Positions 1 to 64,000 of a stretch of DNA of 64,000 nucleotides are shown one piece after another. The position numbers and the translations under genes are program-made. Positions within the stretch are counted from its first letter, which is position 1, and every line of letters starts with the position of its first letter. The notes beneath the pieces are model-generated. The model had not been told where the DNA came from. It worked only from the letters and a program-made list of their open reading frames with translations, and made no database searches. This DNA is from Limosilactobacillus caviae (GTDB lineage: Bacteria > Bacillota > Bacilli > Lactobacillales > Lactobacillaceae), in assembly GCF_014635905.1 (NCBI RefSeq), contig NZ_BMDS01000004.1:124001-188000 (forward strand), in the 5' to 3' direction.

Positions 1-1
1 A

Positions 2-802
2 ATTACAATTGCATGTGGCTTAATTATTGCCTTTTCTTTTTCAGCTATTTTTTGGCTATTTGGCCAGATGTTTAAGGATGCTCAGTTTGATATTTATACT
101 GCGACCGCATTTATATTTGTAATACTAGCAGCACTAAACTACATAATGATTAACTTAGCATTAACATTATCGTCTAGTGTGATTACCAATTTGTTAACAA
201 TTATGATTATTGGGGGAATGTTATTTTCGATGTTGACTAATTCCTCAAGAGATTGGTGGCGCTATAACTTTAGCTTTTTAGGAACCGCTAAAAATTCAAC
301 AAATTTCCAGTTTAATATAACGTTAATTTTTACTGGTTTATTAATGATTGCCTTAGTAGATTACTTGTTTGTCAACATTCAACGACGATATCATGGTTAT
401 AAAATTCAGGCTTTACGCTGGCTGTTAATTATGTTAGCAGTATGTATTGCAGCTATTGGCCTTTTTCCTAATAATCCAGAATTTCATGTTTTACATGATC
501 GAATTGCAATGTGGCTTGTTTATATTATGTTGATTCTAATAGTTGTAATTAGGTGGGTGCTACCGGAAGTTACTAAACAATTTTTAACAATTTCATACAC
601 CATTGGGGCAGTGATGAGTATTGAATATATTGTTTTTAAGCTATCAAATTATCTTTCTTTGACTGCCTTTGAATTATTTGAATTTGGGTTGGCCTTTTCT
701 TGGCTATTGTTGTTGCTGCAAAATATAGAAAACCTTGCGCAGTTTGGGCAAAATCTTTTTGTTGTTAAATTAAAGCCGGTAAAGCAAGATAAAGTAAATT
801 AA
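2..802 (+). CDS. DUF998-like integral membrane protein, 5' end outside the window
   Basis: The reading frame is open from base 2, and the first ATG (position 68) has no ribosome binding site before it, so the true start lies upstream and this is the C-terminal part. The visible protein is almost entirely hydrophobic, with about seven membrane-spanning stretches. An N-SFLG motif after the second visible span and a GLFP motif followed by a His in the middle resemble the DUF998 family of uncharacterised membrane proteins. No catalytic residues are evident and the function is unknown. It ends at a hairpin shared with the converging comC gene. Confidence 0.7.
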   Translation: MTIACGLIIAFSFSAIFWLFGQMFKDAQFDIYTATAFIFVILAALNYIMINLALTLSSSVITNLLTIMIIGGMLFSMLTNSSRDWWRYNFSFLGTAKNSTNFQFNITLIFTGLLMIALVDYLFVNIQRRYHGYKIQALRWLLIMLAVCIAAIGLFPNNPEFHVLHDRIAMWLVYIMLILIVVIRWVLPEVTKQFLTISYTIGAVMSIEYIVFKLSNYLSLTAFELFEFGLAFSWLLLLLQNIENLAQFGQNLFVVKLKPVKQDKVN

Positions 803-814
803 TTTTAGTTACAT

Positions 815-859
815 AAAACTCCAGGAATTTTGACTAAAACGTCAATTCTTGGAGTTTTT
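815..859. terminator. Bidirectional terminator between the DUF998-like gene and comC
   Basis: Arms AAAACTCCA (815-823) and TGGAGTTTTT (850-859) pair, with further pairing inside. There is a T run on the plus strand and an A run on the left, so it can serve both converging genes. Confidence 0.8.
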
Positions 860-1529
860 AGCATCCCTGAATAAAGATACTAAGAAACGTGGTAAATGCT
901 AAAGCTGGAACAAAGGGTAACTTAGCTTTATGAGTAGTCACAAAACAAACAAGCATAATTAGTGAGCTGATTTGAATAATTAAAAGAGTTTGTTGCCATC
1001 CCCAAATAAGGCAAATAATAAATAAAAACTCTATATCACCATTTCCAAGGGTTTTAGTTAGCGCTGTAAACAGCAATAGGCTGATTGCTAATATACATGC
1101 GGAAGCAAAATTAGAAAGATAGTCTTGCGGAACGGAGAGAAAAGCAACAGGAAAAAGTCCAATTAGGCAATAAGGATATATAATTTGAGCAAAGAAATCG
1201 GTGGATGCAAGAAAAATCAAACACGTTAAAAATATAATAATAATGGCATCATGAAGGGGGTCATAAATAATTAAAATGGCGAAGGCGGTTCCGGAAAGTA
1301 ATTCAATTAATGGTAGGTAAAAATTGATTTTTTGTTTACAATAAAAACATTGTCCGTGGAGTATAACAAAGCTTAAAATAGGAATAAGCTGCCACCAGCA
1401 CAGGGGTAAGCGACAGTTATCACAATAAGAGCGTGGGAACATTAATGGCTGATTAGTAGCGAGTCGATAACTGTAAGAAGCGATGAATGATGCTAATGAT
1501 GCACCAAATATAAACGAAATAATTGACAT
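858..1529 (-). CDS. comC: Prepilin peptidase (type IV leader peptidase, A24 family)
   Basis: Membrane aspartyl protease expected to cleave the leader of ComG-type competence pseudopilins. At 223 aa it has the standard layout: an N-terminal GASLASF segment, then a cytoplasmic zinc-type domain with two CxxC pairs (CDNC near residue 36, CFYC near 61), then several membrane spans. The catalytic aspartates are probably those in STDFF (about residue 110) and in GNGDIEF (about 163; family motif GxGD). AGGAGG lies just upstream of the ATG. It is a lone gene, divergent from the str operon. In lactobacilli the competence pilus genes are usually elsewhere, and whether transformation works cannot be judged here. 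Confidence 0.88.
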   Translation of the reverse strand: MSIISFIFGASLASFIASYSYRLATNQPLMFPRSYCDNCRLPLCWWQLIPILSFVILHGQCFYCKQKINFYLPLIELLSGTAFAILIIYDPLHDAIIIIFLTCLIFLASTDFFAQIIYPYCLIGLFPVAFLSVPQDYLSNFASACILAISLLLFTALTKTLGNGDIEFLFIICLIWGWQQTLLIIQISSLIMLVCFVTTHKAKLPFVPALAFTTFLSIFIQGC

Positions 1530-1614
1530 GATAACCCTCCTAATTAATAAATACGTATTTTTTGTGTAATTGCACTTCTAAATTAATGATTTAAAAGAAA
1601 TAATCAATGATACA

Positions 1615-1643
1615 TTGACATTCATGTGAGTGCATGATAGTCT
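1615..1643 (+). promoter_or_regulatory. Promoter of the rpsL-rpsG transcript
   Basis: TTGACA at 1615-1620, a 17-bp spacer, then TAGTCT at 1638-1643 preceded by TG one base away (extended -10). The perfect -35 and extended -10 compensate for a poor -10 hexamer. Confidence 0.7.
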
Positions 1644-1649
1644 ATTTAA

Positions 1650-1794
1650 GGTGCTTTTTTAGCAACGGAGTGTCTGTCGTTGGGCAGATGCGTCAACGAA
1701 GGCACGACAATTGTATAACACATGTAGGAATTTTTTTATTCATAAAAATGAACCGCCTGGATGTGTGGACTTAAATAAGGAAGGGGAAAAAATA
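1650..1794 (+). promoter_or_regulatory. Structured 5' leader of rpsL
   Basis: About 145 nt lie between the predicted start of transcription and rpsL. CGTTG at 1678-1682 can pair with CAACG at 1663-1667, or, extended to TCGTTG from 1677, with CAACGA at 1694-1699. GTCGT (1676-1680) also complements ACGAC (1704-1708). These pairings exclude one another, which is typical of a regulated leader, but I do not recognise a named family. Confidence 0.45.
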
Positions 1795-2214
1795 ATGCCA
1801 ACCATTAACCAATTGGTACGTAAAGGCCGTAAGAGCCACAAGGGCAAGTCAAAGTCACCAGCTCTTGGTTATGTTTACAACACTTTCAAGAAAGAAGAAA
1901 TTAAGACTCCATCACCACAAAAGCGTGGAGTTGCTACTCGTGTGGGTACTATGACACCTAAGAAGCCTAACTCAGCTTTACGGAAGTACGCCCGTGTACG
2001 TCTTTCAAACTTAATCGAAGTTACTGCTTACATTCCTGGTATTGGTCATAACCTCCAAGAACACTCAGTTGTTTTAATTCGTGGTGGTCGTGTTAAGGAT
2101 TTACCTGGGGTTCGTTACCACATCATCCGTGGTACTCTAGATACTGCCGGTGTTGAAGGCCGTATGCAATCACGTTCTAAGTACGGTGCTAAGAAGCCTA
2201 AGGATAAGAAGTAA
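1795..2214 (+). CDS. rpsL: 30S ribosomal protein S12
   Basis: S12 sits at the decoding centre of the small subunit and controls tRNA selection accuracy. The 139-aa protein carries the conserved [11 protein letters not shown] segment and the [11 protein letters not shown] loop. The lysines that mutate to give streptomycin resistance in other bacteria are both lysine here, so the allele looks wild type. The frame is open 28 codons further upstream, but the ATG at 1795 follows AAGGAAGGGG and gives the family N-terminus ([11 protein letters not shown]). It is the first gene of the str cluster, 19 nt before rpsG. Confidence 0.97.
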
Positions 2215-2233
2215 TTTAAGGAGGAGTTAAGTA

Positions 2234-2704
2234 ATGCCACGTAAAGGACATGTACAAAAGCGTGAAATTTTACCAGATCCAATGTACAACTCAAAGTTGG
2301 TTACTAGCTTAATTGATCACTTGATGATTGATGGTAAGCGTGGAACTGCTACTAAGATTTTATACGCTGCTTTTGATGAAATTAAGAACAAAACTGGTAA
2401 TGATCCAGTTGAAGTATTCCAACAAGCAATGGAAAATGTTATGCCTGTTTTGGAAGTTAAGGCTCGTCGTGTTGGTGGTTCAAACTACCAAGTTCCGATT
2501 GAAGTTCGTCCAGACCGTCGTACTACATTAGGTCTTCGTTGGATTGTTCAATACGCACGTTTGCGTGGAGAACACACTATGGTTGAACGTCTTGCACGTG
2601 AAATCATTGATGCTTCAAACAATACCGGAGCATCAGTTAAGAAGCGTGAAGATACGCACCGTATGGCAGAAGCCAACCGTGCATTCGCACACTACCGCTG
2701 GTAA
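2234..2704 (+). CDS. rpsG: 30S ribosomal protein S7
   Basis: Primary 16S rRNA-binding protein that nucleates the 30S head and lines the E site. At 156 aa it has normal bacterial length, with the conserved MPRKG start, the VGGSNYQVP segment and the [16 protein letters not shown]-terminus. AAGGAGGA lies 9 nt upstream. It is cotranscribed with rpsL and followed by a strong terminator, so fusA needs its own promoter or readthrough. Confidence 0.97.
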
Positions 2705-2747
2705 TAATCACTGTCAATTGATACTGGTTATTTAACTAGTTTCAGTG

Positions 2748-2787
2748 AAGGGGTGACGTAATTTGTACTCAAGCGTCACCCCTTTTT
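2748..2787 (+). terminator. Intrinsic terminator after rpsG
   Basis: Perfect 11-bp arms AAGGGGTGACG (2748-2758) and CGTCACCCCTT (2774-2784), ending in a T run. It separates rpsLG from fusA. Confidence 0.85.
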
Positions 2788-2796
2788 GAAAATAAA

Positions 2797-2805
2797 TGCT
2801 AAAAT
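2797..2805 (+). promoter_or_regulatory. Extended -10 promoter element for fusA
   Basis: TGCTAAAAT at 2797-2805, with no good -35, directly after the rpsG terminator and about 40 nt before fusA. The same TGCTAAAAT-type element precedes several other genes in this window. Confidence 0.5.
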
Positions 2806-2843
2806 AAGTATAACCATATTTTGGAAGGAGATACTCTTTTAAG

Positions 2844-4931
2844 ATGGCTAATAAACGTGAATACCCACTTGCTAAAACTCGTAACATCGGTATCATGGCA
2901 CACATTGATGCTGGTAAGACGACTGCAACTGAGCGGATTCTTTACTATACTGGTAAGATTCACAAAATTGGTGAAACCCATGATGGTGCTTCACAAATGG
3001 ACTGGATGGATGAAGAAAAGGAACGTGGTATTACTATCACTTCAGCAGCTACAACAGCTGTTTGGAAGGATAATCGTATCAACATCATTGATACTCCAGG
3101 ACACGTGGACTTCACTGTCGAAGTTGAACGTGCTTTGCGGGTTCTTGATGGTGCTGTAACAGTTCTTGATGCTCAAGCTGGTGTTGAACCACAAACTGAA
3201 ACTGTTTGGCGTCAAGCTGACCAATTTAACGTTCCACGAATTGTTTTTGCTAACAAGATGGATAAAATTGGTGCTAACTTTGATTACTCCGTTCAAACTA
3301 TTAAAGATCGTTTGAATGTTACGCCACTTCCAATTCAAATGCCAATTGGTGCTGAAGATGATTTCATTGGTTTAGTTGACTTAGTTAAGATGGTTGCCTA
3401 TGTTTACGATGAAGATAAACTTGGCACTAACTGGGACACTGTTGATATTCCTGATGATATGAAGGAAGAAGCTCAAAAGCGTCACGATGAAATGGTTGAA
3501 ACTTTAGCTGACATTGACGATGACCTCATGGAAAAGTACCTTGAAGGTGAAGAAATTTCAGTTGACGAAATTAAGGCTGCAATTCGTCGTGGAACTTTGG
3601 ATGAAAAGATTTTCCCTGTATTAGCTGGTTCAGCTTACAAGGATAAAGGTATCCAAATGATGCTTGATGCTGTTATCGATTACCTACCATCACCACTTGA
3701 TGTTAAGCCTTTTGTTGCTCATGATGCTGATGGTAATGAAATTGAATTAACTGCTGGTGATGACAAGCCATTTGCTGCTTTAGCATTTAAGATTGCTACT
3801 GACCCATTCGTTGGTCGTTTGACATTCTTACGTGTTTACACTGGTTCACTTCAATCTGGTTCATATGTCCTCAATGCTACTAAGGATAAGCGTGAACGTA
3901 TTGGTCGTTTGCTTCAAATGCACTCTAACCAACAACAAGAAATTCCTGAAGTATTTTCCGGTGATATCGCAGCTGCTATTGGTTTGAAGAACACCACTAC
4001 AGGTGATTCATTAACCGATCCAGATCACCCACTTCAACTCGAATCAATGGACTTCCCAGAACCAGTTATTCAAGTTTCTGTTGAACCTAAGTCAAAGGCT
4101 GATCAGGATAAGATGGACAAGGGACTTCAAAAGCTTGCTGAAGAAGATCCAACCTTTAAGGCTGAAACGAACCCTGAAACTGGTGAAACCTTAATTGCCG
4201 GTATGGGTGAATTACACCTTGATATTATTGTGGAACGTCTTCGTCGGGAATTCCATGCTGAAGTTACTGTAGGTAAGCCACAAGTTTCATACCGTGAAGC
4301 ATTTACTAAGACTGCAAGTGCTCAAGGTAAGTTTGTTCGTCAATCTGGTGGTAAAGGTCAATACGGTGATGTATGGATCGAATTTACACCGCTTAAAGAA
4401 GGGGAAGGATTTGAATTTGAAGATGCCATTGTTGGTGGTGTTGTTCCTCGTGAATTCATCCCTGCTGTTGAACAAGGATTAAAGGAAGCTATGCAAAATG
4501 GTGTCCTTGCTGGTTACCCACTTGTTGACATGCATGCTAAGCTTTATGATGGTAGTTACCACGAAGTCGATTCTAGTGAAGCTGCCTTCAAGGTTGCTGC
4601 ATCATTAGCTCTTAAGAACGCTGCTAAGAAGGCTGATCCAGTTATCCTTGAACCAATCATGAAGGTTGATATCGTTGTACCACAAGACAACATGGGTGAT
4701 GTTATGGGTCAAGTAACAGCTCGTCGTGGTACGATTGATGGAATGGAAGAACGTGGTAATGCACAATTAATTCACTCATTCGTTCCACTTTCAGAAATGT
4801 TTGGTTATGCTACTGCATTACGTTCTGCTACTCAAGGACGTGGTACTTTCACTATGACTTTCGATCACTACTCAGCTGTTCCTAAGTCTGTTCAAGAAGA
4901 TATCATTAAGAAAAATGGTGGCAATAACTAA
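2844..4931 (+). CDS. fusA: Translation elongation factor G
   Basis: GTPase that drives ribosomal translocation and, with RRF, ribosome recycling. It is 695 aa, full length. The G-domain motifs are all present: P-loop AHIDAGKT near residue 19, DTPGH near 83, NKMD near 137. Domains II to V follow, including the GMGELHLDI stretch of domain III and the FGYATALRS stretch of domain V. AAGGAG lies upstream. Unlike many bacteria, no tuf gene follows; fusA ends the str cluster at its own terminator. Confidence 0.98.
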
Positions 4932-4959
4932 TTATTGACATCTTAATCTCAAATCCATC

Positions 4960-4995
4960 AAAGAACTGTAGTTTGAATATTACAGTTCTTTTTTG
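4960..4995 (+). terminator. Intrinsic terminator after fusA
   Basis: AAAGAACTGTA (4960-4970) pairs perfectly with TACAGTTCTTT (4981-4991), followed by a T run. Confidence 0.85.
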
Positions 4996-5129
4996 TTTGC
5001 GTAAAAAATCAATTAGTTAGACTCAGATATAGATAGGGAGTTGATATTCAGAAAATTATATATTTTGCTAGTAGAATAAAATGCGAATTTTACAAAAATA
5101 TTTCAATCGAAAATATTTTAGGAAATTAC

Positions 5130-5158
5130 TTGAACTAATCGTGTTTCTTTAGTATTAT
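5130..5158 (+). promoter_or_regulatory. Main promoter of the S10-spc ribosomal operon
   Basis: TTGAAC (5130-5135), 17-bp spacer, TATTAT (5153-5158). Transcription would start near 5165, giving a leader of about 160 nt before rpsJ. The upstream flank is AT-rich, as in strong promoters. Confidence 0.8.
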
Positions 5159-5164
5159 GGATAG

Positions 5165-5326
5165 GTGCTTGAGCTTTGGAGGTAGATTTGCCTTACCCCC
5201 ATATAGTATTAAGCTGCGAAGCGTTGATGCGGAAGGTTGCGACACACCCGGCCGCTTTGCCACAGGATGTGGCGGTAATTTCCGCGGAGCTAGTCAAATT
5301 TCAAATCTGACGAAGGAGGGAACATA
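5165..5326 (+). promoter_or_regulatory. Structured 5' leader of the S10 operon (rpsJ leader)
   Basis: The leader is clearly more GC-rich than its flanks and folds into nested stems. GCGGAA (5229-5234) pairs with TTCCGC (5280-5285); inside it GCCACA (5259-5264) pairs with TGTGGC (5268-5273). No start codon with a good frame explains it. The S10 operon of E. coli is feedback-controlled by L4 through its leader; this may be a lactobacillus counterpart, but the effector is unknown. Confidence 0.6.
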
Positions 5327-5635
5327 ATGGCAAAACAAAAGATTCGTATTCGGTTAAAGGCTTATGAACACCGTATCTTAGATCAATCAGCTGACAAGAT
5401 TGTTGATACTGCTAAGCGGACAGGTGCTCAAATTTCAGGTCCTATTCCGTTACCAACTGAACGGACTATTTACACAGTTATTCGTTCACCACACAAGTTT
5501 AAGAAGTCTCGGGAGCAATTCGAAATGCGCACTCACAAGCGTTTGATCGATATTGTTGACCCAACACCAAAGACTGTAGATTCATTAATGAAGCTCGATC
5601 TTCCAAGTGGTGTTGACATTGAAATTAAGCTTTAA
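5327..5635 (+). CDS. rpsJ: 30S ribosomal protein S10 (NusE)
   Basis: Component of the 30S head that also acts as NusE in antitermination complexes and binds NusG to couple transcription with translation. The 102-aa length is standard, with the conserved HxxLD pattern early and the GPIPLPT loop in the middle. AAGGAGGG lies 6-10 nt before the ATG. It is the first gene of the long S10-spc operon and lies behind a structured leader. Confidence 0.97.
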
Positions 5636-5683
5636 TTGTTAGAATAAGAATTATACATAAAACAGAAAATTGGAGGTGTACTC

Positions 5684-6343
5684 ATGACCAAAGGAATCTT
5701 AGGTAAAAAGGTTGGAATGACTCAAGTTTTCACTGATAATGGTGAATTAGTTCCAGTTACTGTTATCGACGTAACACCAAACGTTGTAATGCAAATTAAG
5801 ACTGTTGAAAATGATGGTTACAATGCCGTACAACTTGGTTTCGATGACAAGCGGGAAGTTTTGAGCAACAAACCTGAACAAGGTCATGCAGCAAAAGCAA
5901 ATACGACCCCTAAGCGCTTCATCGGTGAAATCCGCGACGCTGAATTAGGGGACATTAAAGTCGGAGACGAAGTTAAGGCTGACGTTTTCGCAGAAGGTGA
6001 AACTGTCGACGTTACGGGTACTACCAAGGGTCATGGTTACCAAGGTAACATCCACAAGGATAACCAATCTCGTGGACCTATGGCACACGGTTCTCGTTAT
6101 CACCGTCGTCCTGGTTCATTAGGTGCAATTATCAACCGGGTCTTCAAAGGTATGAAGCTTCCTGGTCGTATGGGTGGCAAGACTGTCACTATGCAACATT
6201 TACAAGTTGTTAAGGTTGATCTTGACAATAATGTATTACTCATTAAGGGTAATGTGCCTGGTGCAAACAAGTCTTACGTAACTATTAAGAACTCTGTTAA
6301 GGCTAACACTAAGAAGAGCCTTAGTAAGCAACACAATAAATAA
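5684..6343 (+). CDS. rplC: 50S ribosomal protein L3
   Basis: One of the first proteins to assemble on 23S rRNA; its long internal loop reaches towards the peptidyl transferase centre. It is 219 aa, with the [11 protein letters not shown]-terminus and the glycine-rich [10 protein letters not shown] region near the C-terminus. The last ~15 residues are lysine- and serine-rich and a little longer than in many homologues. TTGGAGG precedes the ATG; rplD follows after 21 nt. Confidence 0.96.
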
Positions 6344-6364
6344 GAAGAAAGGAGGAAGTAAATA

Positions 6365-6988
6365 ATGACTAGCGTTAATTTGTATAAACAAGATGGTAGC
6401 CAAAATGGTACTGTTGAATTGAACGATGCAGTATTTGGTGTTGAACCAAATGAAAATGTTGTATTCGATGCTATTTTGCGTCAACGTGCTTCATTACGTC
6501 AAGGTACACATGCTGTAAAGAATCGTTCTGCTGTTAGCGGTGGTGGTAAGAAGCCATGGCGTCAAAAGGGTACCGGTCGTGCTCGTCAAGGATCAATTCG
6601 TTCACCACAATTCCGTGGTGGTGGTATTGTTTTTGGACCTACTCCACGTTCTTACAAGTACAGCCTTCCTCGTAAGGTTCGTCAACTTGCAATCAAGTCT
6701 GCCCTTTCTCAAAAGGTTCTTGATAACAGCTTTGTAGTAGTTGATGCATTAAACTTTGATGCACCAAAGACAAAGGAATTTGCTGATGTTATGAGTAACT
6801 TAAACGTTGCCGAAAAGACATTAATTGTTGTTACTGATGATGACAAGAATGCTGCCTTATCAGCACGTAACTTAGCAAATGCTACTGTTGTTACTCCAGC
6901 TGGTGTTAACATCTTAAACGTTGTTGATAATCAAAAGATTGTTATCACTAAGTCAGCTCTTTCTCAAGTAGAGGAGGTGCTCGCATAA
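6365..6988 (+). CDS. rplD: 50S ribosomal protein L4
   Basis: Large-subunit protein lining the nascent peptide exit tunnel; in E. coli it also represses its own operon through the S10 leader. At 207 aa it carries the conserved [16 protein letters not shown] tunnel loop (about residues 60-75), where macrolide-resistance changes arise in other bacteria; here it is the normal form. Its stop codon overlaps the rplW start by one base, so the two are probably translationally coupled. Confidence 0.97.
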
Positions 6989-7284
6989 TGGAAGCACGTG
7001 ACATTATTTTACGTCCAGTAGTTACCGAAGCATCAATGGCCGGTATGGACAACAAACGTTACACTTTTGATGTTGATTTACGAGCAACTAAGACACAAGT
7101 TAAAAATGCTGTTGAAGAAATTTTTGACGTTAAAGTTGTTAAAGTTAACATTATGAATGTAAAAGGTAAGTTAAAGCGCCAAGGTCGTTACGAGGGATAC
7201 ACTAAACGTCGTCGTAAGGCTATTGTAACTTTATCTGCTGATTCAAATGAAATTAAGCTGTTTAATGATAACAGCGAAAACTAA
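6988..7284 (+). CDS. rplW: 50S ribosomal protein L23
   Basis: Sits at the tunnel exit and is the docking site for trigger factor and SRP. It is 98 aa, with the RPVVTEAS-type N-terminus and the KGKLKRQGR segment preceding the strand that contacts 23S rRNA. The gene starts inside the last codon of rplD; GAGGAGG of its ribosome binding site lies within rplD. Confidence 0.96.
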
Positions 7285-7309
7285 TCACTAAAAAAAGGAG
7301 GAAAAAACA

Positions 7310-8155
7310 GTGGGAATTCGTAAATACAAAGCAACCACTAACGGTCGTCGTAACATGAACGGTTATGACTTCGCTGAAATCACGAAGACTACACCTGAAA
7401 AATCATTGTTAGCACCGTTAAAGCACACTGCTGGTCGTAACAGTTATGGTCATATTACTGTTCGTCACCGTGGTGGTGGTACTAAGCGTCAATACCGTAT
7501 TATTGACTTTAAGCGTATTAAAGATGATGTTCCAGCTACTGTAAAGGCAATTGAATACGATCCAAATCGTACTGCAAATATTGCTTTACTTGTTTACGCT
7601 GACGGTACTAAATCATACATCATTGCTCCAAAAGGCTTAAAGGTTGGTATGACCGTTCAATCTGGTCCTGATGCTGATATCAAAGTTGGTAATGCTCTTC
7701 CATTAAAGAACATTCCAGTTGGTACTGTTATTCACAACATTGAATTAAAACCAGGTAAGGGTGGTCAACTTGCTCGTTCAGCTGGTGCTTCAGCTCAATT
7801 ACTTGGTAAAGAAGAAAAATACGTTTTAGTTCGTCTTTCTTCTGGTGAAGTTCGTATGGTTCTTGCTACTTGCCGTGCTACTATCGGTACTGTTGGTAAT
7901 GACGAACATGCCTTAATTATTAAGGGTAAGGCTGGTCGTACTCGTTACGCTGGTCAACGTCCACACGTTCGTGGTTCTGTTATGAACCCTAATGATCACC
8001 CACATGGTGGTGGTGAAGGTAAGCAACCTGTTGGTTTACCATCTCCTCTTTCTCCATGGGGTAAGAAGACTGTTGGTAAGAAGACCCGTTCACACAAAGC
8101 TCGTTCAAACAAGTTTATTGTTCGTGGTCGGAAGCGCGGTCCACATACTCGTTAA
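7310..8155 (+). CDS. rplB: 50S ribosomal protein L2
   Basis: Essential for subunit joining and for shaping the peptidyl transferase region. The 281-aa protein contains the highly conserved PHGGGEG motif around residue 231, with the functionally important histidine. The C-terminus is strongly basic. Translation starts at GTG (7310), 5-10 nt after AAAGGAGG. It lies between rplW and rpsS in the usual S10 operon order. Confidence 0.97.
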
Positions 8156-8195
8156 TATTTATATACGTTTTAATACCCGAGAGGAGGTACACTAA

Positions 8196-8474
8196 ATGGG
8201 TCGTAGTTTGAAAAAAGGACCTTTCGCTGATGCTTCATTACTGAAGAAGGTTAAGGAGCAAGAAGGTTCTGAAAAGAAAACTGTCATCAAGACATGGTCA
8301 CGTCGTTCTACCATTTTCCCAAGCTTTATTGGATACACATTTGCAGTATATGATGGTCGGAAGCATGTACCAGTTTATGTACAAGAAGACATGGTTGGTC
8401 ATAAGTTAGGTGAATTTGTTCCTACTCGGACTTTCCATGGTCATGCTGCTGATGACAAGAAGACAGGTAAGTAA
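8196..8474 (+). CDS. rpsS: 30S ribosomal protein S19
   Basis: Forms the top of the 30S head with S13 and contacts the A-site finger of 23S rRNA. The 92-aa protein has the typical RSLKKGPF start and the [13 protein letters not shown] motif near the C-terminus. GAGAGGAGGT gives a strong ribosome binding site. It is 17 nt before rplV, whose ribosome binding site overlaps the rpsS stop. Confidence 0.97.
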
Positions 8475-8491
8475 GGAGGGTGAAGTAAAAC

Positions 8492-8839
8492 ATGGCTGAA
8501 AACATTACGTCAGCTAAGGCTACTGCCAAAATGGTGCGAGTTTCTGCTCGTAAAGTTCGTCTTGTACTTGACGCCATTCGTGGTAAGAGTGTTGCCGAAG
8601 CATTTGCTATTTTGAAGTTCACCCCTCGTGGTGCCGCTTCAGATGTTGAAAAAGTATTAAAATCTGCTGTTGCAAACGCTGAAAACAATTTCGACTTAGA
8701 TCGTGCTTCATTGGTTGTAAGCGAAGCTTTTGCTAACGAAGGACCAACTCTTAAACGGTTCCGTCCTCGTGCTAAAGGTTCTGCTTCTCCAATTAATAAG
8801 CGGACTAGTCATATTACAGTGGTTGTTACAGAACGATAG
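8492..8839 (+). CDS. rplV: 50S ribosomal protein L22
   Basis: Lines the narrow part of the exit tunnel opposite L4 through a long beta-hairpin. The 115-aa protein shows the conserved RxSxRKVRLV segment near residue 16 and the [12 protein letters not shown] hairpin tip near residue 87, a site of macrolide-resistance changes elsewhere; no insertion is visible here. The next gene, rpsC, begins 12 nt later. Confidence 0.96.
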
Positions 8840-8851
8840 GAGGAATGAATA

Positions 8852-9517
8852 GTGGGTCAAAAGATCAATCCTAATGGTTTTCGTGTTGGGGTCATTCGTG
8901 ATTGGACCGCAAAGTGGTACGCTGATAAGGACTTTGCTGATTACCTTAACGAAGACCTTCGAATCCGTAAGTATATTGAAAAGCGACTTGCTGATGCCTC
9001 TGTATCAACCGTTGAAATTGAGCGTGCAGCTAATCGCGTAAACGTATCAATTCATACAGCCAAGCCAGGTATGGTTATTGGTAAAGGTGGTTCAGAAGTT
9101 GAAGCACTTCGTAAAGAACTTAACAAGTTAACTGGCAAACGTGTTCACATTAATATTGTAGAAATTAAAAAGCCAGATTTAGATGCTCACCTTGTAGGTG
9201 AAAGTATTGCACGTCAATTGGAAGCTCGTATTGCTTTCCGTCGTGCTATGCGTGGTGCTATGCAACGTGCTATGCGTGCCGGTGCTAAGGGTATTAAGAC
9301 TCAAGTTGCTGGTCGGCTAAATGGAGCAGATATGTCACGGATTGAATCATACTCTGATGGTACTGTTCCATTGCATACACTTCGTGCAGATATTGATTAT
9401 TCTTGGGATGAAGCTAATACTACCTATGGTGTTCTTGGTGTAAAGACATGGATCTACCGTGGTGAAGTGCTTCCTACTAAGAAGAACTCAAACAATGATG
9501 AACAAGGAGGGAAGTAA
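8852..9517 (+). CDS. rpsC: 30S ribosomal protein S3
   Basis: Part of the mRNA entry site and its helicase activity. The 221-aa protein starts MGQKINP and contains a type II KH RNA-binding domain with the GKGGSEVE loop (about residues 76-83), followed by the C-terminal S3 domain. Translation starts with GTG at 8852 after AGGAGG. It is separated from rplP by 3 nt, so the L16 ribosome binding site lies inside rpsC. Confidence 0.97.
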
Positions 9518-9520
9518 CAC

Positions 9521-9955
9521 ATGTTAGTACCAAAACGTGTAAAGCACCGTAAGGTTCAACGTGGCCACATGCGCGGTGAAGCTAAGGGTGGTAAAACAGT
9601 TACTTTTGGTGAATTTGGTTTACAAGCTCTTGATTCACATTGGATTAGCAACCGTCAAATCGAAGCTGCTCGTATCGCTATGACGCGTTACATGAAGCGT
9701 GGTGGGAAAGTTTGGATTAAAATCTTCCCACAACTCTCATACACCAGTAAAGGTGTCGGAGTTCGTATGGGTAATGGTAAAGGTGCTCCAGAAGGATGGG
9801 TTGCTCCAGTAAAACGTGGCAAGGTAATGTTTGAAGTAGGAGGCGTTTCTGAAGAAGTCGCTCGTGAAGCTTTACGTCTTGCCGGTCACAAGTTGCCAGT
9901 TCGCACTAAGATCGTACAACGTGAGGAAGTAGGTGGACAATCTAATGAAAAGTAA
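9521..9955 (+). CDS. rplP: 50S ribosomal protein L16
   Basis: Binds helix 38 and 5S-adjacent rRNA and helps place A-site tRNA. At 144 aa it shows the [11 protein letters not shown] start and a [12 protein letters not shown] loop around residues 84-95. The last 11 bases overlap rpmC in another frame, the compact arrangement usual for these two genes. Confidence 0.97.
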
Positions 9956-10151
9956 AGATTATGTACAAGAACTGAATGGATTAACCACTGACAAGCTACT
10001 TGACCGTGAAAAGGAACTGAAGGAACAATTGTTTAACTTACGTTTCCAATTAGCAACCGGCCAGTTGGAAAATACTGCAAGTCTTAAGCAAGTACGCAAG
10101 GACATTGCACGGGTTAAGACAGTTCTTCGTCAACAACAATTAAATAAATAA
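9945..10151 (+). CDS. rpmC: 50S ribosomal protein L29
   Basis: Small two-helix protein at the tunnel exit beside L23. I take the ATG at 9945 (68 aa) rather than the GTG at 9933, because the sequence GTAGGTGG around 9929-9936 serves as the ribosome binding site. The helical pattern with [14 protein letters not shown] is diagnostic. Overlaps the end of rplP by 11 nt, which suggests translational coupling. Confidence 0.93.
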
Positions 10152-10175
10152 GAATACGAAAAGGAGGATTAGCGC

Positions 10176-10442
10176 ATGAGTGAAGAACGTAATGCACGTA
10201 AGGTTTACCAAGGCCACGTTGTTTCAGATAAAATGGATAAGACTATCACTGTTGTAATTGATACTTACAAGAGTGCTCCTATCTATGGAAAGCGTGTTAA
10301 GTACTCAAAGAAGTACTACGCTCACGATGAAAACAACGAAGCTAAGACCGGCGACACTGTACAAATTATGGAAACTCGGCCATTATCAGCTAAGAAGCGT
10401 TTCCGTCTTGTAAAGATTGTCGAAAAAGCTGCTACCCTTTAA
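10176..10442 (+). CDS. rpsQ: 30S ribosomal protein S17
   Basis: Primary 16S rRNA-binding OB-fold protein of the 30S body. The 88-aa protein carries the conserved [11 protein letters not shown] pattern near residue 13 and a [10 protein letters not shown] stretch in the middle. AAAGGAGG precedes the ATG. The 69-nt gap to rplN is longer than most gaps in this operon, but shows no terminator. Confidence 0.96.
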
Positions 10443-10511
10443 TTTAGCAGACAACTCTAAAAAATATTCGTATTCTAATTCTTATTTGTAGATGGAAGGA
10501 GGACATTAACC

Positions 10512-10880
10512 GTGATTCAACAAGAAAGTCGGTTGAAGGTCGCTGATAATTCCGGTGCTCGTGAAATCCTAGTTATTAAGATTTTAGGAGGTTCTCGAGT
10601 TAAAACAGGTAATATCGGTGATATCATTGTTGCTACTGTAAAACAGGCAACACCAGGTGGCGTTGTCAAAAAGGGTGACGTTGTTAAGGCCGTAGTTGTA
10701 CGGACTAAGCAAGGTATTCACCGTAAGGATGGTTCATACATTAAGTTTGATGAAAATGCCGCTGTTTTGATTAACAACGACAAGAGCCCTAAGGGTACCC
10801 GTATTTTTGGCCCAATCGCTCGTGAGCTTCGTGGAGACGACTTCATGAAGATCGTTTCATTAGCTCCAGAAGTTCTCTAA
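10512..10880 (+). CDS. rplN: 50S ribosomal protein L14
   Basis: Contacts 16S helix 14 and forms an intersubunit bridge; also a binding site for the silencing factor RsfS. The 122-aa protein has the [16 protein letters not shown] start and the PKGTRIFGP motif near residue 95. It uses a GTG start (10512) after GGAAGGAGG. The order rpsQ-rplN-rplX is the usual start of the spc cluster. Confidence 0.97.
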
Positions 10881-10915
10881 AGATTTAACCGAAAATAAGG
10901 AGGTGCACAATCAAC

Positions 10916-11224
10916 ATGTTCATTAAAACAGGTGACAAGGTTCGCGTAATCGCCGGTAAGGATAAGGGTAAGGAAGGTACTGTTAAAAGTGTACTTGCTT
11001 CTCAAAACCGTGTTGTCGTTGAAGGTGTAAATATTGTAAAAAAACACCAAAAGCCAAGCAACTCAAATCCTAATGGTGGCGTTATTGATACAGAAGCAGC
11101 AATTAATGCTTCAAACGTAATGCTGATTGATCCTTCAACAAATGAACCAACTCGTGTGGGTTACAAGTTCGTTGATGGTAACAAGGTTCGCGTTGCAAAG
11201 AAGTCAGGTAAAACACTTGACTAA
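10916..11224 (+). CDS. rplX: 50S ribosomal protein L24
   Basis: Early assembly protein of the large subunit. It is 102 aa with a KOW motif near the start ([16 protein letters not shown], residues 6-21) and the [10 protein letters not shown] segment in the middle. AAGGAGGT lies upstream of the ATG. Lies between rplN and rplE in the standard spc order. Confidence 0.96.
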
Positions 11225-11252
11225 TTTATAAGGAAGGGAGGAATAACTTCTA

Positions 11253-11795
11253 ATGGAAAACCGTTTGAAAGCTAAATACGAAAATGAAATTCGTCCAGCA
11301 TTAATTGAAAAGTTTAACTATTCTTCAGTTATGCAAGCACCTAAGATTGATAAGATTGTCTTAAACATGGGTGTTGGTGATGCAACTACCAACTCTAAGA
11401 ATCTTGACGAAGCTGTTGAAGAACTTGGTTTGATTTCTGGTCAAAAACCTTTAATTACAAAGGCTAAGAAGTCAATTGCCGGTTTCCGTCTTCGTGAAGG
11501 AATGTCAATTGGTGCTAAAGTTACATTGCGTGGTGAACGCATGTATGATTTCTTGGATAAATTAGTTAATGTGGCCTTACCACGTGTTCGTGACTTCCAC
11601 GGTGTAAGTAACAAGGCATTTGATGGTCGTGGTAATTACACTCTTGGTATCCATGAACAATTAATTTTCCCTGAAATTGATTATGATAAAGTTAACCGAG
11701 TTCGTGGGTTGGATGTTGTTATTGTTACAACTGCTCAAACTGATGAAGAATCACATGAATTACTTGCACAACTCGGCATGCCGTTTGCTAAATAA
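11253..11795 (+). CDS. rplE: 50S ribosomal protein L5
   Basis: Binds 5S rRNA and the P-site tRNA elbow in the central protuberance. It is 180 aa, with the IVLNMGVGD motif near residue 30 and the conserved RVRDFHGV segment near 110. GGGAGG precedes the ATG. The rpsN ribosome binding site begins within its stop codon region. Confidence 0.97.
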
Positions 11796-11810
11796 AGGAG
11801 GTTCCACAAA

Positions 11811-11996
11811 TTGGCTAAAAAATCAATGATTGCTAAGTGCAACCGTCCAGCTAAGTTCTCAAGTCGTGAATACACGCGTTGTGCACGTTGTGGACGTCCG
11901 CACTCTGTTTACCGTAAATTCCACTTATGCCGGATTTGCTTACGAGAACTTGCCCATAAGGGACAAATTCCTGGTTTGAAGAAGGCTAGCTGGTAA
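11811..11996 (+). CDS. rpsZ: 30S ribosomal protein S14, zinc-binding (type Z)
   Basis: Short S14 form of 61 aa with two CxxC pairs (CARC near residue 24, CRIC near 40) that bind zinc. Many Firmicutes also have a longer zinc-free paralog used in zinc starvation, which would be elsewhere. It starts with TTG at 11811, 9 nt after AAAGGAGG. It is in the normal spc position between rplE and rpsH. Confidence 0.96.
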
Positions 11997-12026
11997 ACAA
12001 AAACCGACAAAAGGAGGAAAACATCG

Positions 12027-12425
12027 ATGTCTATGAGTGATCCAATTGCAGATTTCTTAACTCGTATTCGTAACGCTAACATGGCTCAACACGAATCAGT
12101 AGAAGCACCTGCATCAAAGATGAAGAAGGACATCGCTGAAATCTTAAAGAACGAAGGTTTCATTCGCGATGTTGAATACGTTGATGATAACAAGCAAGGC
12201 ATCATCCGTGTGTTCTTAAAGTACGGTAATGACGGTCAACGCGTTATTTCTGGCTTAAAGCGTATTTCTAAACCTGGTTTACGTACATACGTTAAGTCTG
12301 ATGCTGTACCTAAAGTTCTTAATGGATTAGGAATTGCCATCATTTCAACATCAGAAGGTGTTGTAACTGATAAAGTTGCTCGCGCCAAGAAAATTGGTGG
12401 CGAAGTTATCGCTTACGTTTGGTAA
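12027..12425 (+). CDS. rpsH: 30S ribosomal protein S8
   Basis: Binds the central domain of 16S rRNA; in E. coli it is the translational repressor of the spc operon. The 132-aa protein has the [15 protein letters not shown] start and the conserved ISTSEGV motif near the end. Two starts are possible, ATG at 12027 and ATG at 12033; the first is 9 nt from AAGGAGG and is chosen. Confidence 0.96.
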
Positions 12426-12454
12426 AAAATAATTATTAGATAGGAGGTGCAAAG

Positions 12455-12991
12455 ATGAGTCGTATTGGTTACAAAGAAATTGATTTGCCAAGTGGTGTTG
12501 AAATTTCTCAAGATGGTAATGTAGTTACTGTTAAAGGTCCTAAAGGTACTTTATCTCGTGAAATTTCACCATTAATCAAAATGACTATTGATGGTAATGT
12601 AGTAAAATTTGATCGTGATGCTGATACTAACAAGTTGAAGATGTTACACGGTACTACTCGTGCTAATGTTAATAACATGGTTGAAGGTGTTGTTAATGGC
12701 TACAAGAAAGTTCTTAAGCTTGTCGGTGTTGGATACCGTGCTCAATTTAAGGGTAATAAGTTGATTTTAACTGTTGGTTACTCTAACCCAGTTGAAATGG
12801 ATAAGCCAGAAGATGTTGATATCAACGTACCTGACAACACTACTATTGAATTAAGCTCAATTAACAAGGAACACCTTGGTAATTTTGCTGCAGAAGTTCG
12901 TGCTGTACGTTCACCAGAACCATACAAAGGTAAAGGTATTCGTTACGAAAACGAACACATTATCCGTAAGGAAGGTAAGACTGGTAAGTAA
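12455..12991 (+). CDS. rplF: 50S ribosomal protein L6
   Basis: Two tandem RNA-binding folds near the factor-binding site and sarcin-ricin loop. It is 178 aa, with SRIGYKEI at the start and the [13 protein letters not shown] motif near residue 155. TAGGAGGT precedes the ATG. The 62-nt gap to rplR is AT-rich and shows no hairpin. Confidence 0.97.
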
Positions 12992-13053
12992 TCTTAGAAG
13001 ATTATTTAACATTCTTTTAATTAATAAAATAAATATAATAAGAGGTGACTGTT

Positions 13054-13410
13054 GTGATTTCTAAACCAGACAAAAACAAGATCCGTCAACGTCGTCATTT
13101 ACGCGTTCGCGGTAAGATTTCTGGTACTGCGGAGCGCCCACGCTTAAGTGTTTACCGTTCAAACAAAAACATTTACGCTCAATTAATTGATGACGTAAAG
13201 GGTGTGACGCTCGCAAGTGCCTCCACAAATGACAGTGAAGTAAGTGGAAAGACTAAGACTGAACAAGCTAGTGGCGTAGGTGCTTTAATTGCCAAGCGTG
13301 CTAACGAAAAGAACATTACTGAAGTTGTATTTGACCGTGGTGGTTACCTTTACCATGGACGTGTTCAAGCCTTAGCTGAAGCTGCTCGTGAAAACGGACT
13401 TAAATTCTAA
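13054..13410 (+). CDS. rplR: 50S ribosomal protein L18
   Basis: Binds 5S rRNA together with L5. I choose the GTG at 13054 (118 aa, MISKPDKNK...). The upstream in-frame GTG at 13045 lies inside the ribosome binding site AGAGGTGA and would not be used. The basic N-terminus, the [14 protein letters not shown] segment and the [12 protein letters not shown] motif are typical. Confidence 0.94.
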
Positions 13411-13430
13411 AAAAGGAGGAATAACCTGCA

Positions 13431-13940
13431 ATGGCATCATCAGAATTCATTGATCCAGCAAAGTTGGATTTGGACGATCAAGTTGTAGCCATCAACCGGA
13501 TTACTAAGGTTGTTAAGGGTGGACGTCGTATGCGTTTTGCCGCTTTAGTAATTGTTGGTGACCGTAAAGGTCATGTTGGCTTTGGTACTGGTAAAGCTCA
13601 AGAAGTTCCAGAAGCTATTCGTAAAGCACAAGCTGCTGCTGAAAAGAACTTGATTACTGTTCCTATTGTTGGAACTACTATTCCACACGAAGTTATTGGT
13701 GTATACGGCGGTGGAAAGATCATGTTAAAGCCAGCTGTTGAAGGTTCTGGAGTTGCTGCCGGTGGTGCGGTTCGTAACGTTATGGACCTTGCCGGTGTTG
13801 CCGACGTTACTTCAAAACGTCTTGGTTCTAACACCCCTGTTAATGTTGTTCGTGCAACATTTGAAGGACTAAAGCAATTGAAGAACGCTGAAGAAGTTGC
13901 AAAGTTACGTGGTGTTTCTGTAGACCACTTAGCAGAATAA
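13431..13940 (+). CDS. rpsE: 30S ribosomal protein S5
   Basis: Acts at the mRNA entry channel and in decoding fidelity (ram mutations in other species). The 169-aa protein has the [15 protein letters not shown] motif near residue 30 of the N-terminal double-stranded RNA-binding domain. AAAAGGAGG precedes the ATG; rpmD follows after 15 nt. Confidence 0.97.
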
Positions 13941-13955
13941 GGAGGGCACTAAATT

Positions 13956-14138
13956 ATGGCTCAAGTAAAAGTTACCTTAATTCACAGTGTTGCCCACCGA
14001 CAACCTACTCAACGCCGTACTGTTAAGGCATTGGGCTTAGGTAAGATCAATAGCTCAGTTATCTTACCAGATAACGCGGCAACACGCGGTCAAATTTTTA
14101 AGATCGCTCACTTGGTTTCTGTTGAAGAAGTTAAGTAA
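13956..14138 (+). CDS. rpmD: 50S ribosomal protein L30
   Basis: Small accessory large-subunit protein, 60 aa, with the ferredoxin-like L30 pattern: a short basic strand, then GLGKINS around residue 27, then a helix ending in [15 protein letters not shown] precedes the ATG. Its place between rpsE and rplO is standard. Confidence 0.95.
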
Positions 14139-14169
14139 TTAAAATTAAATAATAAGGAGGTGCCTATCA

Positions 14170-14604
14170 ATGAAGTTAAACGAATTGAAGCCAGCTGCTG
14201 GTTCTCGTTCTAAGCGTCTTCGTAAAGGTCGTGGACTTTCATCAGGACATGGTTTTACATCAGGACGTGGTACTAAAGGTCAAAAGGCTCATGGAAAGAC
14301 CCGTTTAGGATTTGAAGGGGGCCAAATGCCACTTTACCGGCAAATTCCAAAACGTGGATTTACTAACATTAACCGTAAAGAATACGCAATTGTTAATTTG
14401 GCATCATTAAACAAGTTTGATGATGGTACTGAAGTTACGCCACAATTATTGATGGAAAGTGGTTTAGTCAAGAACATGAAGAGCGGCATTAAGGTTCTTG
14501 GTAGCGGTAAGCTTGAAAAGAAATTAACTGTTAAGGCTAATAAGTTTTCTGCTTCTGCGGTTTCTGCAATTGAAGCTGCCGGTGGTAAAACTGAGGTGAT
14601 GTAG
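14170..14604 (+). CDS. rplO: 50S ribosomal protein L15
   Basis: Late-assembly protein with a long basic N-terminal extension running into 23S rRNA. The 144-aa protein has the GRGLSSGHG and [18 protein letters not shown] motifs. AAGGAGGT precedes the ATG. The stop is one base from the secY start, and the secY ribosome binding site (GAGGTGAT) lies in the last rplO codons, so translation is probably coupled. Confidence 0.97.
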
Positions 14605-14605
14605 T

Positions 14606-16581
<1,976 letters not shown>

Positions 16582-16595
16582 ATATTAGTTATCTC

Positions 16596-16624
16596 TTGCG
16601 AAGTTTAGAAACTTATGCTAAACT
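16596..16624 (+). promoter_or_regulatory. Internal promoter for infA and the alpha cluster
   Basis: TTGCGA (16596-16601), 17-bp spacer, TAAACT (16619-16624) with TGC directly before it. It lets infA to rplQ be expressed separately from the S10-spc transcript. Confidence 0.72.
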
Positions 16625-16648
16625 ATGCAAGGTTTATCTATCTGAGTA

Positions 16649-16678
16649 GTGGGAAGTAGCATACTTTCCACCATTTTT
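16649..16678 (+). terminator. Attenuator-like hairpin in the infA leader
   Basis: GTGGGAAGT (16649-16657) pairs with ACTTTCCAC (16663-16671), followed after two bases by TTTTT (16674-16678). It lies downstream of the infA promoter and before infA, so it could end the upstream transcript or attenuate the new one. Confidence 0.5.
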
Positions 16679-16715
16679 ACGTAATATCTAGAATTAGGTA
16701 AGGAGGTACTATTTC

Positions 16716-16934
16716 GTGGCAAAAGCCGATGTGATTGAAGTAGAAGGTAAAGTAACTGAAACTTTACCTAATGCAATGTTTAAAGTTGAATTGGAAAACG
16801 GAGCAGAAATCTTAGCTCATGTTTCTGGTAAGATTCGGATGCACTATATTAAGATTTTACCAGGTGATCGAGTAAAGGTTGAAATGTCTCCATATGATCT
16901 CACTAAAGGTCGTATCACATTCCGGTTCAAGTAG
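16716..16934 (+). CDS. infA: Translation initiation factor IF-1
   Basis: A 72-aa OB-fold protein that occupies the ribosomal A site during initiation. The sequence is canonical, with the [14 protein letters not shown] start and the [15 protein letters not shown] end. Start is GTG at 16716 after AAGGAGGT. It is followed by rpmJ, rpsM, rpsK, rpoA and rplQ in the usual order. Confidence 0.97.
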
Positions 16935-16969
16935 TTATTGATCAATTACTCTCATAGGAGGATTTTATA

Positions 16970-17089
16970 ATGAAAGTAAGACCATCTGTTAAAAAGATGT
17001 GTGAGCACTGCAAGATCGTTAAGCGTAATGGTCGTGTGATGGTTATTTGCTCTGCTAACCCAAAGCATAAGCAACGTCAAGGTAAGTAA
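16970..17089 (+). CDS. rpmJ: 50S ribosomal protein L36
   Basis: A 39-aa zinc-ribbon protein. Translation of this frame gives [15 protein letters not shown] at the start and [10 protein letters not shown] at the end, with the zinc ligands C11, C14, C27 and H33 in place. TAGGAGG lies 7 nt before the ATG. It is the zinc-containing form, in its normal place between infA and rpsM. Confidence 0.97.
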
Positions 17090-17120
17090 TTTATTATTTA
17101 ATGAAATGGAGGTGTAGCTA

Positions 17121-17486
17121 ATGGCTCGTATTGCAGGTGTCGATTTACCTCGTGACAAGCGAATCGTAATCGGCTTAACATATATTTTCGGTATTGGTGA
17201 TTCTACTGCTAAGAAGATTCTTGAAAATGCTGGTGTATCAGAAGATATTCGTGTTCGCGATTTAACTCCTGATCAAGAAGAAAAGATCCGTGCACAAGTA
17301 GATCAAATTCAAGTTGAAGGTGATTTACGTCGTGAAGTTTCAATGAACATTAAGCGGCTTCAAGAAATCGGTTCTTACCGTGGTATGCGTCATCGTCGTG
17401 GGTTACCAGTTCGTGGTCAACACACTAAGAATAATGCTCGTACTCGGAAGGGTAAAGCTGTCGCAATCGCTAATAAGAAGAAGTAA
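17121..17486 (+). CDS. rpsM: 30S ribosomal protein S13
   Basis: Forms intersubunit bridges from the 30S head and touches P-site tRNA with its basic tail. It is 121 aa, with the [14 protein letters not shown] start, the [11 protein letters not shown] helix-hairpin motif and a basic [14 protein letters not shown] end. TGGAGGT precedes the ATG. Confidence 0.97.
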
Positions 17487-17521
17487 TTTTACTTTAATAA
17501 AAAAGGAGGTTAGTACTAGAT

Positions 17522-17911
17522 ATGGCAACCAAAAAAGGTACGCGTAAGCGTCGTGCAAAAAAGAATGTTGAAACTGGTGTTGCACACATTCACTCAACAT
17601 TTAACAACACTTTGATCATGATTACTGACGTTCAGGGTAACGCTGTAGCTTGGTCATCAGCCGGTGTTTTAGGCTTTAAGGGAAGTCGGAAGTCCACTCC
17701 ATTTGCTGCTCAAATGGCATCAGAAGTTGCTGCTAAGCAAGCTATGGAACATGGTATGAAGACTGTTGAAGTTGAAGTTAAGGGTCCAGGTTCAGGTCGT
17801 GAAGCTGCAATCCGTGCGCTTCAAGCAACTGGTTTGGAAGTTACTGCTATTCGTGATGTAACACCTGTTCCTCACAATGGTTCTCGTCCTCCAAAGCGTC
17901 GTCGTGTTTAA
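17522..17911 (+). CDS. rpsK: 30S ribosomal protein S11
   Basis: Platform protein next to the mRNA exit. The 129-aa protein shows [12 protein letters not shown] near residue 22, [20 protein letters not shown] in the middle and a basic PPKRRRV tail. AAAAGGAGGT precedes the ATG. The 85-nt gap to rpoA holds imperfect inverted repeats around 17922-17957 without a T run at the end. Confidence 0.97.
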
Positions 17912-17996
17912 TTGACATTGCTGGAGACAATTATTTCCATCAATTGCCTTTTTGTCTCAAATACGAACCACGTTTTGAAAGGGGTACAAGGATAGA

Positions 17997-18941
17997 ATGA
18001 TCGAATTTGAAAAGCCAAATATTCACAAAGTTGAAGAAACAGATAACTACGGTAAGTTTGTCGTAGAACCACTTGAGCGCGGTTATGGAACCACTCTCGG
18101 TAACTCGTTAAGACGTGTATTGATTGCATCGTTACCTGGTGCAGCGGTTACGAGTATGCAAATTGATGGTGTTTTACATGAATTTAGCACTGTTAAAGGT
18201 GTAACTGAGGATGTTACGCAGATTATCTTGAATCTAAAAAAAGTTTCTTTGAAAATTGATTCTGAGGATCAAAAGGACCTTGAATTAGATGTTAAGGGAC
18301 CTGCTGAAGTAACTGCAAGTGATATCCAGGGTGATAATGAAGTCACAATTTTAAATCCTGATCTGCATATTGCAACTGTTGCTGATGGCGCAGAATTACA
18401 CATCAAGTTAACTGCTGATAAGGGTCGCGGTTACCTTTCTGCTAACGATAATAAGGCCCGGATGGATGATCTTGCAATTGGTGTTTTACCGATTGATTCC
18501 ATCTATACCCCAATTGAACGTGTAAATTACACTGTTGAAAACGCCCGGGTTGGTCAACGTAACGACTATGATAAGTTAACGCTGGATGTTTGGACTGATG
18601 GTTCATTAACACCAACCGAAGCAGTTAGTCTAGGTGCAAAGATTTTAACTGAACACTTAGCTATGTTTGTTGATTTAACTGAAACAGCGCAAAATGCCCA
18701 AGTTATGGTTGAAAAAGAAGAAACGCATAAGGAAAAGATGCTTGAAATGACTATTGAAGAGCTTGATCTTTCTGTACGTTCTTACAACTGTTTGAAACGA
18801 GCTGGCATTAATACTGTTAAAGAATTAACTGACAGAACAGTGTCTGATATGATGAAAGTTCGGAACTTAGGACAAAAGTCGTTAGAAGAAATTAAACTTA
18901 AGTTAAATGATCTTGGTGTTTCATTCCGCCAAGACGACTAA
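17997..18941 (+). CDS. rpoA: RNA polymerase alpha subunit
   Basis: Scaffold for RNA polymerase assembly. The 314-aa protein has the N-terminal dimerisation domain ([17 protein letters not shown] near residue 29), a linker around 230-245, and a C-terminal domain with [16 protein letters not shown] and the helix-hairpin segment [15 protein letters not shown], the part that binds UP elements and activators. GAAAGGGGT precedes the ATG. rplQ follows after 34 nt. Confidence 0.98.
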
Positions 18942-18975
18942 TTGATATACCAATTGCAAAGGAGGGAACCACTTT

Positions 18976-19359
18976 ATGAGTTACCGTAAATTAGGACGTA
19001 CAAGTTCACAACGTAAGGCTTTATTACGTGATTTAACTACAGATTTAATCGTTAATGGTCGAATTACTACTACTGAAGCACGTGCCAAGGAAGTTCGTAA
19101 GACTGCTGACAAGATGATTACACTTGCTAAGCATGGTGATTTAGCTTCTCGTCGTAAGGCTGCCGCTTTTGTACGTAATGTTGTTGCTGATGTTAAGGAA
19201 GATGGCGATGATATTCGTGTACAATCTGCTCTTCAAAATCTTTTTGAAGAGATTGCTCCAAAGTATGCAGACCGTAACGGTGGTTACACACGCATCTTGA
19301 AGACCATGCCTCGTCGTGGTGACGGTGCACCAATGGTTATTCTTGAATTAGTGGACTAA
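18976..19359 (+). CDS. rplQ: 50S ribosomal protein L17
   Basis: Large-subunit protein near the tunnel exit. It is 127 aa with the [20 protein letters not shown] start and the GGYTRILK motif near residue 105. AAAGGAGGG precedes the ATG. Directly downstream lies an RNA element with a long closing stem (see the L17 downstream element), in the 3' untranslated region. Confidence 0.97.
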
Positions 19360-19392
19360 TTTATATTTGTTCACATAAATTAAATACGTAAT

Positions 19393-19502
19393 AAAGAATC
19401 ACTATCATTGATAGTATAGAGCGTTACGATGGTGGGAAATTACCCTAGTCTAGCTTGAATGCGGGAAACCCTCGCGCACTTCGATGGTAAGTGATTTTTT
19501 AT
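19393..19502 (+). ncRNA. L17 downstream element (L17DE-type structured RNA and terminator)
   Basis: A long-range stem pairs AAAGAATCACT (19393-19403) with AGTGATTTTTT (19490-19500), closing about 85 nt that hold a small perfect hairpin (ACTATC-ATT-GATAGT, 19401-19415) and a GCG-CGC hairpin near 19461-19475. The motif CGATGGT occurs twice inside. Position directly after rplQ in a lactic acid bacterium matches the published L17 downstream element family, found by comparative genomics in this group and Listeria; its function is unknown. The T run lets the closing stem act as the alpha-operon terminator. I identified it by position and shape, not by a covariance search. Confidence 0.72.
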
Positions 19503-19541
19503 TTTAAATTGAAATTTTATAGATAATTTTCTAGTGGACTT

Positions 19542-19550
19542 TGCTAAAAT
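19542..19550 (+). promoter_or_regulatory. Extended -10 promoter element for the ecf genes
   Basis: TGCTAAAAT at 19542-19550, after the alpha-operon terminator and 36 nt before ecfA1; no convincing -35. Confidence 0.5.
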
Positions 19551-19585
19551 ATATTTATTAACTAATCTTGAAAAGAGGAATCGTT

Positions 19586-20413
19586 GTGACCCAGATTAAG
19601 ATTCGGAATCTTACATTTAAGTATCCAGATAGTAAATCTTTAGTATTAGATAATATCAACCTTGATATTAAAGCGTCTTCTTGGACAGCAATTATTGGGC
19701 ACAATGGAAGCGGAAAAAGTACACTTGCTAGGTTGATTGATGGGTTACTAATGCCTACATCGGGACTAATAGAAGTAGATGGGATGAAAGTCGATGAAAA
19801 CACTTTGGGGATAATTCATCAGCAAATCGGATTTGTATTTCAAAATCCTGAAAATCAATTTGTTGGTGCTACAGTTGCTGATGATGTTGCATTTGGTCTT
19901 GAAAATCGTCAAATTTCTCGTTTAGAAATGGAAGACAGGATTAATAGTGCCCTGGCGATGGTAGGAATGACTAAATATAAAAATGTGGAACCGATTAATC
20001 TTTCAGGAGGACAAAAGCAACGTGTAGCATTGGCAGGGGTTCTTGCCTTAATGCCCAAAGTAATTATTCTTGATGAAGCAACTAGTATGTTAGATCCTCG
20101 AGCGCGTCAAGAAATATTGACTTTACTTAAGAAACTAAAAAAAGAATATAACCTATCAATTATTTCCATCACGCATGATCTTAATGAAATTGAGTTAGCA
20201 GATAAAATCGTGGTAATAAATGATGCAAAAATTGCAAAACAAGGTTCCCCAGCAGAGATTCTTGGGGATAAGGAGTTGCTACTAAAAATAGGTGTAGGAA
20301 TACCAGCTAGCCAGCAATTGCAATCTTTATTAGTTGAAAGAGGAGTAACTATTCCACAAAAATACTTAAGTTTAGAGGAGTTAAAAAATTGGCTAAGTCA
20401 GCAGTTACAATAA
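19586..20413 (+). CDS. ecfA1: ECF transporter energy-coupling ATPase EcfA1
   Basis: First of two ATPases that power energy-coupling-factor importers of vitamins and metal ions. I choose the GTG at 19586 (275 aa, MTQIKIRNLTFKYP), preceded by AGAGGA; the TTG at 19568 has no ribosome binding site. Walker A GHNGSGKST is at residues 38-46, with LSGGQ and VIILDEATS further on, and the FQNPENQF Q-loop typical of ECF ATPases. The 3' end overlaps ecfA2 by 25 nt. Confidence 0.94.
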   Translation: MTQIKIRNLTFKYPDSKSLVLDNINLDIKASSWTAIIGHNGSGKSTLARLIDGLLMPTSGLIEVDGMKVDENTLGIIHQQIGFVFQNPENQFVGATVADDVAFGLENRQISRLEMEDRINSALAMVGMTKYKNVEPINLSGGQKQRVALAGVLALMPKVIILDEATSMLDPRARQEILTLLKKLKKEYNLSIISITHDLNEIELADKIVVINDAKIAKQGSPAEILGDKELLLKIGVGIPASQQLQSLLVERGVTIPQKYLSLEELKNWLSQQLQ

Positions 20414-21255
20414 AAGATCTCCATTATAAATATCCGAATACAACTAGTGAGGCATTATCGGATATTTCATTGACTATAAAAGAGCAGGAGTTTGTTGCTA
20501 TTGTCGGACAAACCGGAAGTGGTAAATCAACATTAGTTTCCTTAATTGATGGGTTAATCAAGCCTGAAAAAGGTGACCTTAATGTTGCTGGATTAAAAAT
20601 TAATGCAACAACTAAGGCTGAAGATTTGAGCAAGGTTCATCATCGTGTCGGGTTTGTTTTCCAATTTCCTGAACAACAACTTTTTGCTGAAACGGTTGAA
20701 GAAGATATTGCTTTTGGTCCGCGTAATTTGGGATGGACGGCAGGGCAAATTAAGAAATCTGTCGATGATGCCTTAAAAATGGTTGGACTACCCGTAGCAT
20801 TAAAGACTCATTCTCCTTTTGCACTTTCTGGAGGACAAATGAGACGAGTTGCTATTGCAGGAGTATTAGCAATGAAACCACAAATCCTAATTCTTGATGA
20901 ACCTACTGCTGGTTTAGATACGCAGGCAACAAATGAATTGCTTAAGCTGATTAAACAGCTAAATAACAAAGCAACAACAGTTATAATGGTTACTCACCAA
21001 ATGGAACAAGTGGCGCGCTATGCTGACCATGTGATTGCGATGAGTGAGGGGAAAGTAATTGCTGATACAACTCCTCGGCACCTATTTAGTGATTCGCAAC
21101 AATTAGCAAAGTTATCATTAACTTTACCTATTTCTGTTGATATTGCCCAATTTCTTAGGAAACATGATGCTAAACTAGAAAATACTGAGCCGCTTACTTT
21201 AGATTCATTGGCAGATGAAATAGTAAAAGCGATGAGGAGCAAAGAAAATGAATAA
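20389..21255 (+). CDS. ecfA2: ECF transporter energy-coupling ATPase EcfA2
   Basis: Second ATPase of the ECF module, forming a heterodimer with EcfA1. It is 288 aa, with Walker A GQTGSGKST near residue 40, the Q-loop FQFPEQQLF, LSGGQMRR and ILILDEPTAGLD. Start is TTG at 20389, with GAGGAG upstream inside ecfA1. Overlaps ecfT by 8 nt, so the three genes are almost certainly one translation-coupled unit. In group II ECF systems this module is shared by many substrate-binding S components encoded elsewhere. Confidence 0.94.
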   Translation: MAKSAVTIKDLHYKYPNTTSEALSDISLTIKEQEFVAIVGQTGSGKSTLVSLIDGLIKPEKGDLNVAGLKINATTKAEDLSKVHHRVGFVFQFPEQQLFAETVEEDIAFGPRNLGWTAGQIKKSVDDALKMVGLPVALKTHSPFALSGGQMRRVAIAGVLAMKPQILILDEPTAGLDTQATNELLKLIKQLNNKATTVIMVTHQMEQVARYADHVIAMSEGKVIADTTPRHLFSDSQQLAKLSLTLPISVDIAQFLRKHDAKLENTEPLTLDSLADEIVKAMRSKENE

Positions 21256-22051
21256 TAAAATTGTTTTTGGTAGTTATGTGCCAGTAAAATCAATTCTTCA
21301 TCGTCTTGATCCACGGATAAAGCTTATAATGTGTATTGTTTATGTAATTTTGATTTTCTTTGTTAATGACTGGTTAACAGCTTTATGGCTCCTTGCCGCT
21401 CTTTTCTTGGCTATTAAATTGAGTAATGTTGCCTTAAAGCAGTATTGGCAAGGAATTAAGCCGCTTTTTTTGATTATTTTGATTACTGTAGCCTTTCAAA
21501 TTTTATTTAGTAGCGGAGGAAAAATGTATTGGCATTGGGGAATAATGGCAATTACTCAAGACGGATTGATAAATTCTTTAATCATTCTTTACCGTTTTAT
21601 TATTATTATTACCGCTTCGACAGTTCTAACCGCTACAACTCAAACATTTCAAATTGCAGATGCTCTAGCATGGTTAATGAAACCATTAAAAGTAGTTAAA
21701 GTTCCTGTTAATCAGATTACGTTAATGCTTTCAATTGCATTACGATTTGTCCCAACAATTATGGATGAAACTACTAAGATTATGAAAGCTCAACGTGCAA
21801 GAGGAATTAATTTTAATTCGGGAAATATTTTGACGCGGATTCAACATCTGGTGCCGATTTTAATTCCGTTATTTGTTAATTCATTTAAACGGGCAGAAGA
21901 ATTAGCCACAGCAATGGAAGCCCGCGGTTATGACCCGAATGCTCCGCGCACTCATTATCGTCAGCTAACATGGCATACTTATGATATATGGGCAGCATTA
22001 GGATTAGGAATTGTAATAATTGGGTTACTGTGGATCCGAATAATTTTTTGA
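21248..22051 (+). CDS. ecfT: ECF transporter transmembrane scaffold EcfT
   Basis: Membrane subunit that links EcfA1A2 to the S component. It is 267 aa, with about five hydrophobic segments and two cytoplasmic coupling helices, each with an Ala-Arg-Gly signature (AQRARG near residue 180, MEARG near 223). GAGGAGC in the ecfA2 end is the ribosome binding site. No S-component gene lies next to it in this window. Confidence 0.94.
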   Translation: MNNKIVFGSYVPVKSILHRLDPRIKLIMCIVYVILIFFVNDWLTALWLLAALFLAIKLSNVALKQYWQGIKPLFLIILITVAFQILFSSGGKMYWHWGIMAITQDGLINSLIILYRFIIIITASTVLTATTQTFQIADALAWLMKPLKVVKVPVNQITLMLSIALRFVPTIMDETTKIMKAQRARGINFNSGNILTRIQHLVPILIPLFVNSFKRAEELATAMEARGYDPNAPRTHYRQLTWHTYDIWAALGLGIVIIGLLWIRIIF

Positions 22052-22065
22052 TAAGGAAGTAAATA

Positions 22066-22836
22066 ATGTATCGGTATAAAATAACTTTTGCTTATGATGG
22101 AACTAATTTTTCTGGTTTTCAAATCCAACCGAATAAGCGGACTGTGGAGCAAACACTGAAAAATGCAGTAAATAAGATTGCTAAGCATCCTACTCCAGCA
22201 ATTCCGGTGATTGGGTCGGGAAGAACGGACGCGGGTGTGCATGCCATTAATCAAGTGGCCCATTTTGATATTCCATACCATTTAAGCAATGAATCAATGA
22301 GGAAAGCCCTCAATAGTATTTTACCTTTGGATATTTTAATAAAGAAAGCTGAATTAGTGGACAACGATTTTCATGCGCGTTATAGTGCTCATCGTAAAAC
22401 CTATCGCTATCGGGTAGATCAAGGAGAGTTTGTTAATCCGTTTAAGCGAAACTATACAGCACATTTTAAATACCCGCTTGATTTACAAAAAATGAAAGTG
22501 GCAGCTAAAGATCTAATAGGGACACATGATTTTACAAGTTTTGTTGCTTCGGGAAGTCAAGCGAAGAGTAATGTTAGGACGATTGAGGATATAATTATTA
22601 AGCGTGATAAAATACGAAATGAGGTTGTATTTGACTTTACCGGAAATGGTTTCCTTTATAATCAAGTTCGCATTATGGTTGCTTTTCTTTTAGAAGTTGG
22701 TAGCGGGCAGCGACCAGTCGATGATGTGTGTAAGGTTCTTGCTGCTAAAGATAGGACACTAGCTAGAATGACTGCACCTGCAAGCGGATTATATTTGGTT
22801 AATGTAGATTATGGAACAAATGGTGAAAAGGATTGA
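22066..22836 (+). CDS. truA: tRNA pseudouridine(38-40) synthase TruA
   Basis: Isomerises uridines 38-40 in the anticodon arm of several tRNAs. The 256-aa protein has the catalytic aspartate in GSGRTDAGVHA (about residues 47-57) and the DFTSFVASGS region typical of TruA. AAGGAAG precedes the ATG. The -35 hexamer of the rplM promoter overlaps its stop codon. Confidence 0.95.
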   Translation: MYRYKITFAYDGTNFSGFQIQPNKRTVEQTLKNAVNKIAKHPTPAIPVIGSGRTDAGVHAINQVAHFDIPYHLSNESMRKALNSILPLDILIKKAELVDNDFHARYSAHRKTYRYRVDQGEFVNPFKRNYTAHFKYPLDLQKMKVAAKDLIGTHDFTSFVASGSQAKSNVRTIEDIIIKRDKIRNEVVFDFTGNGFLYNQVRIMVAFLLEVGSGQRPVDDVCKVLAAKDRTLARMTAPASGLYLVNVDYGTNGEKD

Positions 22837-22861
22837 CGAAAGTGGCAGAAAAAGGTATACT
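22833..22861 (+). promoter_or_regulatory. Promoter of rplM-rpsI
   Basis: TTGACG (22833-22838), 17-bp spacer, TATACT (22856-22861): a near-consensus promoter whose -35 overlaps the truA stop. Confidence 0.82.
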
Positions 22862-22867
22862 AGCCAT

Positions 22868-22941
22868 TGGTATTTCTTTTCCATCTAATAACTCGGTACA
22901 CTATTATATGCAAAAGAAAAACAAAATTGGAGGACTTAATC
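22868..22941 (+). promoter_or_regulatory. rplM 5' leader, probable L13-type leader
   Basis: About 75 nt of untranslated leader. A pyrimidine-rich TTTCTTTT near 22873-22880 can pair with AAAAGAAA near 22912-22919, just before the ribosome binding site. L13 leaders are known upstream of rplM in Firmicutes; the match here is by position and simple pairing only. Confidence 0.45.
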
Positions 22942-23385
22942 GTGAGAACGACATACATCGCAAAACCTGGTGAAGTTGATCGCAAGTGGTACGTTGTTGA
23001 TGCTAAGGATGTCCCAATGGGTCGTTTAGCATCTGCAGTCGCATCAATTTTGCGTGGTAAGAACAAGCCAACATTTACTCCACACGTTGATACTGGTGAT
23101 TACGTTATCGTTATCAACGCTGCGCAAGTTAAGTTAACTGGTAAGAAGGCATCTCAAAAGATGTACTACCGTCACTCAAACTACCCTGGTGGTTTGAAAC
23201 AACGGACTGCCGGTGACTTCCGTGCAAAGGAACCAGAAAAGTTATTGGAAACTGCTATTAAGGGTATGCTTCCACACAACTCGCTTGGTCATAAGCAAGG
23301 TTTGAAGTTACATGTTTATGCTGGTGAAGACCACAAACATGCTGCACAAAACCCAGAAGTTTTAGATATTACTAACTTAATCTAA
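22942..23385 (+). CDS. rplM: 50S ribosomal protein L13
   Basis: Early-assembling large-subunit protein. The frame is open much further upstream, but GTG at 22942 after TTGGAGGA gives the family N-terminus [16 protein letters not shown] and a normal 147-aa length. The [10 protein letters not shown] motif near residue 47 and PHNSLGHKQ near 113 are typical. It forms a two-gene operon with rpsI. Confidence 0.96.
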
Positions 23386-23398
23386 GGAGGGAATGGAA

Positions 23399-23794
23399 TT
23401 GGCTCAACAAGTACAATACAGTGGTACTGGTCGGCGTAAAGATGCAACCGCACGTGTTCGCTTAGTACCAGGTTCAGGTAAGATTACGATGAACGGCAAG
23501 GCAATTGAAGACTACATTCCATTTGCCAACTTACGTGCTATCGTTAACCAACCATTTGGCGTTACTAAAACAGAAGGTCAATACGATGTTTTAGCTAATG
23601 TTAATGGTGGTGGATTCTCTGGTCAAGCAGGTGCAGTACGTCACGGTATTGCCCGTGCACTTCTCGCTGTTGACCCAGACTTCCGTGACGCTTTAAAGAA
23701 AGCTGGTTTATTAACTCGTGACCCTCGTATGAAGGAACGTCGCAAGCCAGGTCTTAAGAAAGCTCGTAAGGCTGCTCAATTCAGTAAGCGTTAA
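23399..23794 (+). CDS. rpsI: 30S ribosomal protein S9
   Basis: Its C-terminal tail contacts P-site tRNA. I choose TTG at 23399 (131 aa, [14 protein letters not shown]): the ATG at 23393 is only 2 nt after AAGGAGG, while the TTG is spaced 8 nt from it. The tail ends [14 protein letters not shown], as in all S9 proteins. A terminator follows. Confidence 0.95.
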
Positions 23795-23816
23795 TATTTC
23801 GATTATCGCTTCCAAA

Positions 23817-23846
23817 AAGTATCGGCATTATGCTGGTGCTTTTTTA
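23817..23846 (+). terminator. Terminator after rpsI
   Basis: AAGTATCGGCA (23817-23827) pairs along its full length, with G-T wobbles, with TGCTGGTGCTT (23831-23841), followed by six T's. Confidence 0.75.
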
Positions 23847-23889
23847 GTTTAAATAAAACTTCCTATTTACTATAATTATAAGTGATTAG

Positions 23890-24684
<795 letters not shown>

Positions 24685-24702
24685 AAATTAATAAAGATAA
24701 TG

Positions 24703-24736
24703 GGATCATGGGTTAACGGCGCCATGATCCTTTTTT
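24703..24736 (+). terminator. Terminator after the acetoin reductase gene
   Basis: GGATCATGG (24703-24711) pairs perfectly with CCATGATCC (24722-24730), followed by TTTTTT. Confidence 0.88.
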
Positions 24737-24826
24737 AACTTCTTCTAAAAATATTAAGATAAATTAACCCAAATGAGGTGGAGTTTGCTACAATTAATAA
24801 CTAGTAGAAAAGAGGAGGCTAAACTT

Positions 24827-25453
24827 GTGGCAAAACGGAAGCGGAGAAGTAAAAATCGCCATACGGGTAGAACATGGGTTATCAGTATCCTAGCTGTAAT
24901 TGTTATTTTTTTAGGTGTATACGTTGGACACCATTTTTACCGTATTTGGAATCAGCAACGAATCGAACAAGAGGCACGGGAGAAGGATCGCCGAGCAAAG
25001 CAATTATTTATTCAGCAAGTTGCTCCTGAAGCTCAAGCAATGCAAAATACTTATCATGTATACGCATCGATTACAATTGCCCAAGCGATTCTTGAATCTC
25101 AATGGGGAACTAGCCAGCTGGCATCACAATACCATAATTTATTTGGGATTAAGGGAACAGGTGCTAATTCGCAAGTAATGACAACCAAAGAGTACGTTAA
25201 TGGTAAGTGGATCGTTACTAAAGGTCGTTTTCGGGTTTATGATAGTTGGAGTGATTCCATTAAAGATCATACCCGTCTGATGCTCAATGGGACAGATACT
25301 AATCAGCAAAATTATGACCGAGTTGTACATGCAACTAACTATCAGGAAGCGGCTCGCGGACTACAAGAAGCCGGTTATGCAACTGATCCTGATTATGCAC
25401 AAAAGTTAATTTCTGTAATCAAAGCTTATAAATTATATAACTATGATAAGTAG
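24827..25453 (+). CDS. Membrane-anchored peptidoglycan N-acetylglucosaminidase (GH73)
   Basis: Cell-wall hydrolase cutting beside N-acetylglucosamine in peptidoglycan. I choose GTG at 24827 (208 aa) after AGAGGAGG; the frame extends 18 codons upstream without a ribosome binding site. A basic N-terminus (AKRKRRSKNR) is followed by a single membrane span (about residues 17-36) that acts as anchor, then the glucosaminidase domain with the catalytic Glu in QAILESQWGTSQLA (about 91-104) and the HNLFGIKG motif. It has no SH3b, LysM or other wall-binding repeat. xpt follows after 18 nt. Confidence 0.87.
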   Translation: MAKRKRRSKNRHTGRTWVISILAVIVIFLGVYVGHHFYRIWNQQRIEQEAREKDRRAKQLFIQQVAPEAQAMQNTYHVYASITIAQAILESQWGTSQLASQYHNLFGIKGTGANSQVMTTKEYVNGKWIVTKGRFRVYDSWSDSIKDHTRLMLNGTDTNQQNYDRVVHATNYQEAARGLQEAGYATDPDYAQKLISVIKAYKLYNYDK

Positions 25454-25459
25454 TGATAG

Positions 25460-26047
<588 letters not shown>

Positions 26048-26063
26048 TAAGGGAAGTGAGAAA

Positions 26064-27197
26064 ATGGGCAGAAATGCTATTTACCCAGGCAGTACTTTAG
26101 GAATTATCGGAATTAATCGAAATGGTGCGGCATTAATTGCAACAGCCAAAAAAGCAGGCTTTAACGTTGGTGTTTATATTGATCGTTCGCAGCCATCAGT
26201 AACTAAGATGGCAGACTTTACAATCGTCGGTGCATTGAACGATCGTGTGAAATTAACACAATTTGGTGAAGCATGTGACGCAATTATCTATCAGACACCA
26301 AATGTTGATTCACGCGTATTGCACTATTTGAGTCAATATGCAGTAGTTCCACAGGGGATTAATGCCTTAGAGATTGTTCAAGATCGGTTAATGGAAAGAG
26401 CATTCTTGGATCAAGTAAATATTAATATTGCTCCTTATGTTACTGTGGTTAGTTTAGATGATGTTTACCAATCGATTGATTCTATTGGTTATCCTGCATT
26501 ATTAAAACCCATTCAACGTGGAATCGGTGAAAACTCGATGCTGATTGAGCGGCAATCGGATATTACTCGAGCAGCAGATTTCATTGATACTGGTACATAT
26601 TTATTGGAATCATGGATTGAACATACAAACGAGTATACGATGACAGCGGCAACAGATGGAAAAGATACAGAAATCTTCCCATTAGCACAGCTGCAGTATA
26701 ATAAAGAGCGTCAATTAATCTCTGTGGCTACACCAGCAAGTGTTCATGAAGATATGCTAAAAGAAATGCAACGAATTGTAAAAAGTGTGGCAGCTTCACT
26801 TGAATATCACGGTGTTTTCTCAGTTAATTTCTATGTCACATCAACGGGGACATTATATGTGAAGAACATTGAGCCAGGATTGACTTCCATTGCTAACGTA
26901 TATGATGCAACAGCTAATGTCGACCAGTATGAGGAACAACTAAGATGTGCAGTTGGAATGCCATTACATATTATTACTCCGCTTCAAACTGGTTTGTTAA
27001 TGGTAATCCGTAATTATCAGTCACGTGCTATTCAACGTCAGTGGCTTCTTAAGAATAATTGGAAGTTTAGATTTTTCAATGATGTTGGCGACAGTGATCA
27101 GGCAATACTAGGATTTGTGTGGGTTACCGGTAGTGATAACCTTGCTGCGTTAAAGAATCAGGTTGATGATACTGAGGTTTGGAAAGATCAAGCCTAA
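26064..27197 (+). CDS. PurK-like ATP-grasp protein lacking canonical motifs
   Basis: The 377-aa layout is that of PurK (N5-carboxyaminoimidazole ribonucleotide synthase): an N-terminal nucleotide fold (TLGIIGINRNGAALI near 11), a central ATP-grasp domain (PALLKP near 142) and a C-terminal domain with DQYEEQLRCAVGMPL near 290. The hallmark motifs are altered. The glycine-rich GGYDGKGQ-type ATP loop reads QRGIGENSML, and the NEIAPRPHNSGH motif reads VKNIEPGLTSIAN. There is no purE beside it. It is therefore probably not a working PurK; it may have another ATP-grasp reaction or a regulatory role. The gene itself looks intact and well translated. Confidence 0.75.
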   Translation: MGRNAIYPGSTLGIIGINRNGAALIATAKKAGFNVGVYIDRSQPSVTKMADFTIVGALNDRVKLTQFGEACDAIIYQTPNVDSRVLHYLSQYAVVPQGINALEIVQDRLMERAFLDQVNINIAPYVTVVSLDDVYQSIDSIGYPALLKPIQRGIGENSMLIERQSDITRAADFIDTGTYLLESWIEHTNEYTMTAATDGKDTEIFPLAQLQYNKERQLISVATPASVHEDMLKEMQRIVKSVAASLEYHGVFSVNFYVTSTGTLYVKNIEPGLTSIANVYDATANVDQYEEQLRCAVGMPLHIITPLQTGLLMVIRNYQSRAIQRQWLLKNNWKFRFFNDVGDSDQAILGFVWVTGSDNLAALKNQVDDTEVWKDQA

Positions 27198-27220
27198 CTT
27201 GAAATAAGGAGCGCTAAATA

Positions 27221-27280
27221 ATGAGGGACTGGGTATATTTCACAGTCTCTTTATTTTTCCTAACATATGTTCGATTTTAA
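27221..27280 (+). CDS. Possible 19-aa hydrophobic small protein
   Basis: ATG at 27221 follows AAGGAGCG (spaced about 9 nt) and opens a 19-codon frame ending at TAA 27278: charged MRDW, then YFTVSLFFLTY, then VRF. It overlaps the terminator-like repeat behind the PurK-like gene, which argues for caution. Could be a real membrane micro-protein or chance. Confidence 0.3.
   Translation: MRDWVYFTVSLFFLTYVRF
27223..27258 (+). terminator. Imperfect terminator after the PurK-like gene
   Basis: GAGGGACTGGG (27223-27233) pairs imperfectly with CACAGTCTCTT (27241-27251), followed by TATTTTT. Confidence 0.5.
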
Positions 27281-27301
27281 TCGCCAAACAAGATCTTAAT
27301 T

Positions 27302-27310
27302 TGGTATAAT
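27302..27310 (+). promoter_or_regulatory. Extended -10 promoter of pcrA-ligA-camS
   Basis: TGGTATAAT: consensus TATAAT (27305-27310) with the TG extension. The -35 is poor. Confidence 0.65.
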
Positions 27311-27345
27311 ATTAGCCGATGAAATTTTAGAGAGGATGGAACAGC

Positions 27346-29619
27346 GTGAATAACGGTCAAGCATTATTAGAAGGAATGAACGATAAGCAATCCGAAGCAG
27401 TGTTAACTACAGAAGGACCACTGTTAGTAATGGCAGGAGCTGGTTCAGGAAAAACGCGGGTATTGACACATCGGGTAGCCTATTTGATTGAAGAAAATGG
27501 TGTATTGCCATGGAATATTCTAGCAATTACGTTTACCAATAAGGCTGCTCGCGAAATGAAAGAACGAGTGGGTAAATTGCTTGGTGAGAGTGCTAATGAG
27601 ATCTGGGTCTCAACTTTTCACGCATTGTGTGTTCGAATCCTCCGTCGTGATATTGAAAAGATCGGCTATAATCGTGCTTTTACGATTGCTGATACGAGTG
27701 AGCAACGGACATTAATGAAGCGGATTTGTGGAGAGTTAAATATCGACACTAAGAAGTTTGATCCACGAAGTATTCTTAGCGCTATTTCTAATGCTAAGAA
27801 TGCGTTAATGACACCTGATGACTATAGCAAAGAAGCTAATAGTATGTTTGAAAACATGGTTGCCCGTGCTTACAAGCTTTATCAACAAGAATTAGAAGCC
27901 AATCAAGCATTGGATTTTGATGATTTGATTATGAAAACAATTGAGTTGCTAGAAAGTGACCAGGAAACACTCGAATTTTATCAAGATAAGTTTCATTATA
28001 TCCATGTGGATGAGTACCAGGATACCAATGATGCCCAATATCGGTTAGTTAATTTACTAGCACAAAAGTATCAAAACTTATGTGTAGTGGGGGATGCTGA
28101 TCAGAGTATTTATGGTTGGCGTGGTGCTAATATGAATAATATTTTAAATTTTGAGCATGACTATCCCCAGGCGAAGACGGTAATGTTGGAGCAAAATTAT
28201 CGTTCGACGCAGACAATCTTAAATGCAGCAAATGAAGTTATTGCTAATAACCTCTATCGTAAAAAGAAAAATCTTTGGACAGAAAATGGGCAAGGAGATA
28301 AGATTTCATATTACCGTGCCCAAAATGAGCATGATGAGGCGCAATTTATTGTTTCTAAGATTAAAGAAGAACAAGAAAAAAATGGTTATCACTTTAATGA
28401 CTTTGCCGTTCTTTATCGTACAAATGCTCAATCACGGATGATCGAAGAAACTTTCTTAAAGAGTAGTATTCCATATACAATGGTTGGCGGGCACAAATTT
28501 TATGATCGGCGTGAAATTCGCGATATCTTAGCATATCTAACGTTAATTGTTAATCCTGCCGATTCGATGAGCTTTGAACGAGTTGTTAATACTCCCAAAC
28601 GAGGAATTGGATTAACAAGTGTTGAACACCTTCGTAATTTTGCTAATGAGAATGGATGGACATTGTTAAAAGCTGCTCAAAATGTTGATACTGCTAATGA
28701 GATCACTGCGCGAACCCGGAATAAGATTGATGAATTTGGGCAATTGATGGCTAATTTGACTAAACAAGCAGAATACCTTACGCTGACGGATTTAACTGAG
28801 CAAATTTTAGAATTAAGCGGCTATAATAAGATGCTTAACGATGATCGCAGCCTTGAAGCACAAGCTCGTCGTGAAAACCTTGATGAATTTAAATCTGTTA
28901 CACAGGAATATGATGAACAACATAAAGATGACGATGATTCAAATATCCAAAAGATCATTAACTTTTTAGCTGATTTAGCTCTTGTTTCAGATCAGGACGA
29001 TGTTGATGAGCAGGCACCGGCAGTAACTTTGATGACGTTACATGCAGCTAAAGGGCTTGAATTTCCGGATGTCTTCCTTGTAGGAATGGAAGAAGGCATT
29101 TTCCCATTATCCCGTGCTTTAATGGAAGATGATGAATTAGAAGAAGAACGGCGCTTGGCTTATGTTGGAATAACCCGGGCGAAGAAAAAGCTATACCTTA
29201 CCAATGCCTTTTCACGGTTACTTTATGGTCGCGTTCAGCGTAACCAGCCATCTCGTTTTGTAGAAGAAATCGATTCTGATTTATTGCAGTTTGAAAATAA
29301 TCCATCTGGTAACAGTATTAGTGATAGTAAAATCCCATTTGGTCGTGCTGCTGCAACAGCTACTACATATCATGATCAACCAAAGCGAACTTATCGAAGT
29401 GCAGGTAAGCGGGTAAAACCAATCACTAATAATGGAACCGGTGCTGATAAAGTTGGCTGGAAGACTGGTGATAAGGTTGAGCATAAGAAGTGGGGTCAAG
29501 GAACGGTAGTGAAAGTTAGTGGGAGCGGCAATGATATGGAATTGGACATTGCATTCCCAAGCCAGGGAGTAAAACGACTGCTAGCAAGTTTTGCCCCAAT
29601 AACTAAAGTACAAAAATAA
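27346..29619 (+). CDS. pcrA: ATP-dependent DNA helicase PcrA (UvrD/Rep family)
   Basis: Superfamily 1A 3'-5' helicase needed for repair and rolling-circle replication in Gram-positives. The 757-aa protein has Walker A GAGSGKT near residue 31, HVDEYQDTN near 221, VGDADQSIYGWRGA near 246, and motif VI in the VGITRAKKKLY segment near 607. The C-terminus ends in the Tudor-like domain (VEHKKWGQGTVVKV) that contacts RNA polymerase. Start is GTG at 27346 after GAGAGGAT. It is the first gene of the pcrA-ligA-camS operon, an order common in Firmicutes. Confidence 0.97.
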   Translation: MNNGQALLEGMNDKQSEAVLTTEGPLLVMAGAGSGKTRVLTHRVAYLIEENGVLPWNILAITFTNKAAREMKERVGKLLGESANEIWVSTFHALCVRILRRDIEKIGYNRAFTIADTSEQRTLMKRICGELNIDTKKFDPRSILSAISNAKNALMTPDDYSKEANSMFENMVARAYKLYQQELEANQALDFDDLIMKTIELLESDQETLEFYQDKFHYIHVDEYQDTNDAQYRLVNLLAQKYQNLCVVGDADQSIYGWRGANMNNILNFEHDYPQAKTVMLEQNYRSTQTILNAANEVIANNLYRKKKNLWTENGQGDKISYYRAQNEHDEAQFIVSKIKEEQEKNGYHFNDFAVLYRTNAQSRMIEETFLKSSIPYTMVGGHKFYDRREIRDILAYLTLIVNPADSMSFERVVNTPKRGIGLTSVEHLRNFANENGWTLLKAAQNVDTANEITARTRNKIDEFGQLMANLTKQAEYLTLTDLTEQILELSGYNKMLNDDRSLEAQARRENLDEFKSVTQEYDEQHKDDDDSNIQKIINFLADLALVSDQDDVDEQAPAVTLMTLHAAKGLEFPDVFLVGMEEGIFPLSRALMEDDELEEERRLAYVGITRAKKKLYLTNAFSRLLYGRVQRNQPSRFVEEIDSDLLQFENNPSGNSISDSKIPFGRAAATATTYHDQPKRTYRSAGKRVKPITNNGTGADKVGWKTGDKVEHKKWGQGTVVKVSGSGNDMELDIAFPSQGVKRLLASFAPITKVQK

Positions 29620-29622
29620 TGA

Positions 29623-31680
<2,058 letters not shown>

Positions 31681-31683
31681 ATC

Positions 31684-32799
31684 GTGAAGCGAAAGGTAAA
31701 AAAAATAGCCGTTAGTGCTGCGGTTTTGATGTGTACCGTCTTGCTTGCATCATGTGGTTTTGGCGGAAAGTCATCGTCCAAAAACTATTCAACAACCGGT
31801 TCAGGTAATGGTACTTATCAAGGTGTGATTAAGAATGGGCGTTACCGAACAAGTAAGGCTCGTGGGGTAAATGTCTCACAAAATGATAATCAATATAACC
31901 TTAAGAGTTTTGAATCAGGATTAACTCAGATTTCAAAACGGGTCTTTTCAACAAAGAGCTATATTTTCCAAGAAGGTCAATATCTTAGTAGCGGTACTAT
32001 TGAGAACTGGCTTGGACGGAAAACGAAGAGTAATCCAGAAGGGTTAAATCCAGCGCAAGGAAAGAAGAGTAATCCTAACCCAATCTATGTTCAGCAGATT
32101 GAAGAACAGGATTATATGCAAGAGAGTGGTAATTCCATGAAGCTTCGCGGAATTACAATCGGTATTGGGTTAAATTCAGAATATAATTATCAAACTAAAA
32201 CAGGCGGACCGACACTAACTAAGAAGATTAGTGATAGTGAGCTTCGTCGCCAAGGTGAAGCTGCCGCGGAAAAGGTTCTTCAACGAGTTCGGAAAAAGTC
32301 TGGAGTCGGCAATGTTCCGATTGTTATCGCATTATACAAACAAGCACCAGATGATAGTTTAGTTGGTGGAACTTTCTTTGCTTATAGTAAGAACAACGGT
32401 GATACAATTAGCAACTGGCGGAAGTTAGATTACAAGAATGTAGTCCTCCCGAAGGCAAGTGCGGCCACAACCAACAGCTCGGATCAAACGGATGATGACA
32501 GTTTCTCAAACTTTAAGAGTCAGATTCAGAGCTTCTTCCCTAATCTAAGCGGGGTTACAGCCCAAGCCCAATATGAAAATGGAACTTTGTCTGGAATGCA
32601 CATTACTGTTACTACACAATTCTATAGTCAAACTGAAATTACGAGTTTTACTCAGTACATTACACGGGCGGCTAAGAAATACTTACCTAATGGAATCCCA
32701 ATTGACATTAAGATTCAATCTGATTCTGAAATCCAAGCAGTTGTTTATCGGAATGCTGGTTCAGATAATTTCCAGTCTCATATTTTTGATTCTTATTAA
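31684..32799 (+). CDS. camS: CamS-type lipoprotein (sex pheromone precursor family)
   Basis: Surface lipoprotein family whose signal peptide is the source of the cAM-type pheromone in enterococci and staphylococci. It is 371 aa. The N-terminus is basic, then hydrophobic, and ends in the lipobox LLASC at about residues 18-22, so Cys22 would be lipidated. The mature part fits the CamS family; its molecular role is not known. Start is GTG at 31684, with AGGAGG at the end of ligA. Last gene of the operon; a terminator follows. Confidence 0.88.
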   Translation: MKRKVKKIAVSAAVLMCTVLLASCGFGGKSSSKNYSTTGSGNGTYQGVIKNGRYRTSKARGVNVSQNDNQYNLKSFESGLTQISKRVFSTKSYIFQEGQYLSSGTIENWLGRKTKSNPEGLNPAQGKKSNPNPIYVQQIEEQDYMQESGNSMKLRGITIGIGLNSEYNYQTKTGGPTLTKKISDSELRRQGEAAAEKVLQRVRKKSGVGNVPIVIALYKQAPDDSLVGGTFFAYSKNNGDTISNWRKLDYKNVVLPKASAATTNSSDQTDDDSFSNFKSQIQSFFPNLSGVTAQAQYENGTLSGMHITVTTQFYSQTEITSFTQYITRAAKKYLPNGIPIDIKIQSDSEIQAVVYRNAGSDNFQSHIFDSY

Positions 32800-32803
32800 G
32801 AGT

Positions 32804-32857
32804 AAAAAGGAGAATATCAATTCGTTGTAAAAAAGCGAAGTGGTAACTCCTTTTTAT
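32804..32857 (+). terminator. Terminator after camS
   Basis: AAAAAGGAG (32804-32812) pairs with CTCCTTTTT (32847-32855); the loop holds a smaller TTCG-CGAA hairpin. Confidence 0.7.
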
Positions 32858-32888
32858 TTGTTCATGGATGAAATAAGAACCTATTCTG

Positions 32889-32897
32889 TGCTAAAAT
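32889..32897 (+). promoter_or_regulatory. Extended -10 promoter of gatCAB
   Basis: TGCTAAAAT at 32889-32897, about 50 nt before gatC; no good -35. Confidence 0.55.
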
Positions 32898-32945
32898 TGT
32901 TAACTGTATATGTAGATTTAAATTACTGGAAAAGAGGTAAAGAGA

Positions 32946-33263
32946 ATGGCCAGTAAAATCACTGAGCAACAGGTAGAACACGTTGCTGAACTTGCTAAGC
33001 TTGAATTCCCTAAGGATGAACTTGGTAAGTTTACCACTCAATTAGGAAACATTATCGATATGTTTGAGGACCTCGAAGCGGTTGATACTGATGGCGTCGA
33101 ACCAATGACATCAGCAACCGATCGGGTAAATGTAATGCGTGAAGATAAGGCAGTTAAGAGTTCAAAAGAAGAACAAGAAGCCTTACTTAACAATGCGCCC
33201 GAAACTGATGGTGGCTACATCAAGGTTCCGGCAATTCTTGACGAAAGTGAGGATGGCGAATAA
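32946..33263 (+). CDS. gatC: Asp/Glu-tRNA amidotransferase subunit C
   Basis: Small subunit that clamps GatA to GatB in the enzyme converting Glu-tRNAGln (and Asp-tRNAAsn) to the amide form. The 105-aa protein has the [12 protein letters not shown] start and the DGVEPMTS motif near residue 60. AAAGAGGT precedes the ATG. Its stop overlaps the gatA start by one base. Confidence 0.96.
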
Positions 33264-34735
33264 TGGACTTTTACCAAACAAGCTTGAGTCAATTGCATGA
33301 TGATTTGGTAAATAAGAAAATCAGTGCAACTGAATTAACTAAGGAAACTTTTGACCACATCAAAGGTAACGAGGACCAAGTTAAGGCTTTTATTAGCTTA
33401 AATGAAGATCAAGCAATGAAACGAGCTGCAGAAATTGATGCTAAGGGTATTAGCACTGACCAATTAACTGCTGGTGTTCCGCTTGCTGTTAAGGATAACA
33501 TCTTAACAAAGGGCTTAACCACAACGGCTGCTTCAAAGATGCTTGAAAACTTTAACCCTGTTTATGATGCTACTGTTGTTGAAAAGTTAAATAATGCTGG
33601 CTATATTAACGTTGGTAAGACTAACCTTGATGAATTTGCGATGGGTTCATCAACTGAAAACTCAGCATTCTTTACAACTCATAACCCATGGGATCTTACG
33701 CGGGTTCCTGGTGGTTCTTCAGGCGGTTCTGCGGCTGCGGTTGCTGCTGGGGATGTTTTAGGTGCGCTTGGTACTGATACTGGTGGTTCTATCCGGATGC
33801 CAGCTTCATTTAACGGTGTTGTTGGGATGAAGCCTACTTATGGCCGTGTATCACGTTGGGGAATCATTGCCTTTGGTTCAAGTTTTGATCAAGTTGGTTG
33901 GTTAACCCAAAACGTTAAGGATAATGCCTTGTTAACTGCCTTGATCAGCGGAAACGATGAACGGGATATGACATCTTCGCTTAAAGAAGTTCCAGATTGG
34001 GCAGCGCAGTTAAATGAAAATACAAATGTTAAGGGCTTACGAATTGCGGTACCAAAAGAATACTTTGATGGTTTAGACGAAGATGTTCAAGAAGTAATCA
34101 AGGCTGCTTTAGATCACTTAGAATCCCTTGGTGCAGTTATTGATGAAGTAAGCTTGCCACATACTAAGTACGGGGTTCCAGCTTACTACATTTTAGCCTC
34201 ATCTGAAGCATCTTCTAACCTTCAACGGTATGATGGAATTCGCTATGGCTTCCGGGCTGACGATGTTAAAAACTTAGAGGATGTTTATGTTCGTTCTCGT
34301 TCAGAAGGTTTTGGTGAAGAAGTTAAACGGCGGATTATGTTGGGGACCTTCTCTCTTTCTGCTGGTTTTTATGATGCTTACTTTAACAAGGCTGCGAAAG
34401 TTCGGCGCTTAATTGCTCAAGATTTTGAAGAAGTATTCAAGGATCATGATGTAATTATTGGTGCTACTGGTGCTTCAACTGCATTTAAGATTGGTGCAGA
34501 AATTGATGACCCACAAACTATGTATATGAATGATGTCCTTACTGTTCCTATTAACATGGCCGGCCTTCCAGCAATGTCTATTCCTGCTGGATTCTCGGCT
34601 AAAAACGGAATGCCGGTTGGTCTGCAAATCATTGGTAAGGCCTTTGATGAACAAACCATTTACAATACAGGTTATGTTTTTGAACAGACAACTGATTTCC
34701 ACAAGAAGACACCAAAGTTAGGAGGTCAAAACTAA
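33263..34735 (+). CDS. gatA: Asp/Glu-tRNA amidotransferase subunit A
   Basis: Glutaminase subunit that releases ammonia for the transamidation. The 490-aa protein belongs to the amidase signature family, with catalytic Lys in AVKDNI near residue 75 and the serines of [15 protein letters not shown] (about 150-164) and [11 protein letters not shown] (about 170-180). One base separates its stop from the gatB start. Confidence 0.97.
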
Positions 34736-34736
34736 G

Positions 34737-36161
34737 ATGAACTTTCAAACAACAATCGGTCTAGAAGTCCACGTTGAATTGAAGACTAATTCAAAGATTT
34801 ATAGTCCATCCCCCGTTGAATATGGTGACCAGCCTAACGCTAACACCAACGTTATTGACTGGGGATATCCTGGTGTATTGCCAAGCTTAAACAAAGGTGT
34901 AGTTCATGACGGAATCATGGCCGGCCTTGCTCTCCATGCGCAAATTGCCCACCATATGCATTTTGATCGAAAGAACTATTTCTATCCTGATAATCCAAAA
35001 GCCTACCAGATTACGCAGTCGGATACGCCAATCGCTCATGATGGTTGGATTGAGATTGAAGTAAATGGTAAGAAGAAAAAGATCGGGATTAAAGAAATGC
35101 ATATTGAAGAAGATGCTGGTAAGAACACGCACACTAGCAAGTATTCATATGTTGACTTGAACCGGCAAGGAACCCCATTAATCGAAATTGTTTCTAAACC
35201 GGACATTGCTTCACCAGAAGAAGCGGTTGCCTACTTGGAAGCATTGCGCCAACGAATTCAGTTTACGGGAATCTCTGACGTGAAGATGGAAGAAGGGTCC
35301 ATGCGGGTTGATACCAACATTTCAATTCGTCCAATTGGTTCTGATGAGTTTGGAACTAAGACCGAAATGAAGAACATCAACTCCTTTAACTATGTTCGTA
35401 AGGCACTAGCATTTGAAGAAAAACGTCACCAAAATGTTTTGATGTCAGGCGGAACAATTGCTCAGGAAACTCGTCGTTATGATGAACCAACGGGAACGAC
35501 AATTTCAATGCGGACAAAGGAAGGTTCCGATGATTATCGTTACTTCCCAGAACCAGATTTACCACCAGTAAATGTTAGTGATGAATGGATTAGCGAAATT
35601 GAAAGTGAAATGCCAGAAATGCCTGGTGAGCGTCGTGAACACTATGTTAAGGATCTTGGACTAAGTGATTATGATGCAATGGTTCTTACACAAACAAAGG
35701 AAATGTCTGACTTCTTTGAAGAAGCTGTTAAAGACGGCGGGGAACCAAAGCGGGTAGCTAACTACTTAATGAATGATGTAAATTCATACTTGAACGATAA
35801 GCAAGTTGATTTACAGGATACCAAGTTAACCCCTGCTAACCTTGCTGGAATGGTGAAGTTAATTGAAGATGGTACCATTTCTTCTAAGATGGCTAAGAAA
35901 GTCTTCAAGGGTATCTTAGATGGTGAGGAGCCAAATGCGTACGCTAAGGAACATGGCCTTGTTCAATTGTCTGATCCTGCTCAGCTTCAGCCAATCGTTG
36001 ATGAAGTACTTGCCAATAACGAACAGTCAATTGAAGACTTCAAGAATGGTAAAGATCGGGCTGTTGGTTACCTAATGGGCCAAATTATGAAACAAACTCG
36101 TGGTAAAGCAAACCCACAAGTTGTTACTCAATTATTGATGAAGTCTTTGAAGGCTAAATAG
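34737..36161 (+). CDS. gatB: Asp/Glu-tRNA amidotransferase subunit B
   Basis: Kinase and tRNA-binding subunit of GatCAB. It is 474 aa: cradle domain with IGLEVHVEL near residue 8, the [11 protein letters not shown] motif near 77, the [11 protein letters not shown] motif near 183, and a C-terminal helical YqeY-like tail that binds tRNA. AGGAGG of its ribosome binding site overlaps the gatA end. dagK follows after 15 nt. Confidence 0.97.
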
Positions 36162-36176
36162 TTAGGAGGGATGACC

Positions 36177-37184
36177 GTGCGAAAACGTGCTCGGATAATT
36201 TATAATCCTACTTCGGGGCGTGAGACTTTTCGTAGCGACCTCGTAGATATCCTATCGATTTATGAAAAAGCAGGTTATGAGACCAGTGCTTTTGCGACTA
36301 CTCCTGCTCCTAACTCAGCCAAAAATGAAGCTACTCGTGCTGCTAAGGATGGTTTTGATTTAATTGTCGCAGCTGGTGGTGATGGGACACTTAATGAAGT
36401 GGTTAATGGAATTGCGGGCTTAGAACACCGACCGACATTAGCCATTATCCCTGCCGGAACAACGAATGATTATGCGCGGGCATTACGAATTCCACGAGAT
36501 GATCCGATTGCGGCGGCCAAGTTAATCTTGAAAAAGAATAAGAAATTTAAGATTGATATTGGTCGTGCGGGTGATAATTACTTCATGAACATTGCCGCTG
36601 GTGGGACAATGACAGAGGTAACCTACGAAGTCCCATCCCAAATGAAATCATTATTTGGCTATGCTGCTTATTTTGCCAAGGGTGCAGAATTAATCCCACG
36701 AATTAAACCGATTGAAATGCTGATTAAGTATGATGGGCAAGAATATCGTGGTAATGCAACAATGTTTATGATTGCCCTTACTAACTCAGTAGGTGGTTTC
36801 GAGCAGATTGTTCCTGACGCTTCTCTTGATGATGGTAAGTTTACAATGATTATCATTAAGAAGAGTAACGTCATTGATATGCTAAGTTTAATGGCAAAGG
36901 CGCTTCAAGGTAAGCACCTTGATGATCCACGAATTATTTATGCTAAGGCAACTGATATTGAAGTCATTCCATTAAATAAGGAAGACCGCTTAATGGTTAA
37001 CCTTGATGGCGAATATGGTGGTGACGCGCCGATGCACTTCCATAACTTAAAGCAGCACTTAGAAGTTATTGCTAATTTGGATGAAATTCCTGAAGACGCA
37101 ATTACGACTTCTGCTGATTTTAAGCGGGTCGAAAAAGACTTTATGGATGGCATTGACGATATTAAAGATCAAGAAAATAAGTAA
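36177..37184 (+). CDS. dagK: Diacylglycerol kinase (DagK/YegS family lipid kinase)
   Basis: Phosphorylates diacylglycerol to phosphatidic acid, recycling the lipid left by lipoteichoic acid synthesis. I choose GTG at 36177 (335 aa); the ATG at 36171 directly abuts AGGAGGG and is too close. Motifs: NPTSGRE near residue 9 and GGDGTLNEVVNGI near 65, as in DgkB-type soluble kinases. Cotranscription with gatCAB is common in lactobacilli. The last 30 residues are acidic and likely disordered. Confidence 0.92.
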   Translation: MRKRARIIYNPTSGRETFRSDLVDILSIYEKAGYETSAFATTPAPNSAKNEATRAAKDGFDLIVAAGGDGTLNEVVNGIAGLEHRPTLAIIPAGTTNDYARALRIPRDDPIAAAKLILKKNKKFKIDIGRAGDNYFMNIAAGGTMTEVTYEVPSQMKSLFGYAAYFAKGAELIPRIKPIEMLIKYDGQEYRGNATMFMIALTNSVGGFEQIVPDASLDDGKFTMIIIKKSNVIDMLSLMAKALQGKHLDDPRIIYAKATDIEVIPLNKEDRLMVNLDGEYGGDAPMHFHNLKQHLEVIANLDEIPEDAITTSADFKRVEKDFMDGIDDIKDQENK

Positions 37185-37188
37185 ATAA

Positions 37189-37228
37189 AACGGTCAGCTT
37201 CTGGAAGAGGAAGTTGGCCGTTTATTTT
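37189..37228 (+). terminator. Terminator after dagK
   Basis: AACGGTCAGCTTC (37189-37201) pairs with GAAGTTGGCCGTT (37210-37222), followed by TTTATTTT. The next promoter overlaps its tail. Confidence 0.82.
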
Positions 37229-37236
37229 GCTATAAT
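37228..37236 (+). promoter_or_regulatory. Extended -10 promoter of the rRNA methyltransferase gene
   Basis: TGCTATAAT at 37228-37236, beginning in the T tail of the dagK terminator. Confidence 0.65.
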
Positions 37237-37276
37237 AGTAAAAGTTTGTAACGTTGAAATTATTGGAGGAATAACT

Positions 37277-38647
37277 TTGAAACTAAACATTCCAGTACAT
37301 AAAAATGAAGAGTACCCTGCGAAAGTAGTTGACCTAACTTATGAGGGTAACGGGGTTGTGAAGATTGATGATTTTCCCATCTTCGTTCCCAATGCTTTGC
37401 CAGGGGAAGAGATCACAGTAAGGATCACTAAAGTTGCCAGCCACTTTGCCTGGGGCCGGGTGATGGCATGGCAAAAGAAGAGTCCTGACCGGGTTGATGT
37501 TAAGGATAAGAAGTATATCCAGACAGGGATTGCGCCGCTGGGTCATTTGAAATATGAAGCCCAATTGAAATTTAAACAGCACCAAATCGCTGAGTTGCTG
37601 GCAAAGGCACATTTAGATGAGATTGAAGTATTGCCAACGATGGGGATGGACAAGCCGTACCATTATCGGAATAAGGCCCAAGTTCCAGTGAAGACAGTTC
37701 GTGGTCAATTGGAAACTGGTTTCTACAAGCGCGGCAGTCATAACTTAGTACCGATTGAGGATTTCTATATCCAAGATCCGGCTATTGATAAGGCCATTGT
37801 AGTTGTCCGTGATTTATTACGGAAGTACCATATTCAACCATATGATGAACGAACTGGTAAAGGTGTGATCCGGACAGTGATGGTGCGTCGGGGATATTAC
37901 AGTCATGAGGTAATGGTTGTTTTGGTTACCAACACCAAACGCTTACCGATGGAAAAGCAAATTGTTGACGGAATTGTTGCTGAGGTCCCAGAAGTAAAGA
38001 GCATCGTTCAGAATATTAATGATAAGAAGACTAATCGCTTGCTTGGTGACAAGAATAAAACACTGTGGGGTGCCGATGAAATTCATGATCAATTACTTGG
38101 CATTGATTTTGCTATTTCCCCATTATCGTTCTACCAAGTTAATCCGCAACAAACTGAACGCCTTTACCAAACAGCCATTGATAATGCGGGTTTAGATGGT
38201 AGCCAAACGGTCATTGACGCTTACTGTGGAATTGGGACCATCTCATTAGCCGCCGCTAAGCATGCTAAACAGGTTTACGGGGTTGAAATTGTTCCCGCAG
38301 CAATTGATGATGCCAAGCACAATGCCAAACGAAACGGAATTAAGAATGCTAAATTCGTTGTTGGCAAGGCAGAAGAGCAATTTGCGAAGTGGCAAGAAGA
38401 TGGCCTAAAGCCAGATGTCGTAATCGTTGATCCGCCACGGAAAGGATTAGCGGAATCGTTGATTGAAGCGACTGGTAAGATGGGGCCAGAGAAGGTTATT
38501 TATGTTAGTTGTAATCCCGCTACCTTAGTTCGTGATATCCAACGTTTTGCTGAACAGGGATACCACGTAACGAAGCCGATTCAGCCAGTGGACCAGTTTC
38601 CACAGACGACACATGTTGAGAGTGTGACGGTGTTGGAACGAGCATAG
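37277..38647 (+). CDS. rlmCD: 23S rRNA (uracil-5-)-methyltransferase, RlmCD/RumA family
   Basis: SAM-dependent enzyme forming m5U in 23S rRNA. I choose TTG at 37277 (456 aa) after TTGGAGGA; the frame runs further upstream without a site. Order: N-terminal TRAM RNA-binding domain, then the methyltransferase domain with DAYCGIGTIS near residue 317, DPPRKGL near 395 and the catalytic Cys in VSCNPATL near 414. The region before YEAQLKFKQHQI, where RumA-type enzymes carry iron-sulfur cysteines, reads TGIAPLGHLK without cysteines, so a cluster is unlikely. It is monocistronic. Confidence 0.9.
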   Translation: MKLNIPVHKNEEYPAKVVDLTYEGNGVVKIDDFPIFVPNALPGEEITVRITKVASHFAWGRVMAWQKKSPDRVDVKDKKYIQTGIAPLGHLKYEAQLKFKQHQIAELLAKAHLDEIEVLPTMGMDKPYHYRNKAQVPVKTVRGQLETGFYKRGSHNLVPIEDFYIQDPAIDKAIVVVRDLLRKYHIQPYDERTGKGVIRTVMVRRGYYSHEVMVVLVTNTKRLPMEKQIVDGIVAEVPEVKSIVQNINDKKTNRLLGDKNKTLWGADEIHDQLLGIDFAISPLSFYQVNPQQTERLYQTAIDNAGLDGSQTVIDAYCGIGTISLAAAKHAKQVYGVEIVPAAIDDAKHNAKRNGIKNAKFVVGKAEEQFAKWQEDGLKPDVVIVDPPRKGLAESLIEATGKMGPEKVIYVSCNPATLVRDIQRFAEQGYHVTKPIQPVDQFPQTTHVESVTVLERA

Positions 38648-38784
38648 CAAAGTTCGATTACTTACGAATGACTCATGTGATAGCCACCCAAGAATGAGGA
38701 GTAGAGCGACGAGTGATTGGAGAGTAGCGAACCGCTGAGGTGGTAACGGTGTTGGGAAAGTAATAGAGGGTTGATACGGGGGTA

Positions 38785-38895
38785 ATGATGAGTAGCAATC
38801 TTTTTAAGACCTTAGCAGTTCAATTAAAGCAAAGACATTTACGTTCTGTTGGGTTTTGGCGCCAATATGAGTGGAATATTCTGATTAATTCTTAA
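38785..38895 (+). pseudogene. 36-aa frame, possible N-terminal remnant of an ABC-2 permease
   Basis: ATG at 38785 opens 36 codons: SNLFKTLAVQLKQRHLRSVGF near the start, then WRQYEWNILINS and a stop. The pattern (short amphipathic start, basic stretch, then RSVGFW) resembles the beginning of ABC-2 permeases, cut off where the first membrane span should start. Similarity is from memory only. Confidence 0.25.
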
Positions 38896-38917
38896 TAGAA
38901 AAATGGTAAAATTAATA

Positions 38918-39021
38918 TATAATAAAAGATTCTGCCAGTAATGGCGTTACGTTGCTTAATAGTGCGTAATATAGAAAAGTACTCTAAGTCTTAATGTATT
39001 TTTAGACAAAGAGTACTTTTT
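38918..39021 (+). ncRNA. Candidate small RNA with three hairpins
   Basis: TATAAT at 38918-38923 is followed by a small hairpin (GCCA-GTAA-TGGC, 38934-38945), a second (TTACG 38947-38951 with CGTAA 38965-38969) and a strong terminator: AAAAGTACTCT (38975-38985) with AGAGTACTTTT (39010-39020), plus inner GTCT-AGAC. There is no reading frame longer than 17 codons. Expected length is about 90 nt. The -35 is weak. Confidence 0.45.
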
Positions 39022-39118
39022 AATTAGTTGAACTACAATTTCCTGTGACGTTTAACTGTTATCGTGCGAGTAATTCTCGTTGAGTAAATTAAAACTTAGT
39101 ATAATTATATTGTAAGAA

Positions 39119-39132
39119 GTAAGACGGCTTAC
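39119..39132. promoter_or_regulatory. Inverted repeat before the MazE-like gene, possible autoregulatory operator
   Basis: GTAAG-ACGG-CTTAC at 39119-39132, just before the ribosome binding site; another GTAAG lies 7 nt upstream. TATAAT at 39100-39105 is the likely -10. Toxin-antitoxin operons normally repress themselves at such repeats. Confidence 0.45.
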
Positions 39133-39150
39133 GAATAAGGAGGCGAGAAG

Positions 39151-39417
39151 ATGGATAATGCATTAACAGGTAAAGTTTCTCAAAAGGGACAACTGGTTAT
39201 TCCAGTATCTATTCGAAAAGCTTTAGGAATAGAAAAAGGCTCTGAGGTTTCGTTTGAAGTAAAAGGTAATGAAATCAGGATCAAAAAAGTACCGACAGCA
39301 TTAGACTGGTCAAATCTGGTTGAGCAACTGCCAGAGGAAAAAGTTAAAATTGATAAGAATGGTCATTATGATCCTAAAGAATCACCTAATTTTCACGATT
39401 GGATGGTTAATGGCTAA
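39151..39417 (+). CDS. MazE-like antitoxin with AbrB/SpoVT DNA-binding fold
   Basis: The 88-aa protein has the swapped-hairpin AbrB fold at the N-terminus (KVSQKGQLVIPVSIRKALGI, residues 8-27; VSFEVKGNEIRIKK after it) for operator binding. An acidic C-terminal half with no clear domain would bind and inhibit the toxin. TAAGGAGGCGA precedes the ATG. The stop overlaps the toxin start by one base, which fits a coupled type II pair. Confidence 0.82.
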   Translation: MDNALTGKVSQKGQLVIPVSIRKALGIEKGSEVSFEVKGNEIRIKKVPTALDWSNLVEQLPEEKVKIDKNGHYDPKESPNFHDWMVNG

Positions 39418-39752
39418 TGCAACCAATGGATATTTATATTGCTGATGTTCCATTTGATGAAGAAAATGGTAGTAAGGTTCGTCCAGCCTTAGTTCTTCGT
39501 GTTCAAAATGGTTGGGTCAATGTTTTTAAGGTAACTAGTCAATATCAGAAAAAATCAGCTAAAATCAGACAATTGTATTACCCAATTTGTGAATGGAAAC
39601 AGGCAGGGTTAAAGAAAAAGTCCTATGTAGATATTCATCGAACGTATAGTTTACCCGAAAAATTCATTTTTAGTAGAAGGCCAATTGGTAAACTAACGGA
39701 ACTGGATCGGATTAAACTATTTGAATTTATTCAAAGTATACAAAGAAAATAA
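39417..39752 (+). CDS. MazF/PemK-like mRNA interferase toxin
   Basis: The 111-aa protein begins with the family signature DIYIADVPFDEE, followed by KVRPALVL (about residues 20-27), the loop and strand that form the MazF RNA-binding site. The C-terminus (RRPIGKLTELDRIKLFEFI) matches the PemK pattern. It is a little divergent from typical MazF, so RNA cleavage specificity is unknown. Encoded directly after its likely antitoxin. An ISL3 remnant lies downstream, on the other strand. Confidence 0.78.
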   Translation: MQPMDIYIADVPFDEENGSKVRPALVLRVQNGWVNVFKVTSQYQKKSAKIRQLYYPICEWKQAGLKKKSYVDIHRTYSLPEKFIFSRRPIGKLTELDRIKLFEFIQSIQRK

Positions 39753-39912
39753 AAGTGTAAGATTATATTTAATAACATATGTTAAATTCGTGGCGGCTCT
39801 TTAACTTACAGATAAAATAGGCAACGAGCACTGGTATAACAGAGTTCTTAATAGATTAGAAGTATACTAATTTCATTTTTAATGATGGAAATTAGAATAT
39901 TTTTTGTCTTAA

Positions 39913-40124
39913 TTATGGCTTTTCGTCAAGAAGTGCTGATAAAAAATAGAATAAATTTGCTAAGCAGCTTGTGCCTGAACTTTGGTAATGAGAGAAGAAT
40001 TCGGACACGAGAGTTAAAAAATTACGAAAACCGTAAGTAGTTCGTTTGATTACTTTGATTTTATTATTGGTTCCCTTAACTGGTTCAGTAAATTTTTGGG
40101 GGTTCCTAACATAATTTTGATGGA
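39913..40124 (-). pseudogene. C-terminal remnant of an ISL3-family transposase
   Basis: The minus strand encodes about 70 residues ending at TAA (39913-39915). They include TEPVKGTNNKIKVIKRTTYG and FRNF, which match the conserved C-terminal motif of ISL3 DDE transposases (G-x-EG-N-KIK--KR--YGFRN). A stop lies in frame just before this stretch, and the catalytic core is gone. Together with the terminus-like GGCTCTT at 39793 it marks an old, decayed insertion sequence. Confidence 0.72.
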
Positions 40125-40134
40125 ATTATCCATT

Positions 40135-40187
40135 AAAGATGGTCCTTTCTTAAACGAAGAAGGGAGTGCAGCCATCTTTCGTTTTTT
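40135..40187 (+). terminator. Strong terminator-like hairpin without an obvious gene
   Basis: AAAGATGG (40135-40142) pairs with CCATCTTT (40172-40179); inside, TCCTTTCTT pairs with AAGAAGGGA around an AAACG loop. CGTTTTTT follows. The nearest plus-strand gene ends 380 nt upstream. Confidence 0.6.
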
Positions 40188-40313
40188 AAACTAAAATAAG
40201 CACTGATGTTAAGTTTTATCAGCACTTAATTGTAGAGTCTGATTTTTTGATTAATTAGCGTATCAACTGTTGATCAGTATCATGTAAATCTGTTTGTGCA
40301 ATAATGCTCTATC

Positions 40314-41486
40314 TTATTTAACAGTCACAATCTGACTATTTCTAAAGGCAACTGTTGATAGTTCGTTACCAATGCCAGGCCGATCTGGGACCGTTAACTC
40401 GCCATTGATTGGTTCATAATCATATTTAGTTAGAGCCAGCATCTTTGGCATTGCCGTATTAATGTTGTATTCGTGGATGACAAAATTGGGCAAGGTGGAT
40501 TCTAAATTTAAGGAAACGGCAGTCATCAAATTGCTGCCAGTGATATGTATTTGGACGCCAATATCACTAGTAGCGGCCATGTCACAGATTTTCTTAACTT
40601 CGGTCACGCCGCCTGCTGTTCCAATATCCGGCTGGGCTACTTGGATTGCTCCTTGGTCAAAGGTACGTTTAAAGTCCCAACGAGAATATAAACGTTCTCC
40701 AGAAGCAATTGGCAAACCGGTCTCATGATGAACGGTTGCCAATAGGCTGGGATCTGGTTTAACAGGCTCTTCGTAATATAGAGGAGCATATTGCTTAGCT
40801 AGCTGACCAAAACGAATCGCTGCCATTTTTCCAGTTAGTGCATGATTTTCTAAGATCAAATCAGCTTTGGAACCGAGAACGTGACGGACGGCTTGTAAAC
40901 GTCTTTCTGCCAGGTCAAGGTAAGCGGTGGTTAAGAGATTTTCTTGATTGTTATGCTTAATTGGCTGGCCTTGTTCATCGAAAGTCAGAAAGTTGATTTT
41001 AACCGCATCAAATCCCTTATTCATGGCAATCTGGGTATTAGCTGCATAGTCTTCAGGGTTACCAGCATGATGACGACCAACTCCCCAACCCATCTGCAAT
41101 TGACTAGCATAGGCTCGAACCTGCCGACGCTGTTTGCCACCTAACAATTCATGCAACGGGGCATTATAATATTTACCCTTAATGTCCCACAAAGCCATGT
41201 CAAAAGCTGAAATGGCACCAAAAATTACTGGACCAGCGTTTAAACCAAAGAAACTCTGTCGGTATAGCTTTTCCCAGATTACTTCATGTTCCAACGGATT
41301 CATTCCAATTAACATGGGAGCTAGATCGCGCATTTCTGCGAAAGCCGCGTGACGAACAGCACCATAGGAAAGTGCTACTTCACCGTCCCCATAAAGGCCA
41401 TTGTCAGTATAAATGCGACAGAATGATGGGCGCCAGCCGTCTTCAACCGGAGCACTGTATAGTAAATCAATTTTAGTTATTTTCAT
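40314..41486 (-). CDS. Enolase-superfamily sugar-acid dehydratase (mandelate racemase group, galactonate dehydratase-like)
   Basis: Mg-dependent enzyme expected to dehydrate a sugar acid. The 390-aa protein has the capping domain first, then the barrel with DAVKINF (Lys near residue 162), likely metal ligands in LENHA (near 214), EEP (near 241) and SGERLYSRWDF (near 262), and VQIHITGSN (near 314) as the probable acid-base end of the site. SGERLYSRWDF and QPDIGTAGGVTE resemble D-galactonate dehydratases, but the substrate is not certain. It overlaps the end of the upstream transporter gene by 14 nt, with AGGAGG inside it. That transporter is now broken, so the enzyme may be cut off from its substrate. 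Confidence 0.82.
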   Translation of the reverse strand: MKITKIDLLYSAPVEDGWRPSFCRIYTDNGLYGDGEVALSYGAVRHAAFAEMRDLAPMLIGMNPLEHEVIWEKLYRQSFFGLNAGPVIFGAISAFDMALWDIKGKYYNAPLHELLGGKQRRQVRAYASQLQMGWGVGRHHAGNPEDYAANTQIAMNKGFDAVKINFLTFDEQGQPIKHNNQENLLTTAYLDLAERRLQAVRHVLGSKADLILENHALTGKMAAIRFGQLAKQYAPLYYEEPVKPDPSLLATVHHETGLPIASGERLYSRWDFKRTFDQGAIQVAQPDIGTAGGVTEVKKICDMAATSDIGVQIHITGSNLMTAVSLNLESTLPNFVIHEYNINTAMPKMLALTKYDYEPINGELTVPDRPGIGNELSTVAFRNSQIVTVK

Positions 41487-42828
41487 TTCTACTTCCTCCT
41501 AGTGCAGTGAATATTAATAATACCAGTACAATTAAGTTTATGAACGCTAAAAAAGTAAAACTGTGGGTGAAGCCTCTTTTTCCTGTACTTATCGTCAACA
41601 GGAATGTTATCAGTGCCGTACTTAGGCTGCCAAATAATTGTCGCGTTACGGTAATAATCGTAATTCCATGTGCGACAAGCTTAGTTGGTAAAAAGTTGCT
41701 GCCTTGAGTAGTAGCAGGCATTAATACTAATCCGCTACCGATCGCCGTTAGACAAGAAAATAATAATAATTTGAAAGTTGTCAAATGATCGCTATCAATC
41801 ACAAATAGTAGAAAACTTGCGTCTAGAAGAGTCATACCGGTTACCATTACTAAATTTGCGTTCAACCAACTGGTGAGGGGACTAATGATAAGATTTATAA
41901 CTACAAGCGTTAAGGCAGGAATTAATAAATTCAAACTAACTTCGAAGCCCCTCTGGCCTAAGATTTCTTGATAAAACAAGGGAAGTAGGGTAGTTAAATC
42001 AATTAATGATGCATAAGCCATACCTGATAATAATAGGCAAAGATCAAATCGCCAGTAACGTAAAGCTTGAATTTGCAATAAAGGATGCTCGTAATACAAT
42101 TGACGATTAATAAACATGATGCAAAAAAATAAGCTGATTACTAAAACTGTTAGCAATGGAATTTCCCGACTCGTCCAAGATACATTGAGAAGGTACAAGA
42201 GACCGAATATCCCTAAAGAATAAAGCAGTGAGTATCAGTCGAATCTATACACATGTACTGGGACGATATTTGTTATCCAAGTGAAGCTACCTATGCCGAC
42301 AAGTATTGTCAGTAGCGCTAAGAGACCATAAAAAACGCGCCAATTAATATAAACCAGTGCTAATTCAATCACGGCTGGTCCACCAACAATGGCAAAACTC
42401 ATGACCGCGCCGGCAATTCCCATGACCATAATCTGCCTAGAACCAGTTGTGATCACTAATAATGCAGACTGATAAGGTGGGAACATTGCTCCTAAAGCAG
42501 TTGCCTCTAATACTCGGCCGACTAACGCCATTAAATACCAGGGAGCAAGAGATAGTAGGATTGTTCCAATCATAAAACAGCCTAAGATCATCAGAATCAG
42601 TTTGTGAAAACAAATTCGATTAAACAACCATGGACTGACGAGCATGCTTAGACACATCACTAAAAGGAAAACGGTGGTTAGCCATTCTATCTGGGCGAAA
42701 GATACGTTCCAAGCCACCATTAAACTGGAAGCAACAGGAGAGAGAGCCAGCATACTCAGAGCCATCACAAGTGTGGCTGCTGATAGCACCAAAATAAAGG
42801 CTTTTCTGTGCAAAATGGTTTCATTCAT
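41473..42828 (-). pseudogene. MFS transporter (DHA2-like) broken by an in-frame TGA
   Basis: Two frames, 42235-42828 and 41473-42198, lie in the same phase and together make a 451-codon multi-span transporter. They are separated by a single TGA at 42235-42237 (minus strand), then 12 codons that continue the membrane sequence (YSLLYSLGIFGL). TGG to TGA at a tryptophan is the simplest cause. The N-terminal half (197 aa, about six spans) includes the conserved GRVLEATALGAMFPP region. The start has GAAGGAAG before ATG. The upstream position and overlap with the dehydratase suggest it imported the sugar acid. Confidence 0.85.
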
Positions 42829-43052
42829 TTCTACTTCCTTCTTTTTTACATAAACAAAGTGGTTACTTTAGTTAACGCAATCCGCCATATTTGGTGATGT
42901 TGTAAGTCGATTTTTTAGTCAGCCAAAAAGCATCTTTGACAAAAAACAGGTTGTGTTGTGAGCAGTTCCCAAAGTTACGATATAAATAAAAGTTAAAATC
43001 GTCTATTAGGGTAATTTTACTTTTTATGCAATTACAATATTAACCTCATGCT

Positions 43053-43089
43053 TCAAAAATCCGGACATCATTAAGCTTAAAACCGGATT
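43053..43089 (-). terminator. Minus-strand terminator of a lost gene
   Basis: AATCCGG (43058-43064) pairs with CCGGATT (43083-43089); on the minus strand it is followed by five T's. Confidence 0.55.
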
Positions 43090-43181
43090 ATAAGCATTGA
43101 AATATTTTCAAAAGTAATTTAGTTACTAAAGAATTTTTGAGAATAGTGATTTGACCGCAAAAGTATGTTAGATAAAGAGGA

Positions 43182-43291
43182 TTATTTTACTTCAATCGCC
43201 AGATTATCATCTTTGTCGTTGGGGTAGCCGAGAAAGTGATTATGGAAAATAAAAATTGAAATTTCTGAAGTATGATCAACAATATAAACTT
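43182..43291 (-). pseudogene. 35-codon C-terminal remnant of an unidentified protein
   Basis: The minus strand reads VYIVDHTSEISIFIFHNHFL, then GYPNDKDDNLAIEVK and TAA (43182-43184). The composition is that of real coding sequence, and a terminator follows about 90 nt on. An in-frame stop sits directly upstream and no start is present. I do not recognise the family. Confidence 0.35.
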
Positions 43292-43373
43292 AATTCAGTT
43301 AAATAAAGGCGTCGCAGTATGAGGCCCAAGGTGTAAAATAACCTTAGAAACTATCCAATCGAGGCGAAACCGC

Positions 43374-44144
43374 ATGCGTAAATATATTAAAGCGCTAATC
43401 ATGATTCTCCTAATTCTAGTGCTAATGGTTGTTGGTCAGATTGCGCCACTAGCGGTAGCTGACCACTTGAATTTCTCAGAAAACACGGCAGTTATCATAA
43501 TGACAGTTACTTATCCAATAATTGTTATCGGTGGTGGATGGCTGCTAAATCATTTCTTGTTTCATCAATCGCTGCCGTTAGTATCCAAATGGCGTTTTCA
43601 ATGGTGGCCAATTTTATATGCAATCTTGGCGGATGGCTTAATTTACCTATTTTCTTGGATTGCGCAGACTGGCTTCCATTCATCAGTAACAACGATGAAT
43701 AATTGGTGGTTACAATTCGTTATGACGGTTGTGAGTGCGCCATTGGTTGAAGAATACATTTTTCGTGGATATGTATTTGGTGCACTGGACAGCATTTTCA
43801 GTCGTTCCATAACGATTTGGCTAACAGCATTTATCTTCGGTTTAATTCACTTATCGTCACTTGGCAAAGCAGCCTGGTATAATGCAGTGTTCCTCGTAAT
43901 TGCTTATACCGCAATGGGGATGTTCTTTACCCTAATTGCTGTGGCGGGGAAGAGCTTATGGGCCAGTTTTACCGCGCACGTTATTAATAATCTGCTGATT
44001 TATATCGTTGGTATCTGGGCGGCGGTTTCCACTTCGTCAAGCATGATGTGGCGAAGTTTAACCGGAACATTGCTTGGCATGGGGATTGCTGCTGGATTGA
44101 TTTATTGGCGTTTTCTAAGAAACAAACAGGGCCGAAAATTGTAG
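43374..44144 (+). CDS. CPBP-family intramembrane glutamic endopeptidase
   Basis: Membrane protease of the CAAX/bacteriocin-processing (Abi) family. The 256-aa protein has about seven membrane spans and the three family motifs: EEYIFRG (near residue 125; paired Glu and Arg), FGLIHL (near 159) and HVINN (near 203). In lactobacilli such genes often accompany bacteriocin clusters as immunity or processing factors; no bacteriocin gene is visible here. GAGGCG precedes the ATG. Confidence 0.88.
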   Translation: MRKYIKALIMILLILVLMVVGQIAPLAVADHLNFSENTAVIIMTVTYPIIVIGGGWLLNHFLFHQSLPLVSKWRFQWWPILYAILADGLIYLFSWIAQTGFHSSVTTMNNWWLQFVMTVVSAPLVEEYIFRGYVFGALDSIFSRSITIWLTAFIFGLIHLSSLGKAAWYNAVFLVIAYTAMGMFFTLIAVAGKSLWASFTAHVINNLLIYIVGIWAAVSTSSSMMWRSLTGTLLGMGIAAGLIYWRFLRNKQGRKL

Positions 44145-44189
44145 TTACTAAAAGGCCAACTCCGACTTAGCTACTCAAAATAATATTGT

Positions 44190-44336
44190 TTATAAATCGG
44201 TCAGTGTTCTTTGAAGTACCATTAGCAAGTCATCACTAGGCACTTGTGGATAGTATTCAATCCAATAGTCATAAAGATCAGTAATGCCTGCACTGATAAA
44301 TTCAAGCCGTAGATCAACTAATGGGTCTGAAAGAAG
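44190..44336 (-). pseudogene. C-terminal remnant of a TetR-family regulator
   Basis: The minus strand from about 44336 to the stop at 44190 encodes PLVDLRLEFISAGITDLY followed by a run to LMVLQRTLTDL, which fits the ligand-binding C-terminus of TetR regulators. The DNA-binding N-terminus is missing: to the right the sequence becomes an SDR gene on the other strand. The 95-codon open frame over this region is a chance fusion, not a gene. Confidence 0.55.
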
Positions 44337-44346
44337 CGGAGAGTCA

Positions 44347-44742
44347 CTGGGATCTGGTGCTAAGGATCTACTGCAAACGGACGCTTTTGGAGCTGTAAAA
44401 CTTATGCAGGCAGCTGCGCAAAATGGCATTAAGCGTTTTATAATGTTAAGTGCCTTATTCTCACTTGAACCAAACAAATGGCGGACTGTTAAAGGCCTTG
44501 ATGGGTTAACAGATTATAACATTGCTAAATTTTTCGCTGATAATTACTTAACTTATACTGCTTTGGACTACACAATTTTGCAGCCAACGGTTATGACTGA
44601 TAAGTCTGGTACTGGTAAGATTACCGTTGATGATGTTGCCAAAACCTTATCTGAAATTTTAAAATATCAAAATACCAAACGTAAAATTATTAAAATGCGT
44701 GAGGGTAGTACTCCAATTGATGAAGCACTAAGTCAAATTTAA
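44347..44742 (+). pseudogene. C-terminal part of an NAD(P)-binding SDR/NmrA-like protein
   Basis: From about 44350 the frame encodes GSGAKDLLQTDAFGAVKLMQ and later SALFSLEPNKW and DYNIAKFFADNYL, typical of the small NAD(P)H-binding reductases of lactobacilli (about 210 aa). The first ~75 residues, with the glycine-rich cofactor motif, are absent. The 44284 ATG of the open frame lies in TetR-derived sequence, so the protein would not be functional. Terminator follows. Confidence 0.7.
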
Positions 44743-44745
44743 AAT

Positions 44746-44781
44746 AAAAAGCTCATGTCATCTGGCACGAGCTTTTTATTT
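44746..44781 (+). terminator. Terminator after the SDR remnant (bidirectional)
   Basis: AAAAAGCTC (44746-44754) pairs with GAGCTTTTT (44769-44777); A and T runs on the two sides let it serve both strands. Confidence 0.8.
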
Positions 44782-44811
44782 TCTACGAATAGTCAAGTAT
44801 ATTAAGGTGTT

Positions 44812-45264
44812 TTAAAGCTTATCATTCAATTTTCGATTAATTTTTTTTAAGTCTTGCTTTATTGAGTAAAAATTAATAAACCATATAATAAGGTAAATCA
44901 TTACAAAAATGACAGTAAAGACTAACCAGTTAATTAGGTTTAATGGAAACCATCCAGCTAGAATTGCTAGAGGAGTAAATCCGCAATAATAGATGATAAA
45001 GTTAATGATGGTTCGTTTCCGGAGTGACCAGTTTTCTATTTTAAAAACTAACGCACCAAGACTAAATACAAGCCCCATCAAGCCCCAGAGGATTACAGAA
45101 ACTAATACTGCATTCAATGGTCGTGTAAAGTGGTTGGTAAATGTGGGAGCAGAGGGTACATAATTATTAAGATCATAAATATAGCTAAAAAGCAATGAAA
45201 TAATTAACCCGTAGAATTCACCAAGACTTATTCCACTAATAATATAAGAAAAATATTTTTTCAT
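44812..45264 (-). CDS. DUF3021 membrane protein
   Basis: A 150-aa protein with four membrane spans, a short basic N-terminus and a charged C-terminal tail (KQDLKKINRKLNDKL), matching DUF3021. These proteins are encoded with single-domain LytTR regulators and are thought to act as their membrane inhibitors. Its ATG overlaps the original stop of the LytTR gene (ATGA), so translation would be coupled. The LytTR gene now ends 18 codons early, leaving about 50 untranslated bases before this start. Confidence 0.82.
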   Translation of the reverse strand: MKKYFSYIISGISLGEFYGLIISLLFSYIYDLNNYVPSAPTFTNHFTRPLNAVLVSVILWGLMGLVFSLGALVFKIENWSLRKRTIINFIIYYCGFTPLAILAGWFPLNLINWLVFTVIFVMIYLIIWFINFYSIKQDLKKINRKLNDKL

Positions 45265-45695
45265 AGCCCTAACCTCACTTTCAAATTTTTCATTTTGCGC
45301 CGACTAATTGGAATTCGCTAGTGATTTTTTAAGATTACATCAATTGCACCATTATCCATTAATTCCAAATGGTCGATATGCTTAAAATTGAAAATTGCGC
45401 TTCTTGAGGCGGCAATAAAGTCATCAGTTAGTTGATCTTTTAATATTGAAATGGGCTTTCGATAGATATAATGATTATTAGCAGTCGTAACCTCTAAAAC
45501 GTGATTAGCTGTCTGAATTGAGAAAATGTCGCGGTAGTGGACTGGTACCAATTCTTTATCATGATTACACCACAATACTTGTTCATTATTGTTTAGATAT
45601 TCCAAAAGATCAGCGAGTTTCGGAGTCATTTTTCGAACCCAAATTTCAGCACGTTCCTCATCAACAGAATTGTCGACATGACAGTTAATTTTCAA
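45261..45695 (-). pseudogene. LytTR-domain regulator truncated by an in-frame TAG
   Basis: Single-domain LytTR DNA-binding regulator. I choose TTG at 45695 after GGGAGG (MKINCHVD, matching the family). The frame ends at TAG (45318-45320) after 125 aa. In the same phase beyond it come 18 more codons, RIPISRRKMKNLKVRLGL, then TGA overlapping the DUF3021 ATG. The ISRR stretch is the conserved end of the LytTR DNA-binding domain, so the lesion removes part of it. A GAG-to-TAG change is the simplest explanation. Residual activity cannot be excluded. Confidence 0.8.
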
Positions 45696-45896
45696 CACGT
45701 ACACCTCCCTTAATTACGTCTCTATTTTAGCAAAAAGACAATAGTATAAGGGTTTGGTAAGGTTAAACGGTCGAAAAAGATGAGTAAGGGGTATTATTTA
45801 AGAGAAAAGTGGTAAGAACTATTAAGCTGTGGTAGCAAAACTATATGTGTTTATTGCTTAAATTGGTTAGTAACTATTTTATTTTACAAATAATTA

Positions 45897-45927
45897 TTGA
45901 CAAGCGACTTTAGCGGTTTGGTAAACT
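45897..45927 (+). promoter_or_regulatory. Promoter of the small-protein cluster at 46 kb
   Basis: Perfect TTGACA (45897-45902); TAAACT (45922-45927) with TG extension and a long 19-bp spacer. AGCAATC (45939-45945) and GATTGCT (45963-45969) downstream form an inverted repeat in the leader. The rest of 45705-45896 shows nothing else I can support. Confidence 0.55.
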
Positions 45928-46004
45928 AAAATTAGGAAAGCAATCGAAAAAGTACAATCACTGATTGCTCAGCGTTCTAAAAATAATACGGGAAGTAATT
46001 AATA

Positions 46005-46217
46005 ATGAGTAAATATGATCAATTATGGCGATACATCGCTAATAATGAGAATGGGGATTTTGCGCTAACATTTGAGCAAATTGGAGAAATTGCCGGTGTA
46101 CCGCTCGATCATTCTTTCTTAAGATATAAGAAAGAGCTGTTAGATTATGGCTTCGAGGTGGAAAAGATTTCGCTAAAGAATCAGGTAGTTAAGTTTATTA
46201 AAATAGATGAGCAATAA
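46005..46217 (+). CDS. Small hypothetical protein (70 aa)
   Basis: A conserved-looking cytoplasmic protein of 70 aa: YDQLWRYI near the start, then LTFEQIGEIAGVPLDHSFL and KKELLDYGFEVEKIS. The LTF-x-QI-x-x-I-x-G pattern occurs in a family of small bacterial proteins with a winged-helix or nuclease-associated look, but I cannot give a function. GGGAAG lies before the ATG. It has the best promoter of the local cluster and may be cotranscribed with the next gene, 40 nt on. Confidence 0.65.
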   Translation: MSKYDQLWRYIANNENGDFALTFEQIGEIAGVPLDHSFLRYKKELLDYGFEVEKISLKNQVVKFIKIDEQ

Positions 46218-46257
46218 TTATGAAGGACTTTAACGTAATATATAGGAGAAGCGATTA

Positions 46258-46554
46258 ATGAAACTAAAGACACTTCACGATACCATTAAGGAAAAATATG
46301 AAAGTGGGGATTACAATAACCCAACCGAGATGAAACAACTAAAATCAAATAAAGAAAAGCAGTATGAGCAGATGCTTGGCAGTACAATGAGTGTTACTGC
46401 ATTATTCTTAATTCTTCTTTGTACAGAAATTCCAGAACGCTATGCTTGGTTGGAGTGGATTTTAATATTCTTAACGATTGCTAACGGCTTTGTTTGTATA
46501 TTTTCTGCCGTAAAGTTAAGCCGAATAAAGAAGCGTTCAAAAGACCAGCATTAG
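46258..46554 (+). CDS. Small two-span membrane protein, paralog of the gene at 54832
   Basis: A 98-aa protein with a charged N-terminal half (LHDTIKEKYESGDY, then KSNKEKQYEQMLG) and two membrane spans (about residues 44-60 and 66-84), ending in a basic tail. It is about 75% identical by eye to the 96-aa protein at 54832-55122, with near-identical DNA around the start. AGGAGAAG precedes the ATG. No domain recognised. Confidence 0.72.
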   Translation: MKLKTLHDTIKEKYESGDYNNPTEMKQLKSNKEKQYEQMLGSTMSVTALFLILLCTEIPERYAWLEWILIFLTIANGFVCIFSAVKLSRIKKRSKDQH

Positions 46555-46609
46555 TCTGCATACGACAGTACTATAATATTTTTAGAATGGTACAGTGGAG
46601 GTAATTGTA

Positions 46610-46876
46610 ATGCGGCAAATACCGATTAATCAGGCTAAGTCTATCTTGAAGCAGCTTTTAAAGGCAAAAAATCAACAGAAAGTTAGTTTGCTGACCAATA
46701 AGAAGGATCGATCATTAACGATTATCGTGAATAATAGTGAGGTAACGGTCACAGAACAAGGGTACGTTAACGACACTAATACTTACTTCACCGAGAGCAC
46801 TGCCAAGCATGAGGTTACAAGGGCCTTTAAACGTGAATTTCCTCGTAGCCACCAACTATATATTAGTCACAGATAG
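46610..46876 (+). CDS. Small hypothetical protein, possible antitoxin
   Basis: I choose ATG at 46610 (88 aa); the GTG at 46595 overlaps the ribosome binding site GTGGAGGT. The protein is basic and of mixed alpha/beta character, with VSLLTNKKDRSLTIIVNNSE in the middle and HEVTRAFKREFPRS near the end. No family recognised. It precedes by 22 nt a protein with a RelE-like look, the order of an antitoxin-toxin pair. Confidence 0.55.
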   Translation: MRQIPINQAKSILKQLLKAKNQQKVSLLTNKKDRSLTIIVNNSEVTVTEQGYVNDTNTYFTESTAKHEVTRAFKREFPRSHQLYISHR

Positions 46877-46898
46877 TAAGTAAAGGTCGAATAATCAA

Positions 46899-47225
46899 AT
46901 GAATATAGAATTTTACAAACCTGGCTGTAAGGACTTCTTTAAAAAGTATGCTAGGCAGGAAGCAGTAATTAAGGAGAAAATCAAGGCAGCAATTATTAAG
47001 GAAAATAATATGAGGATGACCAAAGTTAAATTAGCCTGCAAGGAACGGATTAATGGACAACCAATTTATGAGTTTCGGCTTAACGTTGGCAAAATTGGAT
47101 CAATTAGGATTGCTTTTACGGTCTTTGATAACCAAGTAGCGGTTTACTTTATCACTACCAAATTACAGAAGTCAGTTTTTAGCCAAGAATTTTCTAAAAT
47201 TGTTAATAGTATCCCTAAGAATTAA
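46899..47225 (+). CDS. RelE/HigB-like protein, possible toxin
   Basis: A 108-aa basic protein. The C-terminal half follows the RelE-superfamily pattern: a strand with EFRLNVGKIGSIRIAFTVFD (about residues 61-80), then a strand VAVYFITTKLQKS and a final helix QEFSKIV. RelE relatives often show E-RL, RI-F and a hydrophobic strand with K-x-x-K in this order. The N-terminal helices are charged. Function as an mRNA interferase is inferred only from this pattern and gene order. Confidence 0.5.
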   Translation: MNIEFYKPGCKDFFKKYARQEAVIKEKIKAAIIKENNMRMTKVKLACKERINGQPIYEFRLNVGKIGSIRIAFTVFDNQVAVYFITTKLQKSVFSQEFSKIVNSIPKN

Positions 47226-47288
47226 GATTCCTCATGAATTTATAGTAAAATATCAATGTAATATTAAAATTAAAGACAGGTATTATTA

Positions 47289-47849
47289 ATGACTATTTTT
47301 GTAATCCTATTAATTTATAAATTTGTTAGAGGAACTTTCGAATATGAAAAGGTGACGCGATTTGACCTGGTGATTATCCCTGCTTACTCGGCAGTGATGA
47401 TGCTTCTAAGTTTTAAGAATATCCAATCCACGACAGCAATCTGTATTGCGATAATCCTATTATTAGTTGGGGTGTCGATTGGGTTTCTCCAAGCTAGTAA
47501 AGTGAAAATTAGTGACACCAATAAAGTTGATTCACACCAACGACCGATTCTCAAGATTAAAAGAAATTGGCCTTATTTAATTGGCTGGTTGATTACGTTT
47601 GCCATTGGAATTAGTGTTGAGATTTTCTACGGGGCTCATTTAAATGCTGGCGAAGTTTCACAAGAGCTGTTTGAAGAGGTCTTGAAGGACTTGTCAGTAG
47701 TTGCACTTTTTAGTGGGCATAGCACCTGGTTCGTGTGGCTCTTAAACGTTGCCACTAGTTTTACATATGGCGCTTGCATTGTAATTCGTCATCCAAAGAT
47801 TAGGGATGCAATTCGGCGTAAAAACTCCAATAAAAATAAATCCATTTAA
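47289..47849 (+). CDS. Hypothetical membrane protein, paralog of the gene at 62079
   Basis: A 186-aa protein with about five membrane spans and a basic C-terminus (RRKNSNKNKSI). It shares with the 183-aa protein at 62079-62630 the start (KFVRGTF / SFIKGTF), a VIIPAYSAVM / IIIPIYAVIM stretch, a G-F-Q motif and the HPKIRDA / YPCIKEA tail. The family is unknown to me. GACAGGT precedes the ATG. A shared terminator follows. Confidence 0.65.
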   Translation: MTIFVILLIYKFVRGTFEYEKVTRFDLVIIPAYSAVMMLLSFKNIQSTTAICIAIILLLVGVSIGFLQASKVKISDTNKVDSHQRPILKIKRNWPYLIGWLITFAIGISVEIFYGAHLNAGEVSQELFEEVLKDLSVVALFSGHSTWFVWLLNVATSFTYGACIVIRHPKIRDAIRRKNSNKNKSI

Positions 47850-47850
47850 A

Positions 47851-47892
47851 AAGCATCGGTTTCGCAAAATTCGCAAAACCGATGCTTTTTTG
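47851..47892. terminator. Bidirectional terminator between converging genes
   Basis: AAGCATCGGTTT (47851-47862) pairs perfectly with AAACCGATGCTT (47876-47887), with a T run after it and A run before it. Confidence 0.9.
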
Positions 47893-47894
47893 TT

Positions 47895-48641
47895 TTACCA
47901 TGCCTGCCAAGCGAGAACCACTGCCAAAACAATTGCAAATATACCAACGACTTTTTTAATTATTATTTCAGGAATGTACCGAACGAGAATAGGACCAACA
48001 TAACCACCAATAAATAGGCCGATGATCAATGGAATAATTACACTCCAGTAAATTGGTAGTAAGCAGATAAATATAATTGCAGAAACAGTATTATTTATGA
48101 ATGAAGCAAAGTTTCTGATGGCATTGTAAGTAACATACTTACCACCAACTACTCTGGATAAAACTGCAATCATTAATAAACCAGATGCAGCGCCAAAATA
48201 ACCATTATAAAGGCCAATGAACATAACGCTGGTCCAACTAATAACAGTTACCAGATGAGTTTGCTGGCGTCTGCTACTAGTTTTTGCATGGTTAGGCCAG
48301 AATAACAAAATTCCAGCAAGTAAAATAAAGAGAGGTACGATCCTCTTAAATCCAGCATTAGAACTGTGGATCAAGATTAATGCTCCAATCGTACTACCGA
48401 TGGTGCGTAACAAGGCAACTAGTCCAGCAATTTTCCAATGATATTTGAGTTCTTTTAGTGAAGAGGTTACAGTTCCAACACCAGCACTAACTGTGGTGAC
48501 TGTAATTGTTGCATTCGCCGAAATAGGCGGAACACCAATTGTTAATAGTACTGGATATAAGGTTAACGAAGCCATACCGATAATTCCTGTTAATACGCCA
48601 GCAACCAAACTCATGATCAATAAAAAGGCCATTGAGAGCAT
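47895..48641 (-). CDS. TauE/SafE-family permease
   Basis: Membrane permease of the family that exports sulfite or organosulfonates, though most members have no proven substrate. I choose ATG at 48641 (248 aa), after GAAAGGA. Eight membrane spans in two repeats; the first repeat begins AGVLTGIIGMA and the second YNGYFGAASGLLM, the glycine-rich halves typical of the family. It stands alone between a terminator and the AraC gene. Confidence 0.85.
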   Translation of the reverse strand: MLSMAFLLIMSLVAGVLTGIIGMASLTLYPVLLTIGVPPISANATITVTTVSAGVGTVTSSLKELKYHWKIAGLVALLRTIGSTIGALILIHSSNAGFKRIVPLFILLAGILLFWPNHAKTSSRRQQTHLVTVISWTSVMFIGLYNGYFGAASGLLMIAVLSRVVGGKYVTYNAIRNFASFINNTVSAIIFICLLPIYWSVIIPLIIGLFIGGYVGPILVRYIPEIIIKKVVGIFAIVLAVVLAWQAW

Positions 48642-48788
48642 AGATAATCCTTTCTCAACGGCACAATTTTGTTTCGGGTACGCCTGCACATACCGAGTAT
48701 TTAATTCAGTTTTAGGGTAAAGGATGCGCCTAAAATTGTCAAGTTAATCTAATCATCCGTGGTTACCTTTGAATGTGCGTTGTATAGC

Positions 48789-49676
48789 TTAAGATGAAGT
48801 ATGTTTTCCAGTCTTTAAGTTATTATCTTCCTCGTGTTTTTTGCGATATTCACGTGCAGTATTTCTCATTTTTTGTTTGAAAGTTTTCGCAAAATAACTA
48901 CTATCATTAAAACCAACGCTGAACCCAATTTCAGTAATTGTTAGATCAGTTGAAGTTAATAATTGGCAGGCCTTTTTGATCCTAAAACTATTTAAGTATT
49001 CTATTGGTGTTTGCTGAAGGTATCGATTAAATAATTTAATGATTTTACTTTTGCTTATGCCGAATTTTTTTACTAGGTCAGATAATGTTAATCTATTTTG
49101 ATAATTATTTTCAATAAAGGTAAGAATTGACTTTAATAGTGAAAAATCATTATTTTGTTCTGAAAGTTTTTGGGGGGATTTAGGAAGAATTTGATATAAA
49201 TTGTTCCAAATGGCGAATAGTATAGATTGAATTGCTAATTTGGAATGTGTAGATTTTTTTATCTTTAGTAAAAGTGACAAAATTTCCCCTTGTAGTGGGT
49301 CTTGATTATTTAATTTTAGAAATGGTAGTCCATTGTTAATGATGGGCTTAACATACTCTTTTTCAATGATTGAATTGATACATAATAAAGTTGGCTTAAA
49401 AACGATACATAAGAATAAACAATTTTGATGTCTTGCGCTAAAACCAAAATGCATTTGTTTAGAATTAACAAAAATTCCGTTTCCTTTGGATAAAGTAATA
49501 ATTATTCCGTTAATGTTATAGTCCATTTGGCCATCAAAAATATATGTGAGTTCGAAGTCGTCATGCCAATGGTTGATTGCGCGAAAATCTGGGTAAGATG
49601 ATAGATTATCATATTCAATTAATACAGGATAATCACTGAAACTATAATTGACATTTTCTAAATCTTTTAAATCCAT
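48789..49676 (-). CDS. AraC-family transcriptional regulator
   Basis: I choose ATG at 49676 (295 aa) after AAGGAAA; the frame extends 19 codons further without a site. The N-terminal cupin-like sensor holds HWHDDFELTYIFDGQMDY (about residue 36), and the C-terminus has two helix-turn-helix motifs, the second being LTITEIGFSVGFNDSSYFAK (near residue 250). It is divergent from the acetyltransferase gene at 49774 and probably controls it. AT-rich DNA of about 100 bases separates the two starts. The inducer is unknown. Confidence 0.87.
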   Translation of the reverse strand: MDLKDLENVNYSFSDYPVLIEYDNLSSYPDFRAINHWHDDFELTYIFDGQMDYNINGIIITLSKGNGIFVNSKQMHFGFSARHQNCLFLCIVFKPTLLCINSIIEKEYVKPIINNGLPFLKLNNQDPLQGEILSLLLKIKKSTHSKLAIQSILFAIWNNLYQILPKSPQKLSEQNNDFSLLKSILTFIENNYQNRLTLSDLVKKFGISKSKIIKLFNRYLQQTPIEYLNSFRIKKACQLLTSTDLTITEIGFSVGFNDSSYFAKTFKQKMRNTAREYRKKHEEDNNLKTGKHTSS

Positions 49677-49773
49677 AAACAATTTCCTTATATTTTTAGA
49701 TGATATTTTAATAGTTTTCAGTTTTATTAGCAAATATAATTACATTATTAAATGATGTAGGGGAGTTATCAAA

Positions 49774-50403
49774 ATGGATAATTTTTATCGACGTGACAAT
49801 GAGATGGCGTATATTTCGACTAATGAGATTATGCAGGAGCAGCTAAAAGTTAAGAAGATATTTCGTGAGTATAACAGTGTAATGCCGTTTGACATAAAAA
49901 GAGGACGAGAGTTAATCGCTAAGTCTGGGATAAAACATGGAACAGAAATATACCTAGAGCCACCATTTTATTGTGAGTATGGAAGTCATATTGAAATTGG
50001 GGATTATTTTTATGCTAATACAGGGTGCCTCATATCTGACGTTGGGAAAGTTGTAATTGGTGATCATGTTATGTTTGGTCCTCGAGTATGTATTATTACG
50101 GCAGGGCATCCTATCCATCCGGTGAGCCGTAATTCAGGATATGAATATGGAATTCCTATAACTATTGGCAACAATGTCTGGATAGGTGGGAATGTTACTG
50201 TATGTCCAGGAGTTACGATTGGCAATAATACGGTGATTGGGGCAGGAAGTATTGTCACTAAAGATATTCCTGATAACGTGGTCGCTGTGGGAAATCCGTG
50301 TCATGTTTTACGGAAAATAACTGAAGTAGATAAACCTTATTACTTTAAAAAAAGAAGATTTGATGATGCTGTTTGGAAAATTATTCAGCACAAGGAGGAT
50401 TGA
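49774..50403 (+). CDS. Sugar O-acetyltransferase (LacA/Maa-type, left-handed beta-helix)
   Basis: Acetyl-CoA-dependent acetyltransferase, probably acting on a sugar or glycoside. It is 209 aa, with an N-terminal maltose-acetyltransferase cap, hexapeptide repeats from about residue 65, the catalytic His in TAGHPIHP (near 113) and the [20 protein letters not shown] turn (about 128-147). It resembles the second acetyltransferase at 50722 but is only moderately similar. GGGGAG precedes the ATG. A 27-codon membrane peptide gene follows 6 nt after it. Confidence 0.86.
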   Translation: MDNFYRRDNEMAYISTNEIMQEQLKVKKIFREYNSVMPFDIKRGRELIAKSGIKHGTEIYLEPPFYCEYGSHIEIGDYFYANTGCLISDVGKVVIGDHVMFGPRVCIITAGHPIHPVSRNSGYEYGIPITIGNNVWIGGNVTVCPGVTIGNNTVIGAGSIVTKDIPDNVVAVGNPCHVLRKITEVDKPYYFKKRRFDDAVWKIIQHKED

Positions 50404-50409
50404 AAGTTC

Positions 50410-50493
50410 ATGAAGTATTTTTTGGCGTTATTAGTAGTTGTTTTTATTATTGGATTACTTTCTTGGTATGATAGTAAACTCTCTAGGAAATAG
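50410..50493 (+). CDS. 27-aa single-span membrane peptide
   Basis: ATG at 50410 lies 11 nt after AAGGAGG at the end of the acetyltransferase gene. The frame encodes MKYFLALLVVVFIIGLL, then SWYDSKLSRK and TAG: one hydrophobic helix and a basic tail. Spacing and site suggest it is translated with the acetyltransferase, but no homology is known to me. Confidence 0.5.
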   Translation: MKYFLALLVVVFIIGLLSWYDSKLSRK

Positions 50494-50554
50494 TAGTTTA
50501 TCTTATAATGATGGTTCTATTGTCATGATTAGTGAATTACATTAATAAGTATCT

Positions 50555-50607
50555 AAAAAGGATAATAAGATAGGAATTATTAAATCTCATCTTATTACCC
50601 TTTTTAT
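50555..50607 (+). terminator. Terminator after the acetyltransferase unit
   Basis: AAAAAGGATAATAAGAT (from 50555) pairs, with one bulge, with ATCTTATTACCCTTTTT (to 50605). Confidence 0.8.
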
Positions 50608-50721
50608 TGCTATTTTTAGACCTAGTACGCAAGAGAAGAAAGTGCATGAAACAAATAGCCAATTGCCTAACAGAGATGGGCTGATAAGTTATAGCAGGAC
50701 AAAAATACTTACACTAATAAT

Positions 50722-51327
50722 CTAATCCTCTTGTTCAATCTTCTTAATTACTTTTGCGGGCACGCCACCAACGACAACGTTATCTGGAACGTCTTTTGTA
50801 ACGACAGAACCTGCTGCCACGACGACACCATTCCCAATCGTTACTCCGGGACAGATTGTTGAATGACCACCAATCCAAACATCATTTCCAATTGTTACTG
50901 GCTTACCGATGCCGAGACGTTCTTGTCGTCCTTTAGCGGTCAGCGGATGGTTAACGGTATAAATGTCAGTGTTTGGACCAATCCAAACGTTATTACCAAT
51001 CTTAACCGGAGCAATATCCAAAACGGTTAAGTTGTAATTAGCGAGGAAATTATCACCAACATGAATATTCGTCCCATAATCAACGTTTAGTCGGCTGTGA
51101 ACGACTAAGTTCTTTCCTGCTGAGCCAAATATTTCACGAGCTTTTGCTTCCTGTTTTGCTGGTTCATTTTCGGGAATATTATTAAATTCTTGACAGAGGA
51201 CTGCTGAGTTAATCTTTCGACTAGCCACTTCTGGATCGTTGACCTTGTACCATTCACCATCAATTAACTTTTGTAATTCACTTTTTGGCATTTGAATATC
51301 ACTCCTTGTAATTTCTTTTAATTTCAT
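50722..51327 (-). CDS. maa: Maltose O-acetyltransferase-like enzyme under MerR control
   Basis: The 201-aa protein has the Maa cap domain ([13 protein letters not shown] near residue 16) and the hexapeptide beta-helix with catalytic His in YTVNHPLTA (near 125) and [20 protein letters not shown] (about 147-166). AAGGAGTGAT precedes the ATG. It is transcribed from a promoter with a 19-bp spacer, divergently from the merR gene at 51384, so MerR-type activation is likely. The physiological substrate is not known. Confidence 0.87.
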
Positions 51328-51332
51328 GTGCT

Positions 51333-51363
51333 ATCATACAAGTTAAACCATGGTTTAAGTCAA
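51333..51363 (-). promoter_or_regulatory. MerR-type promoter and operator of the acetyltransferase gene
   Basis: On the minus strand: TTGACT (51358-51363), a 19-bp spacer, TATGAT (51333-51338). The perfect 16-bp palindrome TTAAACCATGGTTTAA (51343-51358) lies in the spacer. A 19-bp spacer with a central palindrome is the hallmark of MerR-activated promoters. Confidence 0.82.
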
Positions 51364-51383
51364 CAGGAAAAGGAGAAAAATTT

Positions 51384-51878
51384 ATGCGTTACTCAATTGG
51401 CCAAGTTGCTGAAAAATTAAATTTACCGACTTCAACCCTTCGCTTTTACGATAAAAAGGGTCTGCTACCATTTGTTGACCGTGATGAAGCAGGACGACGA
51501 AGTTTCAAAGAAAATGATCTGAATTTTTTAGAAGTAATCGAATGTATGAAGAAATGTGGAATGTCGATCAGCGAAATCCGCCATTTTATTGATTTATGTA
51601 TGGCAGGCGATGTAACTTTAGATGCACGTTACGATTTGTTAGCTAAAGAAGAGGCAACAGTAATGAAGCAAATTGCTGAGTTGCAAGAACAATTAGACTT
51701 CCTTCACTATAAGATGTGGTATTTTAAAACTGCTCTTGAGGCGGGAACTGAGGAGATTCATATGGTTGATACTGATGAAGGTGAACGGGTAGCTCCTGAT
51801 ATTCAGGAACAATATCAAGAGGTCCTCGCAAAGTGTCATGATATTAAAGAGTTAATTGATTACCAAAATAATAATTGA
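51384..51878 (+). CDS. MerR-family transcriptional regulator
   Basis: The 164-aa protein has the N-terminal winged helix (YSIGQVAEKLNLPTSTLRFY, residues 3-22; then DKKGLLPF), the second wing with EVIECMKKCGMSISEIRHFI, and a long dimerisation helix. There is no cysteine pattern for metal binding in the C-terminus, so it is probably of the drug- or stress-responsive group. AAAAGGAG precedes the ATG. It is divergent from the acetyltransferase gene over a palindromic operator. Confidence 0.9.
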   Translation: MRYSIGQVAEKLNLPTSTLRFYDKKGLLPFVDRDEAGRRSFKENDLNFLEVIECMKKCGMSISEIRHFIDLCMAGDVTLDARYDLLAKEEATVMKQIAELQEQLDFLHYKMWYFKTALEAGTEEIHMVDTDEGERVAPDIQEQYQEVLAKCHDIKELIDYQNNN

Positions 51879-52091
51879 CTTTTAATAATTGTTAGGATGA
51901 AATAATGGTGCTTCAACAAATTTCTGGACTTTAGAAAACGGATCGAAAAGGAGAAATCTCCAGATGCTATTACCGAAGTATGTCGTAGTAAAGGGGCTTG
52001 ATTTGCTAGACGAAAGGCTTAGGCGATTTTAGCGAGGAGTTGAAAGGCGCTATTAATCAAATTAGACAGCAAAACTAAATTATTACATCGC

Positions 52092-52109
52092 ATATTTCCC
52101 AGGAAATAT
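52092..52109. repeat. Copy 1 of a recurring TTTCC-GGAAA palindrome
   Basis: ATATTTCC-CA-GGAAATAT, 8-bp arms. Related copies are at 59070 and 63961. Confidence 0.6.
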
Positions 52110-52120
52110 TAATCTCATAG

Positions 52121-52160
52121 GTCACTAGTTATGGTGAAATTCCAGGCTAGTGGCTTTTAT
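52121..52160 (+). terminator. Terminator-like hairpin before the ABC exporter
   Basis: GTCACTAG (52121-52128) pairs with CTAGTGGC (52147-52154), followed by TTTTA. Confidence 0.55.
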
Positions 52161-52173
52161 CGTTAAACCATCA

Positions 52174-52202
52174 TTGTACTTTTACCCCCCCCATTTTATA
52201 AT
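52174..52202 (+). promoter_or_regulatory. Promoter of the ABC exporter with a run of 8 C's in the spacer
   Basis: TTGTAC (52174-52179), spacer exactly 17 bp, TATAAT (52197-52202). The spacer contains CCCCCCCC (52185-52192). Gain or loss of a C would move the spacing off its optimum. Confidence 0.8.
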
Positions 52203-52206
52203 TAGG

Positions 52207-52223
52207 TTGTAAAACGGTTACAA
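52207..52223. promoter_or_regulatory. Inverted repeat at the ABC exporter transcription start, likely repressor operator
   Basis: TTGTAA-N5-TTACAA, perfect 6-bp arms, placed over the predicted start of transcription and before the ribosome binding site AGGGGTGAT. Confidence 0.65.
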
Positions 52224-52240
52224 AATTAGGGGTGATGAGA

Positions 52241-53122
52241 ATGTTACAGGTTAAAAACCTCAATATCTATTACGGGCGCCATAGAGTTATTAATAATGCA
52301 TCATTTAAAATTCAATCTGGTGAAATTATTGGCCTAATTGGACCTAATGGAGCTGGTAAGTCTACAATAATGAAAACAATTCTAGGATTAACTAAGTTTA
52401 CTGGAACGATTATTTTTAATGGACAAAAGATTACGCCGACTAAACATACAGCGCTTCAACATGTTGGTGCTTTAATTGAAAACCCAGCCTTATATCCTTT
52501 TTTGACGGGCCGTGAGAATTTATCACTTTATACTAATGACCAGACTGAGCTAGAAAAAATAGTTTCAATGCTTGAAATGGATCAATATATTGATCGACGA
52601 GCAGGCGATTATTCGATTGGAATGAAGCAAAAGTTAGGAATTGCATTAGCGCTTTTAAATCATCCCCAATTAGTTATCCTTGATGAGCCAATGAATGGGC
52701 TAGACATTGAAGCAACCATTTTAGTCCGCAAAATTATTCATCGTTATGCAACGGCGGGAACAGCTTTCCTTATTTCAAGTCATGTTTTGAGCGAACTTCA
52801 AAAGGTGATGACCTCAGTAATTATCCTTAACCATCATGAAATTATTATGGATGTTCCAATTGATCAATTTAAGAATACTCCCGTAAGCAAAGTTAAGTTA
52901 AAAGCTACGGACAATTCCGCTGCAAAAGTAATTTTGACTAATAGCGGGCTTGATGTTCATCAGAATGATAACTATTTAATTATTAATATTACTGACGTTG
53001 ATCAAGTACAAAATTTACTTTACCAGCATCAGATCATGTTACGCGAACTAACTCCGGTTCACCAAAATTTTGAACAAGTAGTTGTTAATGTTCTTAAAAA
53101 GAATCGGAGGGATACACAATGA
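52241..53122 (+). CDS. ABC exporter ATP-binding protein (antimicrobial-peptide/lantibiotic type)
   Basis: I choose ATG at 52241 (293 aa), because the GTG at 52232 lies in the ribosome binding site. Walker A GPNGAGKST is near residue 37, the signature YSIGMKQKLGIALALLN near 125-141, and Walker B LVILDEPMNGLD near 145. The C-terminal accessory part is typical of BcrA-like transporters for bacitracin or lantibiotic resistance. It overlaps the first permease by 4 nt. Two permeases follow, the second broken. Confidence 0.88.
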   Translation: MLQVKNLNIYYGRHRVINNASFKIQSGEIIGLIGPNGAGKSTIMKTILGLTKFTGTIIFNGQKITPTKHTALQHVGALIENPALYPFLTGRENLSLYTNDQTELEKIVSMLEMDQYIDRRAGDYSIGMKQKLGIALALLNHPQLVILDEPMNGLDIEATILVRKIIHRYATAGTAFLISSHVLSELQKVMTSVIILNHHEIIMDVPIDQFKNTPVSKVKLKATDNSAAKVILTNSGLDVHQNDNYLIINITDVDQVQNLLYQHQIMLRELTPVHQNFEQVVVNVLKKNRRDTQ

Positions 53123-53877
53123 AAACAAATCTTTCCCACGAATTCTATAAGATGATCCACCAGCGGTCTTCTTGGGTGGCGGTGATTGTCCTTTTCGGCT
53201 TAATGCTATATTCAGCAACGCCGACTGCTTATATTACTAAAAATCTCATTTCTCAAGGCTTTGGCACTGGTCAGTGGGTGATTATTATCATGATTACGTT
53301 AAGCGCTAACTTTATTGCAATGGAATTAAAGAATAATACAATGACCACGTTGCTATACAAGAGTCCCAATCGTTGGGGAGTTTTTGTCGCAAAATTAATT
53401 GTCCTAATCGTATATAGCATTATTCTTTTAATTGCCGGATTTATTTTTACTTTAATCATTAAAGCCGTATTGGTTAATAGTCATTTTGCCTGGCAATCGA
53501 TCTACCACCAGCATACCCTGTTCAATTCCCTATTGCTTAACCTATTAGGTGTTGGAATCTACTTGCTATTTATAATTAGCTTGTCAATGCTCTTAATTTC
53601 ATTATTTAAATCGAGTGCAGTTGTGATTGTAATTGGTTTATTTATTGGCTTTCTCGGTGCTAATATTTCAGGACTTATAATGCAGACATTTCCTGGCATT
53701 AAACCAATAATTGCTTGGAATCCGCTTAATATGATTAATATTATTACCCAATTATCGAATTCGAGCGTAATCCAAAGTTCTGCATTAACGAATAATGAAC
53801 TGATTATTGGCAACTTAATTTATGTAGTTGTTTTCCTCTTAATTGGGATCCTAGTCTTCAGAAAGATTAGATTATAG
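53119..53877 (+). CDS. ABC exporter permease, intact copy
   Basis: A 252-aa ABC-2-type permease with six membrane spans. After the first loop comes FIAMELKNNTMTTLLYKS (about residues 70-87), a conserved cytoplasmic segment of these permeases that pairs with the ATPase. GGAGGG lies in the end of the ATPase gene. The second permease begins 16 nt later and has the same layout (PG-KPIIAWNPLNM here, P-AIIRWNPFNM there). Confidence 0.85.
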   Translation: MKTNLSHEFYKMIHQRSSWVAVIVLFGLMLYSATPTAYITKNLISQGFGTGQWVIIIMITLSANFIAMELKNNTMTTLLYKSPNRWGVFVAKLIVLIVYSIILLIAGFIFTLIIKAVLVNSHFAWQSIYHQHTLFNSLLLNLLGVGIYLLFIISLSMLLISLFKSSAVVIVIGLFIGFLGANISGLIMQTFPGIKPIIAWNPLNMINIITQLSNSSVIQSSALTNNELIIGNLIYVVVFLLIGILVFRKIRL

Positions 53878-53893
53878 GAAAGGAGGGAGACGA

Positions 53894-54664
53894 ATGAGTA
53901 CTGAGCTATATCGAGAATTATATAAACTTAATCATCGGAAATTACCCTGGTTAATGGTTATTGTCATGGTTATCGTGATGATTATTATTGGGCTGGCAAT
54001 GGGACGGACCTATAGTAATTTGTTAGTGATGACCTGCTATGATTCGAGTACTATTATCATGCTATTATTAGTGATTGTTGGTTCGACAATCTTTTCTTTA
54101 TAGTTTCAAAACGGAACGATTATTCCTTTAATATATCGATCACATAGTCGGTCAGTGGTCTTTTTTGCTAAGTTCATTACCTTATTCTTATATAATTTGT
54201 TTTTACACGGGATTGCAATTTTGGTGACGGTTCTTCTTAATATTTTTCCAATTATTAATAATCCGGTCTCATGGACTGCTACCTATCAATATCATCAGCC
54301 ATTAGTTATTAATATGATTGCTAATACTGGTGTGGATTTAATTACTTCCACCTTAATCATTAGTTCAATTTGTTTAACTTCCTGTATAATTAACTCTAAT
54401 ACCGTGGTGATTGCAACTAATGCTTTAATTATTTTTATGGGTAGTGGTTTATCGGCTAATTTATTGTTAGCTCATGTGGGACCTAGTGCGATTATTCGAT
54501 GGAATCCATTTAATATGTTGAATTTAACTACCCAGTATTATAATTATGCGACTTATCATCAATCATCATTACTTTCTAATCAACAGCTGTTGTGGGGAAC
54601 TATCATCTATACTATTTTATTTACGCTATTCGGTTATTGGATTTTTCAGCATAAAAAACTATAA
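53894..54664 (+). pseudogene. Second ABC exporter permease broken by an in-frame TAG
   Basis: Two frames (53894-54103 and 54155-54664) are in the same phase, and the codons between them continue the protein, so one TAG at 54101-54103 is the only lesion. It falls in STIFSL-stop-FQNGTIIPLIYRS. The intact paralog reads FIAMELKNNTMTTLLYKS at this place, so a Glu codon (GAG to TAG) is the likely original. Full length would be 256 aa, six spans. AAAGGAGG precedes the ATG. Without it the exporter would be a homodimer or inactive. Confidence 0.85.
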
Positions 54665-54831
54665 ACAAGATCAATCTAGAATCCAAGAAACGTTATCGCA
54701 AAATGAATACGAGCCTACATATAATTTGTAATCAGGGGCGAAAACTAAAAATAGAGCCTTACAGGACGGAAAATAATGTTAACTGATGATAAAAATTATA
54801 GTTTTAACAAAGCGGTAAGGAGAACACGCCA

Positions 54832-55122
54832 ATGAAACTAAGGACACTTCACGATACCATTAAGAAGAAATACGAAAATGGTGATTATAACCACCAAAAT
54901 AATTTAGGAGAAAACCTAAAATCAAATAAGGAAAAGCAGTATGAGCAGATGCTCGCCAGCACAATGAGTGTTACTTCGCTATTTTTAATTCTTCTTTGTA
55001 CAGAAATTCCGAACCGTTACGATTGGCTGGAGGATATTTTGATCTTTTTGACGATTGCCAATGGAATTGCTTGTATTTTTTCTGCATCAAAGTTAATTCA
55101 ACTGAAGAAGTCACCAAAATAG
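54832..55122 (+). CDS. Small two-span membrane protein, paralog of the gene at 46258
   Basis: A 96-aa protein, about 75% identical by eye to the one at 46258-46554: LHDTIKKKYENGDY, then KSNKEKQYEQMLASTMSV, then two membrane spans and a short basic tail. The differences are mostly conservative, and a small indel lies near residue 22, which suggests a real, selected gene. AAGGAGAAC precedes the ATG. Function unknown. The GyrI-like gene follows after 77 nt. Confidence 0.72.
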   Translation: MKLRTLHDTIKKKYENGDYNHQNNLGENLKSNKEKQYEQMLASTMSVTSLFLILLCTEIPNRYDWLEDILIFLTIANGIACIFSASKLIQLKKSPK

Positions 55123-55199
55123 TATCGGATCAGATTAATCTTAAAATGATTTTCAAAGCCTGCAATCACTTATTAATCAGCAAAAAGGAGAAATCAAAT

Positions 55200-55838
55200 A
55201 TGGCTTATGATTTTAAGAAAGAAGAGAAAAAATTCTATCGACCGAGCAAGAAACCTACTCTAATTGATGTTCCAACTATGACTTATTTAACGGTTCATGG
55301 TAGTGGTGACCCTAATCAAGCAGGTGGGGAATACCAACATGCACTCGAATTACTTTATAGTCTCGCCTATACTATTAAGATGAGTAAAATGGGTGAATAT
55401 CAACCAGGTGGTTACTTTGATTTTGTGGTTCCGCCACTTGAAGGTTTTTGGTGGCAGCCGGGAGTTAAGGGCGTTGATTATCAGCATAAAGAGGCTTTTC
55501 ACTTCATTTCAGCGATTCGGATGCCAAGCTTTGTAACTTCAGAAGTTTTTCAGTGGGCTGTTAAGGAAGCAACTGCTAAGAAAAAGTTGGATTTTACACC
55601 AGTCAAATTAACTTCAATCGAAGAGGGACAGTGTGCACAAGTTATGCATGTTGGTCCGTATGATAATGAGCCAGTAACTGTTGCTAAACTTTATGATTTT
55701 ATTAAACAAGCAAGGTATCAACTAAATTACACGGATCAGCGTCATCATCATGAAATTTACCTATCCGATCCTCGTCGAACTAAGCCAGAAAATTTGAAAA
55801 CGATTATTCGGATTCCAATTAAACAGAGTAGTAAATAA
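55200..55838 (+). CDS. GyrI-like small-molecule-binding protein
   Basis: The 212-aa protein belongs to the stand-alone GyrI-like (SOUL/BmrR ligand-binding) family: IDVPTMTYLTVHGSGDPN near residue 23 and VMHVGPYDNEP near 151 are the two half-repeats. I choose ATG at 55200 after AAAAAGGAG; the frame extends upstream but covers the paralog gene. Such proteins bind cationic drugs or dyes, and some hydrolyse cyclopropanoids. The C-terminus has the HHHEIYLSDPRR stretch usual in this subfamily. A terminator follows. Confidence 0.85.
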   Translation: MAYDFKKEEKKFYRPSKKPTLIDVPTMTYLTVHGSGDPNQAGGEYQHALELLYSLAYTIKMSKMGEYQPGGYFDFVVPPLEGFWWQPGVKGVDYQHKEAFHFISAIRMPSFVTSEVFQWAVKEATAKKKLDFTPVKLTSIEEGQCAQVMHVGPYDNEPVTVAKLYDFIKQARYQLNYTDQRHHHEIYLSDPRRTKPENLKTIIRIPIKQSSK

Positions 55839-55863
55839 GTACGATCAATCATTGGTAAAGTAA

Positions 55864-55908
55864 AAAACGTCTTTTTAGCTCCAAAGCAGAGGGAAAAGAC
55901 GTTTTATT
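55864..55908. terminator. Bidirectional terminator after the GyrI-like gene
   Basis: AAAACGTCTTTT (55864-55875) pairs perfectly with AAAAGACGTTTT (55894-55905); the facing gene on the minus strand ends at 55918. Confidence 0.88.
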
Positions 55909-55917
55909 CGTTTATCC

Positions 55918-56786
55918 TTATTTTAAAAATTTTTCAACTTCTTGCTCAGTTAAATGATATTTTTCACTGACTTTTTGTTTAATCACTACAGGCTCTATAT
56001 TCAGTTCTTGAAGGGTGCTAATCAAAGTCTTAATTCCATCCGATTTTGCTGCTCTTTGTCCTTCTTTAAGCCCTTCTCTAATTCCTTCTTCTTAGCATCC
56101 ATCAAATTGATTTCGTACTTCATAAAGCCATTTCTCCTTTCTGGATCGTCTTTAATCTGCTTAATCTCATTTTGGATTTGCGCAATAAATCTACTATTAT
56201 TGTTACTCTTATTACGCATTAAAGCAAGGAAGCTTTTGATTGCTTGGTCATCTTTATCGAATTCGTTGGCAAGAGCGTTGAGGACAACGACTGTTCGTTT
56301 ATCATTAAACTTTAAATGCTGGTCCTTAGTACAAGTTAGTTCAAATTCATAACGTGCCCATCCTCGACCAAAATAATCAAAATTACAGAACATAATAATA
56401 TATGTGGGATACTGATTAAGAATTGAGTAGTCTTCTCCTGGATGTAGCAATCCATGGTCAACTTGTTCCTGATAATAACGCAATCGTGCCGGTAAATTTT
56501 TTTGATCGTTGACCTGCATTTCAATGACGACGATATTATTTTGGCTATCACGGACATAGACATCAAAGCGAACCCGATGAGAGTTGACAGAATTGACATC
56601 TTTTTGAGTCTCTAATTGGACAATTTCCTTAGCCTTGAGATTTGGCAATGCGCGATTAATTAGTTCAAGACAAATTTTCTTATTTTGCATTACCAATCCA
56701 AACATAGGATCACTGGTAATAGTCATTTTCTGCCAACAGTCATAGATTAGTGCAATTTGCTGCTCACGACTTAAATTTTTATTCAT
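55918..56786 (-). pseudogene. Rpn-family recombination-promoting nuclease, frameshifted
   Basis: PD-(D/E)xK nuclease/transposase-like protein (PDDEXK_2, Rpn family). The open frame gives 254 aa; catalytic residues are in RFDVYVRD and VVIEMQV (about residues 72-91). Near residue 230 the frame is lost: after LMDAK the normal tail (EEGIREGLKEGQRAAKSDGI, then a run to VEKFLK and TAA at 55918) continues in the next phase. One missing A in the purine run at about 56090 explains it. The protein loses about 60 C-terminal residues and gains an unrelated lysine-rich end. The catalytic core could still fold. Confidence 0.8.
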
Positions 56787-56908
56787 TTTTTCGTGTCCTC
56801 CTTGATTGTTTTTGCAACCTCTATAATATATATACGTAAAGAATCAGATTTTACATTTTTTAATAAGCAATAGTAACGTAATGGTCCGTGTTTTTTGGAG
56901 GGACGAGC

Positions 56909-58234
56909 ATGAAAGAATATAATGAAATTTTAATTGGTTCTGGTCCAGCAGCATATAAAATGTCAAACTTATTAGCAAAAACGAATCACAATGTATTAGT
57001 CATTGAGGGCTTTGAATTTGGCGGAACCTGCCCGAATTATGGTTGTGAGCCCAAAATCTTTCTTGAAGGCGCAGCACGAACGGTTCTTCAATCACAGCAA
57101 CTAATGGGACGTGGCATTAGTCAGCCAGCAAAATTAGATTGGCAGGCACTTATGAAAACGAAACTTAGCCGATTCAATCCATGGCCAGATGAAACGCGCT
57201 CAATTATTGAGAAAAGTCATGATGTTGAGGAAGGCTATGCTCACTTCATCGGTGACAAAACGGTGAGCGTTAATGGTCGTCAGTACCAGGCTGACCATAT
57301 TATTATTGCAACAGGACAAACACCCAACATTTTAGATATTCCGGGAAAAGAGTATTTACACACAAATTATGATTTACTATCCTTGAAAACCCTGCCATCG
57401 CGAGTTGCTGTTATCGGTGCGGGGTTCGTTGGCCTTGAATTAGCAACCCTAGTGGCGGCTGCCGGTGCGGATGTAACGATGATTATTCACTCTGATCGTG
57501 TATTGCGAGAATTTACTCAAGCAGAAGATGAAATGCTTGTTGAGGCAATGAAGGAGCGGGGAATTAAGTTTATTTTTAATGCAAACACGCAAAAAGTTAG
57601 TCAATTAAAAGGTGAGTTGATCATAGCAACCGACCAGGGAGAAGTTAGAACTGATTACATACTTAATGCAACCGGGCGCCATCCTAATATTGAGAAATTG
57701 GCATTAGATAATACAAATATTAAATATGATCATCATGGCATCAAAGTAGATGACCATATGATGACTTCAGTTGATGGGGTATATGCGATTGGTGATGTAG
57801 TCAGCCGCCAAGAGCCTAAGTTAACACCGGTTGCTGAGTTTGAAGGACAGTATCTCTTTGATTATTTAACAGGTGAGACTACCCAGCCAATTACGTACCC
57901 GTTGATTGGTCAAGCTGCCTTTACTTTTCCTGAGGTTGCACGTGTTGGTGTTAATGCAGATAGTGTTGCAGATGACTCTCAGTACCAAATTAAGCGAATT
58001 CCCCTTAAATATGGAAGTTTATACGCAGGACAAAATGACCAAGTTAGCACCTTAACACTGGTCTTTAAGGGAAGACAATTGGTAGGAGCTAGTGAAATAG
58101 GTGATTACGCTGCAGACGATATCAATAACTTTATTCCAATTATTGGTTTACAGATTGATGGTAATGAGTATCGGCAGAAGATAATGGCAATTTATCCAAC
58201 TTTAGGCGACAAAATAGCAGGACTGTTGCCATAA
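56909..58234 (+). CDS. FAD/NAD(P)-dependent disulfide oxidoreductase (glutathione reductase-like)
   Basis: I choose ATG at 56909 (441 aa) after TTGGAGGG. FAD site GSGPAAY near residue 9; redox-disulfide motif GGTCPNYGC near 38; NAD(P) site IGAGFVGLELATLVAAAG near 169; second FAD site GVYAIGDV near 289. The C-terminal dimer domain is present, but the His-Glu dyad of glutathione reductases (HPTxxE) reads YPTLGD here, so the substrate or mechanism may differ. The nitroreductase gene 84 nt downstream has its own promoter. Confidence 0.85.
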   Translation: MKEYNEILIGSGPAAYKMSNLLAKTNHNVLVIEGFEFGGTCPNYGCEPKIFLEGAARTVLQSQQLMGRGISQPAKLDWQALMKTKLSRFNPWPDETRSIIEKSHDVEEGYAHFIGDKTVSVNGRQYQADHIIIATGQTPNILDIPGKEYLHTNYDLLSLKTLPSRVAVIGAGFVGLELATLVAAAGADVTMIIHSDRVLREFTQAEDEMLVEAMKERGIKFIFNANTQKVSQLKGELIIATDQGEVRTDYILNATGRHPNIEKLALDNTNIKYDHHGIKVDDHMMTSVDGVYAIGDVVSRQEPKLTPVAEFEGQYLFDYLTGETTQPITYPLIGQAAFTFPEVARVGVNADSVADDSQYQIKRIPLKYGSLYAGQNDQVSTLTLVFKGRQLVGASEIGDYAADDINNFIPIIGLQIDGNEYRQKIMAIYPTLGDKIAGLLP

Positions 58235-58274
58235 GTTTTGAAACGGTAGATGTTAAAAATTATTTCCTGAATTA

Positions 58275-58283
58275 TGCTAAACT
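58275..58283 (+). promoter_or_regulatory. Extended -10 promoter of the nitroreductase gene
   Basis: TGCTAAACT at 58275-58283, 35 nt before the ATG; no good -35. Confidence 0.5.
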
Positions 58284-58317
58284 TTAGTAAGAGCTTTAAT
58301 TAGGAGGTAATCAAACT

Positions 58318-58971
58318 ATGGAATTACAAGAAGCGATTAATCAACGCCACTCGGTTCGTGAATTTCAGGACAAGCCGGTTGAACATGAAATTATTACTAA
58401 AATTGTTCAATTAGCACAGCGAGCACCATCATGGGTTAATTCACAGCCATGGCAGGTCTACTGTGCAATGGGTGATTCTCTTCAGCAAATTAAAAATGCT
58501 TATCATGAACAAGATAAAGCGGGGAATCATGGACAGCCAGATCTATCGGTGATGGGGCGTGAAGAATGGGCTCCCCAAGCGCAAGTAAATATGAAACAAT
58601 GGCGCCATGAGATTGTTCACCACTTTGCTAGTTTTGATGAAGCTCATGAAAAAATGACCAATGCCAGCGATACCTTATATCATTCACCGGTTATCCTTTA
58701 TATCACAATTCCTAAGGCATCCCCTGATTGGTCGGTCTTTGATGCGGGATTGTTCGCGGAAAATCTTATGCTAGCAGCTACCGATAATGGATTAAGCACT
58801 ATTCCAACATATAATAGTGTCCGCTTTCCCGCGATCCTTCATCAAATATTGCAGGTTCCAGAAGATGAACGTTTTATTGTTGGTATCTCACTAGGTTACC
58901 CAACTGCCGATTCAATCAATACCTATCAATCAAAGCGCCGGCCGGTAAATGAAGTTCTCCATTTCAATTAA
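58318..58971 (+). CDS. Nitroreductase-family FMN oxidoreductase
   Basis: A 217-aa protein with the family N-terminus INQRHSVREFQDKPV (residues 7-21) whose Arg-His-Ser-Arg binds FMN phosphate, PSWVNSQPWQVY near 38 and GISLGYP near 193. Probably reduces nitroaromatics, quinones or similar with NAD(P)H; the natural substrate is not known. TAGGAGGT precedes the ATG. Followed by a strong terminator. Confidence 0.9.
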   Translation: MELQEAINQRHSVREFQDKPVEHEIITKIVQLAQRAPSWVNSQPWQVYCAMGDSLQQIKNAYHEQDKAGNHGQPDLSVMGREEWAPQAQVNMKQWRHEIVHHFASFDEAHEKMTNASDTLYHSPVILYITIPKASPDWSVFDAGLFAENLMLAATDNGLSTIPTYNSVRFPAILHQILQVPEDERFIVGISLGYPTADSINTYQSKRRPVNEVLHFN

Positions 58972-58975
58972 TAAT

Positions 58976-59025
58976 AAAAAGGATTAATCAGTGATTTATA
59001 GCTATTCACTGGTTAATCCTTTTTA
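58976..59025 (+). terminator. Terminator after the nitroreductase gene
   Basis: AAAAAGGATTAATCAGTGA (58976-58994) pairs, with one wobble, with TCACTGGTTAATCCTTTTT (59006-59024). Confidence 0.9.
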
Positions 59026-59069
59026 GTTATCGAAATACAAAATTCATAAGAGAAAATAGCGATATTTGT

Positions 59070-59083
59070 ATTTCCCGGGAAAT
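59070..59083. repeat. Copy 2 of a recurring TTTCC-GGAAA palindrome
   Basis: ATTTCCCGGGAAAT, a perfect 14-bp palindrome in the region upstream of the XRE gene. Confidence 0.6.
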
Positions 59084-59188
59084 TAATTTGCTGACGGCTA
59101 ATTGACGGGTTATTGTCGCCTAAATGACGTGGCAAGAAAAAATATGAAAGGGTATTATCGAGAGTAAAATTAGAAGGGAGGAATTAAA

Positions 59189-59713
59189 ATGGTTAATAAA
59201 ATTAAGCAGCTACGAATGGAGAAGCACCTTTCACAAGAGCAGCTTGCTGAAAAGGCAAAGGTTTCTGTAAGAACGATTCAGCGATTAGAAGCTGGCGAAG
59301 ATGCTAGTATTTCAACCCTAAACTTAGTGGCAGGAGTACTCGGTGTTGAGGTCGGTGACTTATTTCCGCAAACAGAATCAACAAAGCAGAAAGAGAAAAT
59401 TCAGTCCGCAGATGAGTTGTTACAATCACAGCTTCAGCAACGACACGAAGAATATAAAACTTTCAAAAGAATTTATGATATTTGTTATATTATCTTTATG
59501 ATGCTCTGGGGATGTCTTTTTTCTGTAATTAAAAATGTGGTGCTATCCTCAGTTATGGGTGTTTTGTGGTTTGAAGGCTGGATGATGTTTGGTCCATTAA
59601 GGAAATGGATTGAGATTAAGAAAATTACTCCTAAACTAGATGCAAAATATCCGTTAACAGTTAATCGTATTGATAAGAATCAAGATGAAATATCTAAAAC
59701 GCGTAATAAATAA
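59189..59713 (+). CDS. Membrane-anchored XRE-family regulator
   Basis: The 174-aa protein joins an N-terminal helix-turn-helix (LRMEKHLSQEQLAEKAKVSV, residues 8-27) to a charged linker (about 70-95) and two hydrophobic segments (about 98-115 and 120-137), followed by a short polar tail. It is therefore likely a DNA-binding protein fixed to the membrane. AGAAGGGAGG precedes the ATG. It is monocistronic; the palindrome at 59070 might be its target. Confidence 0.8.
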   Translation: MVNKIKQLRMEKHLSQEQLAEKAKVSVRTIQRLEAGEDASISTLNLVAGVLGVEVGDLFPQTESTKQKEKIQSADELLQSQLQQRHEEYKTFKRIYDICYIIFMMLWGCLFSVIKNVVLSSVMGVLWFEGWMMFGPLRKWIEIKKITPKLDAKYPLTVNRIDKNQDEISKTRNK

Positions 59714-59742
59714 GGGACCGAGAAAATTCTCAGTCCCTTATT
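59709..59742. terminator. Bidirectional terminator between the XRE and LLM genes
   Basis: AATAAGGGACCGAGAA pairs with TTCTCAGTCCCTTATT; it overlaps the ends of both genes. Confidence 0.85.
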
Positions 59743-60826
59743 AGCGTTCCTTCCACTTAATCGAGAAGTCATTTAATTTGCTTTTATTCTTAAAATAATC
59801 TTTTACTCGTGGTACTACTTCTTTGCCATAAATCTCGATAGCCTTCATGATATCTTCATGCGGCATGGAAGCAATTGGTAAGTGAAGATAGAAACGCTTT
59901 AAGCCAAGTGTTTCCATCATTTTAATGATTTTGTTAGCAACCGTTTCAGCATCACCGACAAAAATTACCCCGTCGTTACCAATGCTTTCGAGGTATTGGT
60001 CGTATGTCATGCCATTCCATTGTGGCCGTTCTTTGCTAATAGTATCAACTAGTAATTTGGTTGGGTAAAAGTATTCCTTGATTGCTTTTTCATTATCATC
60101 ACTTAGCCATCCCCAGGAGTGAGCAGCAACCGGCATCTTCCCCAGATTATGGCCAGTCTTTTCTGCAACGACACGATAGAGTTGAATTAGCGGTTTAAAG
60201 TCTGTTATTTTACCGCCAATAATTGCGTAAACAATCGGCAGTCCCAATTCAGCTGCCCGAATTGTTGAGTTAATATTGCCACCGGTAGCTAGTGAAATTG
60301 GCAATGGCTTTTTGGCACGAGGATAAATCCCAACATGATCAACTGCTGGGGTAAAATCACCCTTAGACCAATCAAGAATTTCATTGTTGTTAATTTTTAA
60401 TAACATCTCTAATTTTTCTTTGAAAAGAGCGTCATAGTTATCTAAATCATAACCAAATAAGTCGAATGCCTCAGTAAAGGAACCGCGACCAGCCATAATT
60501 TCAACTCGTCCATGAGCAATCGCATCAATTGTCGCATATTGTTCATAAACGCGGATTGGATTAATTGTTGGCAAATTAGTAGTGGCACTCGAAAGATGGA
60601 TTTGTTTTGTCCTTGCAGCTCCCATTGCGAGAACAATTTCTGGAGCAGAAACGGCAAAATCTTTTCGATGGTGCTCACCAATAGCAAAAGCATCAATTCC
60701 CACCTTATCCGCAAGAATAATTTCTTCTAATAGGTTACGAATTCGTTCATCATGGTTGATTGCTTTCCCCGTTTTTTCAAGCGGGGTAGTTTCGCCAAAA
60801 GTTGAAATGCCTAATTCAATTGTCAT
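59741..60826 (-). CDS. LLM-class (luciferase-like) flavin monooxygenase
   Basis: A 361-aa protein of the bacterial-luciferase fold. DKVGIDAFAIGEHHRKDF (about residues 39-56), the ATTNLPTINPIRVYEQYATI stretch (about 80-100) and IMAGRGSF near 110 match the LLM oxidoreductases common in lactobacilli. FMNH2-dependent, with an unknown substrate. AGGAGAAT precedes the ATG. Transcribed from its own minus-strand promoter. Confidence 0.87.
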   Translation of the reverse strand: MTIELGISTFGETTPLEKTGKAINHDERIRNLLEEIILADKVGIDAFAIGEHHRKDFAVSAPEIVLAMGAARTKQIHLSSATTNLPTINPIRVYEQYATIDAIAHGRVEIMAGRGSFTEAFDLFGYDLDNYDALFKEKLEMLLKINNNEILDWSKGDFTPAVDHVGIYPRAKKPLPISLATGGNINSTIRAAELGLPIVYAIIGGKITDFKPLIQLYRVVAEKTGHNLGKMPVAAHSWGWLSDDNEKAIKEYFYPTKLLVDTISKERPQWNGMTYDQYLESIGNDGVIFVGDAETVANKIIKMMETLGLKRFYLHLPIASMPHEDIMKAIEIYGKEVVPRVKDYFKNKSKLNDFSIKWKER

Positions 60827-60865
60827 AATGGTATTCTCCTCTCTTACTTACTTTTTACAAGTAAT

Positions 60866-60894
60866 ATCTTATCATAAATTTTTTTATTTAACAA
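60866..60894 (-). promoter_or_regulatory. Promoter of the LLM monooxygenase gene
   Basis: On the minus strand: TTGTTA (60889-60894), 17-bp spacer, TAAGAT (60866-60871) with TG extension. Confidence 0.7.
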
Positions 60895-60982
60895 TCATTT
60901 ATATTTTAGAGGTAATACCATCTAATTTAGGTCACTATTGGTGAAAATTATCGGTCCTATGAATTAGTGTTTTGTATTTTTC

Positions 60983-61012
60983 CTAACAAATTTCAAATTC
61001 AGCGGTTACAAT
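60983..61012 (+). promoter_or_regulatory. Promoter placing transcription start at the amidase start codon
   Basis: CTAACA (60983-60988), 18-bp spacer, TACAAT (61007-61012). The start of transcription would fall at about 61019, the A of the ATG; no Shine-Dalgarno sequence is present. Confidence 0.5.
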
Positions 61013-61018
61013 AGTTAT

Positions 61019-61957
61019 ATGCGAAAAAGAAAAAATAAACAGCAACGACAAAAGCAAACATATTTTATAATCGGATTATTATTAATAGTTGGTCTTGCAT
61101 TTAGTGTGTACCATGCTCATCAAACAAAGACTGTTAGCAACTCCTATCCCGTTGATGAGACAGTGACGCTTACTAATACTGCTAAAATATATGATTCTCT
61201 TTCAGCAATAAGGGAAACGAATACTAAATTTAACACTGCCTCAACGTACAAGGTTAACCGCTATTATCTGATAGATAAAGATCCCCATAAAGTATATGCC
61301 CAAATCATTTATAGTGGGAAAAACTACTTTGTCCGCTCTACTGATACCAATATCGTAATGACCAACGCCATCAATAAGTATATTGCGCAAGCAGGCTATC
61401 CTCATGCGGATATTGAGCATCAGGTATCTTCGCGCTTTACTCAGCAGCAGTATGGGACGACATCGGGTAAACCGCGGGGAGTAATTATTCACGATACGGG
61501 GAATGAGAACTCAACGATTAATAGTGAGGTTTCATATATGGAGAAAAATTATGGTACCACCCGGGTATTTGTTCATACCTTTATTGATGCCCAACAGATT
61601 TTGAATATCGCTGATACCAAATATATGGCTGAGGGAGCAGGCCCCAATGCCAATCCATACTTTGTTCAATTTGAAATGCCGCATGAATATACCGCCACTG
61701 CATTTGCTAATCAAGTTGCGAATGCTGCTTATTATACTGCCTATAATTTAAAGCAGGGCAATCTTCCGGTAACAAAGGGAAATAAGGATGGTGGCGGCAC
61801 GGTTTGGACTCATGCAATGGTCTCAAGTTATTTGGGTGGTACTGACCACCAAGATCCAATCTCATATTGGTCGACATCAGCTAAAAAACTTTTTGACACC
61901 TCATACACCATTAATGACTTTATTGTATTAGTACAAGCTTATTACAATAAGATGTAA
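61019..61957 (+). CDS. N-acetylmuramoyl-L-alanine amidase (Amidase_2/PGRP type), membrane-anchored
   Basis: Cuts the bond between muramic acid and the stem peptide. The 312-aa protein has a basic start (RKRKNKQQRQKQ), one membrane span (about 14-32) as anchor or signal, a linker region to about 140, then the amidase domain with zinc ligands probably in VIIHDTGNE (near 156) and in the VWTHAMVSSYLGGTDHQDP segment (near 267-285). No wall-binding repeats. There is no ribosome binding site before the ATG; the mRNA may be leaderless. Confidence 0.87.
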   Translation: MRKRKNKQQRQKQTYFIIGLLLIVGLAFSVYHAHQTKTVSNSYPVDETVTLTNTAKIYDSLSAIRETNTKFNTASTYKVNRYYLIDKDPHKVYAQIIYSGKNYFVRSTDTNIVMTNAINKYIAQAGYPHADIEHQVSSRFTQQQYGTTSGKPRGVIIHDTGNENSTINSEVSYMEKNYGTTRVFVHTFIDAQQILNIADTKYMAEGAGPNANPYFVQFEMPHEYTATAFANQVANAAYYTAYNLKQGNLPVTKGNKDGGGTVWTHAMVSSYLGGTDHQDPISYWSTSAKKLFDTSYTINDFIVLVQAYYNKM

Positions 61958-62028
61958 GTAATTAATAGCAATGTTGGATAGCATCTAATGATAAATCTTT
62001 TTACGGTAAATCACTCATAAGTATAATG

Positions 62029-62058
62029 TTGGAGAGTCATGCCCATCTATCGTATAGT
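62029..62058 (+). promoter_or_regulatory. Promoter of the gene at 62079
   Basis: TTGGAG (62029-62034), 18-bp spacer, TATAGT (62053-62058), 21 nt before the ATG. Confidence 0.55.
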
Positions 62059-62078
62059 TACACTAGGAGGGATAAATC

Positions 62079-62630
62079 ATGACTCTCTTATTAATTTTTT
62101 GTTTATTAGTTATGTATAGTTTCATCAAAGGGACCTTTCAACTTGAACCCGTAACTAAGACTAGTTTCATTATTATTCCGATTTATGCTGTTATAATGAC
62201 GATAATCTCGATGTTTACTGAATCAAACGAATGGCACTTATCTGTTACGATTATCTTAATTCTGATTGGAATTATGCTAGGCTGGTTTCAGACTTTCAGT
62301 GTCCGCGTTGTTAAAACCGCCGCGAAGGATAAGTATGGTAACCATATTTTCAAGTATTGCCGGGGATGGGCTTATTTGTATGGCTTTGGACTTGTTTTTG
62401 TTGTTGAAATTGCTACCAATTATTTATTAGGATTAAAAGTTACTTTTAAAAGTGTTTTATTTGAACTCTTAAATGAGGTATTGCGGGAACGGTTTAAATT
62501 CTTGCCTGATAACGGATGGATAATTTGGCTATTGCTTGCTGTAACGACGAGTGTATATACAATGATCCTTGTTCGTCGTTATCCCTGTATCAAAGAAGCA
62601 CTGTATTGGAAAAAATATAAAAAAGAATAA
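62079..62630 (+). CDS. Hypothetical membrane protein, paralog of the gene at 47289
   Basis: A 183-aa protein with about five membrane spans and a basic tail (YWKKYKKE). Similarity to the 186-aa protein at 47289 runs over the whole length but is moderate: SFIKGTFQLEPVTK at the start, IIIPIYAVIMTIIS, GWFQTF, and an amphipathic FELLNEVLRE segment matching LFEEVLKD. TAGGAGGG precedes the ATG. No known domain. Confidence 0.65.
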   Translation: MTLLLIFCLLVMYSFIKGTFQLEPVTKTSFIIIPIYAVIMTIISMFTESNEWHLSVTIILILIGIMLGWFQTFSVRVVKTAAKDKYGNHIFKYCRGWAYLYGFGLVFVVEIATNYLLGLKVTFKSVLFELLNEVLRERFKFLPDNGWIIWLLLAVTTSVYTMILVRRYPCIKEALYWKKYKKE

Positions 62631-62648
62631 TTATAAGCAAATAAAAAG

Positions 62649-62686
62649 CGCCTAGTTATAGATGGTATTTACCACATGACTAGGCG
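62649..62686. terminator. Terminator shared by the 62079 gene and the BI-1 gene
   Basis: CGCCTAGT (62649-62656) pairs with ACTAGGCG (62679-62686). The T run is best on the minus strand. Confidence 0.8.
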
Positions 62687-62692
62687 ATTATT

Positions 62693-63400
62693 TTAACGTT
62701 CGCTATCAGAACCAAAGATATCTAAGAAGCTAACAAAAAGATTAATAAAGTCGAGATATAATTGCAAAGCACCTAGAACCGCGAGACCGTTAGAAGATAT
62801 CTGACCGTCACATTCAAGGTAGATGTTTTTCATTCGCTGAGCATCCCAGGCTGTTAATGCGGTGAAAATAATTACTGCAATTATTGATAAAATATAACTA
62901 ATCATCGGACTTTGAACGAAGAAGTTGACAAGCAATGCGATAATTAAACCAATTAAAGCAGCACTGGCATATGAACCTATTCTTGTAAAGTCACGGTGAG
63001 AGAAGGTGCCGATTATTGCCATCGTTAAGAATACGCCGGCAGATGAAACAAATGCAGTAGCAATATCTGTTCCGGCATAAGCTCCTGCAATAAATGCAAA
63101 CGAAATTCCATAGATAATTGCGGTAAGAATAAGTAAGAAGAAACAAAGTCCTGGACTCCGTGTAGCGTTAAAACTAATTCCAAAAGTTAGAATAATAGGC
63201 AGGAGGATAATTAACCAAATCCCCCAGCGATTATTAACCATAAATGCAGTGAATTGTTTAGCAAAAACATTCATTACAAGCCAAGCGGTTAGTGCTGAAA
63301 GTAGTACCGCCAGGGTCATTAAACCATACATCTTTGTTAAAAACCGGTTTAAGCCTGTAATATCAGCAACGTTTCTACGATTAGGTGAGAAATCATCCAT
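62693..63400 (-). CDS. Bax inhibitor-1/YccA family membrane protein
   Basis: A 235-aa protein with seven membrane spans, the BI-1 pattern of GLMTLAVLLSALTAWLV early and LTAWDAQRMKN (near residue 183) late, and a short acidic end (DIFGSDSER). Bacterial members conduct calcium or protons in vitro; the role in lactobacilli is unknown. GGAGCG precedes the ATG. It is monocistronic. Confidence 0.9.
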   Translation of the reverse strand: MDDFSPNRRNVADITGLNRFLTKMYGLMTLAVLLSALTAWLVMNVFAKQFTAFMVNNRWGIWLIILLPIILTFGISFNATRSPGLCFFLLILTAIIYGISFAFIAGAYAGTDIATAFVSSAGVFLTMAIIGTFSHRDFTRIGSYASAALIGLIIALLVNFFVQSPMISYILSIIAVIIFTALTAWDAQRMKNIYLECDGQISSNGLAVLGALQLYLDFINLFVSFLDIFGSDSER

Positions 63401-63569
63401 AATTAAGCGCTCCTTTCCATAGTAACTAGTTGCCTACCTTTATTATATTCCATAACTTTAATAATAAAATTAATTTGCAATAAATTAGCAATGACGGCTT
63501 CTATGAAAAACTTGTAGCACTTGTTATTATTCTTTATTATAATTAGCAAAAACAAGGGGGCTTTTTGTA

Positions 63570-63638
63570 ATGTAGTGGCATGATGAGCAATTTAGGGAAT
63601 TAATAGTTGATAATTCATCATTCACTAACTTCAAGTAA
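63570..63638 (+). pseudogene. 22-codon upstream frame with amber second codon
   Basis: ATG at 63570, 9 nt after AAGGGGG, is followed at once by TAG, then WHDEQFRELIVDNSSFTNFK and TAA (63636-63638) next to the ribosome binding site of the following gene. It looks like a short coupled frame hit by a nonsense change, or chance. Confidence 0.25.
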
Positions 63639-63652
63639 AGAGGTGACTAACA

Positions 63653-63961
63653 ACGACTAAAATAGATGAACAGTTTGTTCACGCGGTTTTGAATATTGTT
63701 GATATAATTCCGAATGGTCGCGTGGCTACTTATGGACAAATTGCACGGATAATTGGTCGTCCTCGTAATGCCCGTTTAGTAGGGAAAGTCCTTGGTAAAT
63801 TTGGCGGTCGCGGGCACCATCCTTGTCATCGGGTTGTCACTGCTAATGGGCGCTTGGTTCCGGGATGGTTTGACCAGCGTCCAATGTTACTAGCAGAAGG
63901 TATTCCATTTAAAGACGAAAATCATGTTGATATAAAACGTTGTTACTGGAGAGGAATATAA
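63653..63961 (+). CDS. MGMT-like DNA base repair protein with a non-canonical ACG start
   Basis: DNA-binding domain of the O6-alkylguanine-DNA alkyltransferase family, about 102 aa: GRVATYGQIARIIGRPRNAR early and the PCHRV active-site motif with its cysteine, so repair chemistry is possible; alkyltransferase-like proteins have Trp in that place. The coding pattern begins at ACG (63653), 6 nt after AGAGGTGA, giving TKIDEQFVHAVLNIV. No ATG, GTG or TTG exists in frame until TTG at 63689, which has no ribosome binding site. Either ACG is used weakly or the start codon is mutated. Confidence 0.7.
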   Translation, partial: TTKIDEQFVHAVLNIVDIIPNGRVATYGQIARIIGRPRNARLVGKVLGKFGGRGHHPCHRVVTANGRLVPGWFDQRPMLLAEGIPFKDENHVDIKRCYWRGI

Positions 63962-63974
63962 TTTCCTGGGAAAT
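63961..63974. repeat. Copy 3 of a recurring TTTCC-GGAAA palindrome
   Basis: ATTTCC-TG-GGAAAT, beginning at the last base of the MGMT-like stop codon. Confidence 0.55.
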
Positions 63975-64000
63975 AAGATGGAGAAGGTAATGAAAAACGA

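Follow-up and report, generated by a model that had tools for sequence, protein, structure and literature searches.

A homopolymeric tract in the promoter of an ABC exporter operon of Limosilactobacillus as a candidate contingency locus

Background

The window analysed here is a 64-kb stretch of the genome of Limosilactobacillus caviae (G000 contig C4:124001-188000; genome of 2.31 Mb). It contains an operon for a putative ABC exporter, preceded by a predicted promoter with a run of eight C's. The genes and features of the locus are as follows, in window coordinates.

51384..51878, plus strand: MerR-family regulator gene (PF13411, E 7.6e-18), the next gene upstream of the exporter
52174..52179, plus strand: TTGTAC, candidate weak -35 element (3/6 versus the consensus)
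52185..52192, plus strand: C8 homopolymer
52197..52202, plus strand: TATAAT, -10 element
52207..52223, plus strand: palindrome TTGTAAAACGGTTACAA, which includes GTAAAACGGTTACA, a 9/11 match to the CcpA cre consensus (a putative site only)
52228..52232, plus strand: AGGGG, which lies 8 nt from the ATG at 52241 and is probably the ribosome-binding site (direct reading)
52241..53122, plus strand: ABC exporter ATPase, LanF/CprA-like (PF00005, E 3.3e-32; TIGR03740, E 6.5e-54, below its cut-off)
53119..53877, plus strand: first permease, LanE-like, ABC2_membrane_4 (PF12730, E 3.8e-11); frame open, no stops
53894..54664, plus strand: second permease, LanG-like; in-frame TAG at 54101-54103 (codon 70), the sole stop inside the match

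An earlier note on this DNA proposed that the promoter makes the exporter phase-variable. Direct reading bears out much of its description: the C8 homopolymer lies in the promoter spacer, 4 nt from a consensus TATAAT, and exactly 17 nt separate TTGTAC from TATAAT. The -35 element, which had been called near-perfect, matches TTGACA at only three of six positions, and a promoter scan that required at least 4/6 for each hexamer does not have this site in its list. As a mononucleotide run, C8 thus separates the -35 region from the -10 box, in a promoter that is itself predicted from the sequence.

Methods

The operon was counted in 50 genomes of the genus Limosilactobacillus; the genomes taken to carry it have at least 41% identity in the first permease. 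Two genomes with weak permease matches, G015 (28%) and G025 (31%), were excluded before counting; the region upstream of the G015 ATPase has no run over four. The promoters of the orthologues were anchored on the -10 box by eye; an automatic alignment of the ten failed to bring all the -10 boxes into register. As controls, we used 326 intergenic upstream regions from 635 kb sampled from five of the orthologue genomes, and the stretch scored in each control was the last 120 nt minus the 18 nt closest to the start.

Results

The ATPase scores 183 bits against TIGR03740, a family of lantibiotic-protection ATPases and its best NCBIfam match, and falls short of the curated family cut-off of 309.75. 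Its Q-loop position is occupied by Glu (VGALIENP), and VGALIE is found in all ten orthologues of the genus. Most ABC ATPases have glutamine at the Q-loop; Glu at this position, the 'E-loop', is a feature of LanFEG/CprABC-type transporters. The gene order ATPase-permease-permease is shared by this genome and eight other orthologues; in the remaining one, G045, a contig break follows the ATPase, and the permeases stand at the beginning of a different contig. The second permease of orthologue G048 carries a TAA, and no stop was reported in the second permease of eight other orthologues. Through its own interrupted second permease, the exporter may be inactive in the present genome, and any switching may be without phenotype here, because this permease is interrupted.

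LanFEG genes typically lie beside lantibiotic biosynthesis genes, and Cpr genes beside a dedicated two-component system. Judged by eye from the sequence, neither lantibiotic biosynthesis genes nor a two-component system was recognised among the neighbouring ORFs listed. According to PMC5786555, LanFEG/CprABC transporters have one ATPase and two permeases per operon, and the present operon has the same composition. The differences from these transporters are the low family score, the homopolymer in the promoter, and perhaps the neighbourhood. The ATPase also resembles the Staphylococcus phenol-soluble-modulin exporter PmtABCD, with matches to NF047568 (E 8.5e-41) and to PDB 6xjh (E 2.8e-29), which we take to be PmtCD; however, the NF047568 score (140.3 of 375) is below the family cut-off, and there is one ATPase gene here. 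By analogy, the operon resembles LanFEG/CprABC exporters and probably handles antimicrobial peptides.

The earlier note found no regulator gene adjacent to the exporter, but the MerR-family gene is the next gene upstream and ends 362 nt before the exporter ATG. No evidence tying this gene to the exporter promoter was found in our analysis, and no MerR-like gene was seen beside the other orthologues among the neighbouring ORFs listed. The flanking genes are common to the close pair G007 and G009, partly common to G045 and G046, and otherwise different; therefore, the operon and its promoter form a conserved unit. A mobile origin of positions 51880-54700 was rejected, as the plasmid and phage collections held no near (megablast) match to this segment; relatives of the ATPase at 41-45% identity occur on three plasmids.

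A search of Rfam gave nothing up to E 1 within 51200-55000, and a conserved RNA element was therefore rejected. A nucleotide search with 51880-52400 gave coding matches and short fragments at 52073-52114, and among the matches listed the promoter was aligned only by the window's own sequence. The fragments at 52073-52114, before the promoter, correspond to a stretch of about 22-40 nt with copies of 83-100% identity in other genomes of the same genus (G007, G009, G014, and G035 among the matches listed). These copies sit away from this operon, as a dispersed repeat remnant.

The palindrome just downstream of the -10 box had been described as a perfect TTGTAA-N5-TTACAA repeat and a probable repressor site. 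The repeat is exact (TTGTAAAACGGTTACAA), and it is the sole exact TTGTAA-N5-TTACAA in the genome; the repressor site is unsupported, since such palindromes are ordinary. Perfect 6+5+6 palindromes occur 22 times in the window and in 24 of the 326 control upstream regions, and palindromes with 6-bp arms and a loop of 3-8 are found in 100 of the 326. The palindrome was rejected as a notable operator on the basis of the two control frequencies.

The operon was found in 10 of the 50 genomes. The promoters, written from the run to the -10 box, are listed below.

G000 (this genome): C8-ATTT-TATAAT
G041: C7-ATTG-TATAAT
G048: C7-ATA-TAGAAT
G023: C5-ACTGCTG-TATAAT
G007: G9-TAAAAT
G009: G8-TAAAAT
G045: A7-10 nt-TATAAT
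G046: A6-10 nt-TATAAT
G003: G6-TATACT (-10 assignment less certain)
G044: G5-10 nt-TAGAAT (-10 assignment less certain)

A G/C run just 5' of the -10 box has a length of 7-9 in five of the ten orthologues and of 5-6 in three, and the other two have A7 and A6. The distance between the run and the -10 box ranges from 0 to 10 nt. By eye, the TAGGTTG directly 3' of TATAAT in the window resembles the sequence after the -10 box in seven orthologues, and a TAATTAAGNTGA-like stretch, counted from the last -10 bases, is similar in eight of the ten promoters. Because of this similarity after the -10 box, the promoters look homologous, although the base of the run changes. A change of base with the position kept fits selection for a length-variable tract.

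The length of the run differs between relatives (G9/G8, A7/A6, and C8/C7/C7/C5). In the sister species G007 and G009, the roughly 100 nt ahead of the gene align with a single gap, which is the difference between G9 and G8. The sister species G045 and G046 have A7 and A6, respectively, after a common CTAAAC; the aligner was gapless there, and no gap was drawn at the A run because the sequence further upstream is unrelated. The best -35 element at gaps of 15-19 nt reaches 2-4/6 in any orthologue; G003 has a 5/6 match, but at 14 nt. In the tree of the ATPases, from which one outgroup sequence (L023) was removed because of its shortness, species with C-type and G-type promoters are poorly separated, and the number of origins of the tract is thus uncertain.

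In the control upstream regions, a G/C run of at least 7 is present in 1 of 326 and one of at least 5 in 5 of 326, and A/T runs of at least 6 and at least 7 are present in 105 and 37, respectively. As A/T runs match this background, the A-type promoters of G045 and G046 add little weight. None of 104 other relatives among the matches listed has a G/C run of at least 7 within 120 nt, and the longest in the stretch scored, the same as in the controls, is 5; these are 78 + 26 loci that include paralogues, at least one of them from Limosilactobacillus (L093), and some of their genomes were probably drawn from both collections. One relative (L036) has a C7 at about 119-125 nt upstream, just beyond the 120 nt counted.

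With five of the ten orthologues carrying a G/C run of at least 7, Fisher's test gives P = 4.3e-8 versus the upstream controls and 1.7e-6 versus the relatives; when the sister species are collapsed (4/8), P is 6.8e-7, and when only two tract origins are granted among eight lineages (2/8), it is 0.0015, all under an assumption of independence that shared descent weakens. The pattern C7-N0-9-TATAAT occurs at five places in the 50 genomes of the genus, two of which are this promoter, and the reversed pattern has two matches. For G7-N0-9-TATAAT, a search that is blind to G007 and G009 (their box is TAAAAT) gave one match, inside a coding gene, and 14 matches to the reversed pattern in the 50 genomes.

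Relatives from other genera of the Lactobacillaceae (L026, L028, L030, L032, L228, and L230-L238) have a different common upstream sequence, which by eye is GTTGCGCGAA... TTGCTTGTATGCAACTAGCAAA-like. This suggests a conventional conserved promoter or operator in those genera where Limosilactobacillus has a homopolymer.

The genome contains 14 G/C runs of at least 7, five of at least 8, and three of 9; the numbers predicted by a second-order base model are near 22.8, 3.9, and 0.7, respectively. There is no clear excess over the model, and C8 was rejected as a genome-wide outlier. The run itself is thus not evidence; what stands out is where it lies, and that G/C runs recur at that position in the orthologues.

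The sites where the G/C runs of the genome fall are suggestive. Three runs lie near gene starts: a G9 at L137:1501-1509 (G000 C10), a G7 at L131:1501-1507 (G000 C4), and a G9 at L125:1501-1509 (G000 C1). All three genes have surface-protein signal sequences that read as KxYKxGKxW-like, and in each the frame is interrupted at the run or directly after it. The product of L137 has mucin-binding-type domains (PF17966 and PF17965), and L125 and L131 have no Pfam match. These three genes are candidate translational contingency loci. Two more runs fall deeper within genes, those for a YSIRK-signal protein (L134) and for an amidase (L135). At L140:1501-1509 (G000 C13), a C9 followed by T8 lies at the 5' end of a gene for a family-2 glycosyltransferase (PF00535), the frame of which appears to be broken near the run.

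Two G7 runs are apparently at the position of a ribosome-binding site, one before an alpha/beta-hydrolase gene (PF00561; L128:1501-1507) and one, on the minus strand, before a gene without a Pfam match (L132:1501-1507). In two genomes of the same genus, G038 (L149:1501-1513) and G042 (L151:1501-1513), a G7 on the minus strand directly precedes the start of a gene whose sequence resembles the competence gene coiA. At L144:1501-1507 (G000 C16), a G7 is directly followed by TATACT, with inverted repeats AATAGCCCCTATA / TATAGGGGCTATT on its flanks; this run is possibly the end of a mobile element.

Discussion

We favour, at a probability of roughly 0.55, the reading of a promoter-type contingency locus in which C8, as the mutable part, tunes the three-gene ABC exporter. 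The run would gain or lose single bases during replication via slipped-strand mispairing. A change in its length would shift the -10 box, in both distance and helical phase, with respect to an upstream contact, which may be the weak -35 element or an activator; alternatively, the run may have some other effect on the spacer. With the best -35 elements at only 2-4/6 for gaps of 15-19 nt, an activator is possible, and so is a different effect of the run. A clonal population would then contain cells that differ in the transcription of the exporter, and the role of the tract would be bet-hedging of an exporter whose substrates, to judge from the resemblance to LanFEG/CprABC, may be antimicrobial peptides. 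The presence in the genome of a mutS gene free of stops speaks against very high rates of slippage.

For the genus, the idea of the earlier note probably holds, on grounds that were not available to it. What speaks for a phase-variable promoter is that G/C runs recur across species, that the base of the run changes, and that sister species differ by one unit; two of the supports originally offered, the near-perfect -35 element and the repressor site, are wrong, and the second permease is stopped in this genome.

Several other readings of the tract have to be weighed. The stop in the second permease, together with the TAA in the same gene of G048, raises a serious possibility, to which we give somewhat less than an even chance, that the locus is decaying in this genome and that the tract is a leftover in front of an exporter no longer able to assemble. 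The frames of the ATPase and the first permease are open, however, and a stop in the second permease is unreported in the eight other orthologues, so that the decay would be local; it is compatible with a contingency locus in the genus. The run may instead be a fixed structural or binding element, such as stiff poly-dG/dC or a regulator site that works in either orientation, and not one kept for its instability. That several species have the run directly 5' of the -10 box would agree with this, and the weak -35 elements suggest reliance on another factor; the C5, G5, and G6 runs, which are short for frequent slippage, are also found at this place. A binding site would be unusual, however, with its bases changed and its distance to the -10 box varying over 10 nt, and the sister species differ in the length of the run. 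We regard such an element as unlikely.

A regulatory role for the palindrome was also considered, namely that it is a CcpA cre-like operator, that the operon is mainly under carbon regulation, and that the tract is secondary. Matches of at least 9/11 to TGWAANCGNTNWCA lie near seven of the ten orthologous promoters, and the genome has a ccpA gene that scores above its family cut-off; against this, equally high cre scores are reached in 66 of the 326 control upstream regions, and the position of the cre-like sites relative to the -10 box differs among the orthologues. We consider this reading improbable and, as so many controls reach the same score, do not claim a cre site, although the matches are suggestive across the orthologues. 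Quite improbable, in our judgement, is a neutral origin, in which slippage homopolymers arise without meaning in a weakly constrained spacer. In its favour, chance alone should give a genome a few runs of 8, most sequences are tolerated in a spacer, the A-type promoters are no different from the background, and C5 and G5 could be noise. The single control region with a G/C run of at least 7, and the lack of any of at least 6 within 120 nt in the 104 relatives listed, stand against it; since G/C runs are rare in both sets, neutral growth is not the usual route to such a tract.

The contingency-locus reading can be extended to the whole genus, and we do so tentatively, with confidence that stays below even. 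Selection may keep a slippage-prone run at the promoter of this stand-alone exporter, putatively of antimicrobial peptides, while leaving its base free (C or G, perhaps A), and so pre-adapt some cells of each population to bacteriocin attack. The tract may then be part of a wider set of poly-G/C switches in this genome that includes a glycosyltransferase and several surface proteins, one of them mucus-binding.

Simple-repeat phase variation has been studied best in Gram-negative mucosal pathogens and mycoplasmas. In Neisseria, control of transcription by promoter poly-C (fetA) and poly-G (porA) tracts is established (PMC5320596), as is control by the poly-C promoter tract of opc (PMC3447861). 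By analogy with fetA, porA, and opc, the present tract is a C or G homopolymer in a promoter, the length of which would set transcription. The runs here are 5-9 long, compared with C10-14 in fetA, C11-12 in opc, and G6-8 in gonococcal porA in the passages cited. For opc, 89 colonies of the mutS+ parent were reported to show no change in the tract (PMC3447861). The Neisseria tracts control an outer-membrane protein, whereas the present one precedes an inner-membrane exporter in a Gram-positive commensal. Passages of PMC2831843 treat runs that lie inside coding genes.

In a literature search judged by titles and the beginnings of abstracts, with most subscription papers outside its scope, no report of a promoter-tract switch in a lactobacillus was found among the papers listed, and by the same parts of the records none of the literature joining 'Limosilactobacillus' and 'phase variation' was about such a switch. 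The mechanism of the proposed switch is known already; its host, a commensal lactobacillus, and its target, an exporter, are probably new. If the proposed switch is true, contingency loci would extend to bet-hedging against the antimicrobial peptides that act between gut bacteria.
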